Assembly (NCBI GenBank): GCA_937125285.1
Contig: CAKZLH010000374.1
Location: 1-40,202 of the forward strand
Source of the DNA: an uncultured Balneolaceae bacterium
GTDB lineage: Bacteria > Bacteroidota > Rhodothermia > Balneolales > Balneolaceae
Direction: 5' to 3'
Length of the DNA: 40,202 nucleotides
Positions 1 through 40,202 of this stretch are shown piece by piece. A model generated the notes under the pieces. It did no database searches, was not told the origin of the DNA, and saw only the letters and a list, made by a program, of their open reading frames with translations. Numbering within the stretch: position 1 is the stretch's first letter; each line of letters begins with the position of its first letter. Both the position numbers and the translations under genes were made by a program.

Positions 1-42
1 GTTTTTAAGGCTCTCTTTGATTCCTTTTTTCTTTCCTAGCAT
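1..42 (-). CDS. Start of a further leftward gene (partial)
   Basis: An ATG at 42-40 lies 3 nt after the stop codon of the 422-aa gene and opens a frame reading MLGKKKGIKESLKN to the window edge. The spacing fits the tight leftward operon, and a lysine-rich N-terminus is common in small DNA-associated proteins. Only 14 codons are visible, so neither the function nor the reality of the gene can be judged further. Confidence 0.4.
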   Translation of the reverse strand, partial: MLGKKKGIKESLKN

Positions 43-44
43 TT

Positions 45-1313
45 CTATCTGATTTGATGAATAACTTCCGGTTTGAGTACCGCAGCATGAAATAGGTGTA
101 ATAGGGATTGATCGCCCAGTTTGCCGATTCGTGTTTCACATTCTCGATACACCTGAAGCGAAGACTTTCGATTGGAATCCGTCTTTTTCTCGTTGTTCAG
201 GTATTTTTTGATTTGAGTATGGAGAATGAGCTTCTTGCGGACTTCTTCTTTGCGTTCCAAGTGTTTTTGGAGCCACTTTTTGGTTCCGGTGAATCCGGAA
301 GGGTTATTGGTATCGAAATAGCGATACGGTAGTTGAACGAATCTCTTTTCGGGATCCTTGGCAACAAAATCTCGAACGAGGTAAACCCGTTCACAATAAT
401 TCTGATGCACATTGGATAAAAACTTGTCGGAAACAGGCTCGTACCACTTTACAAGCATCTCTTTGGCTTGGTTTTCCTGAAATTCCGTCAGAAAAACATC
501 CCTGTACAAAAGGTTTTTCGCCAGTTTCCACAAGCTCTCTGCATAAAAATTAAGGGAAGTGCTGCGAGCCAAACCGTCCTGTTGTTTCCAGTTTTGTTCA
601 TTATTGGCTCGCTTTCGCACTTTTTCCCCGGTATCTTTAGAAATTTTCGCAACTTTTTCCCCGGTGTTTCCAGTTAAAATGTTTCCAGTAGGGTAACCTG
701 CGTTATTTAAAATTTCCGTGAGCGATAGCGAACTCCGATTTCTTTGGTTACTAGTTCTTCTCTGATCAGGAGATGAACCGTTGGAGTTATCTACACCTAT
801 TAATAAATTATTTTTATTGTAACTATTGTTTCTAGTGTATGTATGAGGACAATTTGTCGTACCCTCATTTTTAATTGATTGATTTTCAAGGTCTTTTTGT
901 TTTGCTTCCTGCAACTCCTTTTCGGCTTCCAAAAGGTCTTTTCGACACCTTGCTAACAGTATTTTAGGGTTTATCAACAACTCATATCCGCTATTGCTTC
1001 CGCAAAATTCCTTGCCAGTGATAATACCTGCTTCTTGTAGTTTGATGATATGTCTTTGAATGGTTCTTGGGCTAACCTTAACCAATCCCGCCAATTGAGA
1101 GTTGTTTGTTTTTAGAGCCGGTAGATTTTCAGCCGTTAGCTCCATTATGCCATTAGCCTTGATTAAAAAGGCTCCGTAAATGCGAATAATTTCCTTGGCG
1201 GTTAGCAGTACACTTGCTTTGATCTTATCTGATAAAGCCTCATGTGAATCGTTGTGGTATTCCACGAACTGATCTAAAGCTTTATAGGAGATTGAATAAT
1301 TGATGACCAACAT
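45..1313 (-). CDS. Winged-helix DNA-binding protein of the mobile element, function unknown
   Basis: This 422-aa protein has an N-terminal helix-turn-helix/winged-helix segment at about residues 66-105 (NSQLAGLVKVSPRTIQRHII), followed by a basic, glutamate-rich helical stretch (about 115-145), a low-complexity Asn/Ser-rich linker (about 150-200) and a charged C-terminal half with no family I recognise. The helix-turn-helix followed by a long basic region resembles accessory or replication-associated proteins of Bacteroidota mobile elements, but that is inference. It is the fourth gene of a leftward operon, 11 nt after the 109-aa gene. Its start at 1313 is an ATG. Replication initiator and transcription regulator are both possible. 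Confidence 0.75.
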   Translation of the reverse strand: MLVINYSISYKALDQFVEYHNDSHEALSDKIKASVLLTAKEIIRIYGAFLIKANGIMELTAENLPALKTNNSQLAGLVKVSPRTIQRHIIKLQEAGIITGKEFCGSNSGYELLINPKILLARCRKDLLEAEKELQEAKQKDLENQSIKNEGTTNCPHTYTRNNSYNKNNLLIGVDNSNGSSPDQRRTSNQRNRSSLSLTEILNNAGYPTGNILTGNTGEKVAKISKDTGEKVRKRANNEQNWKQQDGLARSTSLNFYAESLWKLAKNLLYRDVFLTEFQENQAKEMLVKWYEPVSDKFLSNVHQNYCERVYLVRDFVAKDPEKRFVQLPYRYFDTNNPSGFTGTKKWLQKHLERKEEVRKKLILHTQIKKYLNNEKKTDSNRKSSLQVYRECETRIGKLGDQSLLHLFHAAVLKPEVIHQIR

Positions 1314-1324
1314 GATGATATATT

Positions 1325-1654
1325 TTAAATGACCTGAGCAATCGCTCGATATATTCCAAAGGGTTTTAAGTCCAGGTTCGTAGCTTGTCTAACCAACCTG
1401 AATCGTTTCACCCAAATAATTTCTTGATAGGATGTTGTAATGTCTCCTGCATCGAATTGTGCAACATAAATTTGGAGACCTTGCTTATAGAAGGGTAAAG
1501 GGTTTTTGTAAAGCATGCAGCCCAGTTCAGATTGGAAGCTGTGCCAATCACCGTCCTTCACACCTCTAGGAAGACTGAATTGCAAGCAATCTTCTTCTAG
1601 TGAATGCCCTTCACATGTCAAGACCTTGAAAAATATGTTAGCAGGTCTGACCAT
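1325..1654 (-). CDS. Conserved-looking small protein of unknown function
   Basis: This 109-aa protein (N-terminus MVRPANIFFKVLTCEGHSLE) has no recognised domain. It reads like a compact alpha/beta protein with no signal peptide or membrane segment. Its start overlaps the end of the 34-aa ORF by 17 nt, and it is followed after 11 nt by the winged-helix gene, which argues for translation in one operon. Nothing in the sequence indicates a role; regulation or anti-defence would be guesses. Confidence 0.65.
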   Translation of the reverse strand: MVRPANIFFKVLTCEGHSLEEDCLQFSLPRGVKDGDWHSFQSELGCMLYKNPLPFYKQGLQIYVAQFDAGDITTSYQEIIWVKRFRLVRQATNLDLKPFGIYRAIAQVI

Positions 1655-1742
1655 AAGAAGGGTTTGTTTCTTTTACCTGTTCAATCAATGCCTTCAACTC
1701 TGAAAGGAAAGCATGATATTTACTATTTTGTATAACTTTCAT
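1638..1742 (-). CDS. 34-aa small ORF linking two operon genes
   Basis: The frame reads MKVIQNSKYHAFLSELKALI and continues to a TAA at 1638-1640, 34 residues in all. It starts 8 nt after the stop of the small HTH gene and overlaps the start of the 109-aa gene by 17 nt. Filling the only gap in a tight operon with a predicted amphipathic helix supports a real small protein or a translational-coupling leader. It is too short to assign a family. Confidence 0.45.
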   Translation of the reverse strand: MKVIQNSKYHAFLSELKALIEQVKETNPSYGQTC

Positions 1743-1750
1743 AAGCAGAA

Positions 1751-1993
1751 TTAGTATTCTTTGTTTAGCACTTCTTCGGCATGACGTTTCAATTCAGCAC
1801 GCTTTTCTTTCATTTCTTGGATGATTATCCAACCCTCTTTCCAAATTTTTTCAGCGAGATGAAGACGTATTTCTTCTCCTTCCAAAAACTTATAAATTGT
1901 TGGACGTGAGATACCTGTACGGCTTTTTATCATCTGTATTCCTTTTAAAGGAAGCTCATCTTTGAACCCTTTAATTTCTTCTCGTGTAAACAT
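1751..1993 (-). CDS. Small helix-turn-helix regulator
   Basis: This 80-aa protein has a helix-turn-helix at about residues 17-45 (IQMIKSRTGISRPTIYKFLE) followed by a charged C-terminal helix rich in Lys and Glu that could serve dimerisation. It is the first gene of the leftward operon and diverges from another HTH gene across a 115-bp AT-rich region with a clear promoter. It probably controls one or both divergent promoters; repeated GTAAAC sites there are candidate operators. Whether it represses or activates cannot be told. Confidence 0.7.
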   Translation of the reverse strand: MFTREEIKGFKDELPLKGIQMIKSRTGISRPTIYKFLEGEEIRLHLAEKIWKEGWIIIQEMKEKRAELKRHAEEVLNKEY

Positions 1994-2016
1994 GTTGTAA
2001 ATATTTTGTAAATTTG

Positions 2017-2049
2017 TTTACCTTAAATAAATATTATTACATATATTTG
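2017..2049 (+). promoter_or_regulatory. Rightward promoter candidate for the second element operon
   Basis: TATATTTG at 2042-2049 fits the TAnnTTTG -7 pattern. The -33 position holds TTTA (2017-2020) at 21-nt spacing; a perfect TTTG at 2013-2016 would need 25 nt. The -7 box lies 3 nt from the divergent -7 box at 2053-2060, so polymerase could hardly occupy both promoters at once. Confidence 0.4.
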
Positions 2050-2052
2050 CGA

Positions 2053-2085
2053 CAAAGATATACTAAAATAGTAAACTAACACAAA
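2053..2085 (-). promoter_or_regulatory. Leftward promoter of the mobile-element operon (TTTG-N21-TATCTTTG)
   Basis: On the minus strand TTTG (2085-2082) is followed after 21 nt by TATCTTTG (2060-2053), matching the known Bacteroidetes housekeeping pattern TTG-N19-21-TAnnTTTG. The same -7 octamer is seen at the tRNA promoter in this window. It lies about 60 nt upstream of the small HTH gene. Confidence 0.6.
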
Positions 2086-2108
2086 TAAATTTATAAAAAT
2101 GGTAAACT

Positions 2109-2714
2109 ATGATTAACAAAGATATTACCAGAGAGATGCTGAACGAACGGTATGTATCTGCAATAGAACACCTTATGCGAGTGCATACACTTAAGAATCA
2201 GCGTGAATTTTCTGCAAAGATGCAAGAGAATCCCACGGTATTCTCTCAAATTAAGTCAGGAAATAGGAATGCCTCGCTTACACAGTTAACTAAAATTGTA
2301 AACGATTTTGACCTTAATGCAAACTATTTTCTAAAGTTTGAGAATCAAAAGGAGCCAATCGAATACAGCGAGCTGAACATTAACCCAACAATTTCAGGAA
2401 ATAATCAGGATGTGATGGTTGGTAAGAATGTCTCTAAAAATGACGGAGTTGTTCATGGAGACTTCTACAATGTAGAGAAGCTAATCAATCAAGCTCCACC
2501 GGAGTTAAGGGAACATATCAGACAGTTGCAAACCAAGTATGAGCTGCTAGAAAAAGAAAACAGCAAATTCAAGGACGAAGTCAGCGAATTAAAAAAAATA
2601 ATCGCAAACATGACTTCGCAGCTCAATGACGCACATGCTCAAATCAAAGAGAAAGACGAGCGTTTGTATCAGGCACAATGCGAACTGATAGAAGTGTACA
2701 AAAAGAAAAAGTAG
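2109..2714 (+). CDS. Helix-turn-helix regulator with C-terminal coiled coil
   Basis: This 201-aa protein begins with an XRE/phage-repressor-like DNA-binding region (about residues 10-75, including QREFSAKMQENPTVFSQIKS and a following LTKIVNDFDLNANYF segment). Residues about 95-135 form a Gly/Asn-rich linker, and residues about 138-201 are a strongly charged heptad-like coiled coil. No peptidase-type repressor domain is visible, so control by self-cleavage is unlikely; oligomerisation through the coiled coil is inferred. It is first in the rightward operon that ends in the recombinase, 4 nt ahead of the next gene, which suggests it controls recombinase expression. Confidence 0.7.
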   Translation: MINKDITREMLNERYVSAIEHLMRVHTLKNQREFSAKMQENPTVFSQIKSGNRNASLTQLTKIVNDFDLNANYFLKFENQKEPIEYSELNINPTISGNNQDVMVGKNVSKNDGVVHGDFYNVEKLINQAPPELREHIRQLQTKYELLEKENSKFKDEVSELKKIIANMTSQLNDAHAQIKEKDERLYQAQCELIEVYKKKK

Positions 2715-2718
2715 GACT

Positions 2719-3381
2719 ATGAAGAGCAATAATCACATAACAACAAGTCAAGCTCCATTAGAGCATTTGCTTTTTTGTTTACGAAACGAAAAAGTGGACT
2801 GTGTTTTATTGTCTTCTGATCAAAAAGTAAGTCTTTCATTTATTGATGGTATTAATAAAGCAATCCTATATCAAACAACCGAGTTTCAATTAAACGAAGC
2901 AGCTATTCAGGAATTATCGTCATCGCTTAACGAACAAACTAACAGAAATGGTATATGGCTTAGTTATTTAGAAAGTCGTGTATTGGACGTATTAGTGGGT
3001 GAAAAGGCGGTTCTGCTTATCATTAATAAGAACGGTCAATTGCTTACTGGATTAAAAGGTGTTGGGTATTTCGTTATCCATCTTTCGGAATTGATTCAAG
3101 AAACCTTTCCGGGAATCTATCAATTAGCAAAGGAATTGAATCTGATAGCAATTGAACAAAAGGAATCAAAAGCATTGGATTTTATACAAAACAGGAACTA
3201 CCACAGCGTTAAAGTAATCAAACGCAAAGGTCAGCTTGATAGAGTGGAATGCGAAGAGAAAATGCCCATTGACAAAAGGGTAATTGATATAATGAGAGAT
3301 GCTGCCTTCCAAAGTATTTCCATCAACCAGGAGGACGGAAAGGCAGTACACATTAATAGAGTAGTAAAACAAAAGTTATGA
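2719..3381 (+). CDS. 220-aa protein of unknown function in the recombinase operon
   Basis: The protein starts MKSNNHITTSQAPLEHLLF and shows alternating beta and helical stretches with no signal peptide or membrane segment. I recognise no domain. The C-terminal 45 residues (about 175-220) are charged and contain a predicted helix (KRVIDIMRDAAFQSI) followed by a lysine-rich end. Its stop overlaps the start of the next small ORF by 4 nt (ATGA), a sign of coupled translation. Its position between regulator and recombinase suggests an element maintenance or control role, but this is context only. Confidence 0.6.
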   Translation: MKSNNHITTSQAPLEHLLFCLRNEKVDCVLLSSDQKVSLSFIDGINKAILYQTTEFQLNEAAIQELSSSLNEQTNRNGIWLSYLESRVLDVLVGEKAVLLIINKNGQLLTGLKGVGYFVIHLSELIQETFPGIYQLAKELNLIAIEQKESKALDFIQNRNYHSVKVIKRKGQLDRVECEEKMPIDKRVIDIMRDAAFQSISINQEDGKAVHINRVVKQKL

Positions 3382-3512
3382 AAGCTTTGAGAAATATTCA
3401 GGCAACATCACAAACACTGGTCTTATCAAAAGATTTGAGGGATTGGCGAAGTGAAGTAAAATGCAAACGAGAGAAAATGGATCTCATGCGGAAACGTATC
3501 GAAAAATTCTAA
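3378..3512 (+). CDS. 44-aa small basic protein
   Basis: The ORF reads MKALRNIQATSQTLVLSKDL and ends RKRIEKF, 44 residues rich in Lys and Arg. It begins inside the stop codon of the 220-aa gene (ATGA overlap), which favours translation. Its last 52 nt overlap the next small ORF in another frame, so the two may be coupled, or one may be spurious. A small DNA-binding or recombination directionality role would fit the place and charge but is not shown by any motif. Confidence 0.45.
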   Translation: MKALRNIQATSQTLVLSKDLRDWRSEVKCKREKMDLMRKRIEKF

Positions 3513-3604
3513 AAGCAGAAAAAATGACACCGGAGAGACTTAGAACTTTTCCGGGATTTGAAGAAATAAAGGAAGATGAAGCAAAACATGTAATTGAAAC
3601 TTAG
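3461..3604 (+). CDS. 47-aa small protein directly before the recombinase
   Basis: The ORF starts MQTRENGSHAETYRKILKAE and continues with MTPERLRTFPGFEEIKEDEA, 47 residues. The second half resembles short conserved helical proteins I recall beside recombinases in Bacteroidota elements (a TPE-LR-F-GFE-I-DE-A pattern with two helices). An internal ATG at 3524 would give just that 26-residue part. It overlaps the previous small ORF and is 49 nt from the recombinase start. Its function is unknown. Confidence 0.45.
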   Translation: MQTRENGSHAETYRKILKAEKMTPERLRTFPGFEEIKEDEAKHVIET

Positions 3605-3653
3605 GAGTGTTTTTGTGGAATCATTGTAAAACATATATCGAAAAAAGAAGATT

Positions 3654-5309
3654 ATGAAGAACCTTGATATTTTTAAGCCATTTGCGAAGCAATCAAAAGG
3701 GCAGTCGATCAATACTGATGGAAAAGCAGTAATCTATACAAGGGTATCGACCAAAGAACAAGCTGAAAACAATGCCAGTTTAGAAACTCAAAAGAAGTAT
3801 TGTTTAGAATTCGCAAAGCGGAAAAATATTGAAGTGATTGAGTATTTCGGTGGAACCTACGAATCTGCCAAAAGCGATGAAAGAAAGCAATTTCAGAAAA
3901 TGCTGACTTTCGTTAAAAGAAGAAAAGACATTTCTTATATCATCGTATATTCTTACGATAGATTTTCAAGAACTGGAGCAAACGGAGCTTATATCAGTGA
4001 TACATTGAAGCAGCAGGGAATTGTAACGCTTTCAGCTACTCAGGAAGTGGATGCCATGACCGCAGCAGGATCCTTTCAACAAAACCTTTACTACATGTTC
4101 AGTCAATTCGATAACGAATTGAGAAGAGATAAGTCGGTATCAGGAATGCGTGAAAAACTTAGAAAAGGATATTGGATCGGAACTATTCCATTTGGCTACA
4201 CCAACCTCAATCCGGGCAAAGGAAAAGAACAGGATATAGTTATCAATGAAGAAGGAGAACTATTAAGACATGCCTTTATATGGAAGGCAAACGAAGATAT
4301 AACCCATAATGAAATCTCCGATCGATTAGCAAAGAAGGGATTGAAAGTAACAGCCAAGAAATTGAGCGACCTTTTTAGAAACCCATTCTATTGTGGTTTA
4401 GTAGTAAGCTCTCATATCCCCGGAGAAGTAGTGGAAGGCAAACATGAGGGCTTAGTATCAAAAGAAATATTTCTGAAGATTCACAAACTATTAAACAAGC
4501 GTGGATATGGAGAGAAACGCAATGCAGATTGCGAACATCTTCCTTTAAAGCAATTCGTTCGTTCAGCAGATTGTGACACACCTTACACAGGCTATTTGGT
4601 TAGAAAGAAAGGTTTATACTATTACAAGAACAACCGAATCGGAGCAAAAGAAAATAGAAGTGCCAAAGTGATGCACGAGAAGTTCACAGACCTTTTGAAG
4701 AACTATCAAATTCAAGATAAGAAATACATCGCTCCGATGAAGGAGATCATGTATTACACTTTCAAGGCTGAACATGAAGCAAAAATTCAAGAGACCGCAG
4801 TTCAGCAAAAACAAATATTAGAACTTGCAACCAAGCTAGAAAGATTGGAAGAGCGATACGTTTTTGAGGAAATCTCACAAGGTCAATACGAGAAGTTCAA
4901 GCAAAAGCTAGAAGCTGAGAAGTACGAAATTGAGGAAAGTTTGTATAGCAACGGTTTTAATTTATCGAACCTTGAAAAAGCCATTGATTTATCATTGAAA
5001 TATTCCCTAAAACTCCCTGAATTGTGGGATTCTGGCGATTTAGAGGTAAAGAGAAGTATTCAAAAAATGGTGTTTCCGGACGGGATTCTGTATGACTTCA
5101 AAAATGACGATTATCGAACCACAAGAATAAATTCAATTTTCAGCGTAATCCCTTCATTATCAGTAAAAAACAAGCATAAAAAAAACGGGAATAAAACTGA
5201 AAATTCAGATTATTCCCGTTTAGTACGCCCATCAGGACTCGAACCTGAAACCTATTGCTTAGAAGGCAATTGCTCTATCCAGTTGAGCTATGGGCGCATC
5301 CACACATAG
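3654..5309 (+). CDS. Large serine recombinase (integrase of the element)
   Basis: Catalyses site-specific integration and excision through a serine nucleophile. The catalytic resolvase domain spans about residues 24-170, with the active motif YTRVSTKEQ (Ser32, Arg30) and a conserved SYDRFSR segment. A recombinase domain follows (about 170-285), then a region where a zinc ribbon is expected (about 295-345), and a long coiled coil (about 380-440). The ribbon looks degenerate: only Cys pairs with non-standard spacing remain. Residues about 524-551 are a translation of the antisense strand of the tRNA-Arg gene and the stop lies 10 nt beyond that gene, so the C-terminus is site-dependent. The start is supported by an AGAAGA sequence upstream. 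The frame also crosses the tRNA terminator hairpin. Confidence 0.92.
   Translation: MKNLDIFKPFAKQSKGQSINTDGKAVIYTRVSTKEQAENNASLETQKKYCLEFAKRKNIEVIEYFGGTYESAKSDERKQFQKMLTFVKRRKDISYIIVYSYDRFSRTGANGAYISDTLKQQGIVTLSATQEVDAMTAAGSFQQNLYYMFSQFDNELRRDKSVSGMREKLRKGYWIGTIPFGYTNLNPGKGKEQDIVINEEGELLRHAFIWKANEDITHNEISDRLAKKGLKVTAKKLSDLFRNPFYCGLVVSSHIPGEVVEGKHEGLVSKEIFLKIHKLLNKRGYGEKRNADCEHLPLKQFVRSADCDTPYTGYLVRKKGLYYYKNNRIGAKENRSAKVMHEKFTDLLKNYQIQDKKYIAPMKEIMYYTFKAEHEAKIQETAVQQKQILELATKLERLEERYVFEEISQGQYEKFKQKLEAEKYEIEESLYSNGFNLSNLEKAIDLSLKYSLKLPELWDSGDLEVKRSIQKMVFPDGILYDFKNDDYRTTRINSIFSVIPSLSVKNKHKKNGNKTENSDYSRLVRPSGLEPETYCLEGNCSIQLSYGRIHT
5183..5221 (-). terminator. Intrinsic terminator of the tRNA-Pro/tRNA-Arg unit
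   Basis: A 12-bp perfect stem (AAACGGGAATAA at 5183-5194 with its complement at 5210-5221) surrounds an inner 5-bp palindrome (CTGAA/TTCAG). On the minus strand it follows the tRNA-Arg 3' end by 2 nt and is followed by a run of T residues, as expected of a Rho-independent terminator. It also lies inside the recombinase reading frame, so tRNA read-through antisense to the recombinase would be limited. Confidence 0.8.
5222..5262. other. Possible attachment site at the tRNA-Arg 3' half
   Basis: The element/chromosome junction must lie near the tRNA-Arg 3' end, since the recombinase frame enters here. Integration at tRNA 3' ends usually rebuilds the T-arm and acceptor strand. The second copy of the core is outside the window, so the exact crossover cannot be placed. 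Because the terminator at 5183-5221 could belong to either partner, the junction could also be left of the tRNA. Confidence 0.3.
5224..5297 (-). tRNA. tRNA-Arg (anticodon TCT)
   Basis: The minus strand folds into a 74-nt cloverleaf: acceptor GCGCCCA with TGGGCGT, D stem GCTC/GAGC, anticodon stem ATTGC/GCAAT with loop CTTCTAA (anticodon TCT), T stem TCAGG/CCTGA with loop TTCGAGT. The discriminator is A and no CCA is encoded. Position 1-72 is a G-U pair. It decodes AGA (and AGG by wobble). It follows tRNA-Pro by 29 nt, ends at the terminator, and abuts the integrated element. Confidence 0.95.
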
Positions 5310-5326
5310 TCATGAGGGTCTAAAAG

Positions 5327-5400
5327 TCGGGGAGACAGGATTTGAACCTGCGACCCTTCGCTCCCAAAGCGAATGCGCTACCGGACTGCGCCACTCCCCG
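5327..5400 (-). tRNA. tRNA-Pro (anticodon TGG)
   Basis: The minus strand folds into a 74-nt cloverleaf with acceptor CGGGGAG/CTCCCCG, anticodon stem TTCGC/GCGAA and loop TTTGGGA (anticodon TGG), and T stem GCAGG/CCTGT-type pairing with loop TTCAAAT. The discriminator is A and CCA is not encoded. It is the first gene of a two-tRNA unit, 13 nt downstream of a TATCTTTG promoter box. Confidence 0.95.
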
Positions 5401-5413
5401 AATCAATAGACAC

Positions 5414-5445
5414 CAAAGATACTGCTTTATCTGCCCAGTTGGCAA
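5414..5445 (-). promoter_or_regulatory. Promoter of the tRNA-Pro/tRNA-Arg unit (TTG-N21-TATCTTTG)
   Basis: On the minus strand TTG (5445-5443) is followed after 21 nt by TATCTTTG (5421-5414), a full match to the Bacteroidetes pattern. The box ends 13 nt before the first base of tRNA-Pro. Confidence 0.65.
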
Positions 5446-5477
5446 GCTAAATATTAAATTAATTTATACAGACAAAT

Positions 5478-6767
5478 CTAGGTATTTAAATCAGCCAAAA
5501 TCGCCTTCACATAATTCGACCAGCTCATATTCTCCGCGGCACTCTGTACATTACTACGTTCAATTGGCTGCTCAATAAATGTACTCATGACTTGTGCCAT
5601 GGAATCAACATCCTCTGCTTCCGCTAAATATCCATTAAAACCATCCTGAATCGTTTCTGGAAAATGGCCTACCCGAGTCGCTAAAATAGGTAGCTCAAAA
5701 TTATAGGTTAATGATTCTACACCGGATGGGGTGGCAGTCTCATAAAATAGTATGCTGCAGTCCGCTACTTGAAAGTATTTATGTACCTCTTCATTCGGAA
5801 TGAAACTATTATTTACATAGGTCGAGTCTTCGAGCTTTAAGTTTGAAATCAACTCTAGTGGCCGATAGTCTTTCTCATCAGAATCCTTTGACAGGAATAC
5901 CTTTTTCAACCCGTTAAAAACTACATTCTTCAGTTTTGTTGTAAATTTATTGGGATTAAGTGTAGACCAGAACTCTTCTCCACATATGAGAAAGCTGACG
6001 TCATTTCGCTCTTTAGAAAGTTTAGAAAATGCATGTATGGCGTTATGAAGGCCTTTATATTTTCTAATAAATCCAAAAAACAAGAAGACGTGTTTCTTCA
6101 GGCCTAGTTGTTCCTTGAAGGCCTCGATATCAAAGTCAGGGTCTGGTTTATATAAGTCGTAGACGGGATGATAAAGTTTAATCACCGTCTTTTCATTGGA
6201 TTTTCCGGTTGAAACTACCCGTTCACCTGTTTCATTCACCTTGAATGGTTGATTAGGGTATAGAGCTTCTAATTCCTTTACAGTTTTATACGCGTGCGTT
6301 AGGTAGGTATGTGCCGCTTTAATTCCATAGCGAGTTAAGCTCTGATCTAATCCGCTGTTCTCTTTTTGAACCACAAAATGTAAGTCAAAAATAATCTCTG
6401 CCGAGCACAACTTTTTCAGATGTCTTGCAATAAAGCCCATGGGGATACCTTGGATGGCAATAGCCCATTGAAAAATGACCTTTTCAGGTTTTAAATCAGC
6501 TATAAATCTAGCTGTTTTAAGCCAACTCACGGGGTTGTTGTAGTTGGTTAGATAGTGAATCTGAATATCCGTCCCCTCCATAAAATCGGTCTTTGAAGTA
6601 GTATCTTCAAACTTTCGAGGAATGATGGAAGGATATTGTTGCGTCCAGGACACAATATGGACATCGAGATTAGCTTCTCGATCCAGTGTTTTGGCTAAAG
6701 ATGTATTGTAATTGGCAATTCCACCTTTAAAACGTGGCCCTGGACCAAAGCATACGATACTACCCAT
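5478..6767 (-). CDS. GT-B fold glycosyltransferase (family 4-like)
   Basis: This 429-aa protein probably transfers a sugar from a nucleotide donor to a surface polysaccharide or glycolipid in the cytoplasm. The N-terminus MGSIVCFGPGPRFKGGIANY carries the Gly-rich acceptor-domain loop of GT4 enzymes. The C-terminal donor domain has a KHVFLFFGFIRKYKG segment and the typical ending ...SGVESLTYNFELPILATRVG followed by GFNGYLAE (about residues 365-395). The usual E-X7-E motif is not clean (ETATPSGVESLTYNFE), so donor and linkage cannot be named. It starts 7 nt after the epimerase stop, so the two form an operon for polysaccharide or glycan synthesis. Confidence 0.85.
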   Translation of the reverse strand: MGSIVCFGPGPRFKGGIANYNTSLAKTLDREANLDVHIVSWTQQYPSIIPRKFEDTTSKTDFMEGTDIQIHYLTNYNNPVSWLKTARFIADLKPEKVIFQWAIAIQGIPMGFIARHLKKLCSAEIIFDLHFVVQKENSGLDQSLTRYGIKAAHTYLTHAYKTVKELEALYPNQPFKVNETGERVVSTGKSNEKTVIKLYHPVYDLYKPDPDFDIEAFKEQLGLKKHVFLFFGFIRKYKGLHNAIHAFSKLSKERNDVSFLICGEEFWSTLNPNKFTTKLKNVVFNGLKKVFLSKDSDEKDYRPLELISNLKLEDSTYVNNSFIPNEEVHKYFQVADCSILFYETATPSGVESLTYNFELPILATRVGHFPETIQDGFNGYLAEAEDVDSMAQVMSTFIEQPIERSNVQSAAENMSWSNYVKAILADLNT

Positions 6768-6774
6768 GGCAGAA

Positions 6775-7824
6775 CTATAATTTCATATACTTGGATACGG
6801 CAACATCATACACGCGGCGCATTCCCTGCTCTAGACTTAGTTTAGGTTTCCAATTGAGTACATCGGAAACATAGTCCATGTTGGCATAGCGAGAATGTAC
6901 ACCTACAGGCTTGTCTAGCAATGGTTTAATCTCAGGAGTGTATCCTGCAAATGAAGTAAACACTTCAATTAGATCTAAAAATGAAGTTAGTTTACCTGAG
7001 CCAATATTAATGGCACGCCCATCTTTAATATGATCCATCGCTAGCAGGGTGCAATCCATTACATCTTCAATGTGTACAAAATCACGTCCTTGCTTGCCTG
7101 TGCCCCATACTTCAAATGGGTTTTCGAGTAATGCGGCTCTTCTTGCAATAGCTGGTACGGGATAGCTCAAATCTTGATCTTCACCATAACCTGAGAATGG
7201 TCGAATGCAAGTAACCGAGACTCCGTAATGAGATGCTGCGATAGAAGCTAAATACTCACCCGTTAGCTTAGTCCATCCATAGGTCATATCGGGTTGACCC
7301 ATTTTCTTAAAATCGATGTCCGACTCGCTTAATGCTATGGCATCAGATTCGGTTTGAAGGTCAACCGGATACGCTGCGCTAGAACTAGGGTAGAGGACGC
7401 GATTGGGTTTATGAAGGCAAATCCAACGGAAAAAGAGCGCATCAATCGCTAAATCTAGAGCTACTTTCATTGGATCGCCATCAATAGTGGCTCGACCTCC
7501 AACAATCGCGGCGAAGTGAAACACATCCGTAAAATGCTCTATGTCTATGTTGAAAAATTCTGAGAGATAATCTTCGCGTTCGATCAGACCATTTAGAATA
7601 GAACGAATATCTTCTTTGATAAATATGATTCTTTTATCCGCACCAAAGTATTCAACATTGCCTTCTTTGTGGATAGGGGTTCCTTCGGGCAACCACTCGC
7701 TAGGGTGGGTGCCAACGGTTAAATCGTCAATGACCAATAAGGTATCTTGGGTGGTTTGATTGATTCTCTTAACAAAATTGCGTCCTACAAATCCGCATCC
7801 ACCGGTAATCAGATGATAGTTCAT
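6775..7824 (-). CDS. NAD-dependent sugar-nucleotide epimerase/dehydratase (extended SDR)
   Basis: This 349-aa protein is expected to convert one nucleotide sugar to another in the cytoplasm. A Rossmann NAD-binding motif TGGCGFVG is at residues 7-14; the catalytic set is SSSAAYP at 148-152 with Y182-x3-K186 in TYGWTKLTGE. The C-terminal substrate domain contains RPFSGYGEDQD and an ARRAALLENPFEVWGTGKQG stretch like those of UDP-glucuronate or GDP-mannose-type epimerases. The exact substrate is not readable from the motifs. It heads a two-gene operon with the downstream glycosyltransferase, so its product is probably that enzyme's donor. Confidence 0.85.
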   Translation of the reverse strand: MNYHLITGGCGFVGRNFVKRINQTTQDTLLVIDDLTVGTHPSEWLPEGTPIHKEGNVEYFGADKRIIFIKEDIRSILNGLIEREDYLSEFFNIDIEHFTDVFHFAAIVGGRATIDGDPMKVALDLAIDALFFRWICLHKPNRVLYPSSSAAYPVDLQTESDAIALSESDIDFKKMGQPDMTYGWTKLTGEYLASIAASHYGVSVTCIRPFSGYGEDQDLSYPVPAIARRAALLENPFEVWGTGKQGRDFVHIEDVMDCTLLAMDHIKDGRAINIGSGKLTSFLDLIEVFTSFAGYTPEIKPLLDKPVGVHSRYANMDYVSDVLNWKPKLSLEQGMRRVYDVAVSKYMKL

Positions 7825-7930
7825 GAACTTAGCTTCACTTTATACATTAATCGACTAAACTAATTCGGGTTGTGAATAATAATAGCCTTATTTTGAGCCA
7901 TAATTTAAGTCAATAAGACCTAGGAAGCGA

Positions 7931-8992
7931 ATGAAAATCTTTACCGTTCCAGCAATCTTTTCGGAAATAAAAATTACGAATTCAAGCGCGGGTTTCTGTT
8001 TAGTCATCCTATTGATGCTCTCTGCCAGCCTAATGGCACAGGATCTGCAAGTAGAAATTGAACATGAGCCTACTCGTACTTTTGGAGCAATACTCGATAG
8101 AGCTTCCAATCAGATTCGCATTCAAGACTCCCAAGGTCATGAGCAAACCGCGGTATCCTACTCATTTATAGATGAAGAGGACCCTTCATTGCAAGTTTAT
8201 GCCAATGCTTTTGGTTCTGTTATCCGTGAAAATATATCCAATTTTTTATGGTTCGATGCCCAGGGTTCATTACAACATTCCGCATCCAATAGCTCCCAAG
8301 CCCAGGGTGGAGAGTCTATGTCGGAATGGGTGTCAGACCCCAATCAAAGAACTCATGTGTTATTTGTTCCGAAGATAAATTTTGATGGCAGTATTGGGTC
8401 ATCCGCCCAAATTATGTCGAAATCATTTCAAAGTATTTCACTTTATTTCAGTACCGAACGTATGATTAGAGATGTAAAGGTATCCTCTGATGGAGCATTT
8501 ATTGGACTAATCACCGCGAGAGAATCGACAGATGATGAAGTCCTTATCTTCGATCGATACGGTAATCAACTTAGTTCATGGGTCTTTAATCAAGCCGTTG
8601 AAGGAATTCAATTCAGCGATAACGGGAGATATCACACGCTTTATTCAGGAGGTCGAGTGGCTGTTTTTGATATGCTCACTGGTGAGCGATTAGGAAGTTC
8701 ATCCATTCGTGGAAATGCCATTATAGCGGCTAATTACCTTCCAAGCCAATCCTCAATAGTGGCCATTACGGCCAACGCATCATCCAACCTCCAAGTAAAT
8801 CAAGGGCTTTTAGATGCGAACAAGCCTAGCCTTACAGATTTGGAGTTACACACCATAAATATAGAGGCTAGGAAAGTATCACGTTCACCTATTGCCGTAC
8901 CACAGGCCACACAGCTAGCGCCTCTTTATTTAGTACAATCAACCAATAAAGTTACCCTATACGGATTAGATGTATCGTTAACGATTCGTTAA
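7931..8992 (+). CDS. Secreted protein, possibly beta-propeller-like, unknown function
   Basis: This 353-aa protein has an N-terminal hydrophobic signal segment (about residues 17-36, ending in SLMAQ) after a short basic leader, so it is probably exported to the periplasm or cell surface. The mature part contains WD40/propeller-like strands such as VSSDGAFIGLITARE and FSDNGRYHTLYSGGRVAVFD, each a DG/NGRY turn followed by hydrophobic strands, but no repeat family is certain. An AGGAAG ribosome-binding sequence 3-4 nt before the ATG supports the start. It diverges from the epimerase gene and converges with clpC after only 15 nt. Confidence 0.65.
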   Translation: MKIFTVPAIFSEIKITNSSAGFCLVILLMLSASLMAQDLQVEIEHEPTRTFGAILDRASNQIRIQDSQGHEQTAVSYSFIDEEDPSLQVYANAFGSVIRENISNFLWFDAQGSLQHSASNSSQAQGGESMSEWVSDPNQRTHVLFVPKINFDGSIGSSAQIMSKSFQSISLYFSTERMIRDVKVSSDGAFIGLITARESTDDEVLIFDRYGNQLSSWVFNQAVEGIQFSDNGRYHTLYSGGRVAVFDMLTGERLGSSSIRGNAIIAANYLPSQSSIVAITANASSNLQVNQGLLDANKPSLTDLELHTINIEARKVSRSPIAVPQATQLAPLYLVQSTNKVTLYGLDVSLTIR

Positions 8993-9007
8993 ACCGTTCC
9001 TAAAACA

Positions 9008-11632
9008 CTAAACTTTTTTGGTTTCTTCCTCGGAAGTTGCAGTGGTCTGATTGTCTTCTGGGTGCGACTGTGAGGAGTTTTCTTTGGTGGACTTCTCAGT
9101 TGCATCCGCGTTAGATTTTTTTGTTCCCTTAGGTTTGGCCCAACTAAAACTCAAATCATCTCTGGATTTGTTTAGCTTTATTTTAATGACCGAACCCTCA
9201 GGTTTTTTATCTTCTAACAGCGTTTCAGCAAGTGGATCTTCAATATAGCGTTGAATAGCTCGCTTAAGTGGTCGAGCCCCATATTTGGGATCAAAGCCTT
9301 TTTCAGAAATAAAATCTTTTGCTCCCTTGGTAAGTTCAATAATGTATCCTACTTCCTGAATACGCTTGAAGAGTTCTTGACTTAACACATCAATAATTTG
9401 GTAGATGTCATCTTTCTCAAGCGGTTTGAAGGTGATTACATCATCGATTCGATTCAGGAATTCTGGGTTGAATACTTTTTTCAGTGCATCCTGTATGGTG
9501 GTCTTCATCTTGGCATAGTCAAAAGAACTTTCACCTTGGTCACTAAAGCCAATGCCTTTACCCATATTTTTAATATCACGTGCTCCGATATTTGAAGTCA
9601 TAATGATAATGGTGTTTCTAAAATCTACCCGTCTACCTAAGCTATCGGTTAGGATTCCGTCATCTAGCACTTGAAGCAAAATGTTAAATACATCGGGATG
9701 TGCCTTCTCAATTTCATCAAGCAATACGACGCTGTAGGGCTTACGTCTCACTTTTTCGGTTAGCACACCGCCTTCCTCGTATCCTACATAGCCAGGAGGG
9801 GCTCCAATGAGTCGAGACACACTGAACTTCTCCATATATTCACTCATATCGATGCGGATCAATGACTCATCCTTATCGAAAAGATATTTCGCGAGTACTT
9901 TGGCTAATTCTGTTTTACCAACACCAGTAGGGCCGAGGAATACAAAAGAACCAATAGGCCTAGATGGATCTTTTAATCCTGCTCTGGTTCTCTGGATGGC
10001 TTTAGTAAGCTTTACAATAGCCTCATCTTGTCCAATAACCTTGCCTTTCAGCTCCTCTTTCATATTAAGGAGTTTGTGGCCTTCATTTTGGCTAATCTTA
10101 TTTACGGGAACACCACTCATCATGGCAATCACTGAAGCAACATCTTCGTCTTTAACATCAAAGACGATTTGTTCAGATTCTTTTTCCCAATCTCTTTGAG
10201 CTACTTCTAAATCCTCAATAAGTCGTTTTTCTTTGTCCCGAAGCCTAGCAGCTTCCTCGAATCGTTGTTTCTTAACCATTGAGTTTTTTTCAGTAGTCGT
10301 TTTTTCAATGGTTTCTTCGAGTTCTATAATGTGCTTTGGTACATTAATATTTGCCAAATGTACTCGAGCGCCGGCCTCGTCCAATGCATCTATGGCTTTA
10401 TCAGGTAAAAAATGATCGGGAACATAGCGATCCGTCAACTTCACACAGGCCTCTAACGCTTCATCTGAATAGCGTACGCTATGATGCTTTTCGTACTTAG
10501 GCTTAATTTGATTTAGAATTTCTAGGGTTTCTTCTGGAGTGGTAGGGTCGACCATGATTTTTTGGAATCTACGCTCCAAAGCCCCGTCTTTTTCTATAAA
10601 CTGACGATATTCATTTAAGGTAGTTGCACCTATGGCTTGAACCTCACCTCTAGCAAGAGCGGGCTTTAGCATATTGGAAGCATCCAGAGACCCGCTAGCT
10701 CCCCCAGCACCAACAATGGTATGAAGTTCATCGATAAACAGAATCACATTATCTGTTTTTTCAAGTTCGGTCATGACGGCCTTCATTCGTTCTTCGAATT
10801 GACCTCTGTATTTAGTGCCGGCGACCAAAGCAGCCAAATCTAAAGCAATGACTCGTTTGTCAAACAATATTCGGGATACTTTGCGCTCATGAATACGCGA
10901 AGCCAATCCCTCGGCAATAGCCGTTTTACCCACTCCAGGCTCCCCTATAAGGACCGGATTATTCTTCTTGCGCCGACTTAAAACCTGGGCTACACGCTCA
11001 ATTTCTTTATCTCTACCAATAATTGGATCTAGTTTACCTTCTTCGGCCAGTTGAGTTAAATCGCGGCCGAAATTATCTAGTACCGGGGTTTTCGATTTAT
11101 CGTTTTTCTTTTCTCGGGCAGAACCAGAGCCTGCCGCAGAACTACCCCCTTCACCAGAAGCCACAGCTGATGGGGCATCGTAGTCTTCTCGGGTTTTACC
11201 CGAAATAATTAGATCTAATTCCTCTCGAACAGCATCGTAGGAAATATTGAATTGTTGCAGGATTTGTGCGGCAATATTTTCATCATCGCGAAGAAGAGAA
11301 AGTAGAAGATGTTCGGTGCCAATGGTGTCGCTCTTGTATAGCTTGGCTTCCAAATAGGTAATACGCAGTACTTTTTCAGCCTGTTTGGTCAATGGAATAT
11401 TACCTATGGTAACCGATCCACCTGTGCCTCTAACCGTATCTTCAATTGTTTTTTTCAGTTTGAACAAATCGCAATCGAGATTTTTAAGAATGCGAACCGC
11501 CACGCCATCGCCTAGTCGTACAATGCCTAAGATAAGGTGCTCTGTGCCTATGTAATCATGTCCAAGTCGAAGTGCTTCTTCACGACTAAACTGAATGACG
11601 TCTCTTACTTTGCTTGAGAAATTACCCTCCAT
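9008..11632 (-). CDS. clpC: ATP-dependent Clp protease ATPase ClpC
   Basis: A hexameric AAA+ unfoldase that feeds proteins to ClpP. Two Clp N repeats occupy residues about 1-145; the first AAA domain has Walker [10 protein letters not shown] (230-238) and Walker B FIDELH; a UVR-type coiled middle region (about 445-480) distinguishes ClpC from ClpA; the second AAA domain has Walker [10 protein letters not shown] (567-575) and an IGF loop (694-696) that docks on ClpP. The tail of about 50 residues is Ser/Glu/Lys-rich and longer than usual. At 874 aa it is slightly above the family norm. No CtsR or McsAB gene is adjacent, so the Gram-positive regulatory setting is absent. No promoter matching the local consensus was found upstream. 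Confidence 0.97.
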
Positions 11633-11741
11633 GTGAATATCCTATGATGCTGTGAGTTTCTGTAAGTACTGTGATTATATGTGGTAGTAACACTAAAGGC
11701 GAAGGCTTAGTTCTACATACCAAGATGATTGCTAATGTTTT

Positions 11742-11765
11742 AACGAATCATTTATTGAATTCGTT
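11742..11765. repeat. Inverted repeat in the 239-bp clpC upstream region
   Basis: AACGAAT (11742-11748) and ATTCGTT (11759-11765) are perfect inverse copies separated by 10 nt, about 110 bp upstream of clpC. No T-run follows on either strand, so it is not an intrinsic terminator. It is unlike the CIRCE heat-shock operator. It could be a regulator site for clpC, but an AT-rich 7-bp repeat may occur by chance. I see no other feature between 11633 and 11871. Confidence 0.3.
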
Positions 11766-11871
11766 CTAATCGAATGTAGCAGGGGTAGTATCGAAATGCA
11801 AACAAAATGCACCCAAAACAGAACTTTCTTTTGCTTATTCGAAGCTTAGTTCATAATCCCCAAAAAGTGCA

Positions 11872-13389
11872 TCAATAGAGGGTGTTCCCCGTCATTTCTT
11901 CTGGAGCGTGCCCCCCCATCATTTTTAGCAGGGTAGGGGCTACATCTGCTAACTTTCCAGGTTTGGGATTACAGGCATCCAGGCCTACAAAAATGGCGGG
12001 GACAAGGGCCGTTGTATGTGCGGTGTGTGGGCTACCATCGGGTTTCACCATTTGATCCGCATTTCCATGATCGGCTATGATCAGAGAACGGTATCCCATC
12101 TCGTTTGCGGCGGTAATAACCTGATTTAAAGCTTTATCAACGGCCTCTACCGCTTTGATGGCCGCTTCCATATCTCCAGTATGACCTACCATGTCGGGAT
12201 TTGCAAAATTCAAGATCACCAAATCATAACGATCCTCTTTAAGAGCCCCAACCAAGGTATCAGCAACTTCTGGAGCACTCATTTCGGGTTGAAGGTCGTA
12301 AGTCGCTACTTTTGGACTGGGAATAACATGACGCACTTCACCAGGATTGGGTTCTTCTATTCCTCCATTGAAGAAGTAAGTCACATGTGGATATTTTTCG
12401 GTTTCCGCGATTCTAAATTGTTGTCCCCCTTTTTTACTTACCCATTCACCTAAGGTGTTGGCCAGATTTTGGGGAGGGTAGGCCACATGAACATGCTCGA
12501 AGGTGGCATCATAAGAAGTGAAACAGGTGTAGTGTAGATTGCTAACATGCGTTGTGAATTCATCGAACCCGTCCTCTGTGAGTGCACGTGTAATTTCACG
12601 TGCTCTATCACCTCGGATATTGTAAAAAATTACCGTATCCCCACTTTGAATTCTGGTCTCATCGCGTTGATCTAGTAGGGTAGCGTCGATAAACTCATCG
12701 GTAGTACCTTCGGAATAACTACTCTCGAGCGCTTCCAAAGCAGATTCAAAATAGGTAGCCTTACCGCTGCAAAGTAGGTCATAGGCTTTTTGAACGCGTT
12801 CCCACCGGTTATCTCGATCCATTGCATAGTATCTACCTATGATACTTACCAACTTTCCGACACCAATTTCGGCTGCTTTTTCTTCAAAATCTTGTACATA
12901 CCTTCGTCCCGCATTGGGTGCGGTATCTCGACCATCCGTAAAAGCGTGTACAAATACCTCCGATATGCCCTCCGCTTTTGCGAGTTCTAAGAGGGCATAG
13001 AGATGATGGTTATGTGAATGAACGCCCCCATCGGAAAATAGACCCATGACGTGTAGTCGGCCCGATTTCTTGGCATGTTGCATACTCTCTAGTAGAGCGG
13101 GGTTAGAGAAAAAACTTCGGTCTCTAATGTCTTTGTTAATTCGGGAGAGAGCTTGCCAGACAACTCTTCCAGCCCCAATATTAAGATGGCCAACTTCGGA
13201 ATTACCGAATTGGCCTTCTGGAAGTCCTACATCTTCACCACTGGCCGAGAGATGCGTGTGGGGCATGGTCTCCAGAAGTGAATCATAAAACGGAGTAGAT
13301 GCTAGATCTACGGCAGATACCTGCTTGTCCACTGCAATTCCAAAACCATCCAATATCACCAGAAGAGCTTTGGCGCTAAAGTTGGACAT
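11872..13389 (-). CDS. gpmI: 2,3-bisphosphoglycerate-independent phosphoglycerate mutase
   Basis: Interconverts 3- and 2-phosphoglycerate in glycolysis and gluconeogenesis using two Mn ions. LVILDGFG (Asp14) and FGNSEVGHLNIGAGR with catalytic Ser64 mark the phosphatase domain; metal ligands recur in GYRSLIIADHGNAD and SPHTAHTTALVP near the C-terminus; and AFTDGRDTAP with YAMDRDNRWERV belongs to the transferase domain. At 505 aa it is of normal length. It follows rpsT by 11 nt, so the two are probably cotranscribed. The C-terminus PEEMTGNTLY is canonical. Confidence 0.97.
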   Translation of the reverse strand: MSNFSAKALLVILDGFGIAVDKQVSAVDLASTPFYDSLLETMPHTHLSASGEDVGLPEGQFGNSEVGHLNIGAGRVVWQALSRINKDIRDRSFFSNPALLESMQHAKKSGRLHVMGLFSDGGVHSHNHHLYALLELAKAEGISEVFVHAFTDGRDTAPNAGRRYVQDFEEKAAEIGVGKLVSIIGRYYAMDRDNRWERVQKAYDLLCSGKATYFESALEALESSYSEGTTDEFIDATLLDQRDETRIQSGDTVIFYNIRGDRAREITRALTEDGFDEFTTHVSNLHYTCFTSYDATFEHVHVAYPPQNLANTLGEWVSKKGGQQFRIAETEKYPHVTYFFNGGIEEPNPGEVRHVIPSPKVATYDLQPEMSAPEVADTLVGALKEDRYDLVILNFANPDMVGHTGDMEAAIKAVEAVDKALNQVITAANEMGYRSLIIADHGNADQMVKPDGSPHTAHTTALVPAIFVGLDACNPKPGKLADVAPTLLKMMGGHAPEEMTGNTLY

Positions 13390-13400
13390 GCCAGATTCCT

Positions 13401-13652
13401 TTACAGTGCGTTAATATGACGAGTCAATTGCGACTTCTTACGAGCAGCATTATTAGCATGAATAACACCTTTGGTGCTCATGCGGTCTAAGTAAGCTACC
13501 GCTTCTTTGTACGCTTTCATTGCTTCTTCTTTGTTAGAAGACTCGAATACATTCTTAGTTAACGTACGCATTTTAGAGCGTCTTGCACGGTTGTGAGCAT
13601 TACGCTTCTGATTTTGACGATCGCGTTTGATTGCTGATTTGTTTTGAGCCAT
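13401..13652 (-). CDS. rpsT: 30S ribosomal protein S20
   Basis: An 83-aa highly basic helical protein that binds the 16S rRNA 5' domain. MAQNKSAIKRDRQNQKRNAH matches the S20 N-terminus and the C-terminal HANNAARKKSQLTRHI is equally typical. Its promoter, divergent from that of cmk, is recognisable at 13692-13722. It leads a short operon with gpmI, linking translation-related and glycolytic genes. Confidence 0.97.
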   Translation of the reverse strand: MAQNKSAIKRDRQNQKRNAHNRARRSKMRTLTKNVFESSNKEEAMKAYKEAVAYLDRMSTKGVIHANNAARKKSQLTRHINAL

Positions 13653-13691
13653 TCCTAATTATGGAGTTTAGAATAGATTTAAGATAGAAAC

Positions 13692-13722
13692 CAAAATTAC
13701 GGGATAGTTTTCTTCTAATCAA
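13692..13722 (-). promoter_or_regulatory. rpsT promoter (TTG-N20-TAATTTTG)
   Basis: On the minus strand TTG (13722-13720) and TAATTTTG (13699-13692) are separated by 20 nt, matching TTG-N19-21-TAnnTTTG. The expected start of transcription is about 35 nt upstream of the S20 ATG. Confidence 0.55.
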
Positions 13723-13729
13723 TAAAATA

Positions 13730-13760
13730 TTGAATAATTACTTAAATAGATGTAATTTAG
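13730..13760 (+). promoter_or_regulatory. cmk-rpsA promoter candidate (TTG-N20-TAATTTAG)
   Basis: TTG at 13730-13732 is followed after 20 nt by TAATTTAG at 13753-13760, one base off the -7 consensus, 10 nt before the cmk ATG. The -33 boxes of this and the rpsT promoter face each other within the palindrome TCAATAAAATATTGA (13719-13733), so the two promoters are back to back. Confidence 0.45.
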
Positions 13761-13770
13761 CTATTCTGTT

Positions 13771-14433
13771 ATGATAGTGGTAATTGACGGCCCCGCTGGA
13801 TCGGGAAAAAGTTCTACTGCTCTTGCAGTTGCCCAGAAACTAAAGATACAATATTTAGATTCAGGAGCACTTTATAGAGCAGCTACTCATCTTTTTCTGA
13901 AAAGTGAAGAGTCAGTACCTCTGTTCTTTGAAACTCTGTATAAATCACACTTTTCGTTTTACTTCGAAGATGAATTCAAGGTGTTTGTGAACGATTTAGA
14001 TCTTACTCAAATCATCCGAACCCCCGAAATTTCTTCAAAAGTAAGTACGGTAGCAGCAATGGTTGAAGTCCGAGATTTTGTGAACAAACTTATGCATAAA
14101 GCCATCCCTTCCGACATTTATATAGCTGATGGAAGGGACCTAGGCACAGCCGTATTTCCAAATGCGGAACGTAAGTTTTTCATGGTTGCGAATCCTTCAA
14201 CCCGAGCAAAAAGAAGACATCAAGAATTATTGGCCAAGGGCATTGATATCTCTTACCAAGAAGTCTTTGATGATATTCAGCACCGAGACAAGATTGATTC
14301 AACCCGAGAAAAAGATCCGTTAAAACAAGCCGAAGATGCTGTTTTAATCGATACCTCGGAGTACAGTTTTGACGAGCAAGTGGATTTTATTGCAGAGCAA
14401 GTCCGAGAAACTATCCAACAGAATAAACTATAA
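13771..14433 (+). CDS. cmk: Cytidylate kinase
   Basis: Phosphorylates CMP and dCMP with ATP in the cytoplasm. The P-loop is DGPAGSGKSS (residues 6-15), followed by the nucleotide-binding segment YLDSGALYRAATH, and the DGRDLGTAVFPNAERKFFM motif typical of Cmk. At 220 aa it is a normal-length member. The start is very close (10 nt) to the predicted -7 box, so the transcript may be nearly leaderless. It is followed after 55 nt by rpsA, a widely conserved neighbour pair. Confidence 0.95.
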   Translation: MIVVIDGPAGSGKSSTALAVAQKLKIQYLDSGALYRAATHLFLKSEESVPLFFETLYKSHFSFYFEDEFKVFVNDLDLTQIIRTPEISSKVSTVAAMVEVRDFVNKLMHKAIPSDIYIADGRDLGTAVFPNAERKFFMVANPSTRAKRRHQELLAKGIDISYQEVFDDIQHRDKIDSTREKDPLKQAEDAVLIDTSEYSFDEQVDFIAEQVRETIQQNKL

Positions 14434-14488
14434 CCTTATCCCAGAATCGAAAGTCGATTTTGAGGTATGAACATTAACACCTATTTCA

Positions 14489-16471
14489 ATGTCAGAAGAC
14501 AACAAAACATCAGTTGAAGAAACTGAACTAAACGAAACGCCTATCTCCAATGAAGAAACTACGGAAGTAGTTGAAGAAACCACCCCTGAAGCGGTAGAAG
14601 AAACCGTAGAAGAAGTAGCAGCGCCTGCTGCAGAGGAAGTTGAAGAAGAAGAGGTTGAAAATCCACTAGTTGGCGAAACCGAATCTGTATTAGCCCATGT
14701 ATTTAGTGGTGAAGTAGAGGGAGAAGTTTACACCCTCGATCAATTGGCTAAACCATCCGATGAGTATACCGAAGAAGAGTATAATCAACTCATGGGGATG
14801 TACGAAAACACCCTAAATGAAATTGAGGAAAAAGAAATTGTAACCGGAAGAATTATTTCCATCGACGATAAATATGTAGTTATCGATATTGGATTTAAAT
14901 CTGAGGGTATTGTTGCTGTAAATGAGTTCAACAGCAAGCAATTGGAGAACATGGCCCCTGGCGATGAAGTAGATGTTTTCTTAGATCGAGTAGAAGACAA
15001 AGAAGGACAACTTATTCTATCTCGTCGCAAAGCGGATATTCTACAAGCTTGGGAAAAAATCGAAGCTTCGCACAGCAGTGGAGAAGTGGTCGAAGGTCTT
15101 ATTAAGCGACGTATTAAAGGGGGTATGGTAGTGGATCTATTTGGTATAGATGCCTTCCTACCAGGTTCTCAGATTGATGTGCGTCCTGTACGTGATTTTG
15201 ATGCTTATGTGAACAAGACCATGGAGTTTCAAGTAGTGAAGCTAAACATGGTTGCTGAAAACGTTGTGGTTTCTCACCGAGCTCTAATCGAGAACGACCT
15301 TGAAGAGCAACGCGAGCAGATTCTTGAAACTATTGAGTCTGGTCAGGTTCTTGAAGGTGCCGTTAAAAATATCACCGACTTCGGGGTATTCATCGATCTT
15401 GGTGGTGTAGATGGTCTTCTACACATTACCGACCTATCATGGGGTCGAGTCGATAACCCAAGCGAGATCGTTCAGTTAGATCAACGCTTAAATGTTGCTG
15501 TAATCGACTTTGATGAGCGCAGCAAGAGAGTTTCTCTCGGGTTGAAACAACTCCAGCCACATCCGTGGGAAGGTATTCAGGAAAAATATCCTGAAGGCAT
15601 GAAAGTTCAAGGCCGGGTAGTTTCTATCGCCGATTATGGTGCGTTCATTGAATTGGAAAAAGGCGTTGAAGGTTTGATTCACATCTCTGAAATGTCTTGG
15701 ACTCAGCATATTAAGCATCCATCTCAACTCGTGGAAAAAGACGATGTGGTTGAGTGTATTGTATTGAACATCAACGAAGATGAGAAGAAAATCTCACTTG
15801 GTGTAAAACAATTGACTACCGATCCATGGGCCGATATTCTCGAACGATTCCCAATTGGTTCAAAACATCAAGGAACAGTTAGAAACCTTACTAACTTTGG
15901 TGTATTTGTAGAGTTAGAGCCAGGTATCGATGGTTTGATTCACGTATCAGACTTGAGCTGGGAAGACAAAATTGAGCATCCTAATGAAGTGGTAAAGAAA
16001 GATCAGGAAATCGAAGTCGCTATCTTAGGTGTAGACTTTGATAACCGTAGAATCACTTTAGGACACAAGCAAGTAACTGAGAATCCTTGGGAAACCTATG
16101 CAAAGGAATACACTCCAGGAACCGCAGTTAAAGGAAAAGTTGTGAAAGTCACCGATCGAGGAGTGTTTGTTGCTCTTGATAAAGGAGCCGATGCTTTCTT
16201 GAATATGACTAAGTCTGTTGTTGCGGAATTCAAAGAAGGAGATGAAGTAGAAGCCTTTATCTTAAAGTTTGATGAGCAAGCAAAAAACATTGAGCTTAGC
16301 CAATTAGATGGTGATCAAAAGAAAGCTAAAGCTGCTAAGAAAAAAGCAGATGAGACAGCTAATCTAGAAACGGGCGCACCAACTCTTGGTGAAATGTCTG
16401 GTCTAGCCGAGCTAAAAGAGAAAATGGAAGCGGAAGAAAAAGCTCAGGCAGAGGAAAGCACTGAAGAATAA
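14489..16471 (+). CDS. rpsA: 30S ribosomal protein S1
   Basis: Binds mRNA on the small subunit and aids initiation. Six S1 (OB-fold) repeats run from about residue 115 to 605; the last four are the best conserved, each with a GVF(I/V)xL-x-x-GVDGL-like strand pattern and a following LSW or MSW segment. A 100-residue acidic N-terminal extension, nearly all Glu, Thr and Val, precedes them, and a charged Lys/Glu tail follows. The total of 660 aa exceeds the E. coli protein (557 aa) mainly through these tails. It is second in the cmk-rpsA operon and ends at a strong terminator. Confidence 0.96.
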   Translation: MSEDNKTSVEETELNETPISNEETTEVVEETTPEAVEETVEEVAAPAAEEVEEEEVENPLVGETESVLAHVFSGEVEGEVYTLDQLAKPSDEYTEEEYNQLMGMYENTLNEIEEKEIVTGRIISIDDKYVVIDIGFKSEGIVAVNEFNSKQLENMAPGDEVDVFLDRVEDKEGQLILSRRKADILQAWEKIEASHSSGEVVEGLIKRRIKGGMVVDLFGIDAFLPGSQIDVRPVRDFDAYVNKTMEFQVVKLNMVAENVVVSHRALIENDLEEQREQILETIESGQVLEGAVKNITDFGVFIDLGGVDGLLHITDLSWGRVDNPSEIVQLDQRLNVAVIDFDERSKRVSLGLKQLQPHPWEGIQEKYPEGMKVQGRVVSIADYGAFIELEKGVEGLIHISEMSWTQHIKHPSQLVEKDDVVECIVLNINEDEKKISLGVKQLTTDPWADILERFPIGSKHQGTVRNLTNFGVFVELEPGIDGLIHVSDLSWEDKIEHPNEVVKKDQEIEVAILGVDFDNRRITLGHKQVTENPWETYAKEYTPGTAVKGKVVKVTDRGVFVALDKGADAFLNMTKSVVAEFKEGDEVEAFILKFDEQAKNIELSQLDGDQKKAKAAKKKADETANLETGAPTLGEMSGLAELKEKMEAEEKAQAEESTEE

Positions 16472-16494
16472 TTTCGCCTACTTTTACATTCTAT

Positions 16495-16530
16495 AAAAAA
16501 AAGCCCCATGCATTAGCAGGGGCTTTTTTT
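16495..16530 (+). terminator. Intrinsic terminator after rpsA
   Basis: AAAAAGCCCC (16498-16507) and GGGGCTTTTT (16519-16528) form a perfect 10-bp stem with an 11-nt loop, followed by further T residues. An A-run at its left side means it may also end leftward moxR transcription. Confidence 0.9.
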
Positions 16531-16585
16531 GTTTAATGATAAAGTGTTCTAGGCTTTTGATGTAGCGCTGATATCTAAGCCTTAA

Positions 16586-17587
16586 CTAGGGTACCTGTAT
16601 GTTATTCATAACCATTTCCACTAGTTGTTCCGCACCAATCTCCTCAGCTTCAGCTTCAAAAGTTGGAATTAAACGGTGCCTGAAGACGTCCATGGCGATG
16701 GTACGCACATCTTCGGGGGTAACATAAGCGCGATGCTCCATAAATGCTTGGGCGCGAGCAGCCAAATTCAGGTTGATGGTTGCGCGAGGTGAAGCCCCAA
16801 AACTAATAAGCTCGTCCAATTCTTGGATTCCATATTCGGCCGGGTTGCGAGTAGCAAATACCAAGTCAACAATGTATTGCTCTACTTTTTCATCCATGTA
16901 AATTTCATTTACAACTTCTCGAGCTTGCAGAATAGTATCAGGGCTAACGACCTTTTCTAAGGTTGTTTTAGGTCCTGTTCTGGCCATTCTTCTCATAATC
17001 TCAAGCTCTTCGGATGGGGTTGGATAATCCACCTTGAGTTTCAGCATAAATCGATCAACTTGAGCTTCAGGAAGAGGGTAGGTTCCCTCTTGTTCCACAG
17101 GGTTTTGAGTCGCTAATACCAAAAAAGGTTCTTGAAGTTTAAAGCTTTCTTCCCCTATGGTAACTTGTTTTTCCTGCATAGCTTCTAATAAGGCACTTTG
17201 CACCTTAGCAGGTGAGCGGTTTATTTCATCAGCTAAAATGATGTTGGCGAATATGGGCCCTTTTTTCACAAAGAAATCACCTTCTTTTTGATTGTAAATA
17301 AGGGTTCCAATCAAATCGGCAGGCAAAAGATCAGGGGTAAATTGGATTCGCTGGAAATCGGTGTCGATTACCGTAGCAAGAGACGAAATCGTTAGGGTTT
17401 TGGCTAAACCAGGAACACCTTCTAATAATACATGTCCATTGGTTAGTAGGCCAATCATTAGACGGTCAATCATATATTTCTGACCAATAACTACTTTGTC
17501 TAATTCTCTACGTATATCATCAATAAAGGCCGATCGCTCTTGAATTTTTTCTCCAAGGGCCATCATATCTATTGCGTGTTCACTCAT
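16586..17587 (-). CDS. MoxR-family AAA+ ATPase
   Basis: A cytoplasmic AAA+ chaperone-like ATPase of the MoxR/RavA class. Walker A is GVPGLAKT (residues 57-64) with the family's typical Ala in place of Gly; Walker B is ILADEINRSPAK; the sensor segment is LATQNPVEQEGTYPLPEAQ, which is diagnostic for MoxR. At 333 aa it is of normal length. Most relatives sit beside DUF58 and von Willebrand-factor-A genes; here it stands alone between the rpsA terminator and divergent uppP, so its client is not revealed by context. Confidence 0.92.
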   Translation of the reverse strand: MSEHAIDMMALGEKIQERSAFIDDIRRELDKVVIGQKYMIDRLMIGLLTNGHVLLEGVPGLAKTLTISSLATVIDTDFQRIQFTPDLLPADLIGTLIYNQKEGDFFVKKGPIFANIILADEINRSPAKVQSALLEAMQEKQVTIGEESFKLQEPFLVLATQNPVEQEGTYPLPEAQVDRFMLKLKVDYPTPSEELEIMRRMARTGPKTTLEKVVSPDTILQAREVVNEIYMDEKVEQYIVDLVFATRNPAEYGIQELDELISFGASPRATINLNLAARAQAFMEHRAYVTPEDVRTIAMDVFRHRLIPTFEAEAEEIGAEQLVEMVMNNIQVP

Positions 17588-17615
17588 GCTAATTTCTTTT
17601 TAGGTTTAATTCTTT

Positions 17616-17637
17616 AAAGTGTAATTTAACACACTTT
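17616..17637. repeat. Inverted repeat in the moxR/uppP divergent region
   Basis: AAAGTGT (17616-17622) and ACACTTT (17631-17637) are perfect inverses separated by 8 nt, in the 69-bp space between the divergent starts. It has operator-like geometry; no regulator is known. No consensus -7 box was found for either gene. Confidence 0.3.
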
Positions 17638-17656
17638 CAATTTCTAAACATAAGCA

Positions 17657-18499
17657 ATGGATTTAATAGAAGCATTTATTTTAGGCGTCTTACAAGGTAT
17701 CACTGAATTTTTACCCATCAGTAGTTCTGGGCATTTAGCATTGGGTAAACAGTTTCTAGGTTCTGATGTGGAATCTGGAATCACATTTGAGGTAGTGGTT
17801 CATTTTGGAACCTTAGTAAGCATTATTTACTACTATCGCACAGAACTTCTTACACTCCTAACCGAGGGATTTGGTTTTTTGAGAAACCCCTCCGTAAATA
17901 AAGATCGACCTCAGGTTAAATTTCTAGGCTTTGTCTTAGTCAGTATGATTCCTGCTTTTATAGTGGGCTTTACATTGAAGGATCAGGTTGAAACGATCTT
18001 TAGTAATCCCTTACTGGTGAGTGGAATGCTACTTGTTACGGGTGTTCTGTTGTTTTCCACTAAATTCACTCAATCAGCAGGCTCGGGTGAGGGTAAACCT
18101 GGTGGAGAAGGTTCAAATTTTGAACATCTAGGCATTAGGAAAAGTTTTATAATCGGACTCGCACAAGCTTTTGCAATGATCCCTGGTATTAGTCGTTCGG
18201 GTTCAACTATTACCACGGCCTTATGGTTAGGTGTCGACCGAGAAACTGCTGCAAACTTCTCTTTTATTATGGTAATACCAGTTATTGGGGGGGCGATGTT
18301 ACTTCAAATGATAGAACTCTTAGAGTTAGGAGTTGCCGATGCTCAGTTACAGGTGCTTTTGATGGGGTTCATCAGCTCTGCCTTATCTGGATATTTCGCA
18401 CTTAAATATTTGATTATCATTCTTAAAAAGAGTGGCTTTTATCTCTTTGCCTACTATTGTTGGGTAGTTGGGCTATTAAGTTTGGGACTATTTTGGTAA
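17657..18499 (+). CDS. uppP: Undecaprenyl-diphosphate phosphatase UppP/BacA
   Basis: Membrane enzyme that dephosphorylates undecaprenyl pyrophosphate to recycle the lipid carrier for peptidoglycan and other glycans; overproduction is known to give bacitracin resistance. Both signature motifs are intact: EFLPISSSGHL (about residues 16-26) and PGISRSGSTI (about 175-184). At 280 aa with about eight hydrophobic segments it is a standard member. It diverges from moxR and converges with the outer-membrane barrel gene. Confidence 0.96.
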   Translation: MDLIEAFILGVLQGITEFLPISSSGHLALGKQFLGSDVESGITFEVVVHFGTLVSIIYYYRTELLTLLTEGFGFLRNPSVNKDRPQVKFLGFVLVSMIPAFIVGFTLKDQVETIFSNPLLVSGMLLVTGVLLFSTKFTQSAGSGEGKPGGEGSNFEHLGIRKSFIIGLAQAFAMIPGISRSGSTITTALWLGVDRETAANFSFIMVIPVIGGAMLLQMIELLELGVADAQLQVLLMGFISSALSGYFALKYLIIILKKSGFYLFAYYCWVVGLLSLGLFW

Positions 18500-18550
18500 A
18501 GAATCCCCAAAGGTTTTTATAGATAACCAAACCCGAAAAAGCCTTAGCAG

Positions 18551-19831
18551 CTAAAAGAGGATACCCGTTGAGAAGTAGATTCCAATTCCTTCTTTTGAAA
18601 ATCCCATATCTGCCCTTAAAATAAAATCGGGCGAAAAGAAAGAGGCCAAGCCGCCAAAGCCTAAGGTATAACTTAGGTTGTTATTCCACTCATCGGTTGA
18701 AAATGATTGATGGGTAAAAGACCCTAAATCTGCAAAAAGTGTGCCTCCAAGCCGTATTCCAAGCTGTTCAATATCAATTAGCCAGGTCCTTAATTCCGTA
18801 TTAGTAGCCCAGACTTGATTGGCTAAAAAGCGATAGGTTGCAAAACCCCGCAAATAATCTTCTCCGCCTAACTCAGGATAGGCCCAGTAGGGTAATTGCT
18901 GGTTAGTTGAACTCCATTCGTAATATAGTCTCTGAGCCAATACTACATCTAGCAAGAAGTGAAAAGAGGTGTAGAATCTCCATTCACTGCTGAGTAACTG
19001 TTGAGTGAAGTCCGTAGATAGATATGGAACAGTAGTTTTGAATAATAGTTTACTGTACCATCCCTTGGTAGGATAAAATTCATGACTTCGAGCGTCAACC
19101 ATACCTCCTAAACCTAGCCATAAGCCTTGGGCTCCTTGGATCCCCACGGGCTTGTCTCTCATAATGAAGCTGTTCTCATCATTATCCCATGGAGTTTTAT
19201 AGTGATAATCAATACTTGTAAGCCATAGAAGCCCTGGGGATGTTGAACGATCAATAGCCTTACCTGAACGTACATTTGAATTATTAGGAGACTTATTACG
19301 ATCGTATCTAAGCCATTCCTTGAAGGAAAATAAGTACTCAAGATTTACTTTAAAGGTAAGGGACTGATAGAGATACTCATTGTTTTGTTTGTTTAGCCGT
19401 AATTGGGCTGTATTATACACTCCATAGTACTGATCTTCGAGAAAGCGATTCGTGACTAGATTAACGCTTAATCGATCCTTATTTAGAAAGGTGTTTGGTT
19501 GGTCTAAAAATAGGTTAAAACCAATTAGGCCTTTTGTGGACGCCAATGCTGTTAAGGCTAGGTTTTGCTCGAATGGCTGGATAGTTCCATAGGAGATGCG
19601 ATTAAAAATACCTCCTGCAGCCAGGCCGACATCTGTGGTGTATGAAACAGCTGGAAGAAATGCTACAGAACTTGAATCACTTGGTGGTGTATGGTCTTGT
19701 CCAAAGGTCAATAAAAAAGGCATGACGGCAATAAATATTGCTAGCCATGCCTTTAAAAATAGACGGATAAACCACCTTTTTTCAAGGTGATTAGCTAAGA
19801 ATGTTCGATTAAATGAATAAGAAAGTGACAA
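18551..19831 (-). CDS. Outer-membrane beta-barrel protein (BamA/TamA surface-antigen-like)
   Basis: This 426-aa protein has a signal peptide (about residues 19-45: KRW...FLLTFGQ) and many alternating aromatic strands ending in Phe, as in outer-membrane barrels. The segment YPELGGEDYLRGFATYRFLA (about 315-334) matches the D15/surface antigen hallmark (LGG-x-x-x-LRG). No POTRA domain is present, so it is a barrel-only member rather than BamA itself. The frame opens with TTG at 19831, overlapping nhaD by 23 nt; the next Met (residue 37) lies inside the signal peptide, so a TTG or other non-ATG start is needed. Overlap suggests coupling with nhaD. The role is unknown. Confidence 0.78.
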   Translation of the reverse strand: MSLSYSFNRTFLANHLEKRWFIRLFLKAWLAIFIAVMPFLLTFGQDHTPPSDSSSVAFLPAVSYTTDVGLAAGGIFNRISYGTIQPFEQNLALTALASTKGLIGFNLFLDQPNTFLNKDRLSVNLVTNRFLEDQYYGVYNTAQLRLNKQNNEYLYQSLTFKVNLEYLFSFKEWLRYDRNKSPNNSNVRSGKAIDRSTSPGLLWLTSIDYHYKTPWDNDENSFIMRDKPVGIQGAQGLWLGLGGMVDARSHEFYPTKGWYSKLLFKTTVPYLSTDFTQQLLSSEWRFYTSFHFLLDVVLAQRLYYEWSSTNQQLPYWAYPELGGEDYLRGFATYRFLANQVWATNTELRTWLIDIEQLGIRLGGTLFADLGSFTHQSFSTDEWNNNLSYTLGFGGLASFFSPDFILRADMGFSKEGIGIYFSTGILF

Positions 19832-21242
19832 CTAAGTATATCGGTAATAATATGACAGATGCCCAAACAAGGTACCCGCCAAAGCTAGGCATTTTAACAC
19901 CGCTTTGCTCAGCAATGGACTTAACCATAAAGTTGGGTGCATTACCAATATAACTTAAAGCTCCAAAAAATACGGCGCCCGATGAAATAGCCATGAGAGT
20001 ATGACTCATCTCATTCATAAGTATCTGAGCATCACCGCCAGCAGCATTAAAGAAAACCAAGTATGTTGGAGCGTTATCTAGAAATGCAGAAAGTATCCCC
20101 GTAATCCAGAAAAACATCTCATTTATAGGCTCTCCGTTGCTGTCGAAAACCGCATTGTTTATGAAGGTTAGAGCCCCCTCACCAACATTCGCTGCTTTAA
20201 GCATAGAAATGGGAGCTATGATCGTGATGAAAATACCTGCAAAAAGCTTGCCGACCTCTTCAATCGGAAACCAATTAAATCCGTTGGCTTCACGGTTTTC
20301 TTGAGCTGTGACTTTAAGACTTAGGAAGGTGAGAAATAATAATGCCACATCTCTAATCAAATTCTCATAATCAACGGTAACATGGTAAATATCGATGGTA
20401 CCAAGAGACACTACACCTGAAAAAAGTACGGCTCCAACGACGCCTAAAATAAGTACTAAATTAATGCCGCCTTCAATCCCAAAAGCTTCTTTTTCCTCTT
20501 GTGGAGGGGTGTTGGTTTCTTTTTTGTAATAATAACTATCTACAAAATAGAAGAGTATGAGTAATACTACGACAACGAACAGCATTTCGAAGAATAAATG
20601 AGTAGTGGTCCAAAAGAATCCAACGCCTTGTAAGAAACCAAGGAATAGTGGGGGGTCACCTAGTGGGGTCAAAGATCCCCCAACATTTGCTACAAGGAAA
20701 ATGAAAAAGATAACCACATGTTTCTTAGTACTTCTCCATTCATTGGCTCGAAGTAATGGCCTGATCAATAGCATGGCGGCACCCGTGGTTCCCATCCAAC
20801 TTGCTAATAGCGTTCCAATCACAAGTATAACGGTATTTACAGCGGGACTCCCCTGAAAAGAGCCTTTAATTCGTACACCACCCGATATAGTGAAAAGTGC
20901 TAGAAGTAGAATAATGAAGGGGATGTATTCGAGTAGATAGGCGTGTAAAACTTCATACAGCGTAGCTGAAAAGCCGAAACTAATCACCATAGGAACAAGC
21001 AGTAATAACGCCCAAAATGCCGACACTTTTCCAAAATTGTGATGCCACCAATGTTCATTTACTAGAGGGAATATTGCAATGGATAACAGTATACCGGCGA
21101 AGGGTAAGGTCCATAATAAACCAAGACCTCCACCATTTATTCCATGGCTACTGTCGGCAGCAAAGAGTGTAAGATTCGGGATGAATAGTAAGAGAAGACC
21201 TAAAAAAGTTCCCTTAGTTAGAAATGACGTAAATAACTTCAT
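19809..21242 (-). CDS. nhaD: Na+/H+ antiporter, NhaD type
   Basis: Inner-membrane antiporter expelling Na+ in exchange for H+, fitting a saline habitat. The protein is hydrophobic throughout with about 12 membrane segments and carries conserved NhaD features such as GGSLTPLGDPPLFLGFLQGV and FLDNAPTYLVFFNAAGG, and GALSYIGNAPNFMVK near the end. I prefer the ATG at 21242 (477 aa): AAAGG lies about 9 nt upstream and the protein then begins with a clean signal-like helix (MKLFTSFLTKGTFLGLLLLF). An upstream in-frame ATG at 21320 would add 26 basic residues and is less likely. The barrel gene overlaps its end. Confidence 0.93.
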   Translation of the reverse strand: MKLFTSFLTKGTFLGLLLLFIPNLTLFAADSSHGINGGGLGLLWTLPFAGILLSIAIFPLVNEHWWHHNFGKVSAFWALLLLVPMVISFGFSATLYEVLHAYLLEYIPFIILLLALFTISGGVRIKGSFQGSPAVNTVILVIGTLLASWMGTTGAAMLLIRPLLRANEWRSTKKHVVIFFIFLVANVGGSLTPLGDPPLFLGFLQGVGFFWTTTHLFFEMLFVVVVLLILFYFVDSYYYKKETNTPPQEEKEAFGIEGGINLVLILGVVGAVLFSGVVSLGTIDIYHVTVDYENLIRDVALLFLTFLSLKVTAQENREANGFNWFPIEEVGKLFAGIFITIIAPISMLKAANVGEGALTFINNAVFDSNGEPINEMFFWITGILSAFLDNAPTYLVFFNAAGGDAQILMNEMSHTLMAISSGAVFFGALSYIGNAPNFMVKSIAEQSGVKMPSFGGYLVWASVILLPIYLVVTFLFI

Positions 21243-21455
21243 CGGTGTAGTACCTTTATGTTTGGGGTTTAACATGTCAATTGTACAACGTCTTCGTTCT
21301 TTAACGAAACCATGTATCATGAGTGAAATGAGAATATTTCTCTCATAAAACTTGTGTCTCTCTGAAAGATGAATAAAAAAAATTATTTTTTAATTACCCA
21401 ATAGTAAACAATTGAACGTAAAATATTATCGGTAAAACATTTAAATACTTAAAAA

Positions 21456-21743
21456 ATGTTAAAAACACTCACCAATGAAGATATAAAAAAAGCCCAGAAA
21501 CGCTTTCCAGAATGGGACATAAACGAGTACTCTATGCAAAGAAAGTGGATATTTAAAAATTTTTCTGAAGCTTTAGCATTTATCATTCAGGTAGGCATAA
21601 ACGCCGAGCTATTACAACATCACCCAACCTTTACCAATACCTATAATACCGTAGAAATTCACCTTACAACCCATGATGTGGGTAATAAATTAACTTCTAG
21701 AGATTTAGAATTAGCCCAGAGGATAAGCTCCATCACCTCATGA
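21456..21743 (+). CDS. Pterin-4a-carbinolamine dehydratase
   Basis: Dehydrates 4a-hydroxytetrahydrobiopterin, recycling the pterin cofactor of aromatic amino acid hydroxylases; some bacterial members act elsewhere in pterin or molybdopterin metabolism. The 95-aa protein shows the family's FKNFSEALAFIIQVGINAEL helix and the active-site motif QHHPTF...NTVEIHLTTHD, ending with the usual LTSRDLELAQRI helix. No phenylalanine hydroxylase gene is nearby, so the substrate is not confirmed. It is monocistronic, divergent from nhaD. Confidence 0.92.
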   Translation: MLKTLTNEDIKKAQKRFPEWDINEYSMQRKWIFKNFSEALAFIIQVGINAELLQHHPTFTNTYNTVEIHLTTHDVGNKLTSRDLELAQRISSITS

Positions 21744-21871
21744 GAGGCCTAAGTAATACATTGGTTTAGAACCAACTTATAAATAATAATTCTTGCATGG
21801 GTTTTAGTTAGAAAAAGCTTATTTTATAAGTCTGTTATCTGAATCCCTCAGTAACTAAAGAGTGTTTTCAA

Positions 21872-21899
21872 GATGACTGTTTTCCAAACTGAAAACATC
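21872..21899 (+). promoter_or_regulatory. Bulged hairpin in the S6-S18-L9 leader
   Basis: GTTTTC (21879-21884) pairs with GAAAAC (21891-21896) over a 6-nt loop, and GAT pairs with ATC outside a 4-nt bulge, ending 13 nt before the rpsF ATG. In many bacteria the S6:S18 complex binds a bulged stem in this leader to repress its operon. The CCG element of the known motif is not seen here, so equivalence is unproven. Nothing else is recognisable between 21744 and 21912. Confidence 0.3.
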
Positions 21900-21912
21900 C
21901 AAAGTAAACTAT

Positions 21913-22293
21913 ATGAATTCATTTTACGAATTAACCTACATTATCCGTCCTACATTAGAGGATGATCAATACCCAGCGGTTGTTGAAAGAATCAACACCC
22001 TAATCACTAGCAATGGTGGAACCATTGAAGAAGTCGAAGAGTGGGGTCTCCGCAAATTTGCCTATGAAATGGACAAAAAGCAGAGTGGATACTACGTCAA
22101 CATGTACTTTGTTGCACCAGCAACAACTATTAGTCCTGTAGAGCGTAATATGCGAATTGATGACGATATCATGCGTTATCTAACCTTGAAATACGATGCA
22201 AAAATGCTACGTCATCGTGAATTGATTAAGAAAAATGCAGTTCCTGAAGTCTTCCCAGTATTGGATGAAGAAGAGGATGGCGACGACGAGTAA
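21913..22293 (+). CDS. rpsF: 30S ribosomal protein S6
   Basis: A 126-aa ribosomal protein that pairs with S18 on the small-subunit platform. YELTYIIRPTLEDDQYPAVV at the N-terminus and EEWGLRKFAYEMDKKQSGYY are S6 signatures. The acidic tail (LDEEEDGDDE) is typical of the family. It is the first of three ribosomal genes; ssb, often present between rpsF and rpsR in other phyla, is absent. Confidence 0.97.
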   Translation: MNSFYELTYIIRPTLEDDQYPAVVERINTLITSNGGTIEEVEEWGLRKFAYEMDKKQSGYYVNMYFVAPATTISPVERNMRIDDDIMRYLTLKYDAKMLRHRELIKKNAVPEVFPVLDEEEDGDDE

Positions 22294-22321
22294 CCTATAA
22301 CAGTATAAAAGGAATTGAGAC

Positions 22322-22573
22322 ATGATTAAAAATCCATCGCACCCAAAGAAAAGTGTTCGCAAGGTAAAGCAGTGTAAATTTACAGAAGCAGGACTTGAAT
22401 ACATCGATTACAAAGATGTAGAGACTCTACAAAGGTTTACCAATGATCAAGGTAAAATTTTACCTCGACGTGTTACCGGTACCAGTGCAAAACATCAACG
22501 ACAATTAACTACAGCAATCAAAAGAGCCCGGTTTTTAGGACTCATGCCTTATGTTGCTGAAAACCTACGATAA
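22322..22573 (+). CDS. rpsR: 30S ribosomal protein S18
   Basis: An 83-aa small basic protein. [20 protein letters not shown] followed by [20 protein letters not shown] and the [11 protein letters not shown] end are diagnostic. It lies 28 nt after rpsF and 15 nt before rplI. None of the paired cysteines found in zinc-binding ribosomal protein variants is present; only a single Cys is near the N-terminus. Confidence 0.97.
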
Positions 22574-22588
22574 TAAAACGAGATTACT

Positions 22589-23035
22589 ATGAAAGTTATA
22601 TTAACGCAAGATGTTGAAAAGCTTGGTGAATCAGGTGAACTAGTAACCGTTAAGGATGGTTACGGTAGAAACTTTCTTATCCCACAAGGAAAAGCAGTTC
22701 TTGCTACTAAAGGATCTATTGCCGAGCTAGAATTAATGCAAAAACGTGCCGCTAAAAAAGCGGAATTAAATGTTAAAGAAGCTAAAGAGCTTGCACAAAA
22801 AATTGAATCTACTCCAGTTACTATCGCAGTTACTACAGGAGAAGATGATAAGATTCATGGAACGGTTACCAATGTTCAGATAGCCGAAGCGCTAGATGAA
22901 AAAGGTATACAGGTAGACCGTCGATCTATTACTATTGATACCGATGTAAAGGTATTAGGTGAATATTCAGCAACGATACATTTGGTTGGTGAACTTAAAC
23001 CACAACTTAAATTCTGGGTAGTAAAAGCCGAGTAA
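22589..23035 (+). CDS. rplI: 50S ribosomal protein L9
   Basis: A 148-aa two-domain large-subunit protein that helps restrain ribosome slippage. The N-terminal domain has MKVILTQDVEKLGESGELV and the conserved VKDGYGRNFLIPQGKAVLAT; a long connecting helix (about residues 45-75) leads to a C-terminal domain with ITIDTDVKVLGEYSATIHL. It closes the rpsF-rpsR-rplI operon and is followed by a strong terminator. Confidence 0.97.
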   Translation: MKVILTQDVEKLGESGELVTVKDGYGRNFLIPQGKAVLATKGSIAELELMQKRAAKKAELNVKEAKELAQKIESTPVTIAVTTGEDDKIHGTVTNVQIAEALDEKGIQVDRRSITIDTDVKVLGEYSATIHLVGELKPQLKFWVVKAE

Positions 23036-23078
23036 TTGGAACGGTTTTTATTAACTTATTATTTATTTTGAAGAAATT

Positions 23079-23110
23079 GCCACATTCATCAAGAGTGTGG
23101 CTTTTTTTTT
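23079..23110 (+). terminator. Intrinsic terminator of the S6-S18-L9 operon
   Basis: GCCACATTC (23079-23087) pairs with GAGTGTGGC (23093-23101), 9 bp with one G-U, over a 5-nt loop, followed by nine T residues. Confidence 0.9.
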
Positions 23111-23145
23111 AAAGACTATCTTTATAAATTTTATCCTATAGCTAC

Positions 23146-25092
23146 ATGTTCTTAGTTAAAACTAAATTAATGGCACAAAATGTACGATTACTCCTACTAT
23201 TAGCGAGTGTCCAACTATTTGGATATACATACGTATCGGCTCAAATACCCGACCCTGTAGATTTTAGAGTTACTTCTTCGCCTGATACCGTCTTGGCTGG
23301 TGATGAATTTGTTATCGGAATAAGCGCTGTAATAGAAGGTGATTGGCATTTGTATTCTGTTCTTAATGCGCCTGATGCGGGCCCTTTCCCAACTAAGTTT
23401 TCTGCAAATTCAAGTAACTTTTTTGTTTCATCAGAGGTTAGAGAGAGTACGGCTGAAATTGAGTTTGATCCAAACTTTGAAACTGAGCTAGGTTGGCACA
23501 GTAGTTTTGCCGAGTTTGAGATTCCTGCAACTATTTACACCTCAAAAACCGGCACTCAAATCCTAGATATAGAGGCTTTTTATCAAGTTTGTGACGACAG
23601 AGTTTGCCTGCCTCCCACATCGAAATCCATCATCGTTACCGTATTTGTAAATGGGGTATCTAATAATCCTTTAGAAGAAGCCACCCGAACCCCACCTGGC
23701 ACAAATGGTACTACATTAACATCTTCCAGTTCCAGCACCGATTTTTCAGACTCAGGTCTTGGTTCGTTTCTTTGGATAGCTATACTAGCTGGTTTCGCTG
23801 CCTTACTTACTCCATGTGTATTTCCAATGATTCCACTAACGGTTTCTTATTTTGCCAAGCAAGAAGATTCAAAAACAGGAGTTGGTAAAGCACTACTTTT
23901 TGGTTTTGCCATTGTACTAACTTTCACCCTTATTGGGATGATTTTAGCGGCAGTAGTGGGTGTTTCGGGCGCACAAAATTTCGCATCCAATCCCTTTGTT
24001 AATTTCTTCATAGCAGCAGTACTTATTGCATTCGCTCTAAGTCTTTTGGGTATGTATGAACTACAGTTACCCTATCAGTTAACCAATTTTCTGAACCAAA
24101 AAAGTAATGAGAGTTCCGGCATATTAGGCATTTTCTTCATGGCGATGACCATTAGCGCAGTTTCCTTTTCATGTACCGCACCCTTTGTAGGAGCTGTTTT
24201 TGCTGCCACTACAGGCGGTGATTGGTTTTATCCGATCATTGGAATGATTGGCTTTTCTGCTGCTTTTGCAAGCCCTTTCGTACTATTTGCCATGTTTCCT
24301 AATCTTTTACAGTCATTGCCTAAAAGTGGTAGCTGGATGAATATGGTTAAAGTATTACTTGGCTTTGTAGAATTAGCTGCAGCTATAAAGTTCTTGTCCA
24401 ATGTCGACTTAGTCTTAGGATGGGCATGGATTAGTCGACCTTTCGCTATTGCTTTTTGGATGGCCATTTTTATACTGGCAACCCTCTACATTTTAGGCTT
24501 CATTACTCTAAAAAATGAACAAAAACCTGATTCAATAGGTGCAGGCAGAATACTATTAAGTATACCTTTTCTAATGTTTAGCGTATATCTAATTCCCGGT
24601 CTAATGGGGTCATCATTAGGTATTTGGGATGCTTGGTTACCGCCTAAACAGGCTACAGATGTTGGTATAGTAAGTACCTTGGCTTCTATTCAAGGTGCTA
24701 ATTCGAATGCCGATGCAGATGCCGGATGGTTAAGCGATTATGAGCGAGCCATAGATGAAGCAAAAATGGAAGGAGTACCCGTATTTATTGATTTCACGGG
24801 CTACACCTGTACCAACTGTCGAGCTATGGAATCAAATGTGTTCCCCTTAGCATCTGTACAGCAGAGATTCAATCAGATGAAAAAACTAAAGCTTTACACA
24901 GACGGTGGTACAGACGCCCAAAAAAATCAGCAACTTCAGTTTAGACTCACTGGAAATGTTGCACTTCCAACCTATGTAATACTAGATCCTTCTAACGAGA
25001 CGGTAGTTGCTCAAGAACTTGGATTCGTTAGTGAGGATAAGTTTGTCCGGTTTCTAGATAATGGTCTAAATAGCTATAAAGGAGTAAATTAG
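23146..25092 (+). CDS. DsbD-type thiol:disulfide interchange protein
   Basis: Carries electrons from cytoplasmic thioredoxin across the inner membrane to periplasmic disulfide reductases and cytochrome c maturation. Signal peptide about residues 9-32; N-terminal DsbD-alpha domain with its C149-x4-C154 pair (VCDDRVCLPP); a central eight-helix CcdA-like region (about 205-490) with C224 (LTPCVFPMIP) and C343 (SFSCTAPF); and a C-terminal thioredoxin domain with C555-TN-C558 in FTGYTCTNCRAME. All six expected cysteines are present, so it should be active. Its 648 aa exceeds E. coli DsbD (565). Met9 is an alternative start. Confidence 0.95.
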   Translation: MFLVKTKLMAQNVRLLLLLASVQLFGYTYVSAQIPDPVDFRVTSSPDTVLAGDEFVIGISAVIEGDWHLYSVLNAPDAGPFPTKFSANSSNFFVSSEVRESTAEIEFDPNFETELGWHSSFAEFEIPATIYTSKTGTQILDIEAFYQVCDDRVCLPPTSKSIIVTVFVNGVSNNPLEEATRTPPGTNGTTLTSSSSSTDFSDSGLGSFLWIAILAGFAALLTPCVFPMIPLTVSYFAKQEDSKTGVGKALLFGFAIVLTFTLIGMILAAVVGVSGAQNFASNPFVNFFIAAVLIAFALSLLGMYELQLPYQLTNFLNQKSNESSGILGIFFMAMTISAVSFSCTAPFVGAVFAATTGGDWFYPIIGMIGFSAAFASPFVLFAMFPNLLQSLPKSGSWMNMVKVLLGFVELAAAIKFLSNVDLVLGWAWISRPFAIAFWMAIFILATLYILGFITLKNEQKPDSIGAGRILLSIPFLMFSVYLIPGLMGSSLGIWDAWLPPKQATDVGIVSTLASIQGANSNADADAGWLSDYERAIDEAKMEGVPVFIDFTGYTCTNCRAMESNVFPLASVQQRFNQMKKLKLYTDGGTDAQKNQQLQFRLTGNVALPTYVILDPSNETVVAQELGFVSEDKFVRFLDNGLNSYKGVN

Positions 25093-25100
25093 GGAATACA

Positions 25101-25141
25101 TCGCTACTGTTTATATTCACTTATAGTCTACTAAGTAGCGA
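25101..25141 (+). promoter_or_regulatory. Long-range hairpin ending at the start codon of the 1175-aa gene
   Basis: TCGCTACT (25101-25108) is a perfect inverse of AGTAGCGA (25134-25141), which ends 2 nt before the ATG at 25144. An inner ACTTA can pair instead with TAAGT, which overlaps the right arm. The two folds are mutually exclusive and bury or free the translation start, a geometry seen in translational control, but no ligand or regulator is apparent. Confidence 0.35.
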
Positions 25142-25143
25142 AT

Positions 25144-28100
25144 ATGAGAAAACTATTTCCCTTTTTTTTGTTTCTGTGCTTTCTTCTAAGTGTGTCCTCT
25201 TGGAATGTTCATGCAGAGGTGAAAGAGGGTACAAGCTCTGTTTATACCTCTAATCTGGTCGAAAGTGATACATTAATAGTCCAAAAATTTTCACTATCTG
25301 ACACTTTACATATTACCATGGGGGTTGTGGTTAGTCGACTAGAGGTGCAGATATTGGATCAAAGCCGATGGAGAGTAATCAACCCTGAGCATTGGTTATG
25401 GAATCCAAATTCTGGTGATTGGTGGATTCGTCCAGAGTATCACGCTTTTTATGCAGATACCACCCAACTTCAATTCATTTACAATAAATCCAGTTTTGAA
25501 CCACGTTTCAATGACGCTGAATTATGGGCAAATAAACCACCTGAGCAGCAAGGGTATGCACTTAAACAAACGGGTAGAATATCAAGGGGTATTATCTCAG
25601 GTACCAATCAAGAAATAAGTTTGGAAAGTGGGCTCGATATTACACTGGAGGGAAATATCAGTGAGGAAACGACTTTAAAAGCCATATTGACGGATCGAAA
25701 TATACCTTTTCAACCCGATGGTACGACCCAAACCATTCGTGAATTCGATCAAGTACTCATTCAGGTTCAAAATCCTGTGTATGATCTGAAAATGGGCGAC
25801 GTGGATATTTTATTTGAAGATAATGAATTTCATCGTTTGGATAGACGTATCAAAGGGGGATATTTCGAGCGTAAAATGAATTACGCAGATGAAGCAACGG
25901 GGACCGTTAGAGGAACACTATCTACTACAAGAGGGGAATATACCAATGAACAGATTGCTGCTCTAGAAGGTGTTCAAGGTCCTTATCGAATAGGTACAGG
26001 CCGAAGTAACCTGTATTCGGTAATTCTGGCAGGTACCGAAAAAGTGTACTTGAACGGTGAGCGGCTGAAAAGAGGAGCAGATTTTGACTATACCATCGAT
26101 TATTCCTTGGGTGAAATAACCTTCACAAAACAACAATTGATCCGTCAGGAAACTCGCATATTCGTGGAATACGAATATATCGAACAAGGATACAATAGAA
26201 GTCTAATAGCTTCTGAGGCTGAAATAATGTCTAATGATCAAAGGTTTGCATTTCGTACCATGTATAGTAGGGAAGCCGACAATGATGGATTATTAGCACA
26301 ACAAATACTCTCCGATGAAGCCATATCATTGCTTCAAAATACAACGGACCCTAGTGATTTGTATGTCGACTCGGGCCGGTTGTGGGATGATGCTTCAAAT
26401 ATAGCCGTCGCTTATACTAAAAAAGATACCCTCTATATGGGTGAGTCACGTTCCGTATATGAGCATAGTAGTAGTTCAAACCGAAATAACGATAATCTCT
26501 ACAGGGTGAATTTTTCCTATTTAGGGCCGTCGCTTGGAGATTATGAACTCATTGAAGGAAGCCTCAATCAACCCATTTATCAGTGGGTTGGCCCAAATAA
26601 GGGGTCCTATGTTGCCAAAGAGCCTTTGAAGGCACCTATACAACATCAAATTCTATCTTTGGCGGGGGATTTTAGCTGGTCACCTAATCTAAAAGTTACG
26701 GCCGATTGGTCTATGAGTGACTACCAATACAATCGATTTGCTCGGGTTGAAGGTGCCTCTAAACAGGGAATGGCCTATCGGGCAGGTATTCAGTGGCAGA
26801 ATGAGGTATTCAATGCGGATCAATCCACCTTCAGTGCACAACTGCGTAGTGTAGATGTTAACTATGAGTCATCCGAACGTATTCAAGAGGTTGAATATCT
26901 AAGACTATACGATTTGGATCAAAACGTATTTCAACAACACTTAATGGGTGGAGAATGGAATTGGCAAAGGAATAATCATACCTTTGAAATAGGGATTTCT
27001 GAATTAGATGTTGGTGATGAAGCTCGTCTTAGGCAGTATGTTGCATTCAATTCAAATCAAGAGAGTCCCTGGAAGCTTAGCTATGAACAGGATTATGTTC
27101 AAAGAACCAAGTCGAGGATTAATAACGGGTATTGGTTCCGGCAAAAGGGATATTTAAATGTAAACCTGGGTGAAGCATTCTTTATTCAACCATTTGATTC
27201 GTATTCCATTGGAATGCACTTTGAACAGGAACAAAAGCTTCGGCAGTCCCTAGATTCGGATAGTTTATATCAAGGTAGTTTTCGGTTTGTGAGCTTTGGT
27301 CCTGGGATAATGGCAGATTACGATCGTTGGAGTTGGGGTATGTCTTGGCTTCTGCGAGAGGAAGAACAAGTGTTTGAAGGTAAGTGGAACCCCAGCTTGA
27401 GTATATTTGAGCAGCGTTATCACCTCTCATGGGAGACAAGACAAGGATTTACTGGGAAGCAGATGGTTCATATTCGAAATAGAAACACTGAAGATTTACC
27501 GTTTGATGAAGCCATAAAATCAACTGATCAATCTCTTTTACTTGATTCTCGTATCATTTGGGGCAAAGTAAATAAATTGGGCCAACTTCAGTGGGATTAT
27601 GAAGCACTGTCCAAGCAGCGCAGTTCGTTTAGAGAAGTTTATGTATATGTGGGTCCAGAACTTGGTCAGTATGTTTGGATTGACGATAATGAAGATCGTA
27701 TTCAACAGCTTATTGAGTTTTATCCTGAGTTAAGTCCAAATGAAGGGTCTTACATCAAAAGATTACTGCCTGGTAATAGCTACGAACCCATTGTTCAATT
27801 GAGAACTAGAATAGATTATGATTGGGAACCATTTCAAGGTATAAAATCCAATCGACCACTATTAGGTTCTTTGCAACTTAAACTAATGTTTTTACTTCGG
27901 GATGAAAATAAAAGTAATTCCCTAGATCAGATACTTCTATTCGATAAGGCGACTCTCTTTAAACAAGGGCTAAGTGTAAGCGGAGGTAAAGACCAGCGCT
28001 ATAGTTTAAGGTTTAGACCGAATGCTACTGGCCTAGAGGGTGGTGTTGAATGGCTGAAAACGGCTACAAATCATGAGCGAAATATTGAATATTTGATCAA

Positions 28101-28671
28101 TGCCCAACAATCTTTTCAAACCGACCTTTCGTATCGATGGAGCAATCAGTTAAAAAGTCGATTACTATTGACCAACAAACAGAATCTAGAGTACTCCGAT
28201 GCCCTTCGAGATAAAAATTATGCATGGTCGATGAATCAAATTCAACCTAGTATAGAATATCGCTTTAATCGATCATGGAATATGGAATTTAGTGGATTTG
28301 TCAAAAGTCTTACTAGTGATCTAGGCTATGCAAGCGATTATTTAGGAGATGAACGTGCACAAGAAGGCTTTCCTGATTTCACCTTAAATCACATTCAATT
28401 AAGTATGCATCATAGGGTTTTTATTCCAAATGGAATTCAAGCAACAGCGCAACTAGCCGTGCAGGATATCTCGAGCGATAACCAGTTGAGTTCCTACTCA
28501 GAATACAGGCTAACGGAAGGGATGGGAACGGGTAGGACAGCTAAATGGCAGATGTCAAGTTCTTATCTTTGGAACGACTGGTTAGAGATAGAATTCGATT
28601 ATTATGGTAGGACTTCCTATTTAGGGGTAGGGATTCACACAGTTCAACTCAAGCTAAGCGCCTTATTTTAA
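25144..28671 (+). CDS. Large outer-membrane beta-barrel-like protein, uncharacterised family
   Basis: This 1175-aa protein has a cleavable signal (residues 1-24, ending VHA). The N-terminal third carries motifs I associate with an uncharacterised Bacteroidota/Rhodothermota surface family that shares short stretches with SprA, the type IX translocon channel: QTGRISRGIISGTNQEISLE (142-161), TLKAILTDRNIPFQPDGTTQ (177-196), LAGTEKVYLNGERLKRGADF (295-314) and DYSLGEITFTKQQ (319-331). Residues about 350-1175 are tyrosine- and tryptophan-rich alternating strands ending in Phe, as in outer-membrane barrels. It is far smaller than SprA (about 2400 aa), so it is not that channel. It follows the DsbD gene by 51 nt. 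The function is unknown. Confidence 0.8.
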   Translation: MRKLFPFFLFLCFLLSVSSWNVHAEVKEGTSSVYTSNLVESDTLIVQKFSLSDTLHITMGVVVSRLEVQILDQSRWRVINPEHWLWNPNSGDWWIRPEYHAFYADTTQLQFIYNKSSFEPRFNDAELWANKPPEQQGYALKQTGRISRGIISGTNQEISLESGLDITLEGNISEETTLKAILTDRNIPFQPDGTTQTIREFDQVLIQVQNPVYDLKMGDVDILFEDNEFHRLDRRIKGGYFERKMNYADEATGTVRGTLSTTRGEYTNEQIAALEGVQGPYRIGTGRSNLYSVILAGTEKVYLNGERLKRGADFDYTIDYSLGEITFTKQQLIRQETRIFVEYEYIEQGYNRSLIASEAEIMSNDQRFAFRTMYSREADNDGLLAQQILSDEAISLLQNTTDPSDLYVDSGRLWDDASNIAVAYTKKDTLYMGESRSVYEHSSSSNRNNDNLYRVNFSYLGPSLGDYELIEGSLNQPIYQWVGPNKGSYVAKEPLKAPIQHQILSLAGDFSWSPNLKVTADWSMSDYQYNRFARVEGASKQGMAYRAGIQWQNEVFNADQSTFSAQLRSVDVNYESSERIQEVEYLRLYDLDQNVFQQHLMGGEWNWQRNNHTFEIGISELDVGDEARLRQYVAFNSNQESPWKLSYEQDYVQRTKSRINNGYWFRQKGYLNVNLGEAFFIQPFDSYSIGMHFEQEQKLRQSLDSDSLYQGSFRFVSFGPGIMADYDRWSWGMSWLLREEEQVFEGKWNPSLSIFEQRYHLSWETRQGFTGKQMVHIRNRNTEDLPFDEAIKSTDQSLLLDSRIIWGKVNKLGQLQWDYEALSKQRSSFREVYVYVGPELGQYVWIDDNEDRIQQLIEFYPELSPNEGSYIKRLLPGNSYEPIVQLRTRIDYDWEPFQGIKSNRPLLGSLQLKLMFLLRDENKSNSLDQILLFDKATLFKQGLSVSGGKDQRYSLRFRPNATGLEGGVEWLKTATNHERNIEYLINAQQSFQTDLSYRWSNQLKSRLLLTNKQNLEYSDALRDKNYAWSMNQIQPSIEYRFNRSWNMEFSGFVKSLTSDLGYASDYLGDERAQEGFPDFTLNHIQLSMHHRVFIPNGIQATAQLAVQDISSDNQLSSYSEYRLTEGMGTGRTAKWQMSSSYLWNDWLEIEFDYYGRTSYLGVGIHTVQLKLSALF

Positions 28672-28759
28672 CGAGTCATGAGAATTTGTTCGCTCATTAC
28701 GGTTTGGCTTTCAAATTTTTTAATGACTTATGGGTAATGATTTTTAAACATCTAAAGCT

Positions 28760-28788
28760 TTGACATTTAATCGAATTTGGGTTATTCT
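28760..28788 (+). promoter_or_regulatory. Possible promoter of the exb cluster (TTGACA-N17-TATTCT)
   Basis: TTGACA at 28760-28765 is followed after 17 nt by TATTCT at 28783-28788, a sigma-70-like arrangement 47 nt upstream of the exbB ATG. The other promoters here follow the Bacteroidetes pattern, so this one is less certain. The rest of 28672-28829 shows no feature. Confidence 0.3.
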
Positions 28789-28835
28789 TTTGACTCAATT
28801 TTACTGTTAAACAATAAACTATAATCGGAGTGAAC

Positions 28836-29558
28836 ATGACATCGTCGATTGCTCTCTTTTTACTTCAAGCCCCAGTAGAAGAGGGCTTCTTCAATCTCAT
28901 CGTTGAAAAATTTAACGAAGGTAATGATGGAGGATGGATGTGGCCAGTACTCATTACGCTTATTGCGGGTCTAGCCATATTTCTCGAGCGTATTATTACC
29001 CTAAACCTAGCAGACATTAACACCCGCAAATTTATTGTGAGTGTACAAGAAGCACTGCAAGAAGGCGGCATTGAAGCTGCTGAAGAGCTTTGCTCTCAAA
29101 CTCGTGGACCAGTTGCATCCGTTTTTCAAGCTGGACTTATGCGTTCTCATGAAGGTATAGACGCAGCGGAAAAAGCTATTGCGGCCTATGGTTCTATTGA
29201 AATGAGCTTCCTAGAAAGAGGCTTGGTTTGGTTATCCCTATTTATTGCTATTGCTCCACTATTTGGATTCCTCGGAACGGTAGTAGGTATGATTGAGGCA
29301 TTCGATGATATTGAAGCGGCATCTGATATCTCTCCTAGTATCGTAGCTGGTGGTATTAAAACTGCACTTTTAACCACAGCAGGTGGTCTTATTGCAGGTA
29401 TTATACTTCAGATTGGATACAACTACTGTGTGTCGAAAATTGACCGATTAATTGCTGAGATGGAAGAAAGTTCTATCACACTTATCGATTCTATTATTCT
29501 TCTCCAGGAAGGTAAACCATTGATTCCTGTTACTGAAACAACTGAATCAGAAGATTAA
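28836..29558 (+). CDS. exbB: ExbB/TolQ/MotA-type proton channel subunit
   Basis: Inner-membrane subunit that with ExbD uses the proton motive force to energise TonB or Tol systems. A first membrane segment lies at about residues 28-45 (WPVLITLIAGLAIFLERII), a cytoplasmic loop follows, and two C-terminal membrane helices include the conserved LGTVVGMIEAF and GIKTALLTTAGGL motifs that line the channel. I use the ATG at 28836 (240 aa), with CGGAG 5 nt upstream, rather than the in-frame GTG at 28830. It heads a four-gene cluster. Confidence 0.93.
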   Translation: MTSSIALFLLQAPVEEGFFNLIVEKFNEGNDGGWMWPVLITLIAGLAIFLERIITLNLADINTRKFIVSVQEALQEGGIEAAEELCSQTRGPVASVFQAGLMRSHEGIDAAEKAIAAYGSIEMSFLERGLVWLSLFIAIAPLFGFLGTVVGMIEAFDDIEAASDISPSIVAGGIKTALLTTAGGLIAGIILQIGYNYCVSKIDRLIAEMEESSITLIDSIILLQEGKPLIPVTETTESED

Positions 29559-29587
29559 TACCCAATCCAAAACAAGAGGAGGACATT

Positions 29588-29869
29588 ATGACTAGTGGAC
29601 TTATTGTACAAATCGCTGTAATTGGAACATTTGTTTTGATGGGTCTGGGTATTTTATCAATGGTTGTATCTGGTATTAAAGGACTTGTTCAAGGTAAACA
29701 AGACTTTAAACGAATCGCATTGATTTCTACACCAATCATCATATTTGCAGTTTCTTATCTTGCACTTAATGATGTTACCAAAGCAGGAGTTATGACTACA
29801 ATGGGAATGATGGCAATAATGCTTGTTTCTATTGTATTCACTGGTTTGCGTGGAACATTCAAATTTTAA
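29588..29869 (+). CDS. Small membrane protein in the exb cluster
   Basis: A 93-aa protein with three hydrophobic helices (about residues 5-28, 42-60 and 66-88) separated by a short basic loop (KGLVQGKQDFKR). It starts 29 nt after exbB with a strong AGAGGAGG sequence just upstream and ends 12 nt before exbD. It has no recognised domain. Placement between the ExbB and ExbD subunits suggests an accessory membrane component of the proton-driven complex; this is inference from context. Confidence 0.75.
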   Translation: MTSGLIVQIAVIGTFVLMGLGILSMVVSGIKGLVQGKQDFKRIALISTPIIIFAVSYLALNDVTKAGVMTTMGMMAIMLVSIVFTGLRGTFKF

Positions 29870-29881
29870 GGAGTCACGACC

Positions 29882-30424
29882 ATGATGCTTAAAAAGAAAA
29901 AAAGAGAAGGAGCGGAGATCAATGGATCTTCCATGGCAGATATTGCCTTTCTTCTACTCATTTTCTTCTTGGTTACGACTACTATCAACGTAGATACAGG
30001 TATTGGGATGGTCTTGCCACCACCTTTGGATCCTGAGCAGGAACCACCCCCCATACGTGAACGTAACCTAATGAAGATACTTGTGAATGCACAGGGTCTT
30101 GTGTTGATGGATGAAGAGCCCGTGCCCATTACTGAGGTGCGTACAAAACTCATTGAATTCATCGATAATCCTGAAGATAATGAAGAGTTGGCAGTTTCCC
30201 CTGACGCGGCCATTGTATCGCTAAAAACTCAGAGAGAAACACCATACTCCATTTATATTGATATGTTGGATGAAGTGATGGGTGCCTATAAAGATCTTAG
30301 AGACGCAGCCTCTAGGTCTAATTATGGAGTGCCTTACGATGCTCTTGCAGATGACAGCCCCCAACAGAATCAAATACAAGACATGTATCCTAAGAAAATT
30401 TCAATAGCTGAACCGGATAGTTAA
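29882..30424 (+). CDS. exbD: ExbD-type biopolymer transport protein (first copy)
   Basis: A single-span inner-membrane protein with a periplasmic domain. The cytoplasmic lysine-rich start precedes SMADIAFLLLIFFLVTTT, where Asp20 matches the proton-carrying aspartate of ExbD/TolR. At 180 aa it is a little longer than usual, with a proline-rich stretch after the helix (PPPLDPEQEPPP) and an extended C-terminus. An AGGAG sequence upstream supports the start. It overlaps nothing and is followed after 2 nt by the second ExbD. Confidence 0.93.
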   Translation: MMLKKKKREGAEINGSSMADIAFLLLIFFLVTTTINVDTGIGMVLPPPLDPEQEPPPIRERNLMKILVNAQGLVLMDEEPVPITEVRTKLIEFIDNPEDNEELAVSPDAAIVSLKTQRETPYSIYIDMLDEVMGAYKDLRDAASRSNYGVPYDALADDSPQQNQIQDMYPKKISIAEPDS

Positions 30425-30426
30425 CT

Positions 30427-30876
30427 ATGGCACATTTTAAGAAAAAGCAGGCGGGTAGTAAGCAAGAAATCCCAACATCGGCGATGCCTGATGTGGTATT
30501 CATGTTGCTCTTTTTCTTCATGGTAACTACGGTGCTTCGAGAAGTCACGTTAAAAGTAAAACTTGACTTAACGCAGGCTAGTAACATTGAAAAAATAGAG
30601 CAGAAACGACTAGTTTCATACATTTATATGGGACCTGAGCGTCTACCAGGAAATCAACTGGGTGATGATAAGGTACAGATTGATGACGCAATAGTAGATG
30701 ATATAGGTGCTATTCGTAACATTATGTATGATAAACTAATCGAAGAGCCTAAGCTAATTGTTTCCTTACGAGTAGATCAGAATTCCGAATTCGGGCTTTT
30801 GACCGATGTACAGAAAGAATTACAGCAGGCAGGTACATTTAGGATTAACTATTCAACTAAGCGACAAGCTGATTAA
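30427..30876 (+). CDS. exbD: ExbD-type biopolymer transport protein (second copy)
   Basis: A 149-aa paralogue of the preceding protein. Basic N-terminus, then SAMPDVVFMLLFFFMVTTVL with the channel aspartate at Asp22, then a periplasmic domain ending in a conserved-type strand-helix (LLTDVQKELQQAGTFRINYS). Two distinct ExbD proteins with one ExbB are common in Bacteroidota and are thought to form a mixed ExbD pair in the channel. No TonB gene follows. A terminator begins 22 nt after the stop. Confidence 0.93.
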   Translation: MAHFKKKQAGSKQEIPTSAMPDVVFMLLFFFMVTTVLREVTLKVKLDLTQASNIEKIEQKRLVSYIYMGPERLPGNQLGDDKVQIDDAIVDDIGAIRNIMYDKLIEEPKLIVSLRVDQNSEFGLLTDVQKELQQAGTFRINYSTKRQAD

Positions 30877-30898
30877 TTCTAAGAAATTGATTAGGTAT

Positions 30899-30932
30899 AA
30901 GGCATCCATGCTTTGCGTGGTTGCCTTTTTTT
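30899..30932 (+). terminator. Intrinsic terminator of the exb cluster
   Basis: AAGGCA (30899-30904) pairs with TGCCTT (30922-30927), with inner CATGC/GCGTG pairing, followed by a T-run to 30932. It separates the exb cluster from the ThiL-like gene whose ATG is at 30949. Confidence 0.8.
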
Positions 30933-30948
30933 ATATATCACTTATACT

Positions 30949-31974
30949 ATGAAATTCACTCCAATCTCTGAAATAGGTACAAAAAAGCTTCAGGCTAAAC
31001 TCTCTACTTTTATTGGTTCTAATACCTTATTAGAAAGTGACAATTACACTATTGAGTCTTTAAGATCCAAATTTAGTACTAATCACAGGCTCATTCAGCA
31101 TAGCCTTACATTTGTAGAAGGGGTTCATTTTGATATAACTTACACGCCATTTGAACACCTTGGATATAAAGCTATTAGTCTATTGTCGAATGATTTCTAT
31201 GCCCAAATGGGGCAAATCATTAGTATTGGGTGTCATTTATCCATACCAAATAGAGTCTCTGTTGAAATGATCGAGTCATTAGTAGCAGGATTAAATCAAG
31301 GATGCGTCGACAATGGATGTGCCTTGGTTGAAAAGAATGTGCAGAGTAATGCCCAGAGAATTATAATCAACATCTATGGTTTAGGGGTTACTGAAATACC
31401 TTCCAAAAAGGTGAAAGATCAAGTTAGTGAAGGTGATGCTATTTGCTTATCTGGGGATGTTGGAGCGGCCATTGCTGGTTTACGAATATTGATGAGAGAA
31501 AAAAAGTATTGGCAAGAACAGGGAGAAGGTAATTTTCAACCAGATCTGGGAGATTATAGCTATGTCGTACAACGACAGCTCATGCCTAAATCTAGAAAAG
31601 ACCTCGTGGAATTATTTGAAAAAGAGCATATATCACCCACCACAGTACGGCATCTCAATGGGGGTGTACTCAACGAGGTAGCTAGTTTATGTGAAGATTG
31701 TGGTTTAGGAGCACATATCTACCAAGCAACACTGCCTATAGCAGTAGAAACACGGCAGGTAGCAGACGAAATGGAAGAAGATGTAGATAAGTATGCGTAT
31801 TTTGGTGGTGAAGATTCTGAATTGCTTTTTACTTTACCCGAGGTAGAAGCCGATAGACTTTTTAAACTTTTTAAAGATTTTACGGTCATCGGTCGAATGA
31901 CAGATTCTAAATCTTCGTTAGTAATACAAACGGCTGAAGGTGATATCCTCAGCTATGATGACATGAGAGTATAG
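30949..31974 (+). CDS. ThiL-like protein with lost catalytic residues (probable pseudoenzyme)
   Basis: The 341-aa protein aligns by eye along its whole length with Bacteroidota thiamine-monophosphate kinase (PurM/AIR-synthase fold): FVEGVHFDITYTP (55-67), CLSGDVGAAIAGL (166-178), RQLMPKSRKDL (209-219) and FGGEDSELLFTLP (285-297) are all recognisable. The metal- and ATP-binding acids are gone: GDDAAV became SDNYTI (29-34), the TTD before VEGVHFD became QHS, VGGDTT became VEKNVQ (127-132), and MDISDGL became VRHLNGG (233-239). It therefore should not phosphorylate thiamine monophosphate. The ATG at 30949 is chosen because an upstream frame would begin inside the terminator. The reading frame is intact, which argues for a retained new role. 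It lies 94 nt before ftsH. Confidence 0.85.
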   Translation: MKFTPISEIGTKKLQAKLSTFIGSNTLLESDNYTIESLRSKFSTNHRLIQHSLTFVEGVHFDITYTPFEHLGYKAISLLSNDFYAQMGQIISIGCHLSIPNRVSVEMIESLVAGLNQGCVDNGCALVEKNVQSNAQRIIINIYGLGVTEIPSKKVKDQVSEGDAICLSGDVGAAIAGLRILMREKKYWQEQGEGNFQPDLGDYSYVVQRQLMPKSRKDLVELFEKEHISPTTVRHLNGGVLNEVASLCEDCGLGAHIYQATLPIAVETRQVADEMEEDVDKYAYFGGEDSELLFTLPEVEADRLFKLFKDFTVIGRMTDSKSSLVIQTAEGDILSYDDMRV

Positions 31975-31997
31975 TATACCTTTTGTCAGGTTTTATC

Positions 31998-32020
31998 TAT
32001 TGGCACATTTTTTGCCAATA
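31998..32020. repeat. Perfect 8-bp inverted repeat upstream of ftsH
   Basis: TATTGGCA (31998-32005) and TGCCAATA (32013-32020) are exact inverses over a 7-nt T-rich loop, 48 nt before the ftsH ATG. No T-run follows, so termination is unlikely; an operator or mRNA hairpin is possible. Confidence 0.4.
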
Positions 32021-32068
32021 CATATCATAATGGTTAGTAACGTTCATTTTATATAAATATCCAACTTA

Positions 32069-34258
32069 ATGGCCGAGAAGAAGCCCTCATCAAAGAATCC
32101 ACTAAAGTCATCACTTAACAATAAAAATGGTGCGAATCCAAAATTTCCAACCTGGGGATTCTTAGTTATTATTATGTTCTTAATTGTGATTCAGTTTATG
32201 TTTCTGAATCCAGAACCCAGTAATGGAATTAAGTACAGTGAATTTCTAGACCAGGTTAAAAAGGGGTACGTCGAAGAAATTATTATCAAAAACCAAGTCA
32301 ATGTATACGGTAAATACAATGAAAGTGCTATAACTGATGGAGTAGTTAGTCCGCCTGAACAGGACAGCAGTCCACTTAATTTGCCGACTACCTTAACCGA
32401 AGAATATCGCACTTTTGTTACGACCATTTTACCTAACGATGAAATACGACCAATACTTGATGAGTATGGGGTTGAGTATGAGGTCAGAATAGAAGAAGAG
32501 TGGTTTAGCGGTGTATTTATGTGGCTCGTGATGATAGGGCTAGCAGTAGGTTTTTGGGTATTTATTTTCAGAAGAATGAACCCAGGTCAGCAGGTGTTAA
32601 ATATTGGGAAAAACAAAGCCTCACTTTATGACCAGCAAACAGAGACTAAAGTCACGTTTAAAGATGTAGCTGGATTAGATGAAGCGAAAGCCGAAGTTGA
32701 GGAAGTGGTTGAATTTCTTAAGAATCCGCAAAGGTTCACCAAGCTAGGGGGTGTATTACCCAAAGGCGTATTATTGGTGGGCCCTCCAGGAACGGGTAAA
32801 ACTCTATTAGCTAAAGCCACAGCTGGTGAAGCAAGTGTACCCTTCTTCAGTTTAAGTGGTTCTGACTTTGTGGAGATGTTCGTTGGAGTTGGTGCTGCAC
32901 GTGTGAGAGACCTTTTTAAGCAAGCCAAAGAAAAAGCTCCCTGTATTGTATTTATAGATGAAATAGATTCTATTGGTCGCTCTAGAGGGAAGGGAATGGC
33001 AATGGGCTCTAATGATGAAAGAGAAAACACCCTTAACCAGCTTTTAAGTGAAATGGACGGTTTCAATTCCGACAAGGGTGTTATTTTGATGGCAGCTACG
33101 AACCGTCCTGATATTTTGGACTCTGCTCTACTTAGACCAGGACGTTTCGATCGTCAAATTCTAATAGACAAACCGGATCTAAATGGACGGGTTGAAGTTC
33201 TAAAAGTACATGTTCAAAAGCTAAAATTGTCCAGTAGTATTGACTTACGGGTCTTAGCCTCGCAGACGCCAGGTTTTGCCGGTGCAGAATTGGCTAACTT
33301 GTGTAATGAAGCAGCTTTGATTGCAGCAAGAAGAGGGAAAAAAGCTGTAGAAATGGTGGATTTCCAAGACTCTATTGAAAAAGTAATTGCAGGTCTAGAA
33401 AGAAAGAATAAGCTCATTAGTCCTGAAGAGCGTAAAATTGTCGCATACCACGAAGCGGGTCACGCGGTAGTTGGCTGGTTTTTAGAGTACACAGATCCAG
33501 TACTCAAAGTGAGTATCGTACCTAGAGGGCTAGCCGCGCTTGGGTATACCCTTCAAACCCCATTAGAAGATCGTTTTCTAATGACGACAGAAGAACTTAA
33601 CGATAAAATTTGTGCATTGTTAGGTGGTCGAATTGCAGAGCATATTGTTTTCGGTAAAATATCCACTGGCGCACAAAATGATTTAGAGCGCATTACCAAT
33701 ATGGCATATGCCATGGTGGCAGAATATGGAATGAGTGAAGAACTTGGGTACATTTCATTGCGTGACTCGAACAATCCAGAAAATAGTTACGGGTTCAATC
33801 GTAAGTATTCCCCAGATACGTCGAATCGTATTGATGATGCGGTTCAGGCAATTATCAAGAAAAATTTTGATCGGACCCTTCAGTTACTTCAAGATCACAG
33901 AGAACAATTAGAGACCTTAGCGACCACTCTGTTAGAAAAGGAAGTCCTCAATCATCAACAACTCCGTGAACTATTGGGAGACCGACCAAAAGGTAAACAT
34001 GCCGATGGTTTATTTACCGAAGCAAAGGTGGTTGATGAGGTGATTTCAGATGAAGAATCAAATGATGAAGACCCAACCGATAAAGAGTCGATGTATGATA
34101 TAGCTTTAGACGAGCAAACAGCTGATGCTTCAACTTTAGATAACTTAGCATCAGAAGAACTTGGTGAAAATCAAAGTGCTGATGTAGAAGAAGAAAAAAA
34201 GGCTAGTAAAGAATCGAAATCCTCTGAATCCAATCCACAGGACGATCTTTTTTCATAG
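32069..34258 (+). CDS. ftsH: ATP-dependent zinc metalloprotease FtsH
   Basis: A membrane-anchored AAA+ protease that degrades damaged membrane and regulatory proteins. Two membrane helices (about residues 30-47 and 148-167) bracket a periplasmic domain; the AAA domain has Walker A GPPGTGKT (238-245), Walker B IVFIDEID and the second region of homology [20 protein letters not shown]; and the zinc-binding HEAGH (461-465) is intact. A Glu/Asp/Ser-rich tail of about 90 residues after residue 640 lengthens it to 729 aa. It lies downstream of the ThiL-like gene with a possible own promoter. Confidence 0.97.
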
Positions 34259-34274
34259 TTATTTGAATGGATAA

Positions 34275-34306
34275 ACCTACTCGTATTATCTCCAATTAGG
34301 GTAGGT
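34275..34306 (+). terminator. Possible terminator after ftsH
   Basis: ACCTACTC (34275-34282) pairs with GGGTAGGT (34299-34306), 8 bp with one G-U, across a 16-nt loop. The loop is long and no T-run follows, so this is a weak candidate. Confidence 0.3.
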
Positions 34307-34414
34307 AACAATTTAGTAATCCTTCAATAACACAAGCATAACTACAAGGTAACAGTTAGTACATGCTTGCTGCTTAGTTTAGTTGCATAAATAGCAATAA
34401 AACTATCAGCACAC

Positions 34415-37285
34415 GTGAAACAATTAACATTCTCAATACTACTCGTTATTGCTTTACTGAGTAGTGTATTGATGGCACAGAATACCGGATCAATTTCCGG
34501 TATTGTTGTAGATTCTGAGACAGGTGAAACCCTAATTGGGGTAAATGTGGTCTTGGAAGGTACCATGAAAGGTACAGCAACCGATATCGATGGTAGATAT
34601 ACTATCAGAAATGTCGAAGCAGGCACCTATACTCTTATCATTAGCTATATCTCATTTACTACTCAGCGGATAACTGGTGTAGAGATCAAGGCAGGTGAAC
34701 AGCTTCAACTTGATGTTATCCTAGCGCCTGAAACTGAATTTCTTGATGAAATAGTGGTGACTGCGGAAGTTGTACTCGACAATGAAGCAGGCTTACTAAA
34801 ACAAAGACAGAAATCAATCTCATTCAGTGATGCTATTTCTGCAGAGAGCATAGCAAGAACAGGGGCTGGTGATGCCGCTGGAGCTATGAAAAAAGTAGTT
34901 GGAGCATCTGTTGTTGGTGGGAAATATGTATATGTAAGAGGATTGGGTGATCGATATTCATCTTCACATCTAAATGGGGTAGAGTTACCTTCTGCGGATC
35001 CCGATAAAAAATCGTTTCAGTTCGATATTTTCCCATCGAATCTACTAGAAAACATCATTACCATAAAAACCTTCACGCCAGACAAGCCAGGTAACTTTTC
35101 AGGTGGATTGGTGGATGTATACACTAAGGATTTTCCAGAACAACGTACGTTTAGTGTTTCTTTTTCGAACGGGTACAATACGTTAAGTAGTGGGCAAAAA
35201 GGGTATTTATCAACAAGGGGTAGTACCGATATTATAGCTCAAGACGACGGTGGTAGAGATGTGCCTGATGGTATTTTAAGGTTTCTTGATGACCCTGAAT
35301 TTGCGCTACCTTCTAGCAGCTCTGCACGTTTCAGATCAGAAGAAGCCTACGTTTTGGATGATTTCTCATCTCATTTCAATAATGAAATGGCACCCACCTT
35401 ATACTCACTTCCTTATGATATGAGTGGTAGTATAGCTTATGGGGATCAAATTCAGTTCTTAGGTAATCCTTTGGGTTACACAATGAGTTTAAGTTATAGT
35501 CAATCAGCATCTAATTATAGAGATGGGACTATTGGTCGTTGGCAATTGATTGGCACTTTAGATCAATCACAAGGATTAACCAATCTTTTTGATCTTAATG
35601 ATCAAAAGGCTTCTATCTCAAATGACATGGGCCTATTAGCAGGTATTTCCTATAAAATTTCGGAAAACCATAAAGTATCAACCAATCTTATTTCAACCAG
35701 AAGTGGTCAGCACTCAGCCCGCTACATTACTGGAATATGGAATGAAGAAGCCCCTGATGATATTTATCAGTCTTCAGTAATTCAGTATGTTGAGAGGGGG
35801 CTTAATGCTCTACAGTTTTCTGGGAAACATTATTTTGAGTCTTTAGCTAAATCCCAATTAGAGTGGAAGTATTCTAAAGCTAAAAATACTCAATCTGAGC
35901 CTGACCTCCGATTTCTCACCTACTTAGTAAGTGAAGCTCCCGATGGATCACCATTTCTTTCCCTAACCTCAGGTCTTCTTCAGCGTCCTGCAAGATTTTT
36001 CAGAGATCTTGAAGAGAGTAGCGACAATTTGGTCGTTGACCTATCAATACCTTTCACATTGTTAGGTAATACGGGTGGAAAATTCAAAACAGGTTTTTAT
36101 CTGCAGACCATTAATCGTGATTTCTCTGAAAAGAGATTCGAATATGAAATAGGCTCTAGACCATTTAGTGACTTTTCAGATAATGTTAATGACTTCTTTT
36201 CCTATATGGGTATCGTGGATTCATCCCAAGTGGGCACCAGAATGCGATATACCTTTGGTAATCTCATAGATGATGATACCAATGATAAGAATCAGTATAC
36301 CGCACAAAAAGACGTAACGGCTTATTATCTAATGGTTGAGCTACCACTTAGCTCTCGTTTAAAGCTTATAACGGGTATTCGTCCTGAAACTACCGGTATG
36401 AATACTATATCTGGTGATACCACAGAAACTCCAGGTCTGTTAGACAATACCGATTTATTACCAGCAATTAGTGCGGTATTTGGAGTCAATGACAATATGA
36501 ATTTGCGTGCATCCTACACCAATACAATTGCAAGACCAACATTTCGGGAATTAGCTCCTTACACCACTTTTGACTTCGTGGGTGATTTCATATTCACAGG
36601 TAATGCGTCACTTAAAAGGACTCTCATCACCAATATGGATATTCGTTGGGAATGGTTTCCCAACTCTGGAGAGATTGTGGCACTTTCCGCCTTTTACAAG
36701 AATCTTGAAAATCCAATAGAACGAGTAGTCCGAATAGATGTAAATAGAGCAATGACTGTCCAAAATGTAGATAATGCCTTGGTTTATGGACTAGAATTTG
36801 AACTCCGAAAAAATCTATCGTTCATCAGTGAATGGTTAAATAACCTTCAGTTTTCTAGCAATTTTTCAGTTGTTCATTCTGAAGTTAGTATTCCTGATGC
36901 CGAGCTATTCAACATACGTATTAATGATCCAGATGCTATTGGAACACGTAGCCTGGCGGGTCAATCACCTTATCTAGTCAATTTAGACCTCTCCTATTTT
37001 AATGATGTTAACGGTCTATCTGCTGATTTATCATTTAATCGATTTGGTGATAGACTCTATTCAGTGGCTTTAGGAGCTATTCCGGATGTGTTTGAACGTG
37101 GTTACAGCACTCTTGACATGATTATTAATAAGTCTTTTTCAAACGGTTTGAAAGCGAAGCTTTCAGCAAAAAACATCTTGAACCCTGATGTCAAGATGAC
37201 TCATGAATTGGGTAATGAAGAATTCATATACCAATCATACAAAACAGGTAGAAGTCTAAGTCTTGGCATCAGTTACTCATTTTAA
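34415..37285 (+). CDS. TonB-dependent outer-membrane receptor
   Basis: A 956-aa ligand-gated outer-membrane importer. Signal peptide residues 1-21 (ends SVLMAQ), then a carboxypeptidase-regulatory-like beta domain (about 24-110: GSISGIVVDSETGETLIGVN), a plug domain containing the conserved KYVYVRGLGDRYSSSHLNGV (about 170-189), and a barrel of alternating strands ending in Phe. It starts with GTG at 34415, chosen because the signal peptide begins there (MKQLTFSILLV) and no earlier in-frame start gives one. The substrate is not evident. The downstream gene, 35 nt later, is a secreted repeat protein and is probably its partner. Confidence 0.94.
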   Translation: MKQLTFSILLVIALLSSVLMAQNTGSISGIVVDSETGETLIGVNVVLEGTMKGTATDIDGRYTIRNVEAGTYTLIISYISFTTQRITGVEIKAGEQLQLDVILAPETEFLDEIVVTAEVVLDNEAGLLKQRQKSISFSDAISAESIARTGAGDAAGAMKKVVGASVVGGKYVYVRGLGDRYSSSHLNGVELPSADPDKKSFQFDIFPSNLLENIITIKTFTPDKPGNFSGGLVDVYTKDFPEQRTFSVSFSNGYNTLSSGQKGYLSTRGSTDIIAQDDGGRDVPDGILRFLDDPEFALPSSSSARFRSEEAYVLDDFSSHFNNEMAPTLYSLPYDMSGSIAYGDQIQFLGNPLGYTMSLSYSQSASNYRDGTIGRWQLIGTLDQSQGLTNLFDLNDQKASISNDMGLLAGISYKISENHKVSTNLISTRSGQHSARYITGIWNEEAPDDIYQSSVIQYVERGLNALQFSGKHYFESLAKSQLEWKYSKAKNTQSEPDLRFLTYLVSEAPDGSPFLSLTSGLLQRPARFFRDLEESSDNLVVDLSIPFTLLGNTGGKFKTGFYLQTINRDFSEKRFEYEIGSRPFSDFSDNVNDFFSYMGIVDSSQVGTRMRYTFGNLIDDDTNDKNQYTAQKDVTAYYLMVELPLSSRLKLITGIRPETTGMNTISGDTTETPGLLDNTDLLPAISAVFGVNDNMNLRASYTNTIARPTFRELAPYTTFDFVGDFIFTGNASLKRTLITNMDIRWEWFPNSGEIVALSAFYKNLENPIERVVRIDVNRAMTVQNVDNALVYGLEFELRKNLSFISEWLNNLQFSSNFSVVHSEVSIPDAELFNIRINDPDAIGTRSLAGQSPYLVNLDLSYFNDVNGLSADLSFNRFGDRLYSVALGAIPDVFERGYSTLDMIINKSFSNGLKAKLSAKNILNPDVKMTHELGNEEFIYQSYKTGRSLSLGISYSF

Positions 37286-37320
37286 TGTTTAACAAACCCT
37301 AACAAAACAACAATAATCGT

Positions 37321-40202
37321 ATGTATAAACGATCTCTACTATTCATAATGACACTATTCATAGTAAGCAGTGCTTGGGCACAAACTACTGTGAATATCAC
37401 CAATGCCGATTTGGTTGAAGGCCAAGATTATACTTGGACAAAAGACAAAATCTATCTTTTACAGGATATGGTTTTTGTAAAACCTGGTTCAAAATTATTC
37501 ATCCAAGAGGGTACCGTAATCAAAGGTATGCTTGGAGATGGTAATGATGCGACTGGTTTAGTGGTTACGATGGGTGCTCAGATTTTTGCGGAAGGTACCG
37601 CAGAGGAGCCCATTATCTTTACCTCTGAGATTGACGATTTAAATGGTTCGCTCACCGAACTTGATCGTGGTCTTTGGGCGGGTGTTGTTATTTTAGGTGA
37701 TGCGCCTACCAATAACGCTACAGAAGATGGTACGAAACTCATTGAAGGGGTGAACGAAATTGCGAACCCAGAATCGTATGCTTCATACGGTGGTGATGAC
37801 ATTGACGATAACTCAGGGGTTATTCGTTATGTGTCCATCCGCCATACAGGTATTAACGTAGGGGACGTAGCCGGTAACGAAATCCAAGGATTAACCATGG
37901 GTGGCGTTGGTTCTGGAACGACCGTTGAATACGTTGAGTCCTTTGCTTCTAACGATGACGGTTTTGAATTCTTTGGTGGTACGGTAAACACCAAGTACTT
38001 AGTATCGGCTTTTAACACCGATGATGCGTTTGACTGGGATGAAGGATTCCAAGGTTCACACCAGTTTTGGTTTGCTATCCAAAGCCCAGGTAATGCTAAC
38101 GACGGTTATGGCCGTGCGGCTGAGCAGGATGGAGCTACAGGTGATGAGAACACGACTCCATTTGCCCATCCGATTATCTCAAACGCTACTTACTTAGGTG
38201 CGGGTCAGGATGCGACACCGAATGCAGGTGACGGTTCTCAGCTGTTATTGTTCCGTGATAACACCGGTGGTGAGTACTACAACTCAATCTTCAGTGACCA
38301 TGCTGGCCTAGCGGTTACTATTGAGGCGTCTGGGAAGGTTGCGGATTTTGATTCAAAGACACGTTTAGCGGCAGGAGATCTTGTACTTCAGAACAACTTG
38401 TGGTACGGATTTGGTGCGGGTAATACCATTGCTGAGTTTGCTGGTGGTGAAGACCAAGGGCACACCCGTGACTACCTATCGGATGCCGCCAATGCCAACC
38501 GAGTGGCCGATCCAATGTTGCGTGGTATTAGTCGAACAGCTGGTTCTAATGGACTTGATCCTCGACCATCAGAAGGATCTCCTGCGCTTGATCCATCAGG
38601 TGTTCAAGAAGTGGAGAATCCATTTATAAAACGAACCTCCTATGCGGGCGCATTCAATGCTACCGAAAACTGGATTGCTGGTTGGACTGCACTAGCTGCA
38701 CACGGATATGTGAATAATGATGCTGTAGAATCTACCACTATTTATATTGAGGATGCTGATTTACCGGCCGGACAGTCATTCACTTGGACCAATAACAATA
38801 CTTACGTATTAGATGGAATGGTCTTTGTAAAGCCAGGCTCTAAATTATTTATTCAGGAAGGTACGGTGATTAAAGGTGCTCTGGGTGATGGCGATAACGC
38901 ATCTGGTTTAGTGGTTACGATGGGTGCTCAGATTTTTGCGGAAGGTACCGCAGAAGAGCCCATTATCTTTACCTCTGAGATTGACGATTTAAACAGTTCG
39001 CTCACCGAACTTGATCGTGGTCTTTGGGCGGGTGTTGTTATTTTAGGTGATGCGCCTACCAATAACGCTACAGAAGATGGTACGAAACTCATTGAAGGGG
39101 TGAACGAAATTGCGAACCCAGAATCGTATGCTTCATACGGTGGTGATGACATTGACGATAACTCAGGGGTTATTCGTTATGTGTCCATCCGCCATACAGG
39201 TATTAACGTAGGGGACGTAGCCGGTAACGAAATCCAAGGATTAACCATGGGTGGCGTTGGTTCTGGAACGACCGTTGAATACGTTGAGTCCTTTGCTTCT
39301 AACGATGACGGTTTTGAATTCTTTGGTGGTACGGTAAACACCAAGTACTTAGTATCGGCTTTTAACACCGATGATGCGTTTGACTGGGATGAAGGATTCC
39401 AAGGTTCACACCAGTTTTGGTTTGCTATCCAAAGCCCAGGTAATGCTAACGACGGTTATGGCCGTGCGGCTGAGCAGGATGGAGCTACAGGTGATGAGAA
39501 CACGACTCCATTTGCCCATCCGATTATCTCAAACGCTACTTACTTAGGTGCGGGTCAGGATGCGACACCGAATGCAGGTGACGGTTCTCAGCTGTTATTG
39601 TTCCGTGATAACACCGGTGGTGAGTACTACAACTCAATCTTCAGTGACCATGCTGGCCTAGCGGTTACTATTGAGGCGTCTGGGAAGGTTGCGGATTTTG
39701 ATTCAAAGACACGTTTAGCGGCAGGAGATCTTGTACTTCAGAACAACTTGTGGTACGGATTTGGTGCGGGTAATACCATTGCTGAGTTTGCTGGTGGTGA
39801 AGACCAAGGGCACACCCGTGACTACCTATCGGATGCCGCCAATGCCAACCGAGTGGCAGATCCTATGTTGCGTGGTATTAGTCGAACAGCTGGTTCTAAT
39901 GGACTTGATCCTCGACCATCAGAAGGATCTCCTGCTTTAGATGCTTCTGCAGTAAAAACAGTTGAGAATGATTTCATAATGGCCACTGATTATGTGGGGG
40001 CTTTTGCGGATAACTATCTATGGATTCAGTCATGGACTGCTCTTGAAGCTCACGGTTACGTTTCCGCCGTATCGGTATCTAATGAAGATGAGACCATTAT
40101 CTCAGAAGATCTGCCAAATGTTGTTCAACTTCACCAGAATTATCCGAATCCATTCAACCCTAGCACTCAAATAAGCTTCACACTTCCTGAAGCACAGCAA
40201 GT
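37321..40202 (+). CDS. Secreted repeat protein with type IX-like sorting domain (3' end beyond window)
   Basis: The open frame runs from an ATG at 37321 to the window end, 960 codons so far. It has a signal peptide (MYKRSLLLFIMTLFIVSSAW..AQ), then two large homologous units (about residues 20-465 and 470-910), each with a parallel-beta-helix-like start (VFVKPGSKLFIQEGTVIKG, AEGTAEEPIIFTSE) and Asp-rich turns (YGGDDIDDNSGV; NDDGFEFFGGTVN; NTDDAFDWDEGF) that could bind calcium. The C-terminus enters the sorting motif QNYPNPFNPSTQISFTLPE, typical of proteins sent to the surface in Balneolota, Rhodothermota and Ignavibacteria. It follows the TonB receptor directly, suggesting a surface ligand-capture partner. 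The function is unproven. Confidence 0.88.
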   Translation, partial: MYKRSLLFIMTLFIVSSAWAQTTVNITNADLVEGQDYTWTKDKIYLLQDMVFVKPGSKLFIQEGTVIKGMLGDGNDATGLVVTMGAQIFAEGTAEEPIIFTSEIDDLNGSLTELDRGLWAGVVILGDAPTNNATEDGTKLIEGVNEIANPESYASYGGDDIDDNSGVIRYVSIRHTGINVGDVAGNEIQGLTMGGVGSGTTVEYVESFASNDDGFEFFGGTVNTKYLVSAFNTDDAFDWDEGFQGSHQFWFAIQSPGNANDGYGRAAEQDGATGDENTTPFAHPIISNATYLGAGQDATPNAGDGSQLLLFRDNTGGEYYNSIFSDHAGLAVTIEASGKVADFDSKTRLAAGDLVLQNNLWYGFGAGNTIAEFAGGEDQGHTRDYLSDAANANRVADPMLRGISRTAGSNGLDPRPSEGSPALDPSGVQEVENPFIKRTSYAGAFNATENWIAGWTALAAHGYVNNDAVESTTIYIEDADLPAGQSFTWTNNNTYVLDGMVFVKPGSKLFIQEGTVIKGALGDGDNASGLVVTMGAQIFAEGTAEEPIIFTSEIDDLNSSLTELDRGLWAGVVILGDAPTNNATEDGTKLIEGVNEIANPESYASYGGDDIDDNSGVIRYVSIRHTGINVGDVAGNEIQGLTMGGVGSGTTVEYVESFASNDDGFEFFGGTVNTKYLVSAFNTDDAFDWDEGFQGSHQFWFAIQSPGNANDGYGRAAEQDGATGDENTTPFAHPIISNATYLGAGQDATPNAGDGSQLLLFRDNTGGEYYNSIFSDHAGLAVTIEASGKVADFDSKTRLAAGDLVLQNNLWYGFGAGNTIAEFAGGEDQGHTRDYLSDAANANRVADPMLRGISRTAGSNGLDPRPSEGSPALDASAVKTVENDFIMATDYVGAFADNYLWIQSWTALEAHGYVSAVSVSNEDETIISEDLPNVVQLHQNYPNPFNPSTQISFTLPEAQQ
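37553..38585 (+). repeat. First copy of a 1033-bp near-identical internal repeat
   Basis: It matches 38903-39935 at an exact offset of 1350 bp with five mismatches that I can find (37605, 37644, 37645, 38508, 38514); the 862 bp from 37646 to 38507 are identical base for base. Outside these limits the two units of the protein are still homologous but differ at many synonymous sites. Confidence 0.92.
38903..39935 (+). repeat. Second copy of the internal repeat
   Basis: The downstream copy of 37553-38585, in the same frame (1350 nt = 450 codons). Only one of the five mismatches region changes the protein (Asn-Gly-Ser to Asn-Ser-Ser around 38993-38998). The copy is followed by diverged sequence leading to the sorting domain. 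Confidence 0.92.

Follow-up and report, generated by a model that had tools for sequence, protein, structure and literature searches.

A ThiL-derived gene between exbBD and ftsH in Balneolales: a probable order-wide pseudoenzyme

The window analysed here is a 40,202-nucleotide stretch of DNA from a Balneolaceae metagenome assembly that is 87% complete with 7% contamination. Its gene at positions 30949-31974 is probably a vertically inherited Balneolales ThiL that was relocated at the base of the order and repurposed away from thiamine-monophosphate (TMP) kinase, and that now represents an order-wide pseudoenzyme. An earlier note on this DNA had seen a single odd gene with a ThiL fold and lost catalytic acids. 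That observation is confirmed with minor corrections. The interpretation given with it, a non-catalytic role such as ligand sensing or regulation, is only partly supported, and sensing or regulation would be a possible function. The loss in the window is one of several independent losses within an order-wide ThiL-like clade in which the active site had already been altered. In literature searches, no publication turned up that deals with ThiL in Balneolaceae or describes a ThiL pseudoenzyme.

Overall structure

The gene, on the forward strand like all features given below, encodes 341 residues in an intact reading frame with an ATG start codon. Both Pfam domains, AIRS and AIRS_C, were above their cut-offs, and the top NCBIfam model was TIGR01379 (thiL) with 124.7 bits, under the cut-off of 184.15 bits for this model. 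In the PDB, the Aquifex ThiL (AaThiL; 1vqv and 3c9r) gave the top matches. An AlphaFold2 model, calculated with 57 related sequences, was confident (pLDDT 91.2; pTM 0.90). When this model was compared with the PDB by Foldseek, the 17 best matches were all ThiL, followed by HypE and PurM; the E value for 3c9r was 6.9e-27. In the predicted structure the ThiL fold is complete over the whole length, as the earlier note had supposed from the intact gene and its motifs.

Like the known ThiL proteins (TIGR01379; AaThiL, 3c9r/1vqv; AbThiL, 5cc8; PaThiL, 8yks), the window protein has the two-domain PurM-type fold in full length and the EGVHFD, TGDLG, GGED, and VIG motifs, and it is an orthologue of Rhodothermales ThiL on the basis of the tree. 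Unlike them, it scores below the TIGR01379 cut-off and lacks the metal/ATP acids and Asp214, and its gene lies outside a thiamine locus and is present without ThiE. HypE, PurM, and SelD share the common fold but are weaker Foldseek matches, the window protein scoring only 32.1, 13.9, and 12.1 bits, respectively.

Active site

In the Pseudomonas enzyme (PaThiL), the metal ligands are Asp30, Asp47, Asp75, and Asp211, with Asp122; Asp214 bridges to the phosphate of TMP, and His54 is a TMP contact (PMC13254938). Residue equivalences, in PaThiL numbering, were taken from an alignment of 129 ThiL sequences; the ThiL sampling for the alignment and the tree was within the class. In this alignment, the equivalents of Asp29, Asp47, Asp122, Asp211, and Asp214 are all gone from the window protein, and the GDDAA, TTD, GGD, and DISDGL motifs are all substituted. 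Leu53 (31105-31107) occupies the position of Asp47 in TTD, Asn130 (31336-31338) that of Asp122 in GGD, and His235 and Gly238 (31651-31662) those of Asp211 and Asp214 in DISD. The equivalent of GDDAA, with Asp29 and Asp30 (metal role, PMC13254938), is SDNYTIE at residues 30-36 (31036-31056). The exact position of the GDD site is ambiguous in the window protein: MAFFT placed it at Ile35-Glu36, whereas by eye it corresponds to S30-D31-N32. In four of six members of the genus this site is Val-Ser, without an acid.

Other elements are kept. His60 (31126-31128) corresponds to the TMP contact His54 (PMC13254938). Asp82 (31192-31194), the equivalent of Asp75, is the sole metal ligand that is clearly kept, and it is Asp or Glu across the genus. 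The GGEDSEL motif (31804-31824) is kept in the orthologues. The earlier note was thus right about a near-total loss of catalytic acids, one ligand, Asp82, being kept. It had also given SDNYT in place of GDDAA and QHS in place of TTD: both motifs are indeed replaced, but the former position is ambiguous as described above, and TTD aligns with HSL, shifted by one residue, Leu53 lying seven residues before the conserved His60. The replacement of DISDGL was read correctly, although its second Asp was lost far earlier, being absent from all 102 Balneolales orthologues.

Shifted but equivalent acids were looked for in the 129-sequence alignment, and none was found besides the kept Asp82. A single mis-assembled gene was ruled out, as the same pattern is present in six genomes of the genus. 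Sequences that had lost at least three of the six acids are referred to as degenerate. Columns that intact sequences of Balneolales and Rhodothermales conserve were followed in the degenerate sequences: average retention was 17% at the nucleotide/metal columns and 82% at other columns of equal conservation (p 3e-5, uncorrected for kinship). The pattern of residue loss is therefore not due to chance, because six genomes share it and retention differs to this extent. Judged from these residues, with the metal/ATP acids gone and the fold kept, the window protein is very probably non-catalytic, as had been proposed.

Phylogeny and repeated loss of the acidic residues

The 102 ftsH-linked Balneolales sequences form one clade (SH-aLRT 100) with a long stem. 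The window protein groups with these orthologues, apart from Rhodothermales ThiL and from the ThiL of thi operons. The canonical thi-operon ThiL of Balneolales lies far outside the clade, with intact TTD, VSD, GGDT, and DISDGL motifs. Asp214 is absent from 102 of 102 ftsH-linked orthologues. Most of the clade has kept Asp29, Asp30, Asp75, Asp122, and Asp211, with Asp47 changed to Glu and Asp214 to Gln or Lys; position 47 is Glu or Asp in most intact members. No degenerate form has lost the equivalent of His54, whereas many intact members have Asp there. Conservation of R183-E184-K185-W188 is specific to Balneolales in the comparison within the class and, given this scope, is not taken as a gain.

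About four to five sublineages shed most of the remaining acids independently. The degenerate groups are the genus of the window; G070, G071, G073, and G074b; G061 with G080, G037, G089, and G090, which are possibly joined; and G051. In addition, G079 and G047 show partial loss. A tree built without the catalytic columns required five state changes, and a single origin of the degenerate forms was rejected (p-AU 8e-11; 0.028 without G051), although several degenerate sequences are long branches, which leaves the event count approximate. The low acid count of G145 was an artefact of a truncated start. Since the two forms occupy two ftsH loci in G074, this bin is probably mixed; G070, but not G074, served as evidence of co-occurrence.

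The substitutions in the intact members are those that a substrate shift predicts, and Asp82 stays Asp or Glu in the genus. These points would suit a protein that is still an enzyme, the intact members acting on a substrate different from TMP, and the degenerate ones relying on other residues or another metal scheme. However, the genus lacks the acids of the ATP loop, GGD, and DISD without any replacement acid at equivalent places, and the subsets of acids lost differ between lineages; continued catalysis is considered quite improbable.

Selection

Within the genus of the window, dN/dS values (Nei-Gojobori, which saturates in distant pairs) for the three closest pairs were 0.07, 0.11, and 0.20. 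The genomes of this genus are all metagenome or single-cell assemblies. In the closest pair, the value was 0.107 for the N-terminal half and 0.024 for the C-terminal half. Residues 161-200 and 261-280 of the C-terminal domain are as conserved in degenerate members as in intact ones, and in much of this domain the conservation in degenerate members is equal to or above that in intact members. Broken copies of the gene were sought in six genomes of the genus, and none was found. Judged from codon substitutions, the window gene is not a freely decaying pseudogene, because dN/dS is 0.07-0.20 within the genus, every pair being well below 1. This purifying selection agrees with the earlier view that the gene is maintained.

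The values for intact orthologues are 0.013-0.066, and those of the genus are several times higher, which means that some constraint has been lost. The overall pattern fits constraint on the protein and none on catalysis. It might instead reflect a relic in slow decay, in which thiamine-importing Balneolales that use thiamine pyrophosphokinase (TPK) erode an unneeded ThiL, catalytic sites first, and the gene is sheltered by nothing but the two essential loci on either side of it. The raised dN/dS, the lack of ThiE in the genus, and the higher frequency of degenerate forms in small genomes (p 5e-6, uncorrected for kinship) would agree with such erosion; the excess in small genomes fits drift as well. 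On the other hand, the low dN/dS of every pair and of the C-terminal domain, the retention of the gene in all good genomes of the family without a broken copy in the six genomes, the 82% retention of non-catalytic conserved columns, and the persistence of degenerate forms in several independent lineages make slow decay unlikely.

Genomic locus and transcription

A ThiL-like orthologue is present in 86 of 92 genomes of the family, including all 66 good ones, and even in the 1.5-Mb genomes G089 and G090. The genomes of the order without a match are all less than 90% complete. Three of them (G081, G082, and G087) also lack the neighbouring ftsH locus in their assemblies, so that absence of the gene there is uninformative.

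The order of the locus is exbB, a small membrane ORF, two exbD genes, the ThiL-like gene, and ftsH. It is constant in nearly all Balneolales loci examined across the order; the exceptions are truncated contigs and a few loci that miss the fast-evolving small ORF. In the window, the conserved neighbours are exbB/tolQ (28830-29558; PF01618), the first exbD (29882-30424; PF02472), the second exbD (30427-30876; PF02472), and, downstream, ftsH (32069-34258; PF01434 and PF00004), each also assigned by synteny. The ORF between exbB and exbD (29588-29869) encodes 93 hydrophobic residues without a Pfam match, and its place in the order is kept in nearly all Balneolales loci. An ORF of 1175 residues (25144-28671) is often kept upstream of exbB; its product has a signal-like N-terminus, matches no Pfam family, and evolves fast (28-43% identity). 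The placement unrelated to thiamine synthesis, pointed out in the earlier note for this one gene, is fixed throughout the order.

This gene order was not found at the Rhodothermales ThiL loci, and neither thiL nor exbD is adjacent to ftsH in Rhodothermales, except in G130. In G130, which is outside Balneolales, ThiL (L168:6080-7144) is followed by an EamA-like transporter and then by ftsH, and its acids are partly lost (STT, SN, GGQ, STG).

A strong intrinsic terminator is predicted between the second exbD and the ThiL-like gene (30898-30932; hairpin ΔG -17.2 followed by T7). Of the 102 Balneolales orthologues, 91 have such a predicted terminator 5' of the gene, with the T-run at a median of 20 bases before the start codon; among shuffled sequences the count was 3 of 102. 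The terminator in the window could act as an attenuator. A sigma54-type element, TGGCAC-N5-TTGC, lies ahead of ftsH (32001-32015) and is conserved in the subclade of the window only: it is exact in 25 of 33 members, reads TTGA in the other eight, and is absent from shuffled sequences. RpoN was found in five genomes of the genus and not in four, among them G083 (98% complete). Because of the terminator upstream and the sigma54-type site downstream in this subclade, co-transcription with exbBD or ftsH is not assured. The ThiL-like gene may be its own transcription unit, and the simple operon argument for either neighbour is weakened by this possibility.

Thiamine metabolism

Annotation assigns to ThiL the final, essential reaction in making vitamin B1. 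TPK gives TPP straight from thiamine. Of 129 Balneolales genomes, only 18 had ThiE above cut-off, none of them in the genus of the window; the genome of the window, 87% complete, has only a partial match of 26 bits. TPK was above cut-off in 118 of 129 genomes, including that of the window (ORF L174:7673-8284). Of the 18 genomes with ThiE, 16 carry a separate canonical ThiL, and a search of the 87% complete window genome for a second, canonical thiL found none. The ftsH-linked ThiL-like protein is therefore decoupled from thiamine synthesis and kept whatever the TMP supply, because ThiE is rare, TPK is widespread, and canonical ThiL is separate in 16 of 18. It should be mentioned that in G080 (C113:10993-12624), ThiE and ThiL-like matches occur in one 674-residue frame just 3' of a TPP riboswitch, an apparent ThiE-ThiL fusion.

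The genome of the window contains one TPP riboswitch, directly upstream of a TonB-dependent receptor gene (L175:7334-10036, on G000:C92); from this position, the product is probably the thiamine receptor of this auxotroph. The ThiL-like protein might then be a thiamine/TPP sensor that binds thiamine phosphates and signals to the ExbBD system powering TonB-dependent thiamine import. The sole riboswitch at such a receptor, exbB-exbD-exbD immediately upstream of the gene everywhere, and retention of the TMP contact in all degenerate forms would agree with this role. It is nevertheless very unlikely: the bridge to the TMP phosphate, Asp214, is gone order-wide, the His54 position is Asp in many intact members, and a conserved terminator separates the second exbD from the gene.

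Functional implications

For the repurposed ThiL, the following course is proposed. The ancestral gene would have moved between exbBD and ftsH at the base of Balneolales, and the TMP-phosphate ligand Asp214 would have been lost at the base of the clade. The ancestral protein would have gained a second, non-catalytic role. Phosphotransfer would then have become dispensable and been shed several times, the second role surviving without catalysis. Most likely, the PurM-fold protein would serve as a protein- or ligand-binding regulator via its conserved C-terminal domain and the His60/GGED pocket, as its residue conservation suggests. Known ThiL proteins are dimers. FtsH, the neighbour kept throughout, is tentatively regarded as a possible partner by its position alone. 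More doubtful is an order-wide dead-kinase switch, in which the protein would regulate the FtsH protease or the ExbBD motor or act as a scaffold for one of them, kinase chemistry being dropped repeatedly because the scaffold role suffices.

A parallel is found in SPS1/SEPHS1, a selenophosphate synthetase paralogue of the PurM superfamily, which has repeatedly lost its catalytic residue while retaining a different function (PMC4561486). In both cases the protein is conserved despite repeated loss of catalytic residues, and the original function is borne by another gene or dispensed with. However, SPS1 arose by duplication in animals, whereas in Balneolales the acids disappeared from the vertically inherited copy, and any canonical activity resides in a separate, distant ThiL. 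By this analogy, the Balneolales protein is best read as a pseudoenzyme that combines residue loss with purifying selection and would work like SPS1 without being a member of that family.

Annotation pipelines may label these Balneolales genes as thiamine-phosphate kinase. The presence of ThiL is an unsafe guide to thiamine prototrophy, as in this order the protein is retained mostly where the pathway is missing and, in several lineages, after the active site has gone. With active sites that range from intact through half-lost to fully lost, Balneolales provide a natural series for studying other roles of the PurM fold in bacteria.
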